Source of the DNA: Saccharomonospora sp. NB11
Lineage (GTDB): Bacteria; Actinomycetota; Actinomycetes; Mycobacteriales; Pseudonocardiaceae
Reading direction: 5' to 3'
DNA: 64,000 bases
Assembly: GCF_015910535.1 (NCBI RefSeq)
Contig: NZ_JACBJG010000001.1
Span: 186,001 to 250,000 of the forward strand
The notes below the pieces were generated by a model. The model worked only from the letters and a program-made list of their open reading frames with translations, had not been told where the DNA came from and did not search any database. Both the position numbers and the translations under genes were made by a program. Below, one piece after another: positions 1 through 64,000 of the stretch. Each line of letters opens with the position of its first letter. Position 1 is the first letter of the stretch.

Positions 1-213
1 CACGGTAGGCGAACCGGCCGTCACGACGTCCCGTCGTGGGCATGTCGTCCGCATCCTTCCCGAAACGGCCCCCGCACGTCCACCGGCTGGCCGCTTGCCC
101 TGGTGACGGGCGACACGCCATTCTCACGACGCGAGTGCAGCACCGGGCCGACGCGGCTGCCCTCCCACGCGTCGGCGTGATCGGTATCTCACTGACCTTG
201 GGGGTTTCCACCC

Positions 214-1812
214 GTGACTCGAAGACGTCCCACGCAGGCGCTCCGCCTCGTTCTCGTCGCCCTGCTCAGTGCCTTGTCGGTCGTCGTGGTCGCCCCGTCG
301 GCCTCCGCGGCGGTCGAGGAAGGCATCGGGCACCGGACCGAACCGGGACAGTCCTGGGGCGGCCGGGACCGCGCCTACGACTGGCTCGGCTCCTACGTCG
401 TGAACGGCGAGCACGTGTTCTGCGTGTCGTTCGCGCTGAAGGCACCCGACAGCAAAGAGCGGTACGAACCGGGCGACGAGCTGCTGACCAAGTGGGGCGA
501 CCCGCTGCCCGACGACGTCGCCGCCAACATCTCGTACCTGTTGCTGCGTTACGGCGACACCCGGGACGCCGACGAGGCCGCCGCGCTGGCCCACCTCCTG
601 CACTCCTGGACGGCCGCGCCCCGGAGCAAGGCCGACCTCGACCCGGCCAAGCCGTTCACGAAGATCGGCTACGACGTCGAGGGCCACTACGCGAAGCTGC
701 CGGCCTCCGCGCAGCAGGCCGTGGAACGCCTGCGGGCCGACGCCGAGGCCAACCGCGGCCCGTGGACCGTGACGGCCACCGCCCCCGAAGGCGAGCAGTA
801 CCTCGACACCCCGGCCGAGTGGTCCGTGACGGTCACCGGTCCCGAGGGCAAGGGCATCCCGGGTGTGGAGGTGCAGCTGACGCTGACCGACCTCGCCCCG
901 GCAGGCGACCTCGGCGTCGAGGACCGTTCCGACAGCGACACCGAGGCCGATGCCGACACCGTTCCCAGCGCCGCCACCGACCAGGCCGACACCGACGCGG
1001 CCGGAGCCGCGGCGACCGGCGCCGACGAGGCCGAAGCGGGGGTGACCGACGGAAACGACGAGAACGCCGACGACTCCGACGAGACCTCCCCGGCGCAGCA
1101 GCAGCTCACGGTGACCACCGACGAGAACGGCACCGCGCGCATCAGCGCGAGCCCCACGGGCGAGCAGCCGGGCATCGTCGCCACGCTCAGCGCTCCCGCC
1201 GAGCGGCCCTACGTCCGCGACCCCGTCACCGCCGACACCCAGCGCGTGGTGTCGACCGGTGGCGAGCAGACCCTGACCGCCGAGGCGGCCACGAGCGCGG
1301 TGCCGACGCCCGGGATCGTGAAGGTGACGAAGGTGGACGAGGCCACCGGCGAGGGCATCGCCGGGGTTCCGCTGCGGATCACCGGCGAGGACCGAACCTC
1401 TCCGGCTCTGGCCGCCGACGGCACGGAACTCGTGGGCGAGGACGGGAAGCCGTTGGTCGTGACCACCGAGGGCGCCGACGGGGTCGTCACCGTCGAGAAC
1501 CTGCGCACGCCGCAGACCGTGTGTCTGATCGAGGTGTCGCCGCCGAACGGCTACGCCGACGCCTTCGACCCGGACGACCCACCGACGGCGTGCGGTGAGC
1601 TGAACCCGGGCGAGACGCTCGAACTGCGGATCACGAACGTCGCCGACGAGGTACCGCGCACCATTCCCGCGGGTGCGGAACGCACGGTGGCGCAGGCTGC
1701 GACCACCTCGGGTGCGCCGGTCAGCGCCCTGCTCACCCTGGGCGGGCTCGCGTTGGCGGTCGCCGCGCTCGCCGGTTGGCTCGCTCGGAAGCGCATTCTG
1801 CGGCAACGATGA
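214..1812 (+). CDS. Secreted, membrane/wall-anchored surface protein with CnaB-like domain
   Basis: The product is 532 aa from a GTG start. It has a Sec signal peptide (about residues 1-32, ending ASA-A), an N-terminal globular part (40-200), a Ser/Asp/Glu/Ala-rich acidic linker (about 237-295) and a CnaB/SpaA-like beta domain (about 366-480). That domain shows the expected isopeptide trio: Lys in VTKVD, Glu in LIEVSPPNGY and Asn in LRITNV. A hydrophobic segment (about 503-525) and a basic tail RKRILRQR close the chain, as in sortase substrates, but no LPxTG or LAxTG motif is visible; AATTSG is the closest. The stop overlaps the downstream sortase start (ATGA), so that sortase is the likely partner. 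The N-terminal part (Cys in EHVFCVSF, then AHLLHSW) recalls thioester adhesin domains without the Gln. The biological ligand is unknown. Confidence 0.8.
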   Translation: MTRRRPTQALRLVLVALLSALSVVVVAPSASAAVEEGIGHRTEPGQSWGGRDRAYDWLGSYVVNGEHVFCVSFALKAPDSKERYEPGDELLTKWGDPLPDDVAANISYLLLRYGDTRDADEAAALAHLLHSWTAAPRSKADLDPAKPFTKIGYDVEGHYAKLPASAQQAVERLRADAEANRGPWTVTATAPEGEQYLDTPAEWSVTVTGPEGKGIPGVEVQLTLTDLAPAGDLGVEDRSDSDTEADADTVPSAATDQADTDAAGAAATGADEAEAGVTDGNDENADDSDETSPAQQQLTVTTDENGTARISASPTGEQPGIVATLSAPAERPYVRDPVTADTQRVVSTGGEQTLTAEAATSAVPTPGIVKVTKVDEATGEGIAGVPLRITGEDRTSPALAADGTELVGEDGKPLVVTTEGADGVVTVENLRTPQTVCLIEVSPPNGYADAFDPDDPPTACGELNPGETLELRITNVADEVPRTIPAGAERTVAQAATTSGAPVSALLTLGGLALAVAALAGWLARKRILRQR

Positions 1813-2564
1813 CGGAACCTGACGACGAGACGGCCCGCACTGCCGACCACGACCGTCGCCGCTGGCGTCGGGCCTACCTGTTGGGGGTGGCCAGCGTCCT
1901 CGCGGTGGAGCTCGTGGTCGGCGGCGTGCTGGCGTTGCGATCGCCGACGGTCGTGGCGGGCACGGCCGTCCCCGGAGCCCCCACCGAGACACCGGTCCCG
2001 GCCACGCCGACGAGTGAGCCCAGCTCCGAACCGGAGCCGGACCGCGAGGAGGCACGCAAGGACGAGAAGCCCGACGCCGACGCGGCGGCACCCGCCACCG
2101 ACGAGCCCGCCACCGCCCCGAGCGGGCAACGTCCGGGCACGGTCCTGTTGCCCGACGGGGGCACGGCACGCCTGGTACGCAAGGACCTCACGGCCGACGG
2201 GGTGCTGCCGGTGCCGGACGACCTCGACGAGGCCACCTGGTGGGGAGCCGGACTGGACGCACCCAGCGGCGCCAGTGTCTTCGCCGGGCACGTGAACTGG
2301 CAGGGCCGCACCGGACCGTTCGCCGAGCTGTGGGACGTCCGCATCGGCGAGCGCGTGACCGTCACCGACGCCGAGGGCACCGAGTTCGCCTACGCGGTCT
2401 CGCAGATACTCACCCTCGGCAAGGACGAACTGCCCGCGCGAGCCACCGAGCTGTTCGGCCAGTCCGGTCCGCACCGCCTCGTGCTCGTGACGTGCGGCGG
2501 GCGATGGCTCGGCGGCACGACGGGCTACGCCGAGAATCGCGTGGTGGTGGCCGAGCCGGTGTGA
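1809..2564 (+). CDS. Class E/F-type sortase
   Basis: This is a membrane transpeptidase of 251 aa that attaches surface proteins to the cell wall. One N-terminal membrane segment (about residues 21-43) is followed by a Pro/Glu-rich linker and the sortase barrel. The catalytic triad is visible as His161 (FAGHVNW), Cys229 (LVTCGG) and Arg244 (ENRVVV). The ATG at 1809 was chosen because it overlaps the stop of the preceding surface-protein gene by 4 bases, which implies translational coupling. The gene pair forms a substrate-sortase unit. Subclass E versus F cannot be settled by eye; the short C-terminal region and single TM fit the small actinobacterial F type. Confidence 0.88.
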   Translation: MTEPDDETARTADHDRRRWRRAYLLGVASVLAVELVVGGVLALRSPTVVAGTAVPGAPTETPVPATPTSEPSSEPEPDREEARKDEKPDADAAAPATDEPATAPSGQRPGTVLLPDGGTARLVRKDLTADGVLPVPDDLDEATWWGAGLDAPSGASVFAGHVNWQGRTGPFAELWDVRIGERVTVTDAEGTEFAYAVSQILTLGKDELPARATELFGQSGPHRLVLVTCGGRWLGGTTGYAENRVVVAEPV

Positions 2565-2644
2565 CGATGTCGCACGGCGGCCGGCTCTCACCCACTCGGC
2601 CTGCCTGACGCCGACGCGCGGGCGCGCGCGGGTACGGTCGGAGC

Positions 2645-3568
2645 ATGGCTTCCGACCACGATCACCGGCTGCTTCCGCTGAGGCGGGAGTTCGGCCAAGC
2701 ATGGCATGGTTTCGACCGCAATCAGGTGGTGCAGTATCTCGACCATCTGGAGGCACAGGTCCATCGGCTCATGACCGAGCGGGACGCCGCGGCGTCGAGG
2801 GCGAACGACCTCGCCCGCGAGCTCGACGGTGCCCGTCGCGAAATCGCCAAGCTCAGGGATCGCGTGGAGGAGCTGAAGAAACCTCCGGAGCGCATCGAGG
2901 ACCTCGACGAGCGGATGCAGCGCACCGTCCAGATCGCCGAGACGCAGGCGGCCGAGATCGTCGCCCGTGCCGAGGCCGCCGCCCAGAAGACGTGGGCCGA
3001 GAGCAGCACCGTGTCGAAGCGGCTCCACGAGCGCTACCAGAGCCTGCTGGAGACCCTCGACAGTCACGCCGAGGAGCTGAAGCGCGAGCACGAGGAGGCT
3101 CTCGCGGCCACGAGGGCCGAGGTGCAGCGGATGACCACCGAGGCGGCCGCGCGGCGGGAGCAGCTCGACAACGAGGCCGAGCGCAAGCGGCGCCGGATCG
3201 AGGAGGACTTCCAGACTCGGGTGGCGCGGGAGAAGAGCGCGCTGCAGAAGTACGTGGCCGACCAGACCAAGGCCAGCAAGAACGCCGCGGAACGGCGGAT
3301 CGCGGAGGCCAACGCCGAGGCGAAGCGGCTGGTGGAGGAAGCCACCGCCAAGGCCCGCACCCTCGTGGACGAGGCCACCGCCGACGCCGAGCGTCGCACG
3401 ACCGAGGCCAACGACATCGTGACGCGGCTGACGCGCATCCGTGAGGAGACGCGCGCGCGGCTCGCCGAGGCCGACAAGGTGCTGCGTCAGGGCGAGTCGG
3501 CCCTGGTCCCCACGCCGGAGGAAGAGGCCGCGCTGGCGAAGTCCTCGTCCAACGGGTCGAAGGCGTAG
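2645..3568 (+). CDS. DivIVA-domain coiled-coil protein
   Basis: The product is 307 aa. An N-terminal DivIVA-like motif (residues 13-45: FGQAWHGFDRNQVVQYLDHL) precedes a nearly continuous coiled coil (about 40-290) rich in Ala, Glu, Arg and Lys. A short unstructured tail ends SSSNGSKA. There is no signal peptide or membrane span. Proteins of this shape (Wag31, SepIVA and FilP-like families) scaffold polar growth or septation in actinobacteria, so a cytoskeletal role is likely. It is monocistronic: a perfect hairpin follows its stop and the next gene is convergent. Confidence 0.75.
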   Translation: MASDHDHRLLPLRREFGQAWHGFDRNQVVQYLDHLEAQVHRLMTERDAAASRANDLARELDGARREIAKLRDRVEELKKPPERIEDLDERMQRTVQIAETQAAEIVARAEAAAQKTWAESSTVSKRLHERYQSLLETLDSHAEELKREHEEALAATRAEVQRMTTEAAARREQLDNEAERKRRRIEEDFQTRVAREKSALQKYVADQTKASKNAAERRIAEANAEAKRLVEEATAKARTLVDEATADAERRTTEANDIVTRLTRIREETRARLAEADKVLRQGESALVPTPEEEAALAKSSSNGSKA

Positions 3569-3576
3569 TTCGTCCG

Positions 3577-3602
3577 GGCGGGACGGGCGTGCCCGTCCCG
3601 CC
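3577..3602. terminator. Bidirectional hairpin terminator
   Basis: A perfect 12-bp inverted repeat (GGCGGGACGGGC and its complement, 2-nt centre) lies between the stops of two convergent genes, the DivIVA-like gene (+) and the iron-binding lipoprotein gene (-). It has no U-tract, as is usual for high-GC actinobacterial terminators. Confidence 0.7.
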
Positions 3603-4598
3603 TCAGGTGACCTTGCGGGACTTCTCCAGGTTGGCCGCGAGACGGTTGATCGTGCGGGCCTGCGCGACGTAGTCCATCGAGCTGAACTCCCACGGGTACA
3701 CCTGTCCGGCCTTCGCCGCCGGAAGCTGCGCGAACGTGGGTTGCTTCAGCATCGCCTCGCCGTCCATGGCCCGCAGCGAGTACAGCACCACGTCGCTGCG
3801 GTAGTCGGTGATGTTCTCCCAGCTCACCGACCGCCAGAAGTAGTCGTCGCCACCGGGGTCCGGATAGGACAGACCGAGTTCGGTGTAGCTGCGCAGCGCC
3901 GGGTCGTCCTTCGCTTTCGCGATGTGCACGCCGTCGTTCGGGTACGCGGCCATGGCCAGGGCGCTGAGTCCGCTCTCCGTGGCGGCGCTGAGTCGTTCCC
4001 GCGCCTCCTCGTACCGGCGTTTCGGCTCGGCGAGCGTCTCGTCGGTCACCCCGAGGGCCTTGGCGAGCTCGACGGTGCGGTCGACGACGCGTGTCGCCGA
4101 ACCCGCCATCGCGATGGCCACGACGGGGGCGATCTCGTTGACGAGCTGCTGTTGCTGCAGGTCGTTGAAACCGAACAGCGGCTTCTTCGGGTCCAGCGTG
4201 CCCTCGGAGTCCACCGGATAGGCGTGCACGACGATGAGGTCCGGCTTCTGGGTGGCGAGCGCCTCGAGGTCGATCTGGCCGTAGGTGGTGCCCACCTCGA
4301 CGACCTGGGACGTGTCCTGGCCCTCGAAGTTCACGTCGTCGGCGAGCGCGGTCGCACCGAAGGACGCCACCGGCACGATGCCGTAGTTCCACAGCGAGGC
4401 GATGGCGTCGTTGAGGCCCGCGATGCGCGTGGGGCGGCGGTCACGGGTGACGGTGTTGCCCATGTCGTCGGTGAACGACCACGCGCCGGAGCCGCCCGAA
4501 CCGTTCGACGTTCCGCCACCACAGGCGGCGAGCAGGCCGGTCGCTCCGAGAGCGAGGCCGCCGCCGAGGAACGCGCGACGCGACAGTGATCTAGCCAT
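3603..4598 (-). CDS. Iron-siderophore ABC transporter substrate-binding lipoprotein
   Basis: The product is 331 aa. The N-terminus SLSRRAFLGGG carries a twin-arginine motif, followed by a lipobox (GLLAAC), so this is a Tat-exported lipoprotein. The mature part has the FecB/BtuF-type fold, for example RPTRIAGLND, then ALATQKPDLIVV and VYPWEFSSMDYV. It should bind a ferric siderophore outside the membrane and deliver it to an ABC importer, but no permease or ATPase gene is adjacent. The ATG at 4598 was chosen over upstream options because it places the RR motif 6-7 residues in. An IdeR-type iron box lies directly upstream, so iron repression is expected. Confidence 0.88.
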   Translation of the reverse strand: MARSLSRRAFLGGGLALGATGLLAACGGGTSNGSGGSGAWSFTDDMGNTVTRDRRPTRIAGLNDAIASLWNYGIVPVASFGATALADDVNFEGQDTSQVVEVGTTYGQIDLEALATQKPDLIVVHAYPVDSEGTLDPKKPLFGFNDLQQQQLVNEIAPVVAIAMAGSATRVVDRTVELAKALGVTDETLAEPKRRYEEARERLSAATESGLSALAMAAYPNDGVHIAKAKDDPALRSYTELGLSYPDPGGDDYFWRSVSWENITDYRSDVVLYSLRAMDGEAMLKQPTFAQLPAAKAGQVYPWEFSSMDYVAQARTINRLAANLEKSRKVT

Positions 4599-4603
4599 GC
4601 GAG

Positions 4604-4622
4604 TTAGGTTAGACGACCCTAA
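4604..4622 (-). promoter_or_regulatory. IdeR/DtxR iron box
   Basis: The plus strand reads TTAGGTTAGACGACCCTAA, which matches the actinobacterial IdeR consensus TTAGGTTAGGCTAACCTAA at 16 of 19 positions (S allowed at the tenth). The site begins 6 bases upstream of the ATG of the siderophore-binding lipoprotein gene, so it overlaps the likely transcription start or leader and could block transcription when iron is replete. Confidence 0.8.
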
Positions 4623-4732
4623 CTTCACTCGGAAGTGTGATGTCAGCGGCTCCGTCGCGCCCTGCTCGGTCTGTCGGCTCGTCGGCACGCCGAGACGGCC
4701 TACCGTGCAAGGGGCAGGAAGGGAGTCACAGC

Positions 4733-5116
4733 GTGACGAACCGGACCGTGGATCTGGCAGTCGACGCGGACGCTGCTCTCGTGCCGGTGATGCGCAATGT
4801 CGCGGCCGACCTCGCCATCCGCCTCGACCTGCAGCTCGACACGATCGCCGACCTGCGCCTCGCCGTCGACGAGGCCTGTGGCCTGCTGCTCTCGCGCGCC
4901 GCCACCCCCACCACGTTGCGCACCCGCTTCGTCGTCGGGGACGGCACCATCACCGCGCGCGTCGAGGTCGTCAGCCGCGAGGGAACCGGCCTCCCCGACG
5001 AGGGTTTCCACTGGCACGTTTTGACCGCGCTGGTGCGATCGGCGCGTTGCTTCCACACGCGCGGACCGGCGGACGAACCGCTCACCGTCATCGAACTCAC
5101 CGTGTGCGACCACTGA
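4733..5116 (+). CDS. RsbW-like anti-sigma factor / serine kinase
   Basis: This 127-aa GHKL-type ATPase domain protein shows an N-box-like helix DLRLAVDEACG. The GTG start at 4733 is preceded by a good ribosome site (AGGAAGGGAG, 4716-4725). Proteins of this size in actinobacteria act as anti-sigma switch kinases that bind SigB/SigF-type factors and phosphorylate an RsbV-type antagonist. The glycine-rich ATP lid (G1/G2 boxes) is poorly conserved: the C-terminal half has GTGLPDEGFHW in place of the usual GxGL motif. ATP binding is therefore uncertain and a binding-only role is possible. It converges on the stressosome operon, which suggests membership of the same network. Confidence 0.7.
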   Translation: MTNRTVDLAVDADAALVPVMRNVAADLAIRLDLQLDTIADLRLAVDEACGLLLSRAATPTTLRTRFVVGDGTITARVEVVSREGTGLPDEGFHWHVLTALVRSARCFHTRGPADEPLTVIELTVCDH

Positions 5117-5134
5117 ACGACCCCACGTGCGGTG

Positions 5135-6508
5135 TCAGCCCTCCCAGTGGCACAGCAGCAGACACACGTCGTCGTCGTGGTCGGTGGCGCCGAGCATCGT
5201 CCGCAACACGTGTTCGGCCTTCGCGTCGAGCGCGTCCGCCTCGCAGGTCCGGAACGCCTCCAGCAGCCGCTCCATGCCCGCGTCGAGGTCGCTCGTCCTG
5301 CGTTCGATCAGCCCGTCGGTGAACAGCGCCACCGACGACCCGGGGCTCAGCTCGCGCTCGTGCTGGGGGAACCGGAGCCCGACGGGGAGATGGATCCCCA
5401 ACATCGGAGCGTGCTCGGCCTCCAGGTAACGCGCCCCACCGTCTCGCTCGTGCAGCAGCGGCGGAGGATGGCCCGCACTCGCCCACCGCAGCACACCGGC
5501 GTCCGGCTCCACCTCCGCGACCACGGCCGTGGCGTAGAGCGGGGTGTCGAGTCCCCGCAGCAGGTCGTGCACCAGCCGCAGCGACGCCGCCGGCCCGTGC
5601 CCCTCCAGCGCGTAGGCGCGGAGCGCGTTCTGCAGCTTCCCCATCACCACCGCGGCGTCCACGCCGTGCCCGGTGACGTCGCCGACCGTGAGGATCACGG
5701 TCCCGTCCCGGCGGGTCACCGCGTCGTACCAGTCACCGCCGACGTGCACCCCGCTCGTGGCCGAGCGGTACCGCGCGACCAGGCCCAGGTCTCGCAGCGG
5801 TGCCAGGGTGGGCAGCATCGCGCGTTGCAGCCGCTCGGCCAGCTCGTGTTCCCGCTCGTACTCGTTGGCGTTGCGCAGCCCCACGGCGACCCGGTCGGCG
5901 ATGCCCGTCGCGAGGGACAGGTCCTCGTCTCCGAACTCCACGGTCGTGCGATGGAAGTCGAACACCCCGAGTACATGGGGACCCGCCGTCAACGGCACGC
6001 TGATCCGCAGGCCGCCGTCCCGAGCGAGCTCCCGCGTCCGGGCCGCGCTCCGGGTGGTCTTGTCCGGCTCGCGCTCCGGCTCGTCGCGACAGCTCAACCC
6101 GAACTCGGTGAGGGTCCACACCCGCATGGTGTCGGCGAGGCCGTGCGAACCCACCAGCTCCACCACCGCCTCCAGCAGGTGGGTCGAGTCCAGCGACCGG
6201 GCCGAGGCCCGCGACACCTCGTCGAGGAACGAGGTGCGGTGCCGCTGCCGGTCGATCTCGGCGTGCAGCGCGAGCAACCCCGCGTTGGTCTGTTCCAGCT
6301 CGGACTGGTGCCACTGGAGGTCGCGGTCCCGTTCGCCCACGACGTCGGCCAGAGCACGCAGGCCCACCGCGAGTGCGTCACCGGGCTCGTCGGCCCACTC
6401 CGACTCCAGCCGACGCCACACGTCGGGCGGGAGGCTGCGGTCGCACAGCGCCTCCTTCAGGGCGCGCACGACCTCCTCCCGTTCCCGTGCTCGGAGGTCG
6501 TCGGTCAT
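5135..6508 (-). CDS. rsbU: RsbU-like PP2C (SpoIIE) phosphatase with GAF domain
   Basis: The product is 457 aa. It has an N-terminal helical region (1-75), a coiled coil (75-105), a GAF-like sensor domain (about 110-245), then a SpoIIE/PP2C domain (about 255-457). The metal-binding motifs VGGDWYDAV, VGDVTGHGVDAA and LFTDGL are intact. RsbU enzymes dephosphorylate RsbV-type anti-anti-sigma factors to release the stress sigma factor. The ATG at 6508 has a strong ribosome site (GGAAGAGGAA) and overlaps the stop of the upstream gene (ATGA). It is the last gene of the five-gene stressosome operon, so RsbT is its likely activator. Confidence 0.88.
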   Translation of the reverse strand: MTDDLRAREREEVVRALKEALCDRSLPPDVWRRLESEWADEPGDALAVGLRALADVVGERDRDLQWHQSELEQTNAGLLALHAEIDRQRHRTSFLDEVSRASARSLDSTHLLEAVVELVGSHGLADTMRVWTLTEFGLSCRDEPEREPDKTTRSAARTRELARDGGLRISVPLTAGPHVLGVFDFHRTTVEFGDEDLSLATGIADRVAVGLRNANEYEREHELAERLQRAMLPTLAPLRDLGLVARYRSATSGVHVGGDWYDAVTRRDGTVILTVGDVTGHGVDAAVVMGKLQNALRAYALEGHGPAASLRLVHDLLRGLDTPLYATAVVAEVEPDAGVLRWASAGHPPPLLHERDGGARYLEAEHAPMLGIHLPVGLRFPQHERELSPGSSVALFTDGLIERRTSDLDAGMERLLEAFRTCEADALDAKAEHVLRTMLGATDHDDDVCLLLCHWEG

Positions 6509-7518
6509 CTGGTTCCTCTTCCGGACACCACGACGACGCACGCGTCGTCCCGGTGCCTGCCGTAAGTGCCCAGCAGCCAGCCTGCCACGGTGGCGGGATC
6601 GTGGTCGAGCGCGTCGACGTGCTCCGCCGGCGACCACCGCTCCGTCACGCCGTCGGTGTGCATCACCAGCACGGCGCGGCTGTCCCACGGCCGCGTCACC
6701 GGCATCGAGCGTCGGCCACTTCGCTGCCTCCGCCCCACGATGCCCGGTGTCGAGACCAGCGCTTCGTGCGTGCCGTCACCGCGAATGAGACGCACGGTGG
6801 TGTTCCCCACGCCGCAGAACGAGATCGTGGAGTTCGCCAGGTGGAACTGCACCAGAGCCACCGTGGCTCCCCGTCGGGGGTTCATGTCCGCGTCCATCGC
6901 CCGCAGCAGCTCCAGCGGGGACGCGGACGGCCTCGCCACCACGTGCTCCATCGCCGCGTGGCTCGCCGCCGCGGCCTCGGGGCCGTGCCCCAGGCCGTCG
7001 CTCAGCGCCACGGTGAGCACCCCGTCGGCCTGCGCGGACACCCAGTTGTCGCCGCAACTCGTCTCCCCCGGTGCCGGGCACAACGCGGCACCGACCCGGA
7101 CGCCGAGCTTCGCGCCCAGCGGCACGTCCCACGCGGGACCGTGCCAGCGGGCGAGGATCGTCGTGCCCTCGCCGTGGCGGGAATGGATGTCGAACTCGTC
7201 GGCCATCCGTCGGATGCCACCGAGACCGATGCCCAACGTGCCGGTGGTCGAATACCCGTCCCGCATGCTCTCCGGCACGTGTTCGATGCCGGGACCACGG
7301 TCGGTGGCCAGCACGTCGAGCCGGTCCGGGCCGGGCATGATCATGATCATGCCCTTGGTGGCGTACTTCACGAGGTTGGTGGCCAGCTCCACCGTGGCCA
7401 ACGCCACCCGTTCCACCACGCTCTCCGGCAGCTCCGCCTGCCGTGCCGCCCGCGCCGCGAGTTGCCGCGCCTGGGTCACGTGGATCGGAGCGGTCACCGC
7501 GAGCGCCGAGCCGGTCAC
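6505..7518 (-). CDS. Fusion of RsbT-like ATPase and PP2C phosphatase (RsbX-like)
   Basis: The product is 337 aa. Residues 1-130 form a GHKL ATPase like RsbT (VELATNLVKYA N-box, DRGPGIEH, then GIGLGGIRRMADEF). Residues about 135-337 form a compact PP2C domain with SDGLGHGPEAA and HTDGV motifs, resembling RsbX. RsbT phosphorylates RsbS/RsbR in the stressosome and RsbX removes the phosphates, so this one chain may carry both opposing activities. It overlaps both neighbours by 4 bases (ATGA), implying tight coupling. The PP2C aspartates look intact, so catalysis is plausible. The fusion is seen directly; the substrate assignment is inferred from context. Confidence 0.85.
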   Translation of the reverse strand: MTGSALAVTAPIHVTQARQLAARAARQAELPESVVERVALATVELATNLVKYATKGMIMIMPGPDRLDVLATDRGPGIEHVPESMRDGYSTTGTLGIGLGGIRRMADEFDIHSRHGEGTTILARWHGPAWDVPLGAKLGVRVGAALCPAPGETSCGDNWVSAQADGVLTVALSDGLGHGPEAAAASHAAMEHVVARPSASPLELLRAMDADMNPRRGATVALVQFHLANSTISFCGVGNTTVRLIRGDGTHEALVSTPGIVGRRQRSGRRSMPVTRPWDSRAVLVMHTDGVTERWSPAEHVDALDHDPATVAGWLLGTYGRHRDDACVVVVSGRGTR

Positions 7519-7937
7519 CTCGGGCCCGTTCGCGAGCGGAACGACACCGTGACGGTCGTCCCCTGGCCGGGTTCGGTTCGCAGCTCGAAGTCGTCCGCCA
7601 GCCGCCGAGCACCGCTGAGCCCCAGCCCCAGTCCGCCCGCGCTGCTGTACCCGTCGGTGAGCGCCAGGTCGACGTCCTCGATACCCGGGCCCTCGTCGCG
7701 GAAGACGAGTCTCAGCGCGGTGTGCCCGCTGCCCCGCTCCAGTTCGACCTCCGCGACACCGCCACCACCGTGCTTGAGCGTGTTGCGCGCCAACTCGCTC
7801 GCCGCCGTCACCAGCTTGGTCTGTTCCACCAGGGAGAAACCGACCGACACCGCCACTTCTCGCGCGGCCTGCCGCACGTGCACGATGTCGACCTCCCCCC
7901 GGATCGGCACCTCGTGCACGGTGGACACGTCCGTCAT
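7515..7937 (-). CDS. rsbT: RsbT-like serine/threonine kinase (stressosome)
   Basis: The product is 140 aa and is a single GHKL ATPase domain. N-box AASELARNTLKHG, D-box DEGPGIED and G-box GGLGLGLSGARRLADDF are all intact, so it should bind ATP. In Bacillus the homologue phosphorylates RsbS and RsbR and then leaves the stressosome to activate RsbU. The ATG at 7937 overlaps the rsbS stop. It is the third gene in the order R-S-T. A second RsbT-like domain is fused to a phosphatase in the next gene. Confidence 0.9.
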   Translation of the reverse strand: MTDVSTVHEVPIRGEVDIVHVRQAAREVAVSVGFSLVEQTKLVTAASELARNTLKHGGGGVAEVELERGSGHTALRLVFRDEGPGIEDVDLALTDGYSSAGGLGLGLSGARRLADDFELRTEPGQGTTVTVSFRSRTGPR

Positions 7938-8296
7938 CGTGGCCCCGTGCTGCCCAGGAGCGAAAGTCCTCCCGCCACCGTCAACGCGGTTTCCAGCCCC
8001 GGCAGCGTCAACCCGAGCTCGACGAGAGTGATGGCCACCTCCGGACGCATGCCGACCACGACGGTTCTCGCCGCCAGCAACGCACACGCGCCCGCGATGT
8101 CGTGCAGGGTTCGCGCGAGGTAGGAGTCGACGATCTCCAAGCCGGAGATGTCGATCAACACGCCGCGGGCGCTCGTGTCGGCGACCCGGGTGGTCAGGTT
8201 CTCCTGGAGGGTGAGGGCGTCGTCGTCACGCAGCTCGCCCTGCATGGTGACGAGCAGGACGTCACCGAGTCCGACGATCGAAGTCGTGTTCGTCAT
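7934..8296 (-). CDS. rsbS: RsbS stressosome scaffold (STAS)
   Basis: The product is 120 aa, a stand-alone STAS domain with the RsbS signature DISGLEIVDSYLARTL. Ser58 in VDS corresponds to the phosphorylated serine (Ser59) of Bacillus RsbS. RsbS and RsbR co-assemble into the stressosome shell that sequesters RsbT. It starts 6 bases after the rsbR stop and overlaps rsbT by 4 bases. Confidence 0.92.
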   Translation of the reverse strand: MTNTTSIVGLGDVLLVTMQGELRDDDALTLQENLTTRVADTSARGVLIDISGLEIVDSYLARTLHDIAGACALLAARTVVVGMRPEVAITLVELGLTLPGLETALTVAGGLSLLGSTGPR

Positions 8297-8302
8297 CCGG
8301 GG

Positions 8303-9157
8303 TCACTTCACCTCGGAACGCTGCTCGACCCGGTACCCGGTGGTCCGCAGCGCATAGGCGAACGCGTCGGCCAGCGTCGCCCGGGTCGCGACCTCGCCCA
8401 GGTCGATGCCCAACTGCACCATCGTCTGCGCGATCTGCGGCCGAATACCGCTGATGATGCACTCGGCCCCCATGAGCCGCGCGGCCATCGCCGTCTTGAG
8501 CAGGTGCTGCGCCACGAGCGTGTCGACCGCGGTCACACCGGTGATGTCGAGGATCGCCACCTTCGCCTGCTGCTTGACGATCTGGTCGAGCAGGCTCTCC
8601 GTGGCCGCCTGGCTCCGCATGCTGTCGAGGGTGCCGATGAGCGGGATCGCGAGAATGCCCTCCCACAGCTTCACCACTGGCGTGGACAACTCGGCGAGCT
8701 GCTCCTGCTGCGCGAGGATGGTGTCGGCGCCCGCCGACAGCTCGATCTCCAGCAGCGCGACCCGGAGGGTGTTCAACGCCGTCGACAGCGTGATTGCCCC
8801 GTAGTACCCCTCGTCCTTCGTCAGCTCCTGCTGCTCCCACAACCGCAGCAGCGGCGGCTTCAACGAGGTCACGTCGGGTCGCTTGCTGCCCGAGGGACCA
8901 CCGGCCGAGCGGGCAGCCAGGGAACTCAGCACGGTGCGCACCGACGCGAACCCCTCGGCGGAGGGGTCCTCCTCCGCACCGGCCTCGATGACGCTCGCGA
9001 GGCCGCTCACCAGTGCTGCCGCCTCCTCGTCCGACTCCGCCTTGTTGCGCGTGTTGAAGAGCGGCGCCGCGACCCACTCCCGCTGGATGTCGTCCGCGTG
9101 TTCCTCCAGGAAGCGGAGAACACGAAGTCGTACGCGATGCGGGGTCTCGTCAGTCAT
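8303..9157 (-). CDS. rsbR: RsbR-like stressosome sensor/co-antagonist
   Basis: The product is 284 aa. The N-terminal half (1-150) is an all-helical sensor module of the non-haem-globin type, and a linker helix joins it to a C-terminal STAS domain (about 160-280). The STAS domain contains LDITGVTAVDT, with Thr206 and Thr213 at the positions phosphorylated in RsbR. It is the first gene of the operon and sets its input specificity. The signal sensed cannot be told from sequence. A 151-bp divergent intergenic region separates it from the RsbV/RsbW-like pair. Confidence 0.88.
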   Translation of the reverse strand: MTDETPHRVRLRVLRFLEEHADDIQREWVAAPLFNTRNKAESDEEAAALVSGLASVIEAGAEEDPSAEGFASVRTVLSSLAARSAGGPSGSKRPDVTSLKPPLLRLWEQQELTKDEGYYGAITLSTALNTLRVALLEIELSAGADTILAQQEQLAELSTPVVKLWEGILAIPLIGTLDSMRSQAATESLLDQIVKQQAKVAILDITGVTAVDTLVAQHLLKTAMAARLMGAECIISGIRPQIAQTMVQLGIDLGEVATRATLADAFAYALRTTGYRVEQRSEVK

Positions 9158-9308
9158 ATGGGTGCGCTCCAGGCGGGGTCGGATTCGAGCTGATAGATGC
9201 GGCTTTCCCTGGCAAACTTAGGGCACGACAGGGCTAACCTCCAGGTTGGGTACTCCCCGGTAGGGGCTTGCCGCGACCTCCCGCGACAGCGCACAGGAGC
9301 GGTTGAGA

Positions 9309-9677
9309 ATGACGGACGGCGACAAACCGCCCACGACGCGAACTCCAGACCGACCGGAAGGATCGACGGTACATGTCGAGCTGGTGAGCAACGACGAGGG
9401 CCGCATCACCCTCGTCGGCGAGATCGACCACGGACTCGCTCCCCAACTCGACGACGCGTTGGACCGACTGCTCGCCGAGGGCGCCGACCGGTTCGTCGTC
9501 GACTTCAGCCGACTGTCGTTCTTCGACTCCGCCTGCATCAGCGCGCTCGTGCGCGCCCACGCCCGCGTCACCGAACACGGTGGAACGGTCAAATTGGTCC
9601 ATGTCGACCAGTACGCCCACCGCGTGTTGCAGATCGCCGGTCTGCTTCCTCTCTTCGACATCGAACTGGACGACTAG
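9309..9677 (+). CDS. RsbV-like anti-anti-sigma factor (STAS)
   Basis: The product is 122 aa. A disordered N-terminus (1-18) precedes a STAS domain with VDFSRLSFFDSACISAL. Ser74 in FFDS is the expected phosphorylation site. Dephosphorylated protein would bind an RsbW-type kinase and free a stress sigma factor. ATG 9309 was preferred over TTG 9303 because AGGAG (9295-9299) sits 9 bases upstream. The next gene starts right after its stop, so both are co-transcribed. Confidence 0.88.
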   Translation: MTDGDKPPTTRTPDRPEGSTVHVELVSNDEGRITLVGEIDHGLAPQLDDALDRLLAEGADRFVVDFSRLSFFDSACISALVRAHARVTEHGGTVKLVHVDQYAHRVLQIAGLLPLFDIELDD

Positions 9678-10097
9678 ATGGCTGGTCGGGCCGGTGCCCC
9701 GCACGCCCTTCCCCTGGTGGACGTGCAGTTGAGCGTGGACAGGAACATCCCGGCGCAGGCCAGGCGCGCCGCCGACGCCGTCCTCGGCGACATCGAACCG
9801 AACACGCGGTACAACTTCCTCCTCATCGTCTCGGAGCTCGTCGCCAACGCCGTGTTGCATTCCCGCAGTCCCAAACGACTGCGCGTGCTGCGCGACGGGG
9901 CCGTCCTGCGCACCGAAGTGCACGACGGCAGCATCGAACCTCCGCTCGTGCTGACACCGTCACCGGATCGGCAGCACGGGCGCGGGATGTTCCTCGTCGA
10001 CGCGTTCGCCGACGACTGGGGCGTGGAGGTGAACGCGTCGGGCAAGGTCGTGTGGGCCGAGGTCGACGCCCCGCTGCGGGGCGACCCCGAGGGCTGA
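9678..10097 (+). CDS. RsbW-like anti-sigma factor kinase
   Basis: The product is 139 aa, a GHKL ATPase with the N-box LLIVSELVANAVLHS, D-box-like EVHDGS and G-box HGRGMFLVDAFADDWGV. This is the compact actinobacterial ATP-binding regulator type. Its ATG abuts the stop of the RsbV-like gene with no gap, so the two are probably a switch pair. The target sigma factor is not encoded in the window. Confidence 0.85.
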   Translation: MAGRAGAPHALPLVDVQLSVDRNIPAQARRAADAVLGDIEPNTRYNFLLIVSELVANAVLHSRSPKRLRVLRDGAVLRTEVHDGSIEPPLVLTPSPDRQHGRGMFLVDAFADDWGVEVNASGKVVWAEVDAPLRGDPEG

Positions 10098-10110
10098 CGA
10101 CACACTCGCC

Positions 10111-11043
10111 TCAGGCGTCCAGCCCGTCCCGGTCGGCCCATTCGAGCAGGGTGTCCAACGAGTACGCGACGTCGTCGATCCCGGCATGGAGGTCGCCGAG
10201 CTCGGCGAACCGCGTCGGCACCGTGGCGAGGGTGAGGTCACGCGGCTCGGCGTCGTCGACCTCGTCCCAGCGCAGCGGGGTGGACACCGTCGCCTCGGGC
10301 ACGCCTCGCACCGAGTAGGCGGCGGCGACGGTGTGGTCGCGCGCGTTCTGGTTGAAGTCCACGAACACGGCGGTGGGGTCGCGGTCCTTGCGCCACCACT
10401 CCGTCGTGACGTCGCGGGGCGCACGCCGGGCGACCTCCAGCGCGAACGCGTGCGCCGCCCGCCGGACCTCGGCGAAGCCCCAACGCGGTTCGATGCGGAC
10501 GAGCACGTGCAGGCCCCGACCGCCCGAGGTCTTCGGCCATCCGCGCATGCCGAGGTCCTCCAACACCTCGTGGACGACGTGCGCGACCCGCTTCACCGTG
10601 TCCAGACCACACTCCGGCATCGGGTCGAGGTCGATCCGCCACTCGTCGGGACGCTCGGTGTCGGCCCGACGCGAGTTCCACGGATGGAACTCGACCGTCG
10701 ACATCTGCACCGCCCACAGGACGTGCGCCAGCTCGGTGACGCACAGCTCGTCGGCCGTGCGACCGTAACGCGGGAAGTACACCCGCACCGTCTCCAGCCA
10801 GTCGGGCGCACCCCGCGGAACTCGCTTCTGGTGCACCTTCTCGCCGTCCACCCCGGACGGGAACCGGTGCATCATGCACGGCCGCTCGTACAGCGCGCGC
10901 ACGATGCCGTCGCCCACGGCGAGGTAGTACCGCGCGAGGTCGAGTTTGGTCTCGCCGCGTGCCGAGAAGTACACGCGGTCGGGATGAGTCAGCCGCACCG
11001 TGCGTCCGTCGACATCCAGCTCGACGGCCTCGTCCGTGCCCAC
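10111..11043 (-). CDS. Stand-alone LigD-type polymerase/primase
   Basis: The product is 310 aa and matches the polymerase domain of bacterial LigD: YYLAVGDGIVRAL, HRFPSGVDGEKVHQKRVP, the metal site RIDLDPMP, TSGGRGLHVLV, and DFNQNARDHTVAAAYSVR. These enzymes belong to the archaeo-eukaryotic primase fold. They add ribo- or deoxynucleotides at breaks in Ku-dependent end joining. No ligase or nuclease domain is fused and no ku gene is adjacent. Start choice is uncertain: GTG 11043 follows a GGTGAGG stretch, and GTG 11046 is an alternative. Confidence 0.85.
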   Translation of the reverse strand: MGTDEAVELDVDGRTVRLTHPDRVYFSARGETKLDLARYYLAVGDGIVRALYERPCMMHRFPSGVDGEKVHQKRVPRGAPDWLETVRVYFPRYGRTADELCVTELAHVLWAVQMSTVEFHPWNSRRADTERPDEWRIDLDPMPECGLDTVKRVAHVVHEVLEDLGMRGWPKTSGGRGLHVLVRIEPRWGFAEVRRAAHAFALEVARRAPRDVTTEWWRKDRDPTAVFVDFNQNARDHTVAAAYSVRGVPEATVSTPLRWDEVDDAEPRDLTLATVPTRFAELGDLHAGIDDVAYSLDTLLEWADRDGLDA

Positions 11044-11182
11044 CACCTCACCGTAACCGCGGCACGCCGCCCGCGTCGGTCGTCGAGCTGCCCCGAAGGC
11101 GGCCCTCTCACGACGCCCCCCTTCGCCGTGGTCAGCCGGTGACCGTCGTGCCCTCGGCAACATCGGCAATCACGACACCCTA

Positions 11183-11201
11183 CGGCGTTAACTTAACTCC
11201 A
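11183..11201. promoter_or_regulatory. Degenerate DeoR-type operator copy
   Basis: CGGCGTTAACTTAACTCCA matches the perfect palindrome at 12199-12217 in 16 of 19 positions. A further half-site CGGTGTTA follows at 11203-11210. It lies about 140 bp upstream of the LigD polymerase start and 66 bp beyond the deoR stop, so it may control ligD or be left from a lost gene. Confidence 0.5.
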
Positions 11202-11267
11202 ACGGTGTTACGAATGCCACGCTCGACCGCGACAGCGCCGCATCGCCCATCCGACGGAGTCGCACCG

Positions 11268-12056
11268 TCACAGCGGGGCCACGTCGACAGGAATGCGTTC
11301 GCGCAGCTCCTTGACCAGCGACTCGTCCACTCCGGCGTCGACGATCAACCGGTCGTAGTCCGTCACGGGCGCCAATCGGTGCAGGGCCGAACGCGGCATC
11401 TTGCTCGAATCCATCAGCAGCACCTTCGTCTCGGCCGAGGCGAGCATCGCGCGCTTGACCAGCACCACCTCGGGCTCCTGGTGGAACGTCATGGAGGCGT
11501 TCATCGCCGAGGTCGACACGAAGGCGACGTCGACAGTGATGCGCTCGACCATCTCCAGACAAGGCATACCGAGGAACGAGTCGTGCGTGCGCGAGTAGTC
11601 GCCGCCGATGCAGATGAGCCGGATGTCGTCGACGTCCTTCAGCACGTCGACAGTGCGGAGGTAGTTCGTGGCCACCGTCAGCGGCGCGTGCTCTCGCAGC
11701 AGCCTGGCCAGCGCCAACGCCGTCGTGGAGTCGTCGAGCATGATCGACATTCCGGGCTCCACCAGCGTCACCGCCCTGCGTGCGATGGCGGCCTTCTCCT
11801 CGACGTGCGCTCCGAGCCGATACTCCGCGTTACTCTCGAACACAGTGGACGGAAGAGCCGACACACCGCCTCGGAACTTGCGCAAGACACCGCGCCGCGC
11901 GAGGTCGTCGATGTCCCGGTGCACCGTCATGTGGCTGACGCCGGTCAACTCGACGAGGTCGGCCAGCGCCGCCGTGCCGTGGTCGATGACGAAGTCGGCG
12001 ATGAGTTGCTGCCGGGCCTGTCGACTGCGCGTGGTCCCGGACGTCTCACTGCTCAT
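11268..12056 (-). CDS. DeoR-family transcriptional regulator
   Basis: The product is 262 aa. An N-terminal DeoR helix-turn-helix (about 15-70: LADLVELTGVSHMTVHRDIDDL) is followed by a sugar-phosphate-sensing DeoRC domain (about 85-245). The effector site contains LDDSTTALALARLL and MLMDSSKM-like elements (LLMDSSKMPRSAL). DeoR proteins usually repress carbohydrate catabolism and are released by a phosphosugar. A perfect palindrome lies 143 bp upstream of its start, in the region shared with the divergent dehydrogenase locus, and is the best candidate operator. Confidence 0.88.
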   Translation of the reverse strand: MSSETSGTTRSRQARQQLIADFVIDHGTAALADLVELTGVSHMTVHRDIDDLARRGVLRKFRGGVSALPSTVFESNAEYRLGAHVEEKAAIARRAVTLVEPGMSIMLDDSTTALALARLLREHAPLTVATNYLRTVDVLKDVDDIRLICIGGDYSRTHDSFLGMPCLEMVERITVDVAFVSTSAMNASMTFHQEPEVVLVKRAMLASAETKVLLMDSSKMPRSALHRLAPVTDYDRLIVDAGVDESLVKELRERIPVDVAPL

Positions 12057-12198
12057 GGTGGAAGTGTGTCACCCGCCGCAAGCCGAATCCCGGACCGGCC
12101 ACAGGCCGCAGACCACGACACCCACGCTGGTCACGCACCGCCGCCGCCACGCGAGCACCGCGTCCCGCCGACATCGGGCGGTTACATTTCCCGCCGCA

Positions 12199-12217
12199 CG
12201 GTGTTAACTTAACACCG
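12199..12217. promoter_or_regulatory. Perfect 19-bp palindromic operator
   Basis: CGGTGTTAACTTAACACCG is a perfect 9-1-9 inverted repeat in the 303-bp gap between divergent deoR and the 2-hydroxyacid dehydrogenase gene. Its position 25 bp upstream of the HAD-remnant ATG and its second copy at 11183 argue that it is the binding site of the neighbouring DeoR protein. Confidence 0.7.
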
Positions 12218-12241
12218 ATCGCGTGAAAGGGGCTGTGATCG

Positions 12242-12397
12242 ATGGTGCTCGCCGCGGCGGTGTGCGACGTGGACGGTGTCCTCGTCGACGTGACCGCGGG
12301 TGCGCGAGGTCGTCGAAACCCAGGCTGCCTGCTGACAGGCGTGTTCGAGGAGGAACGGGATGCGGATTCTCAGCGCCGGCGACGAGTTCGTCGGTAA
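12242..12397 (+). pseudogene. HAD phosphatase N-terminal remnant (51 codons)
   Basis: From ATG 12242 the reading frame opens AAAVCDVDGVLVDVTAG, which is the DxDGVxxD motif I of HAD-superfamily phosphatases at the correct distance from the start. Similarity then stops and the frame runs out at 12395-12397, overlapping the start of the dehydrogenase. An AAGGGG ribosome site lies about 10 bases upstream. I read it as the 5' end of a deleted HAD gene that once headed this operon. A short translated leader is an alternative. Confidence 0.45.
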
Positions 12398-13403
12398 TGA
12401 CCTGCTGAAGGCAGCCGTGCGGGCCGAGTTGTCCGGCACGACGACCGAGGTCGAGTTCCGGGAGCTGTCGCTGCCCTGGCCCATCGAACCGTTCGGCCCC
12501 GTGGCCGGGGTGAACGAGGCCAGCGGCACCGAGGAGGACGTGATCGCGGCGCTCGACGACGCCGAGGTCGCGGTGACGCAGATGGCTCCCTTCACGCGGA
12601 AGGTGTTCGAGGCCGCGCCTCGGCTGAAGCTCGTGTCGGTGTGCCGCGGCGGCCCCGTGAACATCGACCTCGCGGCGGCGACGGAGGCAGGTGTGGCGGT
12701 CACGTTCGCGCCGGGCCGCAACGCGGCGGCAGCCGCGGAGTTCGCGATCGGCCTGCTGTTGGCGGCGATGCGGCGGATCTCCACCTCGTCCGCCGAGCTG
12801 CTGTCGGGCACCTGGCGGGGCGACTACTACACCTACGCGAACGCGGGAGTGGAACTCGAAGGAACCACCGTGGGGCTGGTCGGGTTCGGCGCCATCGGCG
12901 CCAGGGTGGCCAAGGTCCTCGTGGCCTTCGGCGCGCACGTGCTGGTCTCCGACCCGTACGCCGACCGCGCGGCCGTCGAGGCGGTCGGGGCCCAGCTCAC
13001 GGACCTCGACGACCTGTTGCGGCGCAGCACGGCGGTGAGCCTGCACGCTCGGCTGACCGAGGAGACCCGACACCTGATCAGCGCGGAGAAGCTCGCCCTG
13101 CTGCCTCACGGCGCGGTGCTGGTGAACTCCGCTCGGGGTGGGCTGCTCGACTACGCACCGCTCGCCGACGCCCTGTGGTCCGGTCGGCTGGGCGCGCTGG
13201 CCCTCGACGTCTACGACGTCGAACCGCCGCCCGCCGACTGGGCACTGCGGGACGCGCCGAACGTCATCGCGACGCCGCATCTGGGCGGGGCGAGCAAGCA
13301 GACGGCCGACCGGGCCGCGTCGATCGTGGCGGCCGAGGTCGGCCGTTACGTGCGCGGCGAGCCGCTGGCCAACGTCGCCAACCCGGACGTTCTGACGAGG
13401 TAG
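12360..13403 (+). CDS. D-2-hydroxyacid dehydrogenase (SerA-like)
   Basis: The product is 347 aa. It has the two-domain D-isomer dehydrogenase fold with the NAD-binding motif GLVGFGAIGARVAKVL, the catalytic Arg in VNSARGGLLD, Glu in YDVEPPP and His in TPHLGGAS. It should reduce or oxidise a 2-keto/2-hydroxy acid with NAD(H). The substrate is unknown. Ribosome site GAGGAGGAA lies just upstream of ATG 12360. Genes of this type often sit with DeoR, HAD and FGGY kinase genes in sugar-acid loci, and here remnants of such partners flank it. Confidence 0.85.
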   Translation: MRILSAGDEFVGNDLLKAAVRAELSGTTTEVEFRELSLPWPIEPFGPVAGVNEASGTEEDVIAALDDAEVAVTQMAPFTRKVFEAAPRLKLVSVCRGGPVNIDLAAATEAGVAVTFAPGRNAAAAAEFAIGLLLAAMRRISTSSAELLSGTWRGDYYTYANAGVELEGTTVGLVGFGAIGARVAKVLVAFGAHVLVSDPYADRAAVEAVGAQLTDLDDLLRRSTAVSLHARLTEETRHLISAEKLALLPHGAVLVNSARGGLLDYAPLADALWSGRLGALALDVYDVEPPPADWALRDAPNVIATPHLGGASKQTADRAASIVAAEVGRYVRGEPLANVANPDVLTR

Positions 13404-13609
13404 CGGATCGTCAGCCTCGACATCGGCACGGCACTAATGACGGCCGTGCCGGTTGCTCGACCTCGACGTCACCTCGATCGGCGAGGACATCCGGGGCGCC
13501 GACGCACGCACCGTCACGGTGCAACCACAAACCGAAACCCCGAGCGCGCTACGACGACTACCTCCGCCCCGCGGCTGTCGACCGGCTGCGCACTCACGGC
13601 CAGAAGTAG
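13404..13609 (+). pseudogene. Probable FGGY carbohydrate kinase remnant
   Basis: Directly after the dehydrogenase TAG the same frame reads RIVSLDIGTALMTAV, resembling the N-terminal ATP-binding strand of FGGY kinases (xVxxLDIGTxxxKA). Similarity is then lost. In another frame the segment ends RARYDDYLRPAAVDRLRTHGQK before a TAG at 13607. Frame changes and a length of only 68 codons indicate a deleted and decayed gene. Its 3' end overlaps the convergent TMEM175-like gene. The family call rests on a short match and could be wrong. Confidence 0.35.
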
Positions 13610-14229
13610 CGGCCCCGCACCGAGATCCGGTCGAGCAGCCAGCCTGCCGGCATCACCAGCAGCCACGACAGCTCGGCCCACGAGGGGTCGACGAACGCCA
13701 GCGGCAGTGACGGGACGAACCCCACCACGACCGCGAGCCCACCGGCCAGGCTGCGCCGGACCCAGTCCGGGTCGAGGTCCTCGTGCGTCAACGAGCGCGT
13801 GTCGGCCCGCAACCGCGCCCGCCCCACGGCCGCGTACCACCACAGCGCGGTGGAACTGAGCCCGGTGAGGATGATCGTGCTCGCGTAGAGCACGACCGCG
13901 GCCGGGGTGTCCCCGTGCTCGCCCAGCACGGCGGTCGGGAACGGCAGGAGTGCGATCCAGAACAGGAACACGAGGCTCAACACGACGAGCGTTCCGTCGC
14001 TGCGCACGATGTGGGCGAACACCTGGTGGTGCACCCGCCAGTACCGGCCGATGACCGCGAAACTCAAGGCGAACACCAGCAGCTTCGGCGCGAGGCCGAA
14101 CAGATCGCTCGCCACGACGTTCTCGTCGATGTCGGCGTCCACGAGCGGCAACGCGAGCAGGGTGAGCGCAATGGCGAACACGCCGTCGGACAACGCGACG
14201 ACTCGCTCGACGCCACCGCTTTCGTCCAC
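13594..14229 (-). CDS. TMEM175-family (DUF1211) potassium channel-like protein
   Basis: The product is 211 aa with about six hydrophobic segments. The family hallmark is near the N-terminus: ALSDGVFAIALTLL (FSDGVFAIAxTLL in the family), where TM1 residues form the ion filter. Bacterial homologues assemble as tetramers and conduct K+ weakly selectively. No regulator is linked. It converges on the decayed kinase remnant. Confidence 0.85.
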   Translation of the reverse strand: MDESGGVERVVALSDGVFAIALTLLALPLVDADIDENVVASDLFGLAPKLLVFALSFAVIGRYWRVHHQVFAHIVRSDGTLVVLSLVFLFWIALLPFPTAVLGEHGDTPAAVVLYASTIILTGLSSTALWWYAAVGRARLRADTRSLTHEDLDPDWVRRSLAGGLAVVVGFVPSLPLAFVDPSWAELSWLLVMPAGWLLDRISVRGRYFWP

Positions 14230-14350
14230 GCTCCCACCGTGCCGATCGACTCGACGGAAGAAGTACTCCGCGTCTCTTCCGTGGGGTGAGTGGTCGCCAT
14301 TCCTTACCCGACCATCACGCGTTCACACGTCTCCGGCACCGACTCGCCGT

Positions 14351-14503
14351 TCACCGGACGTCGACCACACGACCGCGATCCCTCTCCTCGACGAGGCACT
14401 GTGGACACAGTGGCTCCGGATCGAGCGCTCTCGACTCAGTCCACTCAGGATTGCGAATCACCTGCGTCAGCGAGAGAAATGAGCACTTCGTCCCCCTGCC
14501 CAT
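14351..14503 (-). CDS. Possible small Cys-containing protein (50 aa)
   Basis: This frame lies in a 546-bp gap (14230-14775). It begins MGRGTKCSFLSLTQ, ends near CPQCLVEERDRGRVVDV, and has a plausible ribosome site (GACGAAGG, about 7 bases before ATG 14503). Three cysteines, including CPQC, could form part of a metal site. Third-position GC is about two thirds, well below neighbouring genes, so it may be recent, foreign or non-coding. A plus-strand frame over the same DNA ends LRIANHLRQREK and is no better supported. The rest of the gap (14504-14775) shows only the MFS gene's leader. Confidence 0.3.
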   Translation of the reverse strand: MGRGTKCSFLSLTQVIRNPEWTESRALDPEPLCPQCLVEERDRGRVVDVR

Positions 14504-14775
14504 GCCAGCGCCTTCGTCCTCGTGAGACTGACCACAGTAACCCTTCCCGCATCGAGAACCACGAAAAGTCACCACTCGATCGGGCCACGCGAAGAGTTCA
14601 ACGACCCGAAGGCGGGTAGTGAGACCGACGCCACGTCCACTGCTCCGTTCGAGGCAGCACGGCGATTCCCGTGCCGCACGACGACCTCGATTCCGGACAT
14701 TTCACGAACGACCGGTGGCGAAGGACTACACCTTTGCGGAGACTGTCCGGGCAACCGTCTGGTCGGGGAGGCATC

Positions 14776-16170
14776 ATGGCGGCACCGGACACACACGAGC
14801 CGCGAACAGAGAGCAGTGCCGAACCGACGGCCGTTCGCAAGGCCGTCGCTGGTTCGGCGATGGGAAACTGCATCGAGTGGTACGACTTCGGCGTCTTCGG
14901 TTTCATGCCGGCGATCCTGGGGCAGACCTTCTTCAACGCCGGAAGCACGTCGGAGGGCGCGCTGGCGACCTTCGCGCTGCTGGCCGTGACGTTCGTGATC
15001 CGGCCCTTCGGCAGCTTCGTGCTCGGCCCGCTCGGTGACAAGCTGGGCCGCCAGAAGGTCCTCGCCCTGACCGTGCTGCTCATGTCGGGCTCGACCTTCG
15101 CGATCGGACTCCTCCCCACCTGGGACCAGATCGGCATGTGGGCGGCGGTCCTCGTCATCCTGCTGCGCGGCCTGCAAGGCTTCTCCGCAGGTGGCGAGTA
15201 CGGGGGCGCGGCCACGTTCATCGCCGAGTACGCCCCACCGAAGCGGCGCGGTTTCTTCGGCAGTTGGCTGGAGTTCGGCACACTCGTGGGCTTCTTCCTC
15301 GGCGCCACCACGGTGACGCTGTGCACGATCATCCTCGGTGACGCAGCCATGCAGCAGTGGGGTTGGCGTATCCCGTTTTTGATCGCCGGACCGCTGGGCC
15401 TCGTGGGCCTCTGGCTGCGGACGAAGGTCGAGGACACTCCCCTGTTCAAGGACCTCGCCGGTGAGCACAAGGTGGCGAAGTCGCCGCTCAGGGAACTGCT
15501 CACGACGAACTGGAAGTCGATCCTGCACCTGATCGGCCTCGTGATCCTGTTGAACGTCGGTGACTGGATCCTTCTCGGCTACATCGAGACCTATCTGAAG
15601 GACCAGCTCGGCCTGGAAGGCAACGTCCCGCTGCTCATCATCATGGGTGTCATCCTGGCCATGTTGATCGTCATCGTGCCCATCGGCGCATTGTCCGACC
15701 GGATCGGCCGCAAGCCGCTGCTCATCGCCTGCTGTGCCGGGTTCATCGCCCTGCCCATCCCGGCCTTCTCACTGATGGAGGCGAGCAAGACCGGCGACGG
15801 CGTCAACGGCATGCTGTTGGCGGGCGGCCTGGCGATGCTCGGCGGATGTCTCGTGCTGTTCCTGGCCGTGGTGGCCTCCACGCTGCCCGCGATGTTCCCC
15901 ACGCGGGTGCGGTACGGCGCGTTTTCGATCGGCTACAACGTGTCGACCGCGGCCTTCGCGGGCACCGCGCCCTACATCGTCGGCTCGCTGGTCGACAGCA
16001 CCGGCAACACGATGTGGCCCGCGTTCTACCTCATGGGCGCCGCCGCCATCGCAGCCGTTCCGGTGCTGATGCTGCCGGAGACCAACGGCCTGTCGCTGCG
16101 GGGTGTGGTGAGTTCGCGGCAGCCGACGGCCAAGCCGGCCACGCCGCCGCCCGCCCCGGTCGCCGGCTGA
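14776..16170 (+). CDS. MHS-family MFS transporter (ProP-like)
   Basis: The product is 464 aa with 12 membrane segments. Family motifs are clear: GNCIEWYDFGVFGFM in TM1, GPLGDKLGRQKVL in loop 2-3, RGLQGFSAGGEYGGA in TM4 and the repeat ALSDRIGRKPLL between TM8 and TM9. These metabolite:H+ symporters import osmolytes such as proline and betaine, or dicarboxylates. The TM4 motif is closest to ProP, so an osmoprotectant is a reasonable guess. ATG 14776 follows GGGGAGG. The long 5' gap suggests its own promoter, and a strong hairpin ends it. Confidence 0.82.
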   Translation: MAAPDTHEPRTESSAEPTAVRKAVAGSAMGNCIEWYDFGVFGFMPAILGQTFFNAGSTSEGALATFALLAVTFVIRPFGSFVLGPLGDKLGRQKVLALTVLLMSGSTFAIGLLPTWDQIGMWAAVLVILLRGLQGFSAGGEYGGAATFIAEYAPPKRRGFFGSWLEFGTLVGFFLGATTVTLCTIILGDAAMQQWGWRIPFLIAGPLGLVGLWLRTKVEDTPLFKDLAGEHKVAKSPLRELLTTNWKSILHLIGLVILLNVGDWILLGYIETYLKDQLGLEGNVPLLIIMGVILAMLIVIVPIGALSDRIGRKPLLIACCAGFIALPIPAFSLMEASKTGDGVNGMLLAGGLAMLGGCLVLFLAVVASTLPAMFPTRVRYGAFSIGYNVSTAAFAGTAPYIVGSLVDSTGNTMWPAFYLMGAAAIAAVPVLMLPETNGLSLRGVVSSRQPTAKPATPPPAPVAG

Positions 16171-16180
16171 GCGCGGGGAG

Positions 16181-16237
16181 CGAACCCGGACGAGCCCGCC
16201 CTCACCCGTCGTCGGCGAGGGCGGGCTCGTCGGTTCG
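16181..16237. terminator. Bidirectional terminator
   Basis: A perfect 14-bp stem (16190-16203 with 16217-16230) has a 13-nt loop and is extended by an outer CGAACC/GGTTCG pairing. It lies between the convergent stops of the MFS gene and the 290-aa membrane-anchored protein gene. Confidence 0.75.
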
Positions 16238-16238
16238 G

Positions 16239-17111
16239 TCACGTGTTCAGTCTGACGGTCATGGCACAGAAGTCCCCGCGGGAGTTACTGAAGCTGATTC
16301 TCAACGTGGCACCACCACCGACGAAGTCGGCGTCTCCTCCGATGCTCGTGAAACGGTGGTTGTCCACCGTCCAGGCCACGCCGAGAGCGATCGCGTCCTC
16401 GAACGGGTCCGACGGGAAGCCGGGCGGCCCGTCCATGCAATGCATGGAATGTAAAGCGCCCAGGTCACCGGCGTTCAAGGTGTCGCGGAAGTCCTCCAGA
16501 AAGCTCACCATGTCGCGAAGGTCCTTCCAGCACCAGCCATCGTCCTGCTCGACGAACGTGAAGCCCGTGGGAATCTTGCCGTCGACGTCGGACCGACCCA
16601 CTGCACTGCCGGTCAGCGACACCATCGCGCTCGCAAAGCCCTTTTTCTCGTCCTCGCCGAGGAACCCTCCTTGCGCATCGATGTGCACGTTTTGCGGCTG
16701 TTGGAACTGTTCGGCGAATGCTCTCAGCGCGTCCGTGGCGTCCGGACACATCAAGGCCGTCACGGCAGTCGACTGGCCCGTCTTCAGGGCTTTCGCGACC
16801 TTGTCTCCCAAGTCCTGGGCCGACACACCCCGAACGGTGAGATCCTCGTCGGCACGGGACTGCGCGGCACGCTGGGAATCGGAGTCTCCGACGAGGAAGC
16901 CCGGCGCGACGAACGCCGTGATGGCGAACACCACCAGTGCCACGACGGCGATGCTCACACCGATCAACGCCCCCGTCGCCCCCTTGCGAGGCGGTGGTGG
17001 CGCTTTGTAGGCACCAGGCGGGCCCGCGACCGGATACTGCGGGCCGTGTTGCGGGGCCGCACCGCCGGGGTGGCCGTGCGGTGTCGGCCCGGACTGGGGT
17101 GGATAGGTCAT
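16239..17111 (-). CDS. Membrane-anchored protein, paralogue A
   Basis: The product is 290 aa. A cytosolic Pro/Gly/His-rich N-terminus (1-43) is followed by one membrane segment (about 47-70, ending TAFVAPGFLVGD) and an extracytoplasmic domain with conserved Cys residues (MCPDAT, DGWCWKDL, MHCMDG, GDFCAMTV) that could form disulfides. I do not recognise the family. It aligns along its whole length with the next gene, so the two are tandem duplicates. The 87-bp gap and shared orientation suggest co-expression. Confidence 0.75.
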   Translation of the reverse strand: MTYPPQSGPTPHGHPGGAAPQHGPQYPVAGPPGAYKAPPPPRKGATGALIGVSIAVVALVVFAITAFVAPGFLVGDSDSQRAAQSRADEDLTVRGVSAQDLGDKVAKALKTGQSTAVTALMCPDATDALRAFAEQFQQPQNVHIDAQGGFLGEDEKKGFASAMVSLTGSAVGRSDVDGKIPTGFTFVEQDDGWCWKDLRDMVSFLEDFRDTLNAGDLGALHSMHCMDGPPGFPSDPFEDAIALGVAWTVDNHRFTSIGGDADFVGGGATLRISFSNSRGDFCAMTVRLNT

Positions 17112-17198
17112 GTGAATCCTTCAGTCGTCGTTGTCGAGCACGTGAGGCAACAGGTCGACCACCATGGCCCTCGGGCGCACGGAGGCCGAGCGGCGCCG

Positions 17199-18089
17199 TC
17201 AACCCCTGAGGGCGCTGAGCAGGCAGAACTGCCCTTTCTGAACGGAAAGGGTGAGCCGAAGTGCGTTGTCACCGCCGACGAACTCGGCCGACGGCGTCGG
17301 CCCACCCGGGGTCACCGACCTCATCGCGTACTCGGAGTCGTCGGCGACGGCGTCGGCGAGCGGGTCGTCCACCGTCACGACGTCGTACTGGCACTTCATG
17401 TCCCGCAACGTCTGCAGCTCACCGCCGTTCAACGCTGCGGCGATCCCGTCGAAGTAGGTCAGCGAGTCCTGGAGCTCCTGCCAACACCAACCGCCGTTCT
17501 GCGGCACCAGGGTGGCCACCACCGTCACCTGGGCCTGGATCTCGGGCTTGCCCAGTGCGGGGCCGTTCGACGCGAACGAACCGCGGGCGACCCCGTCGAC
17601 CTCCGTCACCTCGTGGACGTAGGTCCCGGGCTGCGGTTCCTCCAAGTCGGCCACGAAGGCCTTCACGGTCTCGGAGGCGTCCGCGCAGATCAACGCGGCC
17701 AGCGCGTCCGCCTGCCCGGCGCGCATCGCCTCCCCCATGTTGCTGCCCAGCTCCTCGGCCTCGGTCCGATCGACCTCGGGCAGGTCGGTCATGAGCCCCG
17801 TCGACGGCGAGGACGGCTGCGACATGCCCGCAGGGGTGTCGGTCCTGACCGCGCGATCGTCCCGGGTGTCGTCTCCGACGAGGAAGCCGGGCGCCACGAA
17901 CGCCGTGACGACGAACGCCACTACCGCCACGACCCCGATACCCAGGCCGACCCACAGCCCCGTCTTCTTCCCGCCGGAGGGTGGCGGGCCGCCGTAGGGG
18001 TTCGTCGGCGGCATCGGCTGGTGGCCCTGCGGGGCCGGTCCGCCGGAATACTGCCCATACGAGGGTCCTGGGTGGGACGGGTAACTCAT
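17199..18089 (-). CDS. Membrane-anchored protein, paralogue B
   Basis: The product is 296 aa and has the layout of its neighbour: Pro/Gly/Tyr-rich cytosolic tail, TM (about 42-66) with the near-identical junction TAFVAPGFLVGD, then an external domain with ICADAS, GGWCWQEL, MKCQYD and GQFCLLSA cysteines matching those of paralogue A. ATG 18089 was chosen because AGAGGA lies 5 bases upstream. The function is unknown. The Pro-rich tails could bind SH3-like or WW-like partners, but this is speculation. Confidence 0.75.
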   Translation of the reverse strand: MSYPSHPGPSYGQYSGGPAPQGHQPMPPTNPYGGPPPSGGKKTGLWVGLGIGVVAVVAFVVTAFVAPGFLVGDDTRDDRAVRTDTPAGMSQPSSPSTGLMTDLPEVDRTEAEELGSNMGEAMRAGQADALAALICADASETVKAFVADLEEPQPGTYVHEVTEVDGVARGSFASNGPALGKPEIQAQVTVVATLVPQNGGWCWQELQDSLTYFDGIAAALNGGELQTLRDMKCQYDVVTVDDPLADAVADDSEYAMRSVTPGGPTPSAEFVGGDNALRLTLSVQKGQFCLLSALRG

Positions 18090-18255
18090 CGACATCCTCT
18101 GCACACGATCGTCGTCTCGACCGACACGCCATCGGACCATGTCGGTCACCCTGGGTATTGTGCCCGCGCCGCGTCCGATTCGGGCCGGTTGTGACAGATC
18201 GGCGCGGCCTTGTCGTCGCGCTGCCGGACCGGGTCGGGGCCAGTAGCGTCGAGAC

Positions 18256-18744
18256 ATGCGGCGATCAGTGAGCGGACTGATGTTCGGAGCGGGCACGGCG
18301 CTGGCGGCTGCCGCGCTGGGAGCACGGGGTTCCGCGAAGGCACCGAAGGTCTACGGTCAACTGGACAAGCCGCGGTGGGCGCCGCCCGCGGGCGTGTTCG
18401 GGCCGGTCTGGTCCGCGCTGTACACGGCGATCGGCGTCTCGGGATATCGCTTGTGGACGCGACGAGCCGGCCGCACGGCACTCGGCCTGCACGTCGGTCA
18501 ACTCGCCCTCAACGCCGCCTGGCCCAGCGCGTTCTTCGTCGCCCGCAACCGTCCCCTGTCGCTCGCGGTGATCGCAGCACTGGACGGCGCGATCGTCGCG
18601 GAGATCGCCACCGCCGCGCGCCGCGATCCCACCGCGGCCCGCCTCCTCGTCCCGTACCTGGCCTGGACCGCATACGCCACGGCCCTCACCGCCGCCGTCC
18701 GCGACTCGACACGCACGCGCCTCCTCCGTCGCCTGGGCCGCTGA
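18256..18744 (+). CDS. TspO/MBR family protein
   Basis: The product is 162 aa with five predicted membrane helices. The TspO signature appears as YGQLDKPRWAPPAGVFGPVWSALY, followed by AWPSAFFVARNRPLSL and PYLAWTAYATAL. TspO proteins bind porphyrins and other hydrophobic ligands in the membrane and are linked to stress and tetrapyrrole control. The gene is divergent from the paralogue pair and stands alone. Confidence 0.88.
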   Translation: MRRSVSGLMFGAGTALAAAALGARGSAKAPKVYGQLDKPRWAPPAGVFGPVWSALYTAIGVSGYRLWTRRAGRTALGLHVGQLALNAAWPSAFFVARNRPLSLAVIAALDGAIVAEIATAARRDPTAARLLVPYLAWTAYATALTAAVRDSTRTRLLRRLGR

Positions 18745-18793
18745 GCCGGAAACTCGGCTGCACGTCGCCGAGCCGCGACGCTACGGTGACGTG

Positions 18794-19222
18794 ATGTCGA
18801 TCAAGCAGTTCCAGGTCACCTTCGACTGTGGCCAACCCGTGCGTGTCGCCCGGTTCTGGTGCGAGGTACTGCACTACGTGCTGTCGCCCCCGAAGAGCTA
18901 CACGACCTGGGACGACTACGAGCGATCCCAACCGGCCGAGGAGCGCGGCACGTAGTGTGCGTGCGTCGACCCGTCGGGGGTCGGGCCGCGCCTGTACTTC
19001 CAGCGCGTCCCCGAGAGCAAGGTCGGGAAGAACCGGCTGCATCTCGACGTGCGGTTCAGCACGGGACTCGTGGGCGAGGAACGCACCGCCGCGCTGGAGG
19101 CCGAGTGCACGCGACTGGAGGCCCTCGGCGCGAAGCGCGTGCGCCTCCTACGCGCCGACGGCGTCAACGAGTCGTGCCTGGTGATGCAGGACGTCGAGGG
19201 CAACGAATTCTGCCTCGACTGA
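18794..19222 (+). pseudogene. VOC/glyoxalase-like gene broken by in-frame TAG
   Basis: ATG 18794 opens a VOC-superfamily frame (FQVTFDCGQPVRVARFWCEVL) that meets TAG at 18953-18955 (codon 54). The same frame then continues the fold without any shift: GVGPRLYFQRVPESKVGKNRLHLDVR, ending VEGNEFCLD at a TGA (19220-19222). The total would be 142 codons, a normal single-domain length. One substitution, for example TGG to TAG, explains the break. A sequencing error or readthrough are alternatives. The second half retains conserved Arg, His and Glu metal or substrate positions, so decay looks recent. Confidence 0.8.
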
Positions 19223-19251
19223 TCGGTGTCGACAGCGATGGGAGGGGATGC

Positions 19252-19476
19252 GTGCCCAGGCCGTCGGACGAGGTGCTGCCCTTCGACATCGTGAACGGCT
19301 GGCCCGCGGCGCTGCCGGACTGCGTCGTGACGATCCGAGAGACCGGCATCGCGCTCGGGTCGCTGCACCTGGAAGACGACGAGTGGCGGGTGCTGCAGGC
19401 AGAACCTTTGTACTCACTCAGGATCGACGATCATCCGGCCACGTACGAATGGACGACCACCGAGCGGGACACCTGA
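19252..19476 (+). CDS. Small conserved-looking hypothetical protein (74 aa)
   Basis: A GTG start at 19252 follows GGGAGGGGA. The product begins MPRPSDEVLPFDIVNGWP and ends TYEWTTTERDT. It is acidic, soluble and has no motif I recognise. Codon use has the high third-position GC of real genes here. It sits between the broken VOC gene and a tRNA and may share the VOC transcript. Confidence 0.55.
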   Translation: MPRPSDEVLPFDIVNGWPAALPDCVVTIRETGIALGSLHLEDDEWRVLQAEPLYSLRIDDHPATYEWTTTERDT

Positions 19477-19486
19477 CCTGCGCCTT

Positions 19487-19563
19487 TGGTGCCCCCGACG
19501 GGACTCGAACCCGCACTGAGTCGATTTTAAGTCGACCGCCTCTGCCGGTTGGGCTACGGGGGC
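19487..19563 (-). tRNA. tRNA with UAA anticodon (tRNA-Leu by anticodon), class I form
   Basis: On the minus strand the acceptor stem GCCCCCG pairs with CGGGGGC. The anticodon stem GTCGA/TCGAC encloses the loop CTTAAAA, giving anticodon UAA, and the T arm is GCGGG-TTCGAGT-CCCGT. Discriminator A is at 19490 and an encoded CCA at 19489-19487. The variable loop is only 5 nt (TCAGT), so the 74-nt body is class I, whereas leucine tRNAs normally have a long variable arm. It would read UUA codons, which are rare in this genome. Confidence 0.85.
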
Positions 19564-19591
19564 AGGGATTACCTTATGCCCCCGTAGCGAC

Positions 19592-20914
19592 CTACGAGCG
19601 AGAAGCCCTGGCGAACTCTTCCTTCGGGTTGTTGATCTGCCCGAGGGAGACGGTCTCGCGCCGCAGCACACCACTGAGCGCCCAGTCCAGGAGGATGCGG
19701 ACCTTGCGGTTGAAGGTCGGCATGGCCTTGACGTGGTAGGCGCGGTGGAACAGCCATGCCGGGAAGCCCTTGATCTTGAGCTTCATGGCGTCGGCGACGC
19801 CCTTGTGCAGGCCGAGACCGGCGACCGCACCGAGGTTCTTGTGGTAGTAGTCCGTCGGCGTGCCGCCGCGGAGGGTGCGGATGATGTTCTTCGCCAGGTG
19901 TCGGGCCTGACGCACCGCGTGCTGCGCGTTGGGCGGGCAGGTGGCCGTGGGGTCAGCCTCGGTGCGCGAGAGGTCGGGCACCGCCGCGACGTCACCGGCC
20001 GTCCAGACGTCCGGGTGACCGACGACCTGCAGCGCCGCCGTGGCCTGCAGCCTGCCGCGCTTGTCGAGGGGCAGGTCGGAGTTGGCGATCACGGGGTTCG
20101 CCTTGACACCGGCGGTCCAGATGATCGTGTCGCTGTCGAACTCCGTGCCGTCGGAGAGCACGACGTGGCCGTTCTCGAACGACTTCGCCGCGGTCGACAG
20201 GTAGACCTCGATGCCGCGCTTCTCCAACTGCTCCGCGGTCCACACGCCGAGCGTCTCGCGAACCTCGGGGAGGATGCGGCCCGCGGCCTCGACGAGCACC
20301 CACCGGATGTCCTCCGGCTCGATGTTCTCGTAGTAGCGGCAGGCGTCGCGGGTCATGTCCTCCAGCTCGGCCAGCGCCTCGATGCCCGCGAACCCACCGC
20401 CGACGACGGTGAACGTGAGCAGCCGCTTGCGCAGCTCGGGGTCGAGGGTGCTCGCGGCCTCGTCCAGCTTGGTCAGGACGTGGTTGCGGATGTAGATGGC
20501 CTCGCCGATGGTCTTGAACGCGATGCCCTCTTCGGCAAGTCCGGGAATCGGCAGCAAGCGAGCGACGGAGCCGAGCGCGACCACGAGCACGTCGTAGTTG
20601 AGCTGCTCGATGTGACCGTCGGGCGCCTCGACCGTGACGGTCTTGTCGGCGTGCTCGATGGACGTGACGCGCGCGGTGAGGACGTGGCAGCGCCGGAGCA
20701 CCCTGCGCAGCGGCACGACCACGTGACGTGGCTCGATCGACCCGGCAGCCGCTTCCGGCAGGAAGGGCTGGTAGGTCATGTGCGGCTGCGGGTCGACGAC
20801 GGTCACGGAAGCCTCGTTGGCCCGCAGCTTCTTCTGCAGCCCGAGGGCCGTGTACAAGCCGACGTATCCGCCACCGAGGACCAGGATCCGCGTCGGTTCC
20901 GACTTGACTGCCAT
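19592..20914 (-). CDS. ndh: Type II NADH dehydrogenase (NDH-2)
   Basis: The product is 440 aa. Two dinucleotide-binding motifs are visible: the FAD site RILVLGGGYVGLYTALGL at the N-terminus and the NADH site FTVVGGGFAGIEALAEL near residue 165. WTAGDVAAVPDL is the second FAD contact. A C-terminal amphipathic region (from about 370) would anchor it to the inner face of the membrane. It passes electrons from NADH to menaquinone without pumping protons. It is monocistronic and ends next to the tRNA gene. Confidence 0.92.
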   Translation of the reverse strand: MAVKSEPTRILVLGGGYVGLYTALGLQKKLRANEASVTVVDPQPHMTYQPFLPEAAAGSIEPRHVVVPLRRVLRRCHVLTARVTSIEHADKTVTVEAPDGHIEQLNYDVLVVALGSVARLLPIPGLAEEGIAFKTIGEAIYIRNHVLTKLDEAASTLDPELRKRLLTFTVVGGGFAGIEALAELEDMTRDACRYYENIEPEDIRWVLVEAAGRILPEVRETLGVWTAEQLEKRGIEVYLSTAAKSFENGHVVLSDGTEFDSDTIIWTAGVKANPVIANSDLPLDKRGRLQATAALQVVGHPDVWTAGDVAAVPDLSRTEADPTATCPPNAQHAVRQARHLAKNIIRTLRGGTPTDYYHKNLGAVAGLGLHKGVADAMKLKIKGFPAWLFHRAYHVKAMPTFNRKVRILLDWALSGVLRRETVSLGQINNPKEEFARASRS

Positions 20915-21070
20915 GACTCCATGGTCGCACCGCTGTATGGCCGGTGTTAGCTACCCCTCCCCGGCTGTGACCAGCGTCGCCACGCTACCCAAACGATTCA
21001 GTCGGCGTCGCAGCGCGAGCGGGCGGACGGCGACGGGGAGTCGTCGGCCGGACGCCGTGAGTGCGAATTC

Positions 21071-21463
21071 GTGTCGGACCCGACTGCTACACCGGACACC
21101 ATGCAGTCACCGAGACGAACGTTCCCGGAACCTCCCTACTACGCGGTGGTCTTCACGTCCCGGCTCACCGACGACACATACGACTACGGCGAGACGGCCC
21201 GCAGGATGGTGGAGCTTGCCTCGCGACAACCCGGGTTCCTCGGCGTCGACTCCGTGCGCGACGGCGTGGGCATCACGGTGTCGTACTGGCGGGACGAGGC
21301 CTCGATCGCCGCATGGCGGCAGGACGCCGAACACACGCTCGCTCGCGAGACCGGCAGGAAGCGGTGGTACGAGGAATTCGAGGTCCACGTCGCCGAGGTC
21401 AAACGCCACTACGGCTTTCGCCGCACATCCTCGGACGAGGCCACCGACGAGGCTCGCGGCTGA
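21071..21463 (+). CDS. Antibiotic biosynthesis monooxygenase (ABM) domain protein
   Basis: The product is 130 aa from GTG 21071, or 120 aa from ATG 21101. The core (about 22-118) has the dimeric alpha/beta barrel features of ABM proteins: YYAVVFTSRLTDD, a PGFLGVDSVRDG strand-turn, ITVSYWRDEASIAAWR and HTLARETGRKRWYEEFEVHVAEV. Such proteins are small cofactor-free oxygenases or stress-linked haem or quinone-binding proteins. The substrate is unknown. Confidence 0.8.
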   Translation: MSDPTATPDTMQSPRRTFPEPPYYAVVFTSRLTDDTYDYGETARRMVELASRQPGFLGVDSVRDGVGITVSYWRDEASIAAWRQDAEHTLARETGRKRWYEEFEVHVAEVKRHYGFRRTSSDEATDEARG

Positions 21464-21607
21464 TCACACCGACAGCGGCCGGATTCGGTCCAGCGTGGCG
21501 GCGAGCACGTCCTTCTCGCGCTCCAGGTCGTAACGCGACTGAAGGTTCGGACAGAACCGCTCGGAGGTCAGTGACGACCGACGATCTCGACGTTCCCCGC
21601 ACCTGGT
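21464..21607 (-). pseudogene. Orphan C-terminal coding fragment after udg stop
   Basis: In the frame of the glycosylase gene, beyond its TGA, 47 codons run to a TGA at 21464. They include SERFCPNLQSRYDLEREKD and end DRIRPLSV. This looks like the helical C-terminus of a protein with no start or N-terminus present. It may be left from a deleted gene. The family is unknown and the call is tentative. Confidence 0.25.
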
Positions 21608-22315
21608 TCAGCCCATCCCCGCCAGCCCTTTCGCGCGCTCCAGCACCGACCGCAGCATGGCCGGGGTGAGCCTGCCGGTGAACGTGTTCTGTTGCGAGAC
21701 GTGGTAGCAGCCGAGCAGGTGCAGGGGCGTGGGCCCGGCGAGGGGCACGTGGACGTCGTGGCCGAACTTCGGCCGGGGACGCGGGATCATCCACCCGGCG
21801 TCGGCGAGCACCGGCAGCAGCGCCTGCCAGCCGAATGCACCCAGGACGACCACGGCCTTCAGCGTCGGGCGGAGCAGGGCGAGTTCGTCGGCCAGCCAGT
21901 GCCGACACGTGTCCCGCTCGGCGGGCGTCGGCTTGTTCGCTGGCGGGGCGCAGTGCACGGGGGCGGTGATGCGTGTGCCGCGCAGGGTGAGGCCGTCGTC
22001 GCGGTGTGTCGCCGTCGGCTGCGAGGCCAGACCCACGTCGTAGAGCGCCTGGTAGAGGACGTCTCCGGAGCGGTCGCCGGTGAACATGCGACCCGTGCGG
22101 TTCCCGCCGTGGGCGGCGGGCGCGAGCCCGACGATGACGAGCGAGGCGTCGGCGGGCCCGAAGCCGGGCACCGGACGCCCCCAGTAGGTCTCGTCGGCGA
22201 ACGCCGCGCGTTTCGTCCGCGCCACGTGTTCCCGCCACTCCACGAGACGGGGACACGCCCGACACTCGCTGACGGCCGCGTCGAGCTGGTCCAACGACTC
22301 CCACGACGAACTCAC
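21608..22315 (-). CDS. udgB: Family 5 uracil-DNA glycosylase
   Basis: The product is 235 aa. Motif A is GLAPAAHGGNRTGRMFTGDRSGD, the type 5 signature with its Asn/Arg-Thr run, and the C-terminal active-site segment is HVSQQNTFTGRLT. Cysteines at CRACP near the N-terminus plus two later Cys (TAPVHCAPP and LLGCYHV) can form the 4Fe-4S cluster of this family. The enzyme removes uracil and some other deaminated bases from double-stranded DNA. The gene is divergent from the S10 peptidase gene. Confidence 0.88.
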   Translation of the reverse strand: MSSSWESLDQLDAAVSECRACPRLVEWREHVARTKRAAFADETYWGRPVPGFGPADASLVIVGLAPAAHGGNRTGRMFTGDRSGDVLYQALYDVGLASQPTATHRDDGLTLRGTRITAPVHCAPPANKPTPAERDTCRHWLADELALLRPTLKAVVVLGAFGWQALLPVLADAGWMIPRPRPKFGHDVHVPLAGPTPLHLLGCYHVSQQNTFTGRLTPAMLRSVLERAKGLAGMG

Positions 22316-22347
22316 CGCACCATTGTCCCGTGGCCTACGTTGGTCGC

Positions 22348-23826
22348 ATGCCAGACAAGATCAGCGAGGATGCACAGGAGAAGGACGGCGCGTCCGCCGA
22401 ACCGCGCGACGACGTGGTGACGACCCACCACACGCTGTCGGTGGGCGGGCAGGAACTCGCCTACACGGCCAGCACGGGACGCATCGTGCTGCGCAAGGAG
22501 GTGCTCAAGGACGGCGCCTTCGACGGCCACAAGCCCAAGGCCGAGGTGTTCCTCACCTCGTACACGCTCGACGGGGCCGAGCCGGGCTCGCGACCGGTGA
22601 CCTTCGCCTTCAACGGCGGCCCCGGCTCGTCCAGCATCTGGCTGCACCTCGGGTTGTTCGGCCCGCGCCGTGTGGTGTCGGGCGACGTCGACGATCCCGA
22701 GCCGCCGCCGTACCGGCTGGTGGACAACCCGGAGACACTGCTCGCGCACAGCGACCTGGTGTTCATCGACCCGGTGTCCACGGGGTACTCGCGGACGGTC
22801 GAGGGCGAGAAGCCGAAGGAGTTCCACGGCTTCACGCCCGACGTCGAGGCCGTCGGCGAGGTGATTCGACTCTGGACGTCGCGCAACGGGCGCTGGTTGT
22901 CACCCAAGTTCGTGGCCGGCGAGTCGTACGGCACGCTGCGGGCCGCCGCGCTGGCCGCTCACCTGCAGCAACGCCACGGGCTGTACCTGAACGGCCTGTT
23001 GCTGATCTCGTCGGTGCTCGACATGGGCACGGTGATGTTCCACGAGGGCAACGACCTGCCGTACTCGACGTACGTGCCGACGTACGCGGCGATCGCGCAC
23101 TACCACGGCAAGCACGGCGACCGGCCGCTCGACGAGGTGCTGACCGAGGCGGAGGAGTTCGCCTCGCGCGACCTGCCGTGGGCGTTGGCCAGGGGCTCCC
23201 GGCTGTCGGCGGACGAGCGCGCCGACCTCGTCGCCCGACTCGCGCGCCTCACCGGACTTTCCGAGTCCTATGTGGATCGCGTGAATCTCCGCATCGAACA
23301 CGTGCGGTTCTTCACGGAACTGTTGCGGGACAAGGGACTCACCACCGGTCGGATGGACGGCCGCTTCACGACGTGGGAGCCCGACGGCGGACGCGAGCAC
23401 ATGAGCGACGACGCGTCGATCTCCCGCATCATCGGCGCGTACTCGGCGGCGTTCAACCACTACGTGCGCAGCGAACTCGGTTACGCCAACGACCTGCCGT
23501 ACGAGATCCTGTCGCTCGACGTCAACCGCGAGTGGTCCTATTCGGACTTCGAAGGCAGGCCGATCTCCGTGGTGAACGACCTGTCGTCGGCCATGCGAGC
23601 CAACCCGCACCTGAAGGTGCACGTGGCGTTCGGCTACTACGACGGCGCCACTCCGCACTACGCCGCCGAGCACGTGCTCGCCCAGCTCCAGATCCCGGAG
23701 GAGCTGCGCGGCAACATCGACACGGCCTACTACCCGGCAGGCCACATGATGTACGTGCACGAGCCCTCACGCGTGCAGCAGTCGCGTGACCTCGCGCGAT
23801 TCGTGGCGGAGAGCTCCAACCGCTGA
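22348..23826 (+). CDS. S10-family serine carboxypeptidase-like peptidase
   Basis: The product is 492 aa and has the S10 alpha/beta hydrolase features. The C-terminal carboxylate-binding motif is FNGGPGSSSIWLHLG and the nucleophile is Ser193 in GESYGT. Asp432 (YYDG) and His466 (AGHMMY) complete the triad. There is no signal peptide, so a cytosolic location is likely, unlike the eukaryotic vacuolar members. It should trim C-terminal residues from peptides. ATG 22348 was chosen over GTG 22330; no clear ribosome site separates them. Confidence 0.88.
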   Translation: MPDKISEDAQEKDGASAEPRDDVVTTHHTLSVGGQELAYTASTGRIVLRKEVLKDGAFDGHKPKAEVFLTSYTLDGAEPGSRPVTFAFNGGPGSSSIWLHLGLFGPRRVVSGDVDDPEPPPYRLVDNPETLLAHSDLVFIDPVSTGYSRTVEGEKPKEFHGFTPDVEAVGEVIRLWTSRNGRWLSPKFVAGESYGTLRAAALAAHLQQRHGLYLNGLLLISSVLDMGTVMFHEGNDLPYSTYVPTYAAIAHYHGKHGDRPLDEVLTEAEEFASRDLPWALARGSRLSADERADLVARLARLTGLSESYVDRVNLRIEHVRFFTELLRDKGLTTGRMDGRFTTWEPDGGREHMSDDASISRIIGAYSAAFNHYVRSELGYANDLPYEILSLDVNREWSYSDFEGRPISVVNDLSSAMRANPHLKVHVAFGYYDGATPHYAAEHVLAQLQIPEELRGNIDTAYYPAGHMMYVHEPSRVQQSRDLARFVAESSNR

Positions 23827-23835
23827 CATGCGTTT

Positions 23836-23874
23836 CGCGGTCGTGGCCGACAGCGGGATTCGGCCACGACCGCG
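23836..23874 (+). terminator. Hairpin terminator of the S10 peptidase gene
   Basis: A perfect stem of 13-14 bp (GCGGTCGTGGCCG with its complement, 11-nt loop) begins 10 bases after the TGA. There is no T-run. The next gene is convergent, so it may serve both directions. Confidence 0.7.
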
Positions 23875-23942
23875 GCGACGCCGCTCCTAGTCGGACTGCC
23901 CTAACGCGAGTGTCGCGTCAGGACAGAGAGTGAACGAGCGAC

Positions 23943-24899
23943 TCAGGCCAGCGAAAGCGCGATGCCGTCGAGGATGTCGTGCTCACTCACCACGAGCGGG
24001 TCGGCAGGGCCGCCGCGCCGGGCGATCTCCTCGGCGAGAGTGCGCACGATCAGGCTGCCACCGCCGAGGACGTCGACCCGGCCTGGGTGGATCACCGGGT
24101 TCGCCGCCCTGGTCTCGTGGTCGGCGGCGAGCACCTCCTCCACCACCGTGTCGAGGTCGGTTCGCGCGATCGTCGACAGGTGTGTGCGCTCCGAGTCGTA
24201 CTCGGGAAGTTTCTGGGCGAGCGCCGACAGGGTCGTCACGGTGCCCGCGACACCGATCCACCGGCTCGCCTTCGACACGTCCACGGCCTCGAACGCGGGC
24301 TCCAGCGTGCGCACCACGAGCTCACGGGCCTCGGCGATCTCGTCGGCCGTGGGCGGGTCGGACCGCAGGACGCGCTCGGTGATGCGCACACACCCGATGT
24401 CCACCGAGCGGGCCGCCCACACGTCCGCCCGACGACCGTCCCAGGTGCCCAGCACGAGCTCGGTGGACCCGCCTCCGACGTCCACCACGAGGAACGGACC
24501 GTCGTCGGGGTCCTGCTCCCCCACCGCTCCCGCGAACGACAGGCGGGCCTCTTCGTCGCCGCTGATGACCTCCGCCTCGGTTCCGAGCAACTCCCGGGTC
24601 ATCGAGAAGAACTCGTCGCGATTGCTCGCGTCGCGGGTGGCCGAGGTCGCGACCATGCGCACCCGCTCCACACCCTTGCGGCGGGCCGCCACCGCGTACG
24701 CCTTGAGTGCCTCCCGGGTCCTCTCCAGCGCCTCGGGCGCGAGCCCCCCGGTGGCGTCGACACCCTGGCCGAGTCGCACGATTCGCATCTCACGGTGCAG
24801 GTCGCGAAGGTCGACGCTTCCGTCGTGCCGGTGCGTCAGCTCGGCGACGAGCAGGCGGATGGAGTTGGTCCCGCAGTCGATGGCAGCTACCCGTGGCAT
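23943..24899 (-). CDS. ppx: Exopolyphosphatase / GppA-family phosphatase
   Basis: The product is 318 aa, an actin-like ASKHA ATPase-fold protein. The phosphate-1 motif is AAIDCGTNSIRLLVAEL and phosphate-2 is LVVDVGGGSTELVLG, followed by GVAGTVTTLSAL and DVLGGGSLIV. It hydrolyses polyphosphate or pppGpp. It is a short, two-domain form without the C-terminal HD-like domain of E. coli Ppx, like mycobacterial PPX2 (Rv1026). The order eno-ftsB-DUF501-ppx matches mycobacteria, with the transglycosylase gene inserted here. Confidence 0.9.
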   Translation of the reverse strand: MPRVAAIDCGTNSIRLLVAELTHRHDGSVDLRDLHREMRIVRLGQGVDATGGLAPEALERTREALKAYAVAARRKGVERVRMVATSATRDASNRDEFFSMTRELLGTEAEVISGDEEARLSFAGAVGEQDPDDGPFLVVDVGGGSTELVLGTWDGRRADVWAARSVDIGCVRITERVLRSDPPTADEIAEARELVVRTLEPAFEAVDVSKASRWIGVAGTVTTLSALAQKLPEYDSERTHLSTIARTDLDTVVEEVLAADHETRAANPVIHPGRVDVLGGGSLIVRTLAEEIARRGGPADPLVVSEHDILDGIALSLA

Positions 24900-24909
24900 G
24901 CGGCCAACC

Positions 24910-26538
24910 CTAGTCGGCTCCCGACTCCCTCGTGGCCGACACCTGCTCGGGCGTCGTCGTGGGGGCCGTGCCGGGCTCCTCACTCGATTTGTCACCCTCG
25001 CCCGTGCCGTCGCCGGTCTCGTCGTCCTCGCACGGCGGGTCGATGGAATCGGCCGGGTCGCTCGGGTCGGAGGTACCGGGCGCGGAGGGCTCGGTCGTTT
25101 CCGACGGGTCGGTCGACTCGGTCGGTTCCGCCGGCGTGGTCGGTTCGGCGGACTCGGACGCGCCCGTCGTGTCGGTCTCAGGCGACGTCGGCTCGGCGTC
25201 GTCGGCCGGGTCCTCCGGAGTGCACGGCTGAGGCTCGGGCATCGTGGGCTCCGGCTCGTTCGGCTCCGTGGGCTCCGGCTCCGCAGGCTCCGTCGGCTCG
25301 GGCTCACTCGGCTCCGTGGGTTCGGGCTCCTCGGGCTCGGTCGGCTCCTCGGGTTCCGTGGGTTCGGGCTCCGGTTCCGTGGGCTCCGGCTCCGTCGGCT
25401 CGTCCGGGTCCGTGGGCTCACCGGGGTCTGTCGGGTCCGTGACAGGCGGGTCGGTGGGCTTCGGTTCCGTGGGGTGCGGAGTCGGATCGGTGGACTCGTC
25501 CGGCGAGCCCGGCCGATCGGGCTCCGTGGTCTCCGACGGCTGGGTCGGTTCCGCCCCGCCCGAGGGCGGATGCGCGCCGAAGGAGCCGTCGTGGGGGCGG
25601 CTCCCGCCGTCGGCGAGCAGGATGTCGGGCACTGCAGAAGGCAGGTCGCTGTCGGGCAGGGTCGTCACACCGCTGCGGTACGCCTTGGCCCAGCGGATCA
25701 CCGTGTCCACGTAGGCCCACGAGTTGTTGTAGCGGTAGACGGCGGCGCGAAGCTGCTCGGCATCCGACAGGTCGACCCCGCCGGAGCACAGGTACCGCCC
25801 CGCCGCGACGGCCGCGTCGTGGACGTTGTTCGGGTCGGAGATCCCGTCGCCGTTGCCGTCGGCGGCGTAACGCTCCCACGTCGACGGGATGAACTGCATC
25901 GGCCCCACGGCTCGGTCCCACGTCGTGTCGCCGTCGTACCGACCACCGTCGGTGTCGGCGATCGCGGCGACGTTACCCTTGCCGTCGAGCACCGGACCGA
26001 GAATGACCTCCAACGTGTCACCGTTGGAGTCGACGTACCCGCCGGACGCGTGGTTCGACTCGATCCGGCCGATGCTGGCGAGCAGTGCCCAGTCGAGGTG
26101 GCAGCCCGGGTACTCGGCGGCCACTCGCTCCGCCGCACGCCGGTAGGCGTCGAGCGCCGAACGAGGAATGCCGAGGCTGCCCTCGGAGGGTTCGTCGAGG
26201 CTCAGCTCCTCGGGCGTGACCGAGTCCGGGAGGCTTCCGTCGACCGACACCGGCCCCAACGCCTGAGGCCGGTCGACGTCCAGTGGGGACGGAGCGGTGC
26301 CGTGCCGTTCCGACAGGTTCCACCACCGCGCGGTGCCGTCACTGACGACGAGCAACGGGAGGATGGCGAGCGAACCGCTGAGCATCGCGACGGCGGCCTT
26401 GCGTCCGATACCGGACCGCGCGGACGCGCCCGAGCCACCGCGAGCACCCACGTTCGAATCCTCCCCGCCGACCACGTCGAGCCGTTCCCAGCCTGCCGCA
26501 AACCCTCCGGGGGTTTCACCCCCTCGGGAACGAATCAA
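24910..26538 (-). CDS. Lytic transglycosylase with long Glu/Pro/Thr tail
   Basis: The product is 542 aa. It has a basic cytosolic start, one membrane segment (about 47-66), a MltB-like SLT domain (about 125-300) and a Glu/Pro/Thr/Asp-rich tail (about 325-542). The catalytic Glu160 lies in LLASIGRIESNH, and GPMQFIPSTWERYA and YRYNNSWAYVD complete the fold. It would cleave peptidoglycan glycans outside the membrane. M. tuberculosis has LpqU (Rv1022) in the corresponding region. The tail's repeated EPTEPEP units are encoded by a degenerate DNA repeat and may span the wall or be a length-variable linker. Confidence 0.88.
   Translation of the reverse strand: MIRSRGGETPGGFAAGWERLDVVGGEDSNVGARGGSGASARSGIGRKAAVAMLSGSLAILPLLVVSDGTARWWNLSERHGTAPSPLDVDRPQALGPVSVDGSLPDSVTPEELSLDEPSEGSLGIPRSALDAYRRAAERVAAEYPGCHLDWALLASIGRIESNHASGGYVDSNGDTLEVILGPVLDGKGNVAAIADTDGGRYDGDTTWDRAVGPMQFIPSTWERYAADGNGDGISDPNNVHDAAVAAGRYLCSGGVDLSDAEQLRAAVYRYNNSWAYVDTVIRWAKAYRSGVTTLPDSDLPSAVPDILLADGGSRPHDGSFGAHPPSGGAEPTQPSETTEPDRPGSPDESTDPTPHPTEPKPTDPPVTDPTDPGEPTDPDEPTEPEPTEPEPEPTEPEEPTEPEEPEPTEPSEPEPTEPAEPEPTEPNEPEPTMPEPQPCTPEDPADDAEPTSPETDTTGASESAEPTTPAEPTESTDPSETTEPSAPGTSDPSDPADSIDPPCEDDETGDGTGEGDKSSEEPGTAPTTTPEQVSATRESGAD
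25238..25500. repeat. Degenerate tandem repeat coding for Glu-Pro-Thr units
   Basis: This segment repeats short blocks such as GGCTCCGTGGGCTCCGGC. On the minus strand they encode EPEPTEP, EEPTEP, SEPEPTEP, AEPEPTEP and NEPEPT. The reading frame is kept throughout, so selection acts on the protein. Slippage-driven length variation between strains is likely. Confidence 0.75.
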
Positions 26539-26559
26539 ACGCGGATTACCCCGGAAGGA

Positions 26560-27066
26560 CTAACGCGGTTGCGCGCAATCACCGAGCGGCCACCCGTCCT
26601 CACGCAAGAGGCGCAGCGTCTCGTCCCCGAACGGGTTCACACCGGGACCGCACGCGAGCGTGTGCGCGAGGTGGACGTGCAGGCACTTCACCCGCGTCGG
26701 CATGCCCCCGGCCGTCACCTGGTGGCCCAACGGCTCGATGGCGTCGCGCTGCGCGAGGTAGGACTCGTGTGCCTTCCGGTACGTCTCGGCGAGCTCCGGG
26801 TCGTCGGCCAGGCGCGCCGTCATCTCGCGCATGATTCCCGACGCCTCCAGCCGACCCACCATCGACGACAGCGTGGGGCACGTCAGGTAGTAGAGCGTCG
26901 GGAACGGTGTGCCGTCCTCCAGGCGTGGATTCGTCTGCACCACGGCGGGGTGACCACTGGGACACCGGGCCGCGACGGCACGCAGCGCCCGAGGCGGCCT
27001 GCCCAACTGCTGCCTGATGACCTCGCGGTCGGTGTCGGTCACCGGCTCGAACTCGATCGGACTCAC
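26560..27066 (-). CDS. DUF501 protein
   Basis: The product is 168 aa and matches the DUF501 family: LGRPPRALRAVAARCPSG at the start, NPRLEDGTPFPTLYYLTCP in the middle and GGMPTRVKCLHVHLAHTLA near the end. Cys and His residues in that last part could bind metal. Its function is unknown. GTG 27066 overlaps the ftsB stop (GTGA). The invariant position between ftsB and ppx in actinobacteria hints at a link to division or polyphosphate metabolism. Confidence 0.88.
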   Translation of the reverse strand: MSPIEFEPVTDTDREVIRQQLGRPPRALRAVAARCPSGHPAVVQTNPRLEDGTPFPTLYYLTCPTLSSMVGRLEASGIMREMTARLADDPELAETYRKAHESYLAQRDAIEPLGHQVTAGGMPTRVKCLHVHLAHTLACGPGVNPFGDETLRLLREDGWPLGDCAQPR

Positions 27067-27578
27067 CTCTCCGTCACGCTGTTCCACACCATCTCGTACC
27101 AAGGCTCCGGCTCGGAGGCGCCGTCGTCGGTCCCGGTACCGGACTGCGCGCGATCCTCGGGGAACTGCACGATGTACGGCGTCTCACCCGGCATCACGTA
27201 ACGCAGTCTCCGTCGGGCCTCGGCCTCCACCTGCGCGGGGTCCCGCAGCTCGTCCCGACGCTTCTCCAGCTCCGCGACCTCCGCTTCCAGCCGCTGCACC
27301 TGACGCTCGTGCGCGGCGACGTCCGCCCGCTGCGACAGGTAGGTGCGCAACGGGACGGCGATCGTGAACGCGAGCGCGCACACCACGATGGCCACCAAGG
27401 CGGCGCGCCGGGTGGTGGACAGGCCGAGCGCCTTGGCGGCGTCGGCCATGCGGACGGCACCGAGCCGCCGGAGTCGGGCGACCCGCCGTTCCCTGCCCAC
27501 CCGACCGGGACGGCGGGGGACGGAGCGTGTCTCCTTTCCCCCGCCGCGTCTGCTTCGCGGTCTGCCGCGCTCGGCCAC
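27063..27578 (-). CDS. ftsB: FtsB/DivIC-like septum formation protein
   Basis: The product is 171 aa. A very basic N-terminus (1-55) precedes one membrane span (about 57-78) and an external coiled coil (about 82-118: HERQVQRLEAEVAELEKRRDEL). The family motif DPAQVEAEARRRLRYVMPGE follows. It works in the FtsQBL divisome complex. It lies only 5 bases after eno and overlaps DUF501, so all are one operon. Confidence 0.88.
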   Translation of the reverse strand: MAERGRPRSRRGGGKETRSVPRRPGRVGRERRVARLRRLGAVRMADAAKALGLSTTRRAALVAIVVCALAFTIAVPLRTYLSQRADVAAHERQVQRLEAEVAELEKRRDELRDPAQVEAEARRRLRYVMPGETPYIVQFPEDRAQSGTGTDDGASEPEPWYEMVWNSVTER

Positions 27579-27583
27579 GCCGG

Positions 27584-28954
<1,371 letters not shown>

Positions 28955-29004
28955 CTAGCCGTCCACAGCGCGGACACGGTGTGAGGGCGATCCCGCAGCG
29001 GAGG

Positions 29005-29526
29005 TCAGCCCAGGTCGCCGTCGCGCGACGGCTCGCCGGAGACGGACTCGGCGGCATCCTCACCGTCCGGGGTCTCGTCGGCGCGGATCTCCTGCCAGCC
29101 CACGGGCAGGTCGACGACGTCGGAGATGCGCTGCCAGAAGGTCCAGCTGTTGCCGCCGACGTCCTGGACCGTGAACAACCGGGCGCCGTACGGCTGGTCC
29201 TGGGGCGTGGTGAGCTCGACCGACTCCCCCACCGCCTCACGCACCCGCTCGTACTGGGCGTCGACGTCGTCCACGTACACGACGTTGAGCTGCCCGACCG
29301 GCCCGTCCACGCCCTTCGACTCCCAGTAGGTCGAGTCGACGGCGGTGACCTGCACCTCCGCCTCACCCGCCAGCAGGGTGGCCTGGAAGACCTCGCCGGC
29401 GGCGTCGACGTAGCGGACCCGCTCGCGGAACCCGAACACGCGCGTCAACCACTCCACGGCCTCGGTCGCGTCGGTGTAGTACAGGTACGGCGCGAGGCCG
29501 AGGTACCTCGGGACTTCGTCGCTCAT
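29005..29526 (-). CDS. VOC-family (PhnB/glyoxalase-like) protein
   Basis: The product is 173 aa. It has two beta-alpha-beta-beta-beta halves, LAPYLYYTDATEAVEWLTRVFGF and NVVYVDDVDAQYERVREAVGE, and ends the fold with YGARLFTVQDVGGNSWTF. An acidic tail (about 145-173) is added. VOC proteins include dioxygenases, lyases and resistance proteins, and the specific role is unknown. ATG 29526 has a weak ribosome site. Confidence 0.8.
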   Translation of the reverse strand: MSDEVPRYLGLAPYLYYTDATEAVEWLTRVFGFRERVRYVDAAGEVFQATLLAGEAEVQVTAVDSTYWESKGVDGPVGQLNVVYVDDVDAQYERVREAVGESVELTTPQDQPYGARLFTVQDVGGNSWTFWQRISDVVDLPVGWQEIRADETPDGEDAAESVSGEPSRDGDLG

Positions 29527-29704
29527 GACGTGAAAGTCCACCACATCGGGGTTCGTCCCGTTCACCGCCCCGCCGAATCGTCCCGGCCGTCGGCTCGTCC
29601 ACCTGGGCGGACGACCTCGCGGCAAAGGGCCACCCACGGTCACGATCGAGTCGCGACCTCTCGGAACTCTCGACGTCCCGCCGTCACGCGGTACCGTCGA
29701 GTTG

Positions 29705-30118
29705 ATGGCTGACGAGGTACGCCCACCGCACTCGCCCGGCTTGTCCGGCGGCGAGCGGGTGGCCGCGTTCCGCCGGGCGGAGAAGCTGGTGCGCGACCGG
29801 CCGCTCGACGCGCTCGACGCGCTGAAGCCGTTGTTGGACTCCGATCCCGACAAGCCGAGCGTGCAACTGCTCGCGGGGCGCGCGTACTTCCACTCGGCGC
29901 AGCTCAACCGGGCCGAGGCGGCGTTGACGAAGGTCGTCGAACTCGACCCCACCGACCACTACGCACGGCTCGTGCTCGGCCGGACGTTGCAGCGACTCGG
30001 GCGGTGGCGGGAGGCGTTGGCGCAGCTCCGCATGGCCACGGCGATGCACCCGACCCCCGAGTACCGGGACGCGCTCGACCACGTGTCGGCCCGCGTCGCA
30101 CTCGGCGGGGACGACTGA
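29705..30118 (+). CDS. Small TPR protein
   Basis: The product is 137 aa. It consists of about three tetratricopeptide repeats (residues 18-50, 50-84 and 85-120: SVQLLAGRAYFHSAQLNRAE, then YARLVLGRTLQRLGRWREAL). It is a soluble adaptor with no enzymatic motif. It is convergent with mazG, with 2 bases between stops. Confidence 0.8.
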   Translation: MADEVRPPHSPGLSGGERVAAFRRAEKLVRDRPLDALDALKPLLDSDPDKPSVQLLAGRAYFHSAQLNRAEAALTKVVELDPTDHYARLVLGRTLQRLGRWREALAQLRMATAMHPTPEYRDALDHVSARVALGGDD

Positions 30119-30120
30119 CC

Positions 30121-31085
<965 letters not shown>

Positions 31086-31089
<4 letters not shown>

Positions 31090-32087
31090 GGCTGCACAGT
31101 ACGGGATTCCCACACGTGACCCGAGAGCTCGCCCTCACTGGGAGCGGGGGCGAGACCGGTGTCGTCCCAGACGCCGAAGCGAGGGTTGATCTCCACACCG
31201 AGTTCGTCGGCGATCGGCTGGAGCTGACGCAGCCCGGCCCAGTACAGCAACTGGGGGTCCACCGGCTGCGCGGCCTGCTCGCCATCCTGCCGGGGCGCGC
31301 CGGACTGCTCGCTGCGCTCCTCGATCAACGCGACCAGCCAGCCGACCCGCTGCTGACTCGGCTGGATCACGACGACGGAGCCCTGCGGGGCGCCGAACAC
31401 CGCGCTGATCGCCAGCTCGGGGTCTTCGGCCAACGTCTCCGACAGCGACACCGTCCGGTCGATCACCTCGTGACCGGACTCGCGCAGGATCGTCTCGACG
31501 TCGCCGGGGTTCGCGGCGATCCGCCGACCCAGCTCACGCGCCACCTCGGAGTCGGTGGCCTCGACGGTCGACTCGGTGATCATCGCGCCGACGTAGTGGA
31601 CGGTCAGTCGGTCCTGCACCGCACGGCCGAGCTCTTCCAACAGGAGCTGGTCGCGGGCGACGTCGCGGACGCGGTCCGGCTCGACGGCGATGTTGCGCGC
31701 GGCCGTCTCGACACCACCGGCGGCCTCCACCAGCTCGTCGACCGCGGTCTCGTCGACACGCAGGTTCTCCCGCTGCGCGGCCACGCTCACCAGCTCGTGC
31801 ACGACACGGCTACGCACGAGCTCCCGGCTGATCAGGCTCAAGCTGCCCTGGTCCTGCGCCTGCTTGGCCTGCGGGGAATTGTCGAGCAACCACTGGATCT
31901 CGGACTGCACGTCGTCGAGAGCGATGGTCCGATCGCCGACGACGATGGCCGCGTTCGTGGTGCTCGGGCCCGAGCCACACGCCGTGAGTACGAGCGCGGT
32001 GGCGACGGTGGCGACCAGGCCCGCGGAACGTCGGAACGGGCCGGAATGGCTGGAACGGCTGCGGGAACGACGGATGGTCCGAATCAC
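31086..32087 (-). CDS. SurA-like lipoprotein (periplasmic folding factor)
   Basis: The product is 333 aa from GTG 32087. A basic n-region and hydrophobic stretch end in the lipobox VLTAC. The mature part has a SurA/PrsA-type N-terminal helical domain (AAIVVGDRTIALDDVQSEI and SRELVRSRVVHELV). There is no convincing parvulin active-site block, so a chaperone rather than isomerase role is more likely. Other GTG starts lie at 32117 and 32108. It sits between mfd and mazG and overlaps mazG. Confidence 0.75.
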
Positions 32088-32201
32088 AGCGCGTACTTTC
32101 TCACACACCCCGCACACGACCGCAAGAGCGGATCGTCGGTGCCTCCGCGCCGCCGACTCCCGCAGACCGGCCTCCGATGCACCGGCCCGCCCCTGCTGCC
32201 C

Positions 32202-35804
<3,603 letters not shown>

Positions 35805-35932
35805 GGACGCGTTCTTCCCCTCAACACGAGACACACCCCTGCCCGAGGAAACGGGGGACTCGGGGCTTCGTCCTCCCAGGGTACGGGTTCATTCGAGCGG
35901 CGACCCCACCTGCACCGGGGCACACTGACCCC

Positions 35933-37147
35933 ATGCGCGCCCGACCCACCCGCCTTCCGTGGTTCGTTCTGCTCTCCCTTCTCGGCACCGTTCTCGCAGC
36001 GTGCGACGGTGATCCGAACGCGACGGCACCCGGGGAGCCCGCCACGTCACTGCGCGCGCCGGGCGGGATCACGCTGCACGCGGAGGCGGTCGCGGAGGGC
36101 CTGCAACACCCGTGGGACGTCGGTTTCCTTCCCGACGGCGCGCTGCTCGTCACCGAACGTCCCGGGCGGCTCGTCCTGGTCGACGACGAAGGCACGCACG
36201 ACATCGAGGCCGACCTGTCGGACGTGCACGCTCGGGGCGAGGGCGGCCTCATGGGGCTGGTGGTGCACCCCGACTTCGCCTCGTCCCGACTCTTCACCAC
36301 CTGCCAGACCCACGGCCGCGGTGCCGACGCCGACGTCCGCCTGGTCACCTGGCGGCTCTCGGAGGACGCCCGCAGCGCGACCCACGTGCGCGACCTCGTC
36401 ACCGGGCTGCCCGTGAACGACAGCGGCAGACACTCCGGCTGCCGCCCCACGGTGGCGGCCGACGGCACCCTGCTGGTGGGCACCGGCGACGCGGCGGACG
36501 ACCCGACGGTCCCGCAGGATCTGAGCAGTCTCGGCGGCAAGGTGCTGCGGGTCGACCTGGAGACGGGCCGGCCGCCGCGCGACAACCCGTTCGTCTCGTC
36601 CGACGACGCCGACGAACGCCTCGTCTACACGTACGGGCACCGCAACGTGCAGGGCGTTGCCGTGCGGCCCGGGACGAGTCAGGTCTTCACGACCGAACAC
36701 GGCCCCACCGGGTTCGACGAGGTGAACCGCCTGTGGCCCGGCCGCAACTACGGCTGGGACCCCTCGCGCGGCGGCGACAACACGGAGACCTACGACGAGG
36801 ACGTGCCCATGACCGACCTCCAGCGGTTCCCGGACGCCGTGCCTCCGCTGTGGACGTCGGGTGAGACGGACACCGAGGCACCGTCGGGAGCGGCGTTCCT
36901 GTCCGGGCCGCAGTGGGGGCCGTTGGACGGAGCACTCGCGGTGGGCGCGCTGCGCGGGCAGAAGTTGTTGCTCTTCGAGCTCGACGCCGCCGGGGAGAAG
37001 GTCGTCGAGGTCGTGTTGCCCCAGGAGTTCGACCAGCGGTTCGGCCGTCTGCGCGGCGTGCGGTCGGCACCGGACGGCGCGCTGTACGTCACGACGTCCG
37101 ACGGTCAGGACGACTCGGTGCTACGGGTGACTCCGCAGCGCGGCTAG
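35933..37147 (+). CDS. PQQ-type aldose sugar dehydrogenase lipoprotein
   Basis: The product is 404 aa. A lipoprotein signal peptide ends VLAAC. The beta-propeller fold of the GSDH family shows in HPWDVGFLPDG, GEGGLMGLVVHPDF, SGRHSGCR, YGHRNVQG, EHGPTGFDEVN and NYGWDPS. Family members oxidise aldoses outside the membrane with PQQ and calcium, though many actinobacterial ones lack a known sugar. It is divergent from mfd. A 21-nt tandem repeat follows its stop. Confidence 0.82.
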   Translation: MRARPTRLPWFVLLSLLGTVLAACDGDPNATAPGEPATSLRAPGGITLHAEAVAEGLQHPWDVGFLPDGALLVTERPGRLVLVDDEGTHDIEADLSDVHARGEGGLMGLVVHPDFASSRLFTTCQTHGRGADADVRLVTWRLSEDARSATHVRDLVTGLPVNDSGRHSGCRPTVAADGTLLVGTGDAADDPTVPQDLSSLGGKVLRVDLETGRPPRDNPFVSSDDADERLVYTYGHRNVQGVAVRPGTSQVFTTEHGPTGFDEVNRLWPGRNYGWDPSRGGDNTETYDEDVPMTDLQRFPDAVPPLWTSGETDTEAPSGAAFLSGPQWGPLDGALAVGALRGQKLLLFELDAAGEKVVEVVLPQEFDQRFGRLRGVRSAPDGALYVTTSDGQDDSVLRVTPQRG

Positions 37148-37155
37148 CCGTGCGG

Positions 37156-37239
37156 GGAGTGCGAACACGCGTGCCTGAGGTGCGAACTCACGTGCCTGGA
37201 GTGCGGACACGCGTGCGCAACTCGCGGACACGCCGGGGA
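37156..37239. repeat. 21-nt tandem repeat, locus A (four units)
   Basis: Four units of exactly 21 nt (starting 37156, 37177, 37198 and 37219) share the core GTGCGNACACGCGTGC, with the fourth more diverged. They fill the gap between the sugar dehydrogenase stop and the convergent TetR stop. A second array of the same family, reversed, lies at about 59331-59393. Confidence 0.75.
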
Positions 37240-37243
37240 GGGT

Positions 37244-37918
37244 TCACGAACGCTTGAGCCGAAGCCTCGGCTTGTGTTCCAGGTTGGACAAGCCGTTCCA
37301 GGCGAGGTTCACGAGATGGGCGGCCACTTCGTCGCGCTTCGGTTTGCGAGCGTCGAGCCACCACTGTCCCGTCAGCGCGACCATGCCCACGAGGGCCTGC
37401 GCGTACAGCGGGGCGAGCTTGTCGTCGTAACCTCGCTCGTCGAACTCGTGGGCGAGAACGTACTCGACCTGGCTCGCGATGTCGTTGAGGAGGGTCGAGA
37501 ACGTCCCGGTGGAACTGGCCACCGGGGAGTCACGGACGAGGATGCGGAAACCGTCGTGGCAGTCCTCGACGTAGTCGAGCAACGCCACCGCGGCCTGTTC
37601 GAGCAGCTCCCTGGGGTGACCGCCGTGCAGGGTCGACACCATGCGGTCGAGCAGCACCCGGGTCTCGCGGTCGACCACGACCGCGTAGATGCCTTCCTTG
37701 CCGCCGAAGTGCTCGTACACCACCGGCTTCGACACGTTGGCCCGGTGGGCGATCTCCTCCACCGACGTGCCGTCGAACCCCTTCTCGGCGAAGAGCGAGC
37801 GCGCCACGTCGAGGAGCTGCTGCCGGCGCTCGGCTCCGGTCATGCGCACCCGTGTCACCGGGCGTTCCGAACCGGACCCGGTGACCACGTCTCGTTTCGC
37901 TCGTCGTCTCGCGGCCAC
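37244..37918 (-). CDS. TetR-family regulator
   Basis: The product is 224 aa. The helix-turn-helix (about 27-75) reads RSLFAEKGFDGTSVEEIAHRANVSKPVVYEHFGGKEGIY. The C-terminal ligand domain ends GQWWLDARKPKRDEVAAHLVNLAWNGL, a pattern common in fatty-acid-responsive TetR proteins. It lies 70 bp downstream of the desaturase gene on the same strand, and an operator-like dyad precedes that gene. M. tuberculosis has a TetR gene (Rv1019) at the matching place beside mfd. Confidence 0.85.
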   Translation of the reverse strand: MAARRRAKRDVVTGSGSERPVTRVRMTGAERRQQLLDVARSLFAEKGFDGTSVEEIAHRANVSKPVVYEHFGGKEGIYAVVVDRETRVLLDRMVSTLHGGHPRELLEQAAVALLDYVEDCHDGFRILVRDSPVASSTGTFSTLLNDIASQVEYVLAHEFDERGYDDKLAPLYAQALVGMVALTGQWWLDARKPKRDEVAAHLVNLAWNGLSNLEHKPRLRLKRS

Positions 37919-37988
37919 CGAGGCAGCGTAGCCCGGGCGCCGCGAGACGACTCAGGAGGACGGGACGGACCGACCCGCCGACAGGGTG

Positions 37989-38942
37989 CTACTTGTTGGC
38001 GGCCGAGAGCTTCTGCAACCGCGCGGGGGTCGGCCAGCGCACGTTGTACGCCCAGCCGAGCTTCTCGAAGATCCAGATCAGCCGCGCGGAGATGTCGATC
38101 TGACCGCGCTTGACGCCGTGCCGCGCCGAGGTCGGGTCGGCGTGGTGCAGGTTGTGCCACGACTCGCCGAACGAGAAGATCGCGAGCGGCCAGAAGTTGG
38201 CCGACCGGTCGCGAGCGGCGAAGGGCCGCTCACCGATCATGTGGCAGATCGAGTTCACCGACCAGGTCACGTGGTGCAACACGCAGACCCGCACGAAACC
38301 GGCCCAGAACAACGCCGTCACCGCGCCCCACCACGACCACGTGATGAGACCGCCGAGCAGCGCGGGCAGCGCGAAGGTCAGCAGGGTCCACAGCCAGAAC
38401 AGGTTGTCGACCCGCACGATCGCCTTGTCCTTGAGCAGGTCGGGCGCGAACCGTTCGGCGTTGCTGCGGTCGCGTTCGAACAGCCAGCCCATGTGGGCGT
38501 GCCAGAAGCCCTTGGCGATGGCGAGCGGGGAGGTGCCGAACAGCCACGGCGAGTGCGGGTCGCCCTCCTTGTCGGAGAACGCGTGGTGACGCCGGTGGTC
38601 GGCGACCCACGTGATGACCGGGCCCTGGAGGGCCATGCTCCCCGCGATCGCCATGATCACTCGCAGCCACGGCTTGGCCTTGAACGAGCCGTGGGTGAAG
38701 TGCCGGTGGAACGACACGGTGATGCCGAGTCCCGTGAAGGCGTAGAAGAAGACGAACAGGCCGACGTCGACCCACGTCAGGCCCCAGCCCCAGGCGAAGG
38801 GCACGGCTGCGGCAAGAGCGACCAGCGGCGCGATGACACCGAAGTACACCGCGAACTGCACGCCCGGTCCACGCTTGCCGTCGAGTATCGGTTTGGGTCC
38901 TCGCGCGGGCTTCGCCGCGGATTCGTCAAGGGTGGCCGTCAT
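37989..38942 (-). CDS. Acyl-CoA (stearoyl) delta-9 desaturase
   Basis: The product is 317 aa, a membrane di-iron desaturase. The three histidine boxes are intact: HRHFTH (79-84), HRRHH (116-120) and HNLHH near residue 258. Hydrophobic segments surround them (about 31-50, 58-75 and 180-215). It introduces a cis double bond in saturated acyl chains, for membrane fluidity or mycolate-type precursors. ATG 38942 lies 8 bases after GAAAGAAG. Control by the downstream TetR gene is likely. Confidence 0.9.
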   Translation of the reverse strand: MTATLDESAAKPARGPKPILDGKRGPGVQFAVYFGVIAPLVALAAAVPFAWGWGLTWVDVGLFVFFYAFTGLGITVSFHRHFTHGSFKAKPWLRVIMAIAGSMALQGPVITWVADHRRHHAFSDKEGDPHSPWLFGTSPLAIAKGFWHAHMGWLFERDRSNAERFAPDLLKDKAIVRVDNLFWLWTLLTFALPALLGGLITWSWWGAVTALFWAGFVRVCVLHHVTWSVNSICHMIGERPFAARDRSANFWPLAIFSFGESWHNLHHADPTSARHGVKRGQIDISARLIWIFEKLGWAYNVRWPTPARLQKLSAANK

Positions 38943-38981
38943 GCGCTTCACTTCTTTCCACGAGGGTCGGCAAGGTCGCCC

Positions 38982-39003
38982 TTACCTACGTTTCCGTAAG
39001 TTA
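38982..39003. promoter_or_regulatory. Operator-like dyad upstream of the desaturase
   Basis: TTACCTACG-TTTC-CGTAAGTTA is a 9-4-9 inverted repeat with 7 of 9 matching pairs and a perfect TACG/CGTA core. It is 40 bp upstream of the desaturase ATG. Its form resembles operators of TetR-type lipid regulators, so the TetR gene two positions down is the candidate binder. Confidence 0.55.
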
Positions 39004-39103
39004 CGCTACAGGAGGTTTCCATGGCGGGGGAATGCCCAAACCGCCCGACAACCGCCCCTCGATGAGTGTCCGTTTTCGCGGTGGCTATCCTGACCAGGCG
39101 CAA

Positions 39104-39175
39104 TCCGCCGTAGTGTAATTGGCAGCACTTCAGATTTTGGTTCTGACGGTCCAGGTTCGAGTCCTGGCGGCGGAG
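39104..39175 (+). tRNA. tRNA-Gln (UUG)
   Basis: The acceptor stem TCCGCCG/CGGCGGA, the anticodon arm TCAGA-TTTTGGT-TCTGA giving anticodon UUG, and the T arm CCAGG-TTCGAGT-CCTGG are all paired. The 72-nt body ends with discriminator G at 39175, and CCA is not encoded in full. It lies just upstream of the TPR-GGDEF gene. Confidence 0.95.
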
Positions 39176-39231
39176 CAGAAGGTGGCTCCTGACGTGCCAG
39201 GAGATGCCTGAAGGGGGTTGGGGCGCTGCAC

Positions 39232-41028
39232 GTGGACGACGCGGCCGGTGAGCGTCACCCGGCCTTGGGGGACATGTCCGATGCGTGGGTACTGGGCCGG
39301 GCCCGTGAGCTGATTGCCGCTGTGCAACGCACGGACCCCGCCGAACAACGTCGCGTCACTGCCCTCCTCGACGAACTCCTCGAAGAGACCCGGCGTCGCG
39401 GCGAACCCATGCTCGTCGCCCAGTTGCTCCGCGCCTCGGGCCTCGCCCGGCTCGTCACGCGCGGCGCCGCCACCGAGGCGGAACCACTGCTCGACGAGAT
39501 GCTCACGCACACCAGGCGACACGGTCTGGCCCTGCTGCGAGCGGACGCGCACGCCCTGCGCGGCCGATTGCTGATGCTCAACGAGCAGGACGACGCCGCG
39601 CTCACCGAGATCGCCCGCGCGTTGGCGCTGCTCGACGACGTTCCGGCGCCGGAAGTCCACTTCGGTCGGCGAGCGTGGGACCGGATGCTGTCGTCGGCGC
39701 TCAACGACTGCTGGATCGTGCTGAACCAGCTCGGCGTCTACGAGGCAGCGGAGGAGGTCATCTCCCGAGCCCACCAGGCGATCCGGGACAGCGCGGGGCC
39801 GCACGAGATCACCCTCCAGTTGATGAACCGCGTGAAGATGCTGCTCGGCTGGGGCCTGCGGCTGGAACGCGTGGGGCGGACGGAGGAAGCCGGCGAGAAG
39901 TTCCGGACGGCGGCGTCGATCGCCATCGCCGTCGAGGCGCCCTTCACCGAGTCGCTGTTCCCCCGACGACCGGACGTCCCCGCCGTCGACCAGGTCGGCA
40001 TGCTCGCGGCGTCGCTCGCGTTGGCAGCCCCCGCGGCAGCACACATCGACCGGCTGCGACGACTCGCGCGCGAGCAGGGCTATCCGCACGAGAAGTCGCT
40101 GGTGACGATCGCCCTCGCCCGCTGTCTCGCGGCGGACGGCCGTACCGACGAGGCGATCGGGACGCTGCTGGAGGCTCGCCGGACGGCTGCCGAGGACGCC
40201 TCCCAGCCTTCGATGCGGCTGAACCTGCTGCGCGAGCTGACAGTGCTCAGCGGCGGTCTCGGTGACACCGACGCCGGCGGCAAGACCGATGCCGAGTCGG
40301 GCGAGACGTCGGCACCGTCGCTGCTCGCCGAGTACGCCGCGGAACTCGAAGCCGAGCTGTGGTCACTGCGCGAGTCGCAGATCGCCACGTTGAACACGCG
40401 CCGGGAACACGAACGCCTGTCGGCGGAGCACGGCGCGATCACCCAGCAGGCCATGCAGGACCCGCTGACCGGCCTGCCCAACCGCAGGGCACTCGACGAG
40501 CGCCTGCGCACGCTCGCCACGTCCACGGAGTCCGATCCGCTGTCCGTGGCGTTGGTCGACCTCGACGGGTTCAAGGACGTCAACGACCAGCACTCGCACG
40601 CCGAGGGCGACGCGGTGTTGCGGGTGGTCGCCAGCACGCTGCGCGACGCGCTCCGCGGAGACGACATCGTGGCGCGATACGGCGGCGACGAGTTCATCGT
40701 CCTGCTGCCGGGCGCAGCGAAGCCCGCCGCCACCCAGGCGCTGACGCGCGCGGTGAAGGCGGTCGCGTCCCTGCCCCGGCATCTCTCCCACGGAGTGACG
40801 CTGTCGGTTGGGCTCGTGTGCCTGCGGGCGCAGGAGAGCGCGGAGGAGGTCCTCTCGCGCGCCGACGCCGCGATGTACCAGGCGAAGCGTCGTGGCGGCA
40901 ATCAGATCGCGTCCGGGCTCGCCGGTGACGACGGCGTGCGACAGCCCAGACCGGAGCCCGTCGGGGAACGTGGCGCCACCCACTCCCAGGGGACCGACCC
41001 CACGGCGGAGGCCGGGGCACACCCGTAG
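39232..41028 (+). CDS. TPR-GGDEF diguanylate cyclase
   Basis: The product is 598 aa. Residues 1-360 are helical repeats of the TPR type, a coiled coil lies at about 375-415, and a GGDEF domain runs 415-570. The active site is GGDEF (484-488) preceded by [16 protein letters not shown], so cyclic-di-GMP synthesis is plausible. No RxxD inhibitory site is evident at the usual place. There are no membrane segments, so the sensor input is cytosolic. The start is uncertain: GTG 39232 or ATG 39274. Confidence 0.87.
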
Positions 41029-41071
41029 GATCGTGGGCCGTCGGACATCCCTTCGCACTCCGAGGAGCACC

Positions 41072-42544
41072 GTGACCGGCCCGCTGAGCACCGTCATTCT
41101 CGCCGCGGGTGAGGGCACCCGCATGAGATCCAGTCTCCCGAAGGTCCTGCACCCGATCGCGGGGCGTCCGCTGATCGAACACGCGGTCCGGGCCGCCGCG
41201 GGCCTCGAACCCGACGAGCTCGTCGTGGTCGTGGGGCACGGCCGCGAGGCCGTCGGCGAACACCTCCGACACCTGGACACCGTGCTGGGACGGTCCGTCA
41301 CCACCGCGGTGCAGGAGAGTCAGAAGGGCACCGGGCACGCCGTGTCGTGCGCGCTCGACGCGGTGTCGGCCGCCGCGGCGGGCACGGTGCTGGTGACCTA
41401 CGGCGACGTTCCGCTGCTGGACACCGAGACGTTGTCGGGGCTGCTGGCCGAGCACCACGAACGCGGCAACGCCGTCACGGTGCTGACCGCCGTGGTCGAC
41501 GACCCCACCGGTTACGGGCGCATCGTGCGGGACGACGCGGGCGAGGTCACCGGCATCGTCGAGCACAAGGACGCCGACGCCGACCAGCGCGCCATCACCG
41601 AGATCAACTCCGGGGTCTACGCGTTCGACGGGGCCGTGCTCGCCGACGCCCTGACCCGCCTGTCGACCGACAACGCCCAGGGCGAGCTGTACCTCACCGA
41701 CGTGCTCGGCATCGCGCGCGCCGACGGGCGCCGCGTGGGCGCGGTGGTCGTGTCCGACCCGTGGCTCACCGAGGGCGTCAACGACCGGGTGCAGCTCTCG
41801 GCGCTGGCGGCGGAGTTGAACCGGCGGCTGGTCGAGCGCTGGCAGCGCACCGGCGTCACGGTGATCGACCCGGCCACCACGTGGCTCGACGCGGACGTCC
41901 AGCTCGCGCGCGACGTCGTGCTGCGACCCAACGTGCAGCTCCACGGCCGCACCACGGTCGGCGAGGGCGCGGAGATCGGCCCCGACACCACGCTCACCGA
42001 CGTCAACGTGGGTGCCGGTGCCACGGTCGTGCGCACGCACGGCAACGAGGCGGTCGTCGGGGCCGGCGCCCAGGTGGGGCCGTTCGCCTACCTCCGCCCC
42101 GGGACCAAGCTCGGCGACGAGGGCAAGATCGGGACGTTCGTCGAGACGAAGAAGGCCGACATCGGCCGCGGCACCAAGGTGCCGCATCTCACCTACGTCG
42201 GTGACGCGACCATCGGCGAGTACAGCAACATCGGCGCGTCCAGTGTGTTCGTCAACTACGACGGCGTGCAGAAGCACCACACCGTGGTCGGCTCGTACGT
42301 GCGCACGGGCTCGGACACCATGTTCATCGCGCCGGTCACCGTGGGGGACGGCGCCTACAGTGGAGCTGGAACGGTGATCCGCCGCAACGTTCCACCCGGG
42401 GCACTTGCCGTGTCCGGGGCACCGCAACGCAACATCGAAGGCTGGGTGGTCAGGCGCAGGCCGGGCACACCCGCGGCGGAGGCAGCGGAGAAGGCGCTCG
42501 CCGCACAGCAGGAAACCGAAACCGACGGGGAGTCGCCAGAATGA
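41072..42544 (+). CDS. glmU: Bifunctional UDP-GlcNAc pyrophosphorylase / GlcN-1-P acetyltransferase
   Basis: The product is 490 aa. The N-terminal uridyltransferase domain starts [20 protein letters not shown]. The C-terminal left-handed beta helix (about 260-460) has hexapeptide repeats and acetyltransferase residues in [15 protein letters not shown]. It makes UDP-GlcNAc for peptidoglycan. The GTG start at 41072 follows GAGGAG, and the stop overlaps prs by 4 bases. Confidence 0.97.
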
Positions 42545-43521
42545 GCCCGAAATCCGGCACGCCGAAGAAGAACCTCATGCTCTTCGCCGGCCGTTCGCAC
42601 GTCGAACTCGCCGAAGAGGTGGCCAAGCACCTCAACGTGACGATCACCCCGCAGACTCTGCACAGTTTCGCCAACGGTGAGATCTACGTCCGCTTCGAGG
42701 AGTCCGTCCGGGGCACCGACGCCTTCGTCCTCCAGAGCTTCTCTCCTCCGATCAACGAGTGGATCATGGAGCAGCTCATCATGGTGGACGCGCTCAAGCG
42801 CGGCAGCGCCAAGCGGATCACCGCGATCGTGCCGTTCTACCCGTACTCGCGGCAGGACAAGAAGCACAAGGGCCGGGAGCCGATCTCGGCGCGGCTCGTG
42901 GCCGACCTGTTCAAGACGGCGGGTGCCGACCGCATCCTGACCGTGGACCTGCACACGGCGCAGATCCAGGGCTTCTTCGACGGCCCGGTGGACCACCTGC
43001 ACGGACAGAACGTCCTCGCCCAGTACATCAGCGAGCACTACGGCGACCAGGACATCGCCGTCGTGTCGCCGGACTCGGGTCGGGTGCGGCTGGCCGAGAA
43101 GTGGGCGCAGCAGCTCGGCGACCGGCCGATCGCCTTCATCCACAAGACCCGTGACCCCGACAAGCCCAACCAGGCCGTGGCCAACCGGGTCGTCGGTGAC
43201 GTCAAGGGCAAGTTGTGCGTCCTGATCGACGACATGATCGACACCGGTGGCACGATCACGAAGGCCGCCGACGCGCTGGTGGCGGAGGGTGCCGCCGACG
43301 TGGTGATCGCCTCGACGCACGGCATCCTGTCCGACCCGGCCACCGAGCGGCTCGCCAAGGCGCCGGTGAAGGAGGTCGTCGTCACCAACACGCTGCCGAT
43401 CCCCGAGGAGAAGCGCTTCCCCACGCTCACGGTCCTCTCGATCGCGCCGCTGCTCGCGCGCGCGATCCAGGAGGTCTTCGAGGACGGCTCGGTGACGAGC
43501 CTCTTCGACGGCAGCGCCTGA
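42541..43521 (+). CDS. prs: Ribose-phosphate pyrophosphokinase
   Basis: The product is 326 aa. It contains [16 protein letters not shown], the ATP loop [34 protein letters not shown] and the PRPP-binding motif [13 protein letters not shown]. It makes PRPP for nucleotide, His and Trp synthesis. It is translationally coupled to glmU (ATGA) and is followed by a strong terminator. Confidence 0.97.
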
Positions 43522-43539
43522 GCCGCCGACACCGACTTT

Positions 43540-43577
43540 CCGAAGGCCATCGTCCCCGCCGGGGCGGTGGCCTTCGG
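43540..43577 (+). terminator. Terminator of glmU-prs
   Basis: CCGAAGGCCA (43540-43549) pairs perfectly with TGGCCTTCGG (43568-43577). The intervening sequence CCCCGCCGGGG adds an inner hairpin. A short T-rich stretch follows (GTCTGTCCGTTTC). Confidence 0.8.
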
Positions 43578-43611
43578 TCTGTCCGTTTCACAAACAGTGA
43601 CCGACGGGTGC

Positions 43612-43642
43612 TGTCAAGAGGAAAATCCGGTTGGCCTAGACT
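43612..43642 (+). promoter_or_regulatory. Possible promoter of rplY-pth
   Basis: TGTCAA (43612-43617) and TAGACT (43637-43642) are spaced 19 bp apart, just after the prs terminator. They would leave a leader of about 150 nt before rplY. The -10 element is good, but the spacing is long. Confidence 0.35.
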
Positions 43643-43800
43643 GAAGCGGTTGTCTCGGCGAGGTGGGTGCCGCGAATGATCGCCGGCGCCCGACGTGATC
43701 GACGCGGCGGCTTGAGAGCCCTCGTGCGCGCACGTCGTGGACTCGCCGCCGGACAGCCACAAGCAACGTCTCGATTCCACCGCAAGAGGAGTGCATCCCC

Positions 43801-44424
43801 GTGTCCGAGGTACGTCTGACCGTCGAGCCACGCACCGAGTTCGGCAAGGGCGCCGCGCGCCGCACGCGTCGCGCCGGCAAGATCCCCGCGGTGCTCTACG
43901 GCCACGGCGTGGACCCGCAGCACCTGTCGCTGCCCGCTCTGGAGTTCGCGCGCGTCATCCGCGAGAACGGGCAGAACGCGGTCATCACCCTGGACGTCGC
44001 GGGCTCCGACGGCACCCAGCTCGCGCTCACCAAGGCCGTGACCGTTCACCCGCTCAAGAACTACATCGAGCACGTCGACCTGCTGGCCGTCAAGCGCGGT
44101 GAGAAGGTCGTCGTCGACGTCCCCGTCGTCGTGACCGGCCAGGCCGGCCCGGGCACCCTGACCACGCAGGAGCTGGACACCATCCAGGTCGAGGCCGAGA
44201 CCACGAAGCTGCCCGAGCAGCTGGAGGTGTCGGTCGACGGTGCTGCCGCGGGTGCGCAGATCACCGCCGCCGACGTGTCGCTGCCGGAGGGCGTGACCCT
44301 GGTGACCGCTCCCGAGACGCTGCTTGTGGCCGTGTCCGAGTCGCCGAGCGAGGCCGCCATGGAGGCGTCGGTGGACGCCGAGGGCGCCGGTGTGGTCGAG
44401 GACAAGCCCGAAGCCACCGAGTGA
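43801..44424 (+). CDS. rplY: 50S ribosomal protein L25 / general stress protein Ctc
   Basis: The product is 207 aa, the long two-domain TL5/Ctc form. The 5S rRNA-binding domain contains RTEFGKGAARRTRRAGKIPAVLYG, and the C-terminal beta domain runs from about 95, with an acidic tail ending VVEDKPEATE. GTG 43801 has AAGAGGAG upstream. In Bacillus ctc is a SigB-regulated gene; here a link to the stressosome is only suggested. Confidence 0.95.
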   Translation: MSEVRLTVEPRTEFGKGAARRTRRAGKIPAVLYGHGVDPQHLSLPALEFARVIRENGQNAVITLDVAGSDGTQLALTKAVTVHPLKNYIEHVDLLAVKRGEKVVVDVPVVVTGQAGPGTLTTQELDTIQVEAETTKLPEQLEVSVDGAAAGAQITAADVSLPEGVTLVTAPETLLVAVSESPSEAAMEASVDAEGAGVVEDKPEATE

Positions 44425-44440
44425 GTTCTCCCGCGAGGAC

Positions 44441-45040
44441 ATGACCGTGACTCACGATCTGCCGGGGACCGGCGAGCAGGTGTTGCTCGCCGGTCTCGGC
44501 AATCCCGGACCACGTTACGAGGGCAACCGACACAACATCGGTTTCCTCGTCCTCGACGAGCTCGCCGACCGGATCGGCGGCCGCTTCAAGGCCCACAAGG
44601 GCGGCGCCGAGGTGTGCGAGGGCCGCCTCGCGGGTCGTCGGGTCGTCCTCGCCAAGCCCCGTTCGTTCATGAATCTCTCCGGCGGGCCGGTCGTCAACAC
44701 CGCTCGCTTCTACAAGATCGGTCCCGAGGGTGTCGTCGTGATCCACGACGAACTGGACCTCCCCTACGGCACCGTCCGACTCAAGTACGGTGGCGGCGCA
44801 GGTGGCCACAATGGACTGCGCTCGATCACCAAGTCCCTGGGGACCCAGGACTACTACCGGGTTCGGTTCGGCATCGACCGTCCGCCCGGGCGCATGGACC
44901 CTGCCGACTACGTCCTCAAGGACTTCTCCACCACGGAACGTCGCGACCTCGCACTGAACATCGCCCTGTGCGCCGACGCGGTGGAGACGTTGCTCGGCAA
45001 GGGCCTCACAGCAGCTCAGAACGAGTTCCACAGCCGCTGA
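44441..45040 (+). CDS. pth: Peptidyl-tRNA hydrolase
   Basis: The product is 199 aa. It shows AGLGNPGPRYEGNRHNIGFLVLDEL with the catalytic His in RHNIGF, LAKPRSFMNLSGGPV, the catalytic Asp in VIHDELDLP and GGGAGGHNGLRSI. It recycles peptidyl-tRNAs released by stalled ribosomes. It starts 16 bases after rplY and is co-transcribed with it. Confidence 0.96.
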   Translation: MTVTHDLPGTGEQVLLAGLGNPGPRYEGNRHNIGFLVLDELADRIGGRFKAHKGGAEVCEGRLAGRRVVLAKPRSFMNLSGGPVVNTARFYKIGPEGVVVIHDELDLPYGTVRLKYGGGAGGHNGLRSITKSLGTQDYYRVRFGIDRPPGRMDPADYVLKDFSTTERRDLALNIALCADAVETLLGKGLTAAQNEFHSR

Positions 45041-45198
45041 GCGCCGTCCACACCGGACCTTCCAAGAACGACACTTCTCGTCCCCCGACCGGGTGCTCCG
45101 CACCACCCTGCCGGGTCATCCTCTTCTCGGTCACGTTTCCGGGCCTACTCATCGTGGCTAGGCCGTTGCGCACAGCGACGACGTCCGAGAGAGGTCCC

Positions 45199-45495
45199 AT
45201 GTCGTTCACCGCAGAAGACATCAGCGACATCGAGTTCGACAACGCACCGTTCGGCCGCCGCGGCTATTCCAAGTCCGAGGTCGACGCCTTCGTCACGCGG
45301 ATCGCCGACACGTTGGCCGGTCGTGACGACCTCACCGCTCCCGAGATCCACCACGTCCGATTCGGACGGCCGTTGCTCGGTCGACGCGGTTACGACGAAC
45401 AGCAGGTCGACGAGTTCCTCGACGCCATGGAGGAGCTGTTCGCGTCGCGCTCGGGACTCGGCAGGGCCACGGCCGTGGAGGTGCACGAGGCCTGA
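45199..45495 (+). CDS. Small DivIVA-motif protein 1
   Basis: The product is 98 aa. It contains two copies of a DivIVA lipid-binding-type motif: FGRRGYSKSEVDAFVTRIADTL and LGRRGYDEQQVDEFLDAMEELF, spaced about 38 residues apart. There is no long coiled coil after them, unlike true DivIVA. ATG 45199 follows GAGAGG. Its stop overlaps the start of a second similar gene, so the two are made together. Confidence 0.75.
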   Translation: MSFTAEDISDIEFDNAPFGRRGYSKSEVDAFVTRIADTLAGRDDLTAPEIHHVRFGRPLLGRRGYDEQQVDEFLDAMEELFASRSGLGRATAVEVHEA

Positions 45496-45839
45496 TGGAG
45501 ATCACCGCCGACGACGTCGACCGTGCCTGGTTCCCGCCCGCGCCGTGGGGCACCCGCGGCTACAACCGGATGCAGGTCGACGCCTTTCTCGACCGAGTCG
45601 CGGCCACATTGGAAGGGCGCGACTCGGTGACCGCCGCCGACGTGCACAAGGTGGCGTTCACCCTGTGCCCGCCCGCGCGCCGGACGTCCGGCTACGACCC
45701 CGCCGCGGTGGACACGTTCCTACGGCTGGTGGAGTCGACGCTCGGAGCCAGGGAGTCGACGAGGACCGCCAAGCCGTACCTGGCTCCGGCGCTCGACCAC
45801 AGCAACGCCCGCGCGCCACTGTGGCGCAAGCTGGTCTGA
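45495..45839 (+). CDS. Small DivIVA-motif protein 2
   Basis: The product is 114 aa. It also has two motif copies: WGTRGYNRMQVDAFLDRVAATL and RRTSGYDPAAVDTFLRLVESTL. ATG 45495 shares its A with the preceding TGA. Together the pair carries four tandem motifs, which suggests gene duplication from a two-motif ancestor. The role is probably membrane-curvature or pole-associated, by analogy with DivIVA. The C-terminus ends APLWRKLV. Confidence 0.75.
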   Translation: MEITADDVDRAWFPPAPWGTRGYNRMQVDAFLDRVAATLEGRDSVTAADVHKVAFTLCPPARRTSGYDPAAVDTFLRLVESTLGARESTRTAKPYLAPALDHSNARAPLWRKLV

Positions 45840-45843
45840 CGCC

Positions 45844-47526
45844 TCAGGCCCGCGCGTCGATCAGGTCGCGGTACTGCGTCGCCGTGGCGGCGCGCTTGAC
45901 CTTCCCCGACGGAGTCTTGGGCAGGCTGCCCTTCGGCAGGACCACGACCGCGTAGGGGCGAGCGTCCACCGCGTCCCGCACGCGCGCCGCCACCTGCTTG
46001 GCCAGCGCGTGCTCGGCGTCGGCGTCACCGGCCACGGCGGATTCGAGGACGACCGCGAACCGCTCCCGTCGTGTGCCCGCGTCGATGCGCACCGCCACGG
46101 CGTTGCCCGCACGGACACCGTCGACGGAGCCCGCGGCACGTTCGATGTCGGTGGGGTACACGTTGCGTCCGCCGAGGATGATGACGTCCTTCTTGCGGCC
46201 GCAGATCACGATCTGCCCGTCGGTGAGGTAGCCGATGTCCCCGGTGGGGAACCAGCCGTCGGCGTCGCGTGTGTCGAGCGGTCCGTCCACCGTCAGGTAT
46301 CCGGGCGACACGGCCTCGCCACGGAGCTGGATCTCCCCCACCTCGCGCTCGCCGCGCACCGTGCCGTCCTCGCCGACGATCCGCGCCTCCAGGCCGTCCA
46401 ACGGGCGACCGAGAACGGCGAACTGCCGCACCTCGTCGGTGCCGCGTCGGGGGTCGCCCTCCGGCACCGCCACCGCGCGATCGTGGTTCTCCAACGCCTC
46501 GGCCTCGACGACGTCGGAGGTCAGGCCGGTGAAAAGCGGCGCGAACGACACGGCGAGCGTGGCCTCGGCCAGGCCGTACGCCGGGAACACGCACTCGGAC
46601 GGCATGCCGAAGCGCTTGCCCGCGTCCGTGAACGTGCGGACGGCGGTGGGGTCGATCGGTTCGGCGCCGTTCAGGGCGATCCGCAGGGTCGACAGGTCGT
46701 AGGCGTCGTCGTCCTCCACCTTCGCGAGTCTGCGGCCGACGATCGCGTAGGCGAAGTTCGGTGCGGCCGTGGTGGTGCCGCGGTACTTGCTGATCAACTG
46801 CGGCCAGACGAGCGGACCGGTGAGGAAGTCCACCGGCGTGATCTTGACGAGTTCGACGCCGAAGGTCATCGGCACGGTCAGGAAGCCGACCATGCCCATG
46901 TCGTGGAACAGCGGAAGCCACGACACCATCACGTCGGTGGCGAAGTCGAACTCGGCTCGTTCAACCATGGCGGTGACGTTCGAGTACAGGTTGCCGTGCG
47001 TGATCTTCACGGCCTTCGGGGCGGCGGTCGACCCGCTGGTGAGCTGCATCAGCGCCAGCGCGCCCTCCCCCGTCGGCACGGGTTCGGCCAGCGGTTCGGC
47101 GTCGAGCAGTCCGCTGATCGAGCGGTAGGCGATGCCGTGCTCGTCCAGCACTGGGGCGAGCCCGTCGAACGGTTCTCCCAGGGCGACGAGCGACGACCCG
47201 ATCATGCGCAGCACCCGGACGGTGTCCTCGGCCCACGTCGTGAGGTCGGTGCGCGCGGTGGGCTGGTGGAGCATCGTCACGCTGCCACCCGCCAGCCACA
47301 CACCCTGGACGGTGGGGGCGATGAGTTCGGGAGCTCCGGCGAGCACCGCGACCGCTCCACCGGGTTCGAGACCCGCCTCGACGAGCCCTCCGGCCACCCG
47401 ACGAGCCCGCTCGTGCACCTCGAACCACGTTCTCCGCACGGGTTCCCGGGGCTCTCCGGTGACCATTCCGCGCTCTCGGCCACCCGCGTGCGCGGTGGCG
47501 ACCATGGTGTCCACGAACCGACTCAT
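45844..47526 (-). CDS. Fatty acyl-AMP ligase (FadD32/Pks16-like)
   Basis: The product is 560 aa of the ANL superfamily. The P-loop is LTSGSTAAPKAVKITHGNL, followed by SWLPLFHDMGMVGFL, YGLAEATLAVSF, the A8-type GWFPTGDIGYL, and the Lys region GSLPKTPSGKVKR. HDMGMVG and the overall pattern are typical of FAALs, which make acyl-adenylates and not acyl-CoA. There is no PKS gene beside it. M. tuberculosis Pks16 (Rv1013) sits at the matching position between pth and ispE. The GTG at 47535 is an alternative start. Confidence 0.85.
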   Translation of the reverse strand: MSRFVDTMVATAHAGGRERGMVTGEPREPVRRTWFEVHERARRVAGGLVEAGLEPGGAVAVLAGAPELIAPTVQGVWLAGGSVTMLHQPTARTDLTTWAEDTVRVLRMIGSSLVALGEPFDGLAPVLDEHGIAYRSISGLLDAEPLAEPVPTGEGALALMQLTSGSTAAPKAVKITHGNLYSNVTAMVERAEFDFATDVMVSWLPLFHDMGMVGFLTVPMTFGVELVKITPVDFLTGPLVWPQLISKYRGTTTAAPNFAYAIVGRRLAKVEDDDAYDLSTLRIALNGAEPIDPTAVRTFTDAGKRFGMPSECVFPAYGLAEATLAVSFAPLFTGLTSDVVEAEALENHDRAVAVPEGDPRRGTDEVRQFAVLGRPLDGLEARIVGEDGTVRGEREVGEIQLRGEAVSPGYLTVDGPLDTRDADGWFPTGDIGYLTDGQIVICGRKKDVIILGGRNVYPTDIERAAGSVDGVRAGNAVAVRIDAGTRRERFAVVLESAVAGDADAEHALAKQVAARVRDAVDARPYAVVVLPKGSLPKTPSGKVKRAATATQYRDLIDARA

Positions 47527-47571
47527 GAGTAGCACTTTATCGGTGACCGATCCGGCCCTCCGCCTTCGGCG

Positions 47572-47961
47572 TCACCCACCGTCGTACTCGGCGATGACCT
47601 CGTCGAGGATGCGCACGGTCTCCTGCTGTTGCCGGATCTCGCGGGTCAGCCGATCCCGGTGTCGCCGGAGTTCGCCGATGAGGAAGTCCGTGCGCTGCGA
47701 CTCGTCGAGCATGCACGGCAGAAGCGGTTCGATCGTCGCGCTGGTCAGCCCCGCGGCGAACAGATACTGGATCAACACGATCCGTTCGACGCACTCGGGC
47801 ACGAAACGACGGTGCCCCGACGGCAAGCGGTGGGAGACCACCAGTCCTCGTTCCTCGTAGTACCGGATCGACCGGGTACTGACGCCCGTGGCCTGCGCCA
47901 GCTGTCCGATGGTGAGCAACTCGTCGGACTTGAACTTGACATCGGTGTCAACTCTCATCAT
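47572..47961 (-). CDS. MerR-family regulator
   Basis: The product is 129 aa. The winged HTH is LLTIGQLAQATGVSTRSIRYYEERGLV, followed by a dimerisation helix (about 85-125) and no effector domain beyond it. It is divergent from an MFS gene, with 6 bases between the two ATGs. The palindrome TTGACA-TCGG-TGTCAA (47936-47951) falls inside its first codons, so either the operator overlaps coding DNA or the true start is later (TTG 47919). It likely controls the MFS and deacetylase genes. Confidence 0.85.
   Translation of the reverse strand: MMRVDTDVKFKSDELLTIGQLAQATGVSTRSIRYYEERGLVVSHRLPSGHRRFVPECVERIVLIQYLFAAGLTSATIEPLLPCMLDESQRTDFLIGELRRHRDRLTREIRQQQETVRILDEVIAEYDGG
47936..47951. promoter_or_regulatory. 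Palindromic MerR-type operator candidate
   Basis: TTGACATCGGTGTCAA is a perfect 6-4-6 inverted repeat whose left arm is also a consensus -35 hexamer for the MFS gene. It lies 17-32 bp upstream of the MFS ATG. MerR proteins bind dyads placed in or near the promoter spacer, which fits. Confidence 0.5.
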
Positions 47962-47967
47962 CGCCGC

Positions 47968-49014
47968 ATGGTAGTCAGCCCCTCGACTGCGGCGCGGAGC
48001 ACGCGAGGCATCACCGGCATCGCCGCCGCTGCGGGTGGGGCGTTCGGCAGCTTCTATTGCTTCTACGCCGCCGCCCCGGTGTTCCTCGTCGATGCCCAGC
48101 CGTCGCCGGGCGTGCTGGTCTCGGCCGTGCTGTTGGTGGTGGTGCTCGTCCAGCCGGTGGTCGTCCTCGCCGGACGGTGGACGCGCGTCCGCGCCAGGAC
48201 GGTGACCTGGGCGTTGGCGACCATGGCGACCGGCCTGACGGTCCTGGCGACGGTCGACGTTCCGTGGTTCGGCCTCGGCCTCCTGGGGCTCGGCTTCGGC
48301 GTCTTCGTCATCGCGGGCACGGCGTGGGCACGGGACGTGGCCGCCGACGAGGTCGGCCGTGCGCTCGGGATCTACGGCTTCGGCTCGGCCCTCGGCGGCG
48401 CGATCGGTGCGCCGGTGGGGCTGCTGCTCGCCACCCTGGCCGGTCCGTCCGGCGTGGTGATCGGCGGGGTGACGTTCGCCGTGCTGGGACTTCTCGCAGT
48501 CATGGCCGTCCCATGCGACGTGACGACCGGGAACGCACCGTCCTCATCGGCCTCCACCACGGAGTCCCGACCGAGGACGGTCCCGGTCGTCCTCCTCGGC
48601 CACGTCCTGGCCGTGACGCTCTACGCGGCCGTGTTGTCGTCCCTCGGTCCGCTGCTCGGCGACACCTCGGCGACTCTCACGGTCGCGGCGGCGTTCGCGG
48701 TGCAGAGCGCCGTCGCACTCGGACGTCTCGTCGGCGGTGTCCTGTGCGACCGGTGGTCGGTCGCCGGCACCGCCGCACTGTCCGTGGCCGTGCTGGTCGT
48801 CGCCACCATCGGATTCGCCGCGAGTTCCGCAGCGGGCGTGCTCCTGCCGGCCGCGACTCTGATCGGCGCCGCCTCCGGCGCGGTCCAGACCGCAACGCTG
48901 ACGTCCATGATGCGACGAGTCCGGTCGCCGGCCCACACCGATCGGACGAGCGCCGCCTGGAACGTCGCCTTCGACGTCGGCCTCGGGCTCGGGGCCCTGA
49001 CCGCAAGCCTCTGA
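47968..49014 (+). CDS. MFS transporter
   Basis: The product is 348 aa with about 10-12 hydrophobic segments. The loop after TM2 is weakly conserved (AGRWTRVRARTVTWAL), and the mid-protein repeat has GRLVGGVLCDRWSVAG. It is shorter than the usual 400 residues. It is divergent from merR and 38 bp upstream of a polysaccharide deacetylase gene, so it may move the deacetylase's substrate or product. The substrate is unknown. Confidence 0.78.
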   Translation: MVVSPSTAARSTRGITGIAAAAGGAFGSFYCFYAAAPVFLVDAQPSPGVLVSAVLLVVVLVQPVVVLAGRWTRVRARTVTWALATMATGLTVLATVDVPWFGLGLLGLGFGVFVIAGTAWARDVAADEVGRALGIYGFGSALGGAIGAPVGLLLATLAGPSGVVIGGVTFAVLGLLAVMAVPCDVTTGNAPSSSASTTESRPRTVPVVLLGHVLAVTLYAAVLSSLGPLLGDTSATLTVAAAFAVQSAVALGRLVGGVLCDRWSVAGTAALSVAVLVVATIGFAASSAAGVLLPAATLIGAASGAVQTATLTSMMRRVRSPAHTDRTSAAWNVAFDVGLGLGALTASL

Positions 49015-49052
49015 TTTCGCTTCACCGTTCCTTTTCAGAACAGGAGAGATCC

Positions 49053-49928
49053 ATGACCGTCGACCGTACGTGGCTTCCCGAGGGCACCTCGGCCGTCGCC
49101 TGCCTGACCTTCGACGTCGATGCCGAGACCGGTGTCCTCTCGGTCGACTCGGCGGCCGCCGAGCACGCTATGGCCATCAGCCACCAGCAGTTCGGACCCG
49201 AGATCGGGGTCCCTCGCATCCTGGACATCCTCGCCGGTCTGCACGTGAAGGCCACGTTCTTCTTCCCCGGCTGGGTCGCGGAACGCCGCCCCGACCTGGT
49301 CGAGCGGATCGCCGCCGAGGGCCACGAGATCGGCCACCACTCCTACAGTCACGTGCCCGCGTCGTCCATGACCCGGGACGAGGAGGAACGGGACTTCGTT
49401 CGCGCGCTGAAGGTTTTCGAGGACATCGGCGTTCCGATCCACGGACACCGCGCCGGACTGTGGGAGGCGAGCTGGCACACACCGGCCCTGGTCGCCGAGC
49501 ACGGATTGAGCTACGACAGCTCGCTGATGTCCCAGGACTCCCCGTACCGGATCACCACACCGCACGGCGGCATCGTCGAGTTGCCGCCGCACTGGTCTCT
49601 CGACGATTGGGAGCAGTACGCGTTCCTGCCCTTCCCCGAGATCGGGCAGCACATCAAGAACCCTGCCGACGTGCTGGCGACGTGGAAGGCCGAGGTCGAC
49701 GCCATGCGCCGCTTCGGGGGGCTGTTCATGCTCACCAACCACCCCTTCCTCACCGGACGCCCCGCGCGCGCCGTGGCGTTGGAAGAGCTGATCGGCCACA
49801 TCCTCGACGCGGGAGACGTCCCGATCCTCACCGGCCATGAACTCGCCACCCACCTCGCCGACGTCTCGCTCCCGGAGCGCGCCCACGAGAAGCCGGACGT
49901 CGAAGCGGGGCTCTTCCCCACCCGGTGA
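49053..49928 (+). CDS. Polysaccharide deacetylase (NodB/CE4, PuuE-like)
   Basis: The product is 291 aa. CE4 motifs are present: LTFDVDAE with the catalytic Asp, EIGHHSYSH giving the metal His pair, GHRAGLWEASW, and LTNHPF near the C-terminus. There is no signal peptide, and the pattern resembles cytosolic PgdA/PuuE-like enzymes (peptidoglycan-type deacetylase or allantoinase), not secreted chitin deacetylases. Ribosome site AGGAGAG precedes ATG 49053. It is co-oriented with the MFS gene. Confidence 0.83.
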   Translation: MTVDRTWLPEGTSAVACLTFDVDAETGVLSVDSAAAEHAMAISHQQFGPEIGVPRILDILAGLHVKATFFFPGWVAERRPDLVERIAAEGHEIGHHSYSHVPASSMTRDEEERDFVRALKVFEDIGVPIHGHRAGLWEASWHTPALVAEHGLSYDSSLMSQDSPYRITTPHGGIVELPPHWSLDDWEQYAFLPFPEIGQHIKNPADVLATWKAEVDAMRRFGGLFMLTNHPFLTGRPARAVALEELIGHILDAGDVPILTGHELATHLADVSLPERAHEKPDVEAGLFPTR

Positions 49929-49955
49929 GCAGGCCGCCGCGGCGTCGGCGCGGTG

Positions 49956-51743
49956 TCAGCCGACGAGCTCCGAGAGCTCCAACCAGCGCTCCTCCAGCTC
50001 CGCGACCTCGGCCTCCAGCTCGCGGAGTTCGGCGGTGTGCCGTTGCAGGCCCTCGTAGTCGCTCTGGTCGTGCGAGGCCATGCGTTCGTGCACCTGCTCG
50101 ATGCTGCGCGAGAGCTTCTCCAGCCTTCGCTCGATGGCGCTGATCTCCTTCTGCGTCGCGCGCAACTGGGCACCGGAGATCTCCGAGCCGGAGTCGGACG
50201 ACGGCTTCGTCGCCGTGGTCGGTTTCGGGGCTGCGGTGCCCTCGCGACGCAGTCGGAGGTACTCGTCGACACCGCCCGGCACGTGCCGGAACCGTCCGTC
50301 CACGATGGCGTACTGCTGGTCGGTGACCCGCTCCAGCAGGTACCGGTCGTGCGACACCACGATCAGCGTGCCCGGCCACGAGTCGAGCAGGTCCTCGACG
50401 GCGGCGAGCATGTCGGCGTCAACGTCGTTGGTCGGCTCGTCCAGCACGATGACGTTGGGTTCACCGAGCAGCAGCAACAAGAGCTGCAACCGCCGCTTCT
50501 GCCCGCCGGAGAGGTCCCCGACCCGCGCCGACAGGTGTTCCCGGGCGAATCCGAGACGTTCGAGCAGTTGCGCCGGAGTGTGTTCCTTGCCGTCGATGGT
50601 GAACGAGGCCTTCGTGCGGGCCAGCACCTCGCGCACCCGATCGCCGTGGATGTCGGCAAGTTGCGAGAACTGCTGGTCCAGCAGTCCGATTCGGACCGTC
50701 TTGCCGCACTTCACGCGACCGGACGTGGGCGACACGGTGCCGCACACGAGACCGAGCAAAGTGGACTTACCAGCGCCGTTCGCACCGAGGATGCCGGTGC
50801 GTTCGCCGGGCGCGATCCGCCACGTGACGTCCCGCAGCACCTCGCGATCGCCGTAGCTCACACTCACGTTTTCGAGATCGACGACGTCCTTGCCCAGGCG
50901 TGCCACCGCGAGCCGCTGCAGTTCGAGGGGGTTACGCACGGGAGGCACGTCGGCGATGAGCTGGTTGGCTGCGTCGATGCGGAACTTCGGCTTGGACGTG
51001 CGTGCGGGGGCACCCCGGCGCAGCCAGGCGAGCTCCTTGCGCAGCAGGTTCTGTCGCTTGCTCTCGGCCGCCGCCGCGATCCGGTCACGCTCCACCCGCT
51101 GAAGCACGTACGCGGCGTACCCGCCCTCGAACGGCTCGACGATCCCGTCGTGCACCTCCCACGTCTCGGTGCACACCTCGTCGAGGAACCAGCGGTCGTG
51201 GGTGATCACCAGCAGGCCGCCCGTGTTCGCCGCCCACCGCCGCTTCAGATGCTCGGCCAGCCAGGCGATGCCCTCGACGTCGAGGTGGTTCGTCGGCTCG
51301 TCCAGCGCGATCAGGTCCCACTCACCGACCAGCAACGCCGCGAGCGCCACCCGGCGACGCTGCCCACCGGACAGCTCGCCGACCTTCGCCTCCCACGGCA
51401 CGTCGGACACGAGTCCGTTGATCACGTCACGCACGCGTGGATCGCCCGCCCACTCGTGCTCGGGCCGGTCACTGACGATCGCGTGGCCGACGCTGGAGGC
51501 GGCGTCGAGGTCGTCGCCCTGGCTCAGCACCCCGAACCGGACGCCGTTGCGGCGCGTCACCCTGCCCGACTGCGGTTCGATCGTCCCGGCGAGCATCCCG
51601 AGCAGGCTCGACTTGCCGTCACCGTTGCGACCGACGATGCCGATGCGGTCGCCTTCCTCGACCCCGAGCGTCAGCGAGTCGAACACGACCCGGGTCGGGT
51701 ACTCCAGGTGCAGGGCCTCGGCGCCCAGAAGATGCGCGGCCAT
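49956..51743 (-). CDS. ABC-F family ATPase (Uup-like)
   Basis: The product is 595 aa with two nucleotide-binding domains and no membrane part. Domain 1 has GRNGDGKSS, LSGGQRRR and ALDEPTNHLD. Domain 2 has GANGAGKST, LSGGQKRR and VLDEPTNDVD. A P-site tRNA-interaction linker lies between them, and a C-terminal coiled coil (about 525-590) is like Uup. ABC-F proteins act on ribosomes, in translation rescue or antibiotic protection. It lies 22 bp downstream of ispE on the same strand. Confidence 0.9.
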   Translation of the reverse strand: MAAHLLGAEALHLEYPTRVVFDSLTLGVEEGDRIGIVGRNGDGKSSLLGMLAGTIEPQSGRVTRRNGVRFGVLSQGDDLDAASSVGHAIVSDRPEHEWAGDPRVRDVINGLVSDVPWEAKVGELSGGQRRRVALAALLVGEWDLIALDEPTNHLDVEGIAWLAEHLKRRWAANTGGLLVITHDRWFLDEVCTETWEVHDGIVEPFEGGYAAYVLQRVERDRIAAAAESKRQNLLRKELAWLRRGAPARTSKPKFRIDAANQLIADVPPVRNPLELQRLAVARLGKDVVDLENVSVSYGDREVLRDVTWRIAPGERTGILGANGAGKSTLLGLVCGTVSPTSGRVKCGKTVRIGLLDQQFSQLADIHGDRVREVLARTKASFTIDGKEHTPAQLLERLGFAREHLSARVGDLSGGQKRRLQLLLLLLGEPNVIVLDEPTNDVDADMLAAVEDLLDSWPGTLIVVSHDRYLLERVTDQQYAIVDGRFRHVPGGVDEYLRLRREGTAAPKPTTATKPSSDSGSEISGAQLRATQKEISAIERRLEKLSRSIEQVHERMASHDQSDYEGLQRHTAELRELEAEVAELEERWLELSELVG

Positions 51744-51765
51744 CAACGTCCTTCCGTCGTTCGCG

Positions 51766-52692
51766 TCACTCGTCGCACACGCGGGCCCCGGGCACCGGCC
51801 CGTGGGCCACCCGCACCGTGCGGCAGACACCCGCGCCCGCGAGTTCGGCGGCCACCTTGAGGGCGGATTCGCCGTCGGTGCACAGGAACGCACACGTGGG
51901 GCCCGACCCCGAGACCACACCGGCGAGGGCTCCCGCCGACACCCCGGCACGCAACGTCCGACGCAGGCCGGGACGCAACGAGACAGCGGCAGCCTGGAGG
52001 TCGTTGCCGAGCAGCTCCGCCAGGCGTCGCGCGTCCCCGGCCGCCAGCGCCTCCAGCAACGAGTCGGGCGACCCCACCCTCGGCGGGTCCCCGGCGTCAC
52101 GGAGGCGGTCCAGCTCGCCGTAGACCTTCGGGGTCGACAACCCACGCTGGTCGAACGCCAGGACCCAGTGGAACGTGTGGCGCGACAGCACGGGGACGAG
52201 CCGCTCACCGCGTCCGGTGCCCAACGCCGTCCCGCCGTAGAGCGCGAACGGCACGTCGCTGCCCAGCGTGGCGGCGATCTCCGCCAGCTCGTCACGGTGC
52301 AGGTCGAGACCCCACAGCGTCGAGCACGCCAGCAACGTGGCGGCAGCGTCGGCGCTGCCACCCGCCATCCCACCGGCCACAGGAATGCCCTTGCGGATCA
52401 CCACGCGCACCCGCTCGGCCTCGGCGGGCTTGCCGACGTGCTCGGCCAGTGCGCGCACCGCCCGCATCGCCAGGTTGGTGCCGTCGGTGGGCACCGACCT
52501 CGCACCCTCGCCGGAGACCTCGATCCCGGCCTCCGGGGTGGAGAAGACCGTGACCTCGTCGGTCAACGACAAGGCGTGGAACACGGTCGTGAGGTCGTGG
52601 TAGCCGTCCTCCCGCAGGTCACCGACGGACAGATGCAGATTGATCTTCGACGGCACTCGCACGGTGACGGGCGGTGGTACGACGGCAAGCAC
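51766..52692 (-). CDS. ispE: 4-diphosphocytidyl-2-C-methyl-D-erythritol kinase
   Basis: The product is 308 aa, a GHMP kinase. [12 protein letters not shown] is motif 1, [19 protein letters not shown] is the ATP-binding motif 2 and [11 protein letters not shown] is motif 3. It phosphorylates CDP-ME in the MEP isoprenoid pathway. The order rpfB-ksgA-ispE is typical of actinobacteria; here a MetN-like gene is inserted between ksgA and ispE. Confidence 0.95.
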
Positions 52693-52740
52693 TCCACCAG
52701 CCTACTGGGCCCCCGGAGACCGCCGATCCAGGCGGCGACG

Positions 52741-53748
52741 TCAGGCGGCGACGTCCCGCAGCCCGTACATGGGCGTGCTGAGGTACGCGCCACGCTCCGC
52801 CATCCACGCCAGCGCGGCATCGGCCCGCTGTCCCTCGACGCCGAGGCGGAACCGGGCCACCGGGGTGTCACCGAACCTCGTCAGTCCCCCGCCGATGGTG
52901 GTCAGGTCGACGTCGAACCGCGCCGACGCCTCGGGCAGCAACGCCCCGACGGCAGCGAAACCCACCAGGATCACGTCGACCGCCCGGTCGTACGACGACA
53001 GCAGCGACCGCGGAGTGTCGACCCGGGGCAACAGAGCCTCCGCGATGGGGCTGCCGGGCTTGCCGAGCAGACCGAGCAGGGTGCCCGACTCCACGACCGT
53101 GCCGCGGTCGAGCAGCGCGACCTCGTCGCACACCCGGCGGGCGATGTCGGCCTCCCGCGACGTGACGATCACCGTGGCACCCAGCTCGGAGCGGGCGCGG
53201 TCGAGCACTGCCAGGACGGCGGGCGTCTCTTCGCCGCTCACCCCGTCGATCGGGTCGTCGGCCAGCAACACGGACGGTTCCGTCGCCAACGCCCTCGCGA
53301 TCGCGACCCGACGCTGCTGGCCCGGCGTCAGTTCCGACGGCAACCGGGCACCCGAACGCGAAAGCCCGATGACGTCGAGCAGGGTGCCGACCCGGTGACG
53401 CCGCCGGTCGGCCTCCACGCCCATGCGCTCCAGCGGGGCGGCGATGTTGCCCGCCACGGTTCGCTCGGGCCGCAGCGCCGACTCCACCACCGCGACCTGT
53501 CGCTGCGCGCCCCACAGCCTGCGACCCGCCAACCGGCTGGTGTCCATGCCGTCGTACCGCACCGTGCCCCGATCCGGCCGCTCCCGCAGCGCCACGCACC
53601 GCGCCAGCGTCGTCTTGCCCGCCTCCTTCGGCCCGATCAGGCCGAACAGCGACCCCGCGCTGACGGCGAGGTTGACCTCTCGCAACGCGACCACGGGGGC
53701 GTGAGCGGAGGGGAACGACTTGCTGACGTTCTCGACAGTGATCACCAC
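52741..53748 (-). CDS. Orphan MetN-like ABC ATPase with NIL domain, motifs degenerate
   Basis: The product is 335 aa. An ABC ATPase domain (1-230) plus a C-terminal NIL domain (about 255-335) is the layout of the methionine importer ATPase MetN. Walker A is GPKEAGKT (39-46), still GxxxxGKT. However, the signature is LTPGQQ in place of LSGGQ, Walker B ends ADDP so Asp165 replaces the catalytic Glu, and the switch His is missing (TSREAD at 196-201). No permease (metI) or binding protein (metQ) gene is near. A SAM riboswitch precedes it, supporting methionine-linked control. It could be a regulator that binds ATP and methionine but hydrolyses poorly. Confidence 0.8.
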   Translation of the reverse strand: MVITVENVSKSFPSAHAPVVALREVNLAVSAGSLFGLIGPKEAGKTTLARCVALRERPDRGTVRYDGMDTSRLAGRRLWGAQRQVAVVESALRPERTVAGNIAAPLERMGVEADRRRHRVGTLLDVIGLSRSGARLPSELTPGQQRRVAIARALATEPSVLLADDPIDGVSGEETPAVLAVLDRARSELGATVIVTSREADIARRVCDEVALLDRGTVVESGTLLGLLGKPGSPIAEALLPRVDTPRSLLSSYDRAVDVILVGFAAVGALLPEASARFDVDLTTIGGGLTRFGDTPVARFRLGVEGQRADAALAWMAERGAYLSTPMYGLRDVAA

Positions 53749-53939
53749 AAGCTCCAGGCAGCTCGAAACCGGGCGTCCGCGTGGGACGTCCTCGAAGACG
53801 AAAGAAAGAAGAGAACCGACGTAGGGCGGGAAAAGGCCTCAGCGAGCCATGACGTGGCTACAACAAGCGCACACGGTGCGACGGCCCTGGTCGACTACTC
53901 GGCGCTGCGTCAGGAGCGGCGTGCGATACACGGAGATCC

Positions 53940-54025
53940 TCCATCGGTCCTGGCGTTAGCACCTTCCCCTCAGGGGCGGTTGCTGCGACGTCTCTGAGCC
54001 AGGTCTCTCGGTCGCTCGGGATGGA
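53940..54025 (-). ncRNA. SAM riboswitch aptamer (SAM-I/SAM-IV clan)
   Basis: On the minus strand the outer stem P1 is UCCAUC/GAUGGA. Stem P2 (GCGAC with GUCGC) encloses CCGAGAGACCUGGCUC, and the S-box core GCAACC...AAGGUGCUAACGCC forms P3 around CCCC-UGA-GGGG. The P2 loop CCUGGC pairs with GCCAGG after P3, the expected pseudoknot. P4 is absent, as in SAM-IV-like variants. The aptamer starts about 190 nt upstream of the MetN-like gene. The remaining 332-bp gap holds the expression platform, including a pyrimidine-rich stretch near 53790-53830. Confidence 0.85.
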
Positions 54026-54080
54026 TGCGCCCACAGTACATCCGAGCGATCCCGCCGTTGGCAAGCAAGCCGGGTTGAGA

Positions 54081-54938
54081 TCACACTTTCGCCGCAGCGG
54101 CCACGACCTCGGCGAACTGCTCGACGGTCAGTCGCTCGCCTCGCGTGGCGGGGTCGATGCCGGCGGCCGTCAGCACCGACGCGGCGCGCTCCCCGGAGCC
54201 CGCCCAGGAGGCCAACGCCGCCCGCAGTGTCTTGCGCCGCTGCGCGAATGCCGCGTCGATCGCCGTGAACACGGCGTCGCGATCAGCTCCCTCCGGCGGA
54301 GCCGTGCGTTCGAACGCGACCAACGAGGAGTCGACGTTGGGCACCGGCCAGAAGACCGACCGGGACACGGAGGCGACCTTGCGCGCCCGCCCGTACCAGG
54401 CGAGCTTCACGCTCGGAACGCCGTAGATGCGGCTACCGGGTTCGGCGGCCATGCGGTCGGCCACCTCGGTCTGCACCATCACGAGGGCACGCCGCAGCGA
54501 CGGCAGTTCGGCCAACAGGTGCAGTACGACCGGCACCGCCACGTTGTAGGGCAGGTTGGCCACCAACGCCGTGGGTTCGACGGGCAGCTCGTCCGCGCGC
54601 AGCCGCAGCGCGTCGCGTTCGAGGACGTCGAGTCGAGCGGCGGCCTCGGGTGCGTGCTCGGCCACCGTGGTGGGCAACCGTCCCGCGAGGACCGGATCGA
54701 TCTCCACGGCCGACACACGCGCACCGGCGGCCAGCAGACCGAGAGTGAGGGAACCGAGGCCGGGACCGACCTCCAGGACCGGCTCGTCGCCCCTCACGTC
54801 GGCGAGTTCGACGATCCGGCGCACGGTGTTGGCGTCGTGCACGAAGTTCTGGCCGAGCTTCTTCGTCGGCCGCACTCCCAGCGCGGTGGCCAACCGACGG
54901 ATCTCGGAAGCTCCCAGCAGGCCCGGTGTCTCGGTCAC
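54081..54938 (-). CDS. ksgA: 16S rRNA dimethyladenosine transferase
   Basis: The product is 285 aa. It shows [18 protein letters not shown], the SAM-binding motif [17 protein letters not shown], acidic loop EIDP, the catalytic NLPYNVA and the C-terminal [15 protein letters not shown]. It dimethylates two adjacent adenines at the 3' end of 16S rRNA. It lies 42 bp after rpfB on the same strand. Confidence 0.96.
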
Positions 54939-54980
54939 CGGGCCAGCCTAGAGACTGCGTTCCACGGCGGAGCCGTGGGC

Positions 54981-56435
<1,455 letters not shown>

Positions 56436-56571
56436 TCAGCGCCGCCCTCGCACCCCTCAGGGCGCTTTCCCCGACGTACACCGACGTGACTGTGGGCCAC
56501 ACTGGTGGCGGTCCGTGACATCACCGTCATCACGCGATCACTCTCGGACCACTTCCCAGCACGGTCACGGG

Positions 56572-56600
56572 ACCATAACGAGTGCCGAAGGGTTGCGCAA
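56572..56600 (-). promoter_or_regulatory. Possible promoter of rpfB
   Basis: On the minus strand TTGCGC (56600-56595) and TATGGT (56577-56572) are spaced 17 bp apart. Transcription would begin near 56565, giving a leader of about 170 nt before GTG 56396. Confidence 0.4.
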
Positions 56601-56649
56601 TCACCCCTAGGGGCACTAGTGATCTTCCTCACGAGAAGTCAGGGCAACC

Positions 56650-57486
56650 TCAGACGATCTCGCTGCCACGATTACGCAGGCGGAACACACGCTCCGCGTT
56701 GCGCCGCGCGGCGTCCGCAACGGCCTCCACCGGCTGCTTCCGCAACTCCGCGAGTCCCACGACCGTGTAGGCCGCGCAGTAGGGCTCGTTCGGCCGCCCG
56801 CGGAAGGGATGCGGGGTGAGGAACGGGGCGTCGGTCTCCACGAGGAACTGCTCGTCCGGCACGAGCCGAGCCGCCTCCTGGAGAGCCCGGGCGTTACGGA
56901 ACGTCACCGTTCCCGAGAACGACAGCACGTAGCCCGCGTCGACACACCGCCGAGCCATGTCGGCGTCCCCGGAGAAGCAGTGGAAGACCACCGTCTCCGG
57001 CGCTCCTTCCTCTTCCAGGATCGCCAGAACGTCGTCGTGGGCCTCCCGGTCGTGAATCATGAGCGGTTTGCCCACGCGCTTGGCGAGGTCGATGTGCCAC
57101 CGGAACGCCGCCTGCTGCGCCGCGGGCGGCGAGTAGTCCCAGTAGTAGTCCAGCCCCGTCTCGCCCACGGCCACGACCCGCTCCGCCCGCGCCAGGCGTT
57201 CCAACTCCGCCTTGTCCTCGTTGGAGAAGTCCTTCGTGCGCGTCGGGTGCAACGCGACGGCACCGTGGAGCCGGTCGTCCCATCCCGACGCCTCGGCGAC
57301 CCACCGCGCGGAGGCGAGGTCGTCGGCCACGGTCACAGCGGCGACGATCCCCGCCGCCTCCGCCCGGTCGAGTGCGGCGCGCACCCCGTCGGGGGTCGTC
57401 GCGCCGCACGCGTCGAGATGGGTGTGCGAGTCGACCGTCGGTGCCGGAAGCCGCTCCGGCACCGGCGGCAGCTCACGACGACTCAT
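56650..57486 (-). CDS. tatD: TatD-family metal-dependent DNase/hydrolase
   Basis: The product is 278 aa. The metal site is [40 protein letters not shown] and [12 protein letters not shown]. It is a TIM-barrel enzyme likely acting as a 3'-5' DNase. It overlaps metG by 4 bases (ATGA) and is followed by the rpfB leader. Confidence 0.94.
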
Positions 57487-59282
57487 TCGGCCACCTGGAT
57501 CGGCGCCCACTCCGGCCCGGTCTCGGCGAGCTTCGGGTCGATCTTGGCGAAGAGCGGGGTCGGCTTGGCCAGCGGCCTTCCCACCTCGATCGGGGTGGAC
57601 TCCCACCGAGCCTGCTCGACGGTGTAGTCACCGGTCAGGATGGGATTCACCCGGTCGGGCACGTCGAGGTCGGCGACCTCCTGCACCTCGGGCTGGGCCG
57701 CCCACACACCCGTGCCGCCCAGCGCCTCGTGGACCTTCTGCGCGGCATTCGGCAGGAACGGCGTCAGCAGCGTGTTCGCGTCCGACACCACCTGCAGGGC
57801 CGTGTGCAGCACCGTGTCCCGGCGTTCGGGGTCGTCCTTGAGCTTCCACGGCTGCTGGTCCGACAGGTACTTGTTGGCCGCCGACACCACCCGCATGGCC
57901 TCCTGCACGGCCTGCCGGAACCGCGACCGGCGCAAGTGGCCGCCCACGGTGTCGAACGCCGCCCTGGCCTGTGCCTTCAGATCCTCGTCGGCCTGGGTCG
58001 GGGTGTTGGGCCTCGGCACCCCACCGTTGTTCTTGTGCGCCATCGAGATCGAGCGGTTGACGAGGTTGCCCCACTCGTTGGCCAGCTCGAAGTTGATGCG
58101 GCGGGTGAACTCGTCCCACGTGAAGTCGGTGTCCTGGGTCTCCGGCCCGGCCACGCTGATGAAGTAGCGCAGGGTGTCCGGACCGAACTCGCGCAGGAAG
58201 TCGTGCACGTAGATCACGGTGCCGCGCGAGGTCGAGAACTTCGACCCGCTCATCGTGAGGAACTCACTGGAGACGATCTCGTCGGGCAGCCCCAGCTTGC
58301 CGTACGGCCCGGGCTCGCCCCCACGGTCGCCCTCACCGTTGTGCCCCAGCAGCAGCGCGGGCCAGATCTGGGCGTGGAAGGTGATGTTGTCCTTGCCCAT
58401 GAAGTAGTAGCTGCGCGCGTCGGGGTTGTTCCACCACTCCTGCCACGCGTCCGGGTTCCCCGACCGACGGGCCCACTCGACGCTCGCCGAGAAATAGCCG
58501 ATCACCGCGTCGAACCAGACGTAGAAGCGCTTCATCGGCTGGTCGCGCCACCCGTCCAGCGGGATCTTGACACCCCAGTCGAGGTCACGGGTGATCGGCC
58601 GGGGCCGCATGTCGTCGAGGAGGTTCTTCGTGAAGTTCACGACGTTGGGCCGCCAGTCCGTCTTGGTGGACAGCCACTTGCCCAGCGTCTCGGTGAAGGC
58701 GGGCAGGTCGAGGAAGAGGTGCTCGGTCTCGACGAACTTCGGGGTCTCGCCGTTGATGCGCGAGCGCGGGTTGCGCAGCTCGGCCGGGTCGAGCTGGTTG
58801 CCGCAGTTGTCGCACTGGTCGCCACGGGCACCGTCGTAGCCACAGATGGGACACGTGCCCTCGATGTAGCGGTCGGGCAGCGTACGTCCCGTGGACGGGC
58901 TGATGGCTCCCGTCGTGGTCTTCGGGATGACGTAGCCGTTGCGGTGCAGCGCGAGGAAGATCTGCTGCGTCACCGCGGCGTGGTTGCCGGTGCTCGTGCG
59001 GGTGAAGAGGTCGTAGGACAGCCCGAGACCGCGCAGGTCCTCGGTGATCTGGCGGGTGTACTTGTCGGCCGCCTGCTGCGGGGTGAGGCCCTCCTTCTCG
59101 GCCTGCACCTGGATCGGCGTGCCGTGCTCGTCCGTGCCCGAGACCATGAGCACCCGGTTGCCGGCCATTCGCTGATAGCGGGAGAAGACGTCGGACGGAA
59201 CGCCGAAGCCGGACACGTGGCCGATGTGGCGGGGGCCGTTGGCATAGGGCCAGGCCACCGCGGTCAACACTGGGGTGCTCAT
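57483..59282 (-). CDS. metG: Methionyl-tRNA synthetase
   Basis: The product is 599 aa. It has the HIGH-type motif [11 protein letters not shown], the knuckle [18 protein letters not shown] with four Cys, and the KMSKS variant GSKFSTSRG. The anticodon-binding helical domain follows. It charges Met-tRNA. There is no C-terminal tRNA-binding extension. It is at the head of metG-tatD. Confidence 0.96.
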
Positions 59283-59330
59283 ACCTGGTTAGCCTACGGA
59301 CCTCCCTCGACGTTTCCGCGCGAGGGACAG

Positions 59331-59393
59331 GCGAGTGCGCGTGTCCGCGCCCCACGCACTCGTGTCCACGCTTCCCGTACGCATGTCCGCACT
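59331..59393. repeat. 21-nt tandem repeat, locus B (three units, reversed)
   Basis: Read on the minus strand, three 21-nt units carry cores GTGCGGACATGCGTAC, CGTGGACACGAGTGCG and GCGCGGACACGCGCAC. They match the family at 37156-37239 in the opposite orientation. They lie in the gap between metG and the DUF4185 gene, 49 bp from the metG start. Confidence 0.7.
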
Positions 59394-59419
59394 TCCGGGA
59401 CGCGCCGACGGGGCACACG

Positions 59420-60406
59420 TCACTCCAGCACCAGCCGGGTCCGAGTGAGAAACACGTTGTACGGCCCCCACTGGGAGACCAGGTAGTACAGGTCCGGCCC
59501 CTCCAACGACCACGGGTGCAGGAAGCCGCCGTAGATCGCCGGGTACTCGTCGCCCGAGACCACCACCTCGCCCTGCGTCCACGGTCCCGTCAACCGCTCC
59601 GCCGAGCGCAGGACGATGCCGCGTCGCACTTCGTCGAGGTGCATCAGCAACCACCGGCCCAGCGTGCGATGGAACCCGAGCGACATCTCCCCGACCGGGC
59701 CCGAGGCGACGGCGACCGCCGCCCGAGCGCGCCCGCTCCACCCCGAGCCCGTCCAGTACTCGAACGCGCGGACGTCGGGCAACGCCGCCGGGTCCGTCCT
59801 GGCGAGGTAGGCGTCGCCGTATCGGCCGTTGGTGGTGCCCAGGAGGTAGACGCGGTCGTCCTCGACGGCGAACGCCCCGAGCTGGAACCGGTTGTCCCCC
59901 CACCGGTTCGACCACCGGGCAGCACGCGGCTTCTCCCACGTCCACCCGTCGTCGCGGGAGACGGCGATCCCGGCGTGGTTCGTCCGCCACTCGCCCGGCC
60001 GCGTCCACTCGCGCACCGACATGTAGTGCAGGTAGTGCACGCCGGACACGGTCACGCCGCTGTTGGGGATCACGGTGATCTCCTGGCCGCTCCCCTTGGG
60101 GAGCACCTGCGCGGCGCTGCCGTCCGGCCGCGCCACCACGCCGTCCAGCGTCATTCCCGCAGCGAGGTCACGCGCGAACGACCACGCGAGCACGTTGCAC
60201 CGCCAGTCGGCGTCGCCCGGACCGGGACCATTGCCGCCCCAGCCCTCGCCGTAGGTGTCGCCGAAGGCCACGAACACGCGCCCGTCACCCGCGTCCCAGG
60301 GAATGCCGAGGTCGGTGGCGACGATGTTGTACCGCTCGCCGGTCTCACTCGGAGAGCCCGCTCCCGTCACCGGACCGATCCGCGTCGTCTCACCCACCCG
60401 CACCAC
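59420..60406 (-). CDS. DUF4185 beta-propeller protein
   Basis: The product is 328 aa. It shows the DUF4185 pattern of repeated strands: GRVFVAFGDTYGEGWGGNG, ISRDDGWTWE-like blocks (AVSRDDGWTWEKP), RVYLLGTTNGRYGD, PWTQGEVV and YPAIYGGFLHPWS. The fold resembles glycosyl-hydrolase or sialidase propellers. No signal peptide is seen. GTG 60403 or 60406 could start it. The activity is unknown. Confidence 0.78.
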   Translation of the reverse strand: MVRVGETTRIGPVTGAGSPSETGERYNIVATDLGIPWDAGDGRVFVAFGDTYGEGWGGNGPGPGDADWRCNVLAWSFARDLAAGMTLDGVVARPDGSAAQVLPKGSGQEITVIPNSGVTVSGVHYLHYMSVREWTRPGEWRTNHAGIAVSRDDGWTWEKPRAARWSNRWGDNRFQLGAFAVEDDRVYLLGTTNGRYGDAYLARTDPAALPDVRAFEYWTGSGWSGRARAAVAVASGPVGEMSLGFHRTLGRWLLMHLDEVRRGIVLRSAERLTGPWTQGEVVVSGDEYPAIYGGFLHPWSLEGPDLYYLVSQWGPYNVFLTRTRLVLE

Positions 60407-60468
60407 GAACCCGACGCTAGCCCGGCGGCGGGAGGAACGACGTCCGACGAGCCGCGATGTCCCCCGAA

Positions 60469-61293
60469 TCAGCCACGCGCCTTCAACGCCGCGTCGTAGA
60501 GCTCCTTCTTCGACACCCCGGCGGCCTGGGCGACCTCCCCGGCCACCGACTTCAGCCGCTCACCGGACTCCACCCGCGTCAACACCTCACCGACGAGGTC
60601 GGCGAGCGCGACGGTCCGCGGTGCGGCTCCCTCCACCACCACGGTGATCTCGCCGCGCACCCCGTCCGCCGCCCACTCGGCCAGCTCCCCGAGCCCACCA
60701 CGACGCACTTCCTCGTAGGTCTTCGTCAGCTCCCGGCAGACGGCGGCCCTGCGGTCGGCCCCGAGCACCTCGGCGGCCTCCGTCAACGTCGCGGCGAGGC
60801 GGTGGGGCGACTCGAAGAACACCACCGTGCGCGGCTGGTCCACCAACTCGCGCAGCCAACGGGTGCGCTCCCCCGGCTTCCGGGGAGCGAAGCCGTCGAA
60901 GCAGAAGCGGTCCGGCGGCAGGCCCGACACCGCGAGCGCGGTCGTCACCGCGGACGGCCCGGGCACGCACGTCACGCCGATCCCCTCCTCGACGCAGGCC
61001 GCGACGAGCCGGTAGCCGGGGTCGGAGACGCTCGGCATCCCGGCGTCGGTGACCAGCACCACCGTCTGACCACCCCGCAACGCCTCCAACAGCCTCGGCA
61101 GGCGGGCGGCCTCGACGTCCTCGTAAAAGCTCACCACCCGACCGCGTGGCGTCACGCCGAGCGTCGTCGCGAGCGCCCGGAATCGGCGGGTGTCCTCGGC
61201 CGCCACCACGTCGGCCTCGGCCACGACCTCGGCGAGTCGGGGCGAGGCGTCGCGGGAGTCACCGAGCGGGGTGGCAGCGAGTACGAGCGTCAC
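60469..61293 (-). CDS. rsmI: 16S rRNA 2'-O-methyltransferase RsmI
   Basis: The product is 274 aa. It is an SAM-dependent tetrapyrrole-methylase-fold enzyme with VLAATPLGDSRDASPRLAEV, AAEDTRRFRALA, LVTDAGMPSVSDPGYRLV and FESPHRLAATL. It methylates the C1402 ribose in 16S rRNA. The GTG start at 61293 lies 33 bp from the divergent pmt start, so both genes share a very short promoter region. Confidence 0.95.
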   Translation of the reverse strand: MTLVLAATPLGDSRDASPRLAEVVAEADVVAAEDTRRFRALATTLGVTPRGRVVSFYEDVEAARLPRLLEALRGGQTVVLVTDAGMPSVSDPGYRLVAACVEEGIGVTCVPGPSAVTTALAVSGLPPDRFCFDGFAPRKPGERTRWLRELVDQPRTVVFFESPHRLAATLTEAAEVLGADRRAAVCRELTKTYEEVRRGGLGELAEWAADGVRGEITVVVEGAAPRTVALADLVGEVLTRVESGERLKSVAGEVAQAAGVSKKELYDAALKARG

Positions 61294-61326
61294 AACGCCA
61301 GAGGCTAGCCCGTAGTATCGGGGCCC

Positions 61327-62895
61327 GTGACCGCACTCCTCACCCGTTCGTCGGCGGGCGGCGTGGGCCGAGCGCCACAGGTCTCCGAGCCCCCGAGCGA
61401 CCGCGAGGCCGCGCTCCTCGGCAGGCCTCTGCCCGGCGACCGGATCCGCGCGCTGATCGTCACGGTGGTTCTCGGCGCGATCGGCGGGTTCCTGCGGTTG
61501 CTCGACCTCGGTGTTCCCACGGACAAGGGGACACCGGTCTTCGACGAGAAGCACTACGTGCCGCAGGCGTGGCAGATGCTGCGCAACGGCGGGTACGAGG
61601 ACAACTACGGCTACGAGCTCGTCGTGCACCCGCCGCTGGCAAAGCAACTGATCGCCGTGGGCGAGTGGCTGTTCGGGTACAACGGCTGGGGCTGGCGGTT
61701 CAGCGCCGCCGTGGCCGGCACTTTGATCGTGGTGCTCACCATCCGCATCGCGCGCAGGTTGACCCGGTCGACACTGCTCGGCGCGGTGGCGGGTGTGCTC
61801 GTCATCTGCGACGGGGTGCTGCACCTGCAGTCGCGGATGGGGATGCTCGACATCTTCATCGCCCTCTTCGTGCTGGGCGCGTTCGGCTGTCTGCTCTGCG
61901 ACCGCGACCAGGTGCGGGAGCGGTTGGCGACGGCCGTGCGCGAGGGCTGGATCGACTCGTCCGACTTCGGGCCCCGGCTGGGTTTCCGCTGGTGGCGGTT
62001 CGGGACCGGGGTGCTGCTCGGGCTCGCCACGGCCGTGAAGTGGTCCGGCGCCTACTGGGTGATCGCGTTCGGTCTGCTCTGCCTGGCCTTCGATATCGCC
62101 GCACGCAGGACGGCCGGGGTTCGCAGGCCGTGGGTCGGTGCGCTGCGGCAGGACCTGCTGCCCGCCGCCTGGGGCATCGGCGTGATCTCGGTGCTCGTGT
62201 ACCTGGGTAGCTGGTGGGCGTGGTTCGCCAGCGAGACCGCCACCGACCGGCACTACGTCGAACTCCAGGGCATGGGCGACGGCCCGTTCGGGTTCGTGCC
62301 CGCCGCCTTGCGGTCGCTGTTCCTCTACACCACGAACGTGCTGGACTTCCACAGCAACCTCTCGACCCCCGACGGCGACCCGCACCCGTGGGAGTCGAAG
62401 CCCTGGACGTGGCCCATGGGATTGCGCCCGATGCTCTACTACTACGAGTCGGGCGAGAAGATCACCGGCTGCGGCGAGACCGAGTGCGTCAGCGCCACCA
62501 TGCTCATCGGCACGCCGGCGATGTGGTGGCTGGCGCTCCCGGTGCTCGGCTGGGGCCTGTGGCGGGCGGTGTTCCGCGCGGACTGGCGCTACGCCGCCGT
62601 CCTCGTCGGGTACCTGGCGGGTCTGCTGCCGTGGTTCGTGAACCTCGACCGGCAGATGTACTTCTTCTACGCCACCCCGCTCGCACCGTTCCTGGCGCTC
62701 GGACTCACGCTCGTGCTCGGGCAGATCCTCGGCGCACGCGGCCACACGGAACGCCGAGGCACCGGGCTGTTGGTCGTGTCGTTGTACGTCGGGCTCGTGG
62801 TGGCGAACTTCGCATGGCTGTGGCCGATCCTCGTCGGCGAGCCGATCACCTACGACCGGTGGCAGGCGGAGATGTGGCTCCCGTCGTGGCGCTGA
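61327..62895 (+). CDS. pmt: Protein O-mannosyltransferase
   Basis: The product is 522 aa with about 10-11 membrane segments. The GT-C family acidic pair is D73-E74 in PVFDEKHYVPQAW, followed by HPPLAKQ and a LHLQSRMGMLDIF motif. It transfers mannose from polyprenyl-phosphate-mannose to exported proteins, as Rv1002c does. It is divergent from rsmI, as in mycobacteria. Confidence 0.94.
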   Translation: MTALLTRSSAGGVGRAPQVSEPPSDREAALLGRPLPGDRIRALIVTVVLGAIGGFLRLLDLGVPTDKGTPVFDEKHYVPQAWQMLRNGGYEDNYGYELVVHPPLAKQLIAVGEWLFGYNGWGWRFSAAVAGTLIVVLTIRIARRLTRSTLLGAVAGVLVICDGVLHLQSRMGMLDIFIALFVLGAFGCLLCDRDQVRERLATAVREGWIDSSDFGPRLGFRWWRFGTGVLLGLATAVKWSGAYWVIAFGLLCLAFDIAARRTAGVRRPWVGALRQDLLPAAWGIGVISVLVYLGSWWAWFASETATDRHYVELQGMGDGPFGFVPAALRSLFLYTTNVLDFHSNLSTPDGDPHPWESKPWTWPMGLRPMLYYYESGEKITGCGETECVSATMLIGTPAMWWLALPVLGWGLWRAVFRADWRYAAVLVGYLAGLLPWFVNLDRQMYFFYATPLAPFLALGLTLVLGQILGARGHTERRGTGLLVVSLYVGLVVANFAWLWPILVGEPITYDRWQAEMWLPSWR

Positions 62896-62992
62896 CGCGT
62901 CGACGACCTGACCGGAAGCCGTCCCGGCCCGGCGGAGTCCTCCCGGTGGGTCCTTCCGGGCGACGCCGAGTCTGCGACGTCGTCCGGGACCA

Positions 62993-64000
62993 TCACCGCA
63001 CAGGTCGGGCGTTGCCTCCGTCGTGGTGCGGCCCGCCCTCGGTCTGCTGCCGCGGCACCAGTTTCGTCACGGGGCCGTCGGTGGACGTGCCCGCCCGCGA
63101 CAGCCAGCCCTCCACCTCGCGGTACACGACGTTCAGGGTCGGCCGGTTGCGAGGCTGCTGGTCGAGCGAGGCCGCGAGCAGCCGCGCGTGCACGCTCTGC
63201 CGCGGCAGGTGGGTGGGCGCCTCGGCACGCGCGGCGGCCATCAGCGCGGCCATCGGCGTCTCCCGCGTGCCTCGTGGCGGCTGGCCGGTCAGCGCGTAAC
63301 TCACCGTGGCGGCGAGCTGCCACGCGTCGGACGCCGGGCTCGCGGGCGCACCGGCGGCCGTCTCGGGAGCGACGTAGTCGGGAGTGCCGACCATCATGCC
63401 GGTGGCCGTCAGCTTCGAGTCGCCCCGACTGCGGGCGATGCCGAAGTCGATCAGGTGGGCCACGCCCATCGGGTCGACGATGATGTTGGACGGCTTGATG
63501 TCCCGGTGCAGCACGCCCTTGCTGTGCGCCGCAGCCAACGCGCTGGCCATCGTGGCCCACAGCCGACCCGCGGCCACGTCGTCCAACGGACCACCGTTGT
63601 CGACGATCTCGGCGAGCGGCTGTCCTTCGAGGTACTCCATCACGAGGGCGAGCCCGTCGGGCTCCGCCACGAGGTCGTAGACCCGCACGCAGTTGGGGTG
63701 GCTGAGGGCTGCCAGTGCCCGTGCCTCCCGCTGCATACGTTCCTCGGTGTCACGGTCGGGCGCGTGGGCGATCTTCAGGGCGACCGTACGGCCCAGTTGC
63801 GTGTCCACCGCCTGCCACACCGTGCCGAACCCACCGTGGCCGAGGCGTCGGACCCGACGGAACCGGCTGCTGCCGGCCGTGGAGCTACCCGGCGGGACGG
63901 GCACCGGACCAGGCGTCGCGGCGAGCTCGGCAGGCGGCTCTTCGGCCAAGGCGGTCGGTTCCGGCTCCGGCGCGGGCGCGACGGAGGTCGGTGCGTACTG
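62993..64000 (-). CDS. Serine/threonine protein kinase (5' end outside window)
   Basis: At least 335 codons lie within the window, and the frame stays open to base 64000, where it reads through a Pro/Glu/Ala-rich stretch. A TTG at 63949 is a poor start, so the N-terminus is probably missing. The Hanks-type kinase domain has RRLGHGGFGTVW, the Lys in VALKIA, HRDIKPSN, DFGIAR and the activation segment ending TPDYVAPE. No TM or PASTA domain follows. The C-terminus ends GGPHHDGGNARPVR. The substrate is unknown. Confidence 0.9.
   Translation of the reverse strand, partial: QYAPTSVAPAPEPEPTALAEEPPAELAATPGPVPVPPGSSTAGSSRFRRVRRLGHGGFGTVWQAVDTQLGRTVALKIAHAPDRDTEERMQREARALAALSHPNCVRVYDLVAEPDGLALVMEYLEGQPLAEIVDNGGPLDDVAAGRLWATMASALAAAHSKGVLHRDIKPSNIIVDPMGVAHLIDFGIARSRGDSKLTATGMMVGTPDYVAPETAAGAPASPASDAWQLAATVSYALTGQPPRGTRETPMAALMAAARAEAPTHLPRQSVHARLLAASLDQQPRNRPTLNVVYREVEGWLSRAGTSTDGPVTKLVPRQQTEGGPHHDGGNARPVR

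Follow-up and report, generated by a model that had tools for sequence, protein, structure and literature searches.

Riboswitches that gate an upstream open reading frame (uORF) are already known for B12 and Mg2+. In Mycobacterium tuberculosis, a B12 riboswitch and a uORF are found before ppe2 (and metE). According to PMC11260477, the ppe2 riboswitch controls a translated uORF, and expression of the main gene depends on this uORF. The M. tuberculosis Mbox controls the uORF rv1805A with Rho termination, and PMC12810186 describes a conserved uORF under direct aptamer control via a translational platform. Cysteine leader peptides of Actinobacteria are short ORFs with Cys codons near the stop, which are located before sulfur genes and have no conserved terminator (PMC1262725). 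Cysteine-responsive uORFs in mycobacteria are cited in PMC9031893 and PMC13236596. In Streptomyces lividans, a leader peptide containing Cys, metL, precedes the metNIQ operon (PMC8079986). In Bacillota, SAM riboswitches with tandem aptamers control metN-metI-metQ (PMC12452182).

Control by metabolite riboswitches and control by leader peptides that the ribosome reads are usually studied apart. At the locus described here they are joined in an arrangement that is kept across a bacterial family: a SAM aptamer, a leader peptide and a degenerate MetN are combined. The locus lies in a window of 64,000 nucleotides (the whole stretch of DNA analysed) from a genome of 4.3 Mb in 29 contigs. The order on the minus strand is ksgA, SAM aptamer, short ORF, a gene encoding an ABC ATPase with a NIL domain (52741..53748), and ispE. 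The two neighbours are open reading frames which we take to be ksgA (rsmA; 54081..54938, matched in 67 of 70 related loci) and ispE (51766..52692, matched in relatives); the ispE start is 48 nt past the stop codon of the ABC gene. For comparison, 70 orthologous loci of one family, probably Pseudonocardiaceae, were collected from 70 of 200 genomes searched, selected by protein similarity and not by leader. They consist of the 30 best matches and 40 hand-picked for genus spread among the matches listed; the genera g3, g5, g12, g37, and g42, with best E-values above about 1e-50, lie outside the set. Matches from a further collection of genome contigs were distant ABC proteins (10 loci, 34% identity at best). 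Some counts rest on 61 loci and others on all 70.

A SAM-type aptamer had been proposed from the sequence-only reading, with an Rfam search as the check. The search agrees: RF00162 (SAM-I, or S-box) matches full length at 53938..54027 on the minus strand with 63.3 bits (gathering score 44.4; E = 2.3e-12), the highest of three RNA-family matches in the window. RF00162 also scores above gathering in all 70 family loci scanned. Directly before the aptamer, and separate from ksgA, the element TTGC...TGTACT (54035..54064, minus strand, read from the sequence) is likely to be an aptamer-proximal promoter. As raw counts over the 70 loci, 57 have CTTGC in the 60 nt before the aptamer, 62 have TACT in the final 25 nt, and 53 have both. 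A second SAM-I riboswitch of the genome (G000:C25:127066-127199, L001) is found before what is presumably a threonine synthase gene. There the end of P1 overlaps with the main-gene Shine-Dalgarno sequence, without an intervening uORF.

What the sequence-only reading overlooked is a uORF inside the supposed untranslated leader. It has 30 codons (53839..53931, minus strand) and encodes MYRTPLLTQRRVVDQGRRTVCACCSHVMAR. Its Shine-Dalgarno sequence, GGAGG (53938..53942, minus strand), lies in the aptamer alignment within the 3' strand of P1 (GATGGAGG), and this strand starts with GATGGAG in 70 of 70 loci. The uORF start codon, taken as the most upstream in-frame start, is 1-11 nt past the aptamer in every locus. 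All 70 loci encode the core LTxRRVVDxxRRTxxxC. Its Arg3, Asp7, Arg11, and Cys16 are invariant; note that all four are part of the search pattern, which no locus failed. Synonymous variation is found at most uORF codons. Over 52 distinct cores, pN/pS is 0.30 in frame versus 1.8 and 2.4 out of frame, indicating that the reading frame is under coding selection. Cys16, nine residues past the invariant Asp (53863..53865, minus strand), is encoded by UGU in 70/70 loci. Background Cys codons in four genes of these loci are TGC 351 times and TGT 34 times (34/385, 9% UGU). With UGU invariant here and UGC the codon of about nine Cys in ten in the genes nearby, codon-specific pausing is directly testable. 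The residue after the locked Cys is Arg in 46, Cys in 12, and another in 3 of 61 loci; the uORF of the window has CACC. By comparison across the family, then, the aptamer, the Shine-Dalgarno sequence in P1, the coding uORF, and the codon lock are all constant parts of this leader.

The leader resembles the known systems in part. As in a relay of the ppe2 type, the start signal of the uORF lies inside the aptamer-controlled helix. While the ppe2 system uses B12 and a tight stop-start overlap (PMC11260477), here the ligand would be SAM and 60-227 nt separate the uORF stop from the ABC gene (61 loci). Dependence of the ABC gene on uORF translation, as at ppe2, is plausible from pairing predicted in silico. 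The likeness to Mbox/rv1805A is in the conserved uORF; the Mbox senses Mg2+ and has another target operon (PMC12810186). The cysteine leader peptides have runs of Cys codons and are leaderless in mycobacteria (PMC1262725), whereas here the conserved core, downstream of a SAM aptamer, has a single locked UGU. The metL peptide of S. lividans is different and leaderless, and the SAM riboswitch there precedes threonine genes (PMC8079986). In PMC12452182, on tandem aptamers in Bacillota, the term uORF is absent, and its passages on these riboswitches mention no orphan metN; passages of this paper and of PMC3766115 hold nothing further on a SAM-controlled uORF, an orphan MetN, or the peptide core. 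Among the matches listed, which are mostly outside subscription journals, no title or abstract opening describes this peptide core, an orphan MetN under riboswitch control, or a uORF regulated by a SAM riboswitch.

The sequence itself, with the Shine-Dalgarno sequence of the uORF inside P1, implies that P1 sequesters the uORF start, and SAM gating of the uORF is likely. The direct target of this translational SAM-I riboswitch would be the short conserved leader ORF, not the main gene. With SAM bound, P1 would form and hide the uORF Shine-Dalgarno sequence. The 5' end of the untranslated uORF would then be free to pair with the ABC-gene Shine-Dalgarno sequence, and the C-rich RNA past the uORF, bare of ribosomes, may be open to Rho, so that the gene would be off. 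When SAM is low, translation of the uORF would break the pairing and the ABC gene would be read.

Folding predictions bear on the second half of this scheme. The ABC gene has the Shine-Dalgarno sequence GGAGC (53751..53755, minus strand) and probably starts at the second GTG (53745) and not at 53748; GTG-ATC is conserved in relatives. This Shine-Dalgarno sequence is mostly paired in prediction (mean 0.77, 61 loci). Its partner is often the initial part of the uORF, and in the window it is predicted to be GCUCC at 53913..53917 (minus strand). Pairing was compared between cognate and swapped sequences in 48 less-similar loci, the set used for the duplex, helix, and masking tests; the two swap tests ignore kinship. 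Cognate duplexes of the uORF 5' end and the gene's Shine-Dalgarno sequence beat swapped ones (z = -3.25, p = 0.001 for window 0-40; z = -2.73 for 20-60). No clear difference is found in windows spanning 40-100, and none at 140-180. In windows spanning 80-160, cognate pairing is weaker than swapped (z = +1.7, then, over the linker, +3.4 at 100-140 and +2.8 at 120-160); the later windows rest on fewer loci (47, 40, 23, and 11). Support is weaker in a stricter test of contiguous helices: window 0-45 has z = 2.29 and p = 0.019, while p is 0.23 at 20-65 and 0.049 at 45-90.

In the same 48 loci, predicted accessibility of the gene's Shine-Dalgarno sequence rises from 0.22 to 0.28 on masking the uORF start (p = 0.004) and from 0.22 to 0.33 on masking the whole uORF (p = 0.006); a 48-nt mask of the uORF 5' part gives p = 0.09, and a mask of the linker brings no rise. 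Locus by locus, masking the whole uORF increases accessibility in 25/48 and lowers it by more than 0.1 in 10/48. Past the uORF stop, a pyrimidine-rich tract with more C than G (53789..53838, minus strand) has the composition of a Rho site. Over 61 loci, the 50 nt past the stop have a mean pyrimidine content of 0.66 and C-G of +0.21, versus 0.53 and 0.02 in the uORF. Against the scheme, the leader of the window is less stably folded than all 100 of its shuffles (z = +2.59). Overall, these predictions hint at Shine-Dalgarno pairing and at an involvement of Rho, and they make release of the Shine-Dalgarno sequence by uORF translation plausible.

A second input, either cysteine supply or a nascent-chain pause, probably comes in through the peptide core and its locked UGU codon. 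That the input is cysteine is a guess from resemblance to leader ORFs elsewhere in the order. With a profile of the uORF, 150 genomes of the order were searched (up to 55 candidates scored per genome). E-values below 1e-8 were obtained in 17 of 19 genomes of the own family and in none of the 131 others, where the best match had 4.9e-8. The best E-values in the other two genomes of the family were 7.7e-6 and 1.4e-4, which shows that some true members escape the profile. In the genome of the window, only the site at 53931-53839 is clear (E = 6e-14). A second match (E = 0.056) was rejected; it covers 12 of 28 profile positions and lies opposite an apparent long coding frame.

The related short ORFs that were read number 13, one of them in the same genome. 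Ten have a Cys nine residues past the Asp, encoded by UGU in every case, and three do not. The one in the same genome (L089; G000:C23, match 1501-1563, minus strand; E = 0.059) reads ...LLTKRRAVDLCRVRSSLCPTS..., has a UGU Cys, and stands just before another gene; it is counted as a relative by motif. The beginning of the gene that follows it resembles those of the genes behind L116, L122, and L123; these genes are presumably DUF4395-like. Two others, L119 (...RVIDHGRMTTSR, then stop) and L121 (...RVVDHGRMTTSR, then stop), end before the Cys position, and the gene after L119 looks like one for a symporter. None of the 11 loci with related uORFs that were scanned reaches the gathering score of RF00162. 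In the sample, then, the composite of aptamer and uORF looks particular to the family, while its peptide is one of a broader set.

These related uORFs, found in other families without a SAM aptamer, favour a classical cysteine attenuator, in which stalling at the Cys codons alone would open the gene and SAM sensing would be secondary. Cysteine attenuators have also been published for mycobacteria, reportedly by Canestrari in 2020. Several findings stand against this reading. In simulation, a ribosome stalled at Cys16 leaves the accessibility of the gene's Shine-Dalgarno sequence at 0.24 versus 0.22, or at 0.23 with one queued ribosome, and neither change is significant. Since the simulated stall gives no release, the cysteine step is without a computed mechanism. 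A second Cys follows the locked one in only 12 of 61 loci, and the uORF Shine-Dalgarno sequence is kept in P1 in 70/70. We regard the attenuator as unlikely, and gating of the uORF by SAM, with cysteine as a possible added input, is preferred. Pairing of the Cys region with the gene's Shine-Dalgarno sequence was also considered and set aside: neither the energy test (40-80 and 60-100) nor the stall simulation supports it, and the helix test is marginal (45-90, p = 0.049).

The ABC gene encodes a protein with the ABC and NIL architecture of MetN (PF00005, 84.5 bits; PF09383, 29.0 bits versus a cut-off of 24; 52741-53748, minus strand). Its best sequence match in the PDB is MetN of MetNI (3dhw chain C, E = 3e-48, residues 3-320). 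Against the MetN model TIGR02314 it scores 170.4 bits, below the cut-off of 499.7, a strict one that no match in this genome reaches, the intact MetN (352.6 bits) included. Walker A is kept (GPKEAGKTT). LTPGQ stands for the signature LSGGQ, LLADDP for LLADEP, and TSR for the switch TH, in agreement with the loss of the ABC signature, the Walker B Glu, and the switch His noted in the sequence-only reading; the Q-loop Gln, unlisted there, is lost as well. The absence of permease and binding-protein genes alongside is also borne out, metI and metQ not being found in the 1.5 kb behind the gene. In contrast to MetN of MetNI, this protein therefore has neither the catalytic motifs nor a MetI partner at its locus.

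A search for metI over the 1.5 kb past the gene (less at contig ends) found it in 19 of the 70 loci, with metQ matched in 18 of those. All 19 genes with metI have the Q-loop Gln, LSGGQ, Walker B Glu, and switch His intact. The 51 genes without it all keep Walker A GK[ST], but only 1 still has LSGGQ, 10 the Walker B Glu, 2 the switch His, and 1 the Gln. Across the family, motif loss is thus tied to metI loss. One metI-less exception, L053, keeps Glu and His. Another, L057 (G022), is an orphan metN with all motifs intact and metI elsewhere in its genome; the loss may be recent, or the two may still work as a pair in trans. The sequence-only reading had counted relatives with intact motifs beside metI and metQ as evidence against its case. 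Such relatives exist (the 19 above), and what they reveal is the origin of the gene; the case for a motif-degenerate orphan stands, and the degeneration is old. We infer that the gene is the former metN of a riboswitch-controlled metNIQ operon from which metI and metQ have since been lost.

On the maximum-likelihood tree, the orphan label must have changed three times or more, the simplest account being three losses, although this direction is our reading of the tree. A clade of 47 orphans has support 84/80, and 46 of them 99/85. A separate pair of orphans, L073 and L084 (100/100), lies inside a clade of intact genes (98/99) and is also without Gln, signature, and His. Of the inner branches, 12/68 are open, and several orphan branches are long. 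The degenerate proteins are nonetheless constrained. Among 15 orphan pairs, some sharing members, dN/dS is 0.06-0.28, near the 0.10-0.25 of KsgA in the same pairs; five pairs of intact metN give 0.06-0.17. Comparison thus places the orphan metN under purifying selection, and the earlier view of a gene that is intact and not simply decaying holds.

This selection bears on the possibility that the gene is a relic whose main use is to supply ispE with a promoter and a regulated leader. With ispE only 48 nt past the stop codon, the two could be co-transcribed. Purifying selection on the amino acids, at the level of KsgA, and an ORF kept through several origins of the orphan state argue against it, and we consider a mere leader function quite improbable.

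An orphan could also still be a transporter ATPase that works with the MetQ-MetI encoded elsewhere in the genome or with some other permease. Walker A is kept, and the genome has a metQ-metN-metI cluster elsewhere (G000:C21; metN by the 352.6-bit match, metQ and metI named by sequence reading). Using the MetI of this cluster as query, 43 genomes were searched: 29 from the 51 with a metI-less locus and 14 from the 19 with a metI-bearing one. MetI was found in 14/14 genomes with intact operons, always beside the riboswitch metN, and in 12/29 orphan genomes (this one and 11 others). In 17/29 orphan genomes searched, no MetI was found at E <= 1e-10; the MetI of the intact operons has 31-42% identity to the query, and a MetI that has diverged even further might escape the search. 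These 17 genomes make a trans MetI partner unlikely as a general explanation. Further, the signature, Glu, Gln, and His are lost in most of the 51 metI-less loci, and the separate system of this genome has its own intact MetN. A continuing role in transport is therefore very doubtful, and the trans-acting ATPase suggested in the sequence-only reading loses ground for the same reasons, the missing MetI and the lost hydrolysis motifs.

A MetN without partners and catalytic motifs, yet kept by evolution, suggests that the protein has turned into something other than a transporter part. The orphan keeps Walker A, the Walker B Asp, and NIL, and the residues for ATP hydrolysis are gone; NIL is detected at E <= 0.01 in 27 of 28 members (20 metI-less, 8 with metI). 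From these motifs it is most likely a regulator that binds nucleotide and methionine, not a transporter motor, although the NIL score of only 29 bits counts against this. Of the two roles suggested in the sequence-only reading, the regulator is thus the one we prefer. The orphan and its intact and degenerate relatives at the same locus form a natural series on the fate of a transporter motor after loss of its channel.

For the locus as a whole, we favour, with somewhat better than even confidence, a SAM-gated uORF whose translation opens metN, the product being a non-hydrolysing ATP- and methionine-binding regulator. A bolder form is held more tentatively and is rather less probable than its negation. 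In it, the SAM aptamer would gate the leader ORF; the RRxVD-x8-Cys(UGU) peptide would then sense cysteine or pause the ribosome; MetN would have become, independently and in several lineages, a catalytically dead ATP/methionine sensor; and the UGU-locked core would be a new family of arrest peptides or codon-specific pausing across Actinobacteria. The least credible alternative is an ordinary translational riboswitch in which the aptamer alone controls the ABC gene and the uORF is a chance or inert by-product of a Shine-Dalgarno sequence in P1: masking near P1 is a common translational design, and the genome's other aptamer follows it without a uORF, but the core and codon lock in 70/70 loci, the coding selection, the related peptides elsewhere, and the position of the gene's own GGAG, 148-384 nt beyond P1, speak against it.

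The length of the uORF ahead of the core varies among relatives. In L024 and L026, a second LTRQRR-like stretch ahead of the core lengthens the uORF. In L073, a repeat-like AQL/AQS stretch that leaves the frame open has expanded the part ahead of the core to nearly 90 codons, and L084 has the same uORF offsets.
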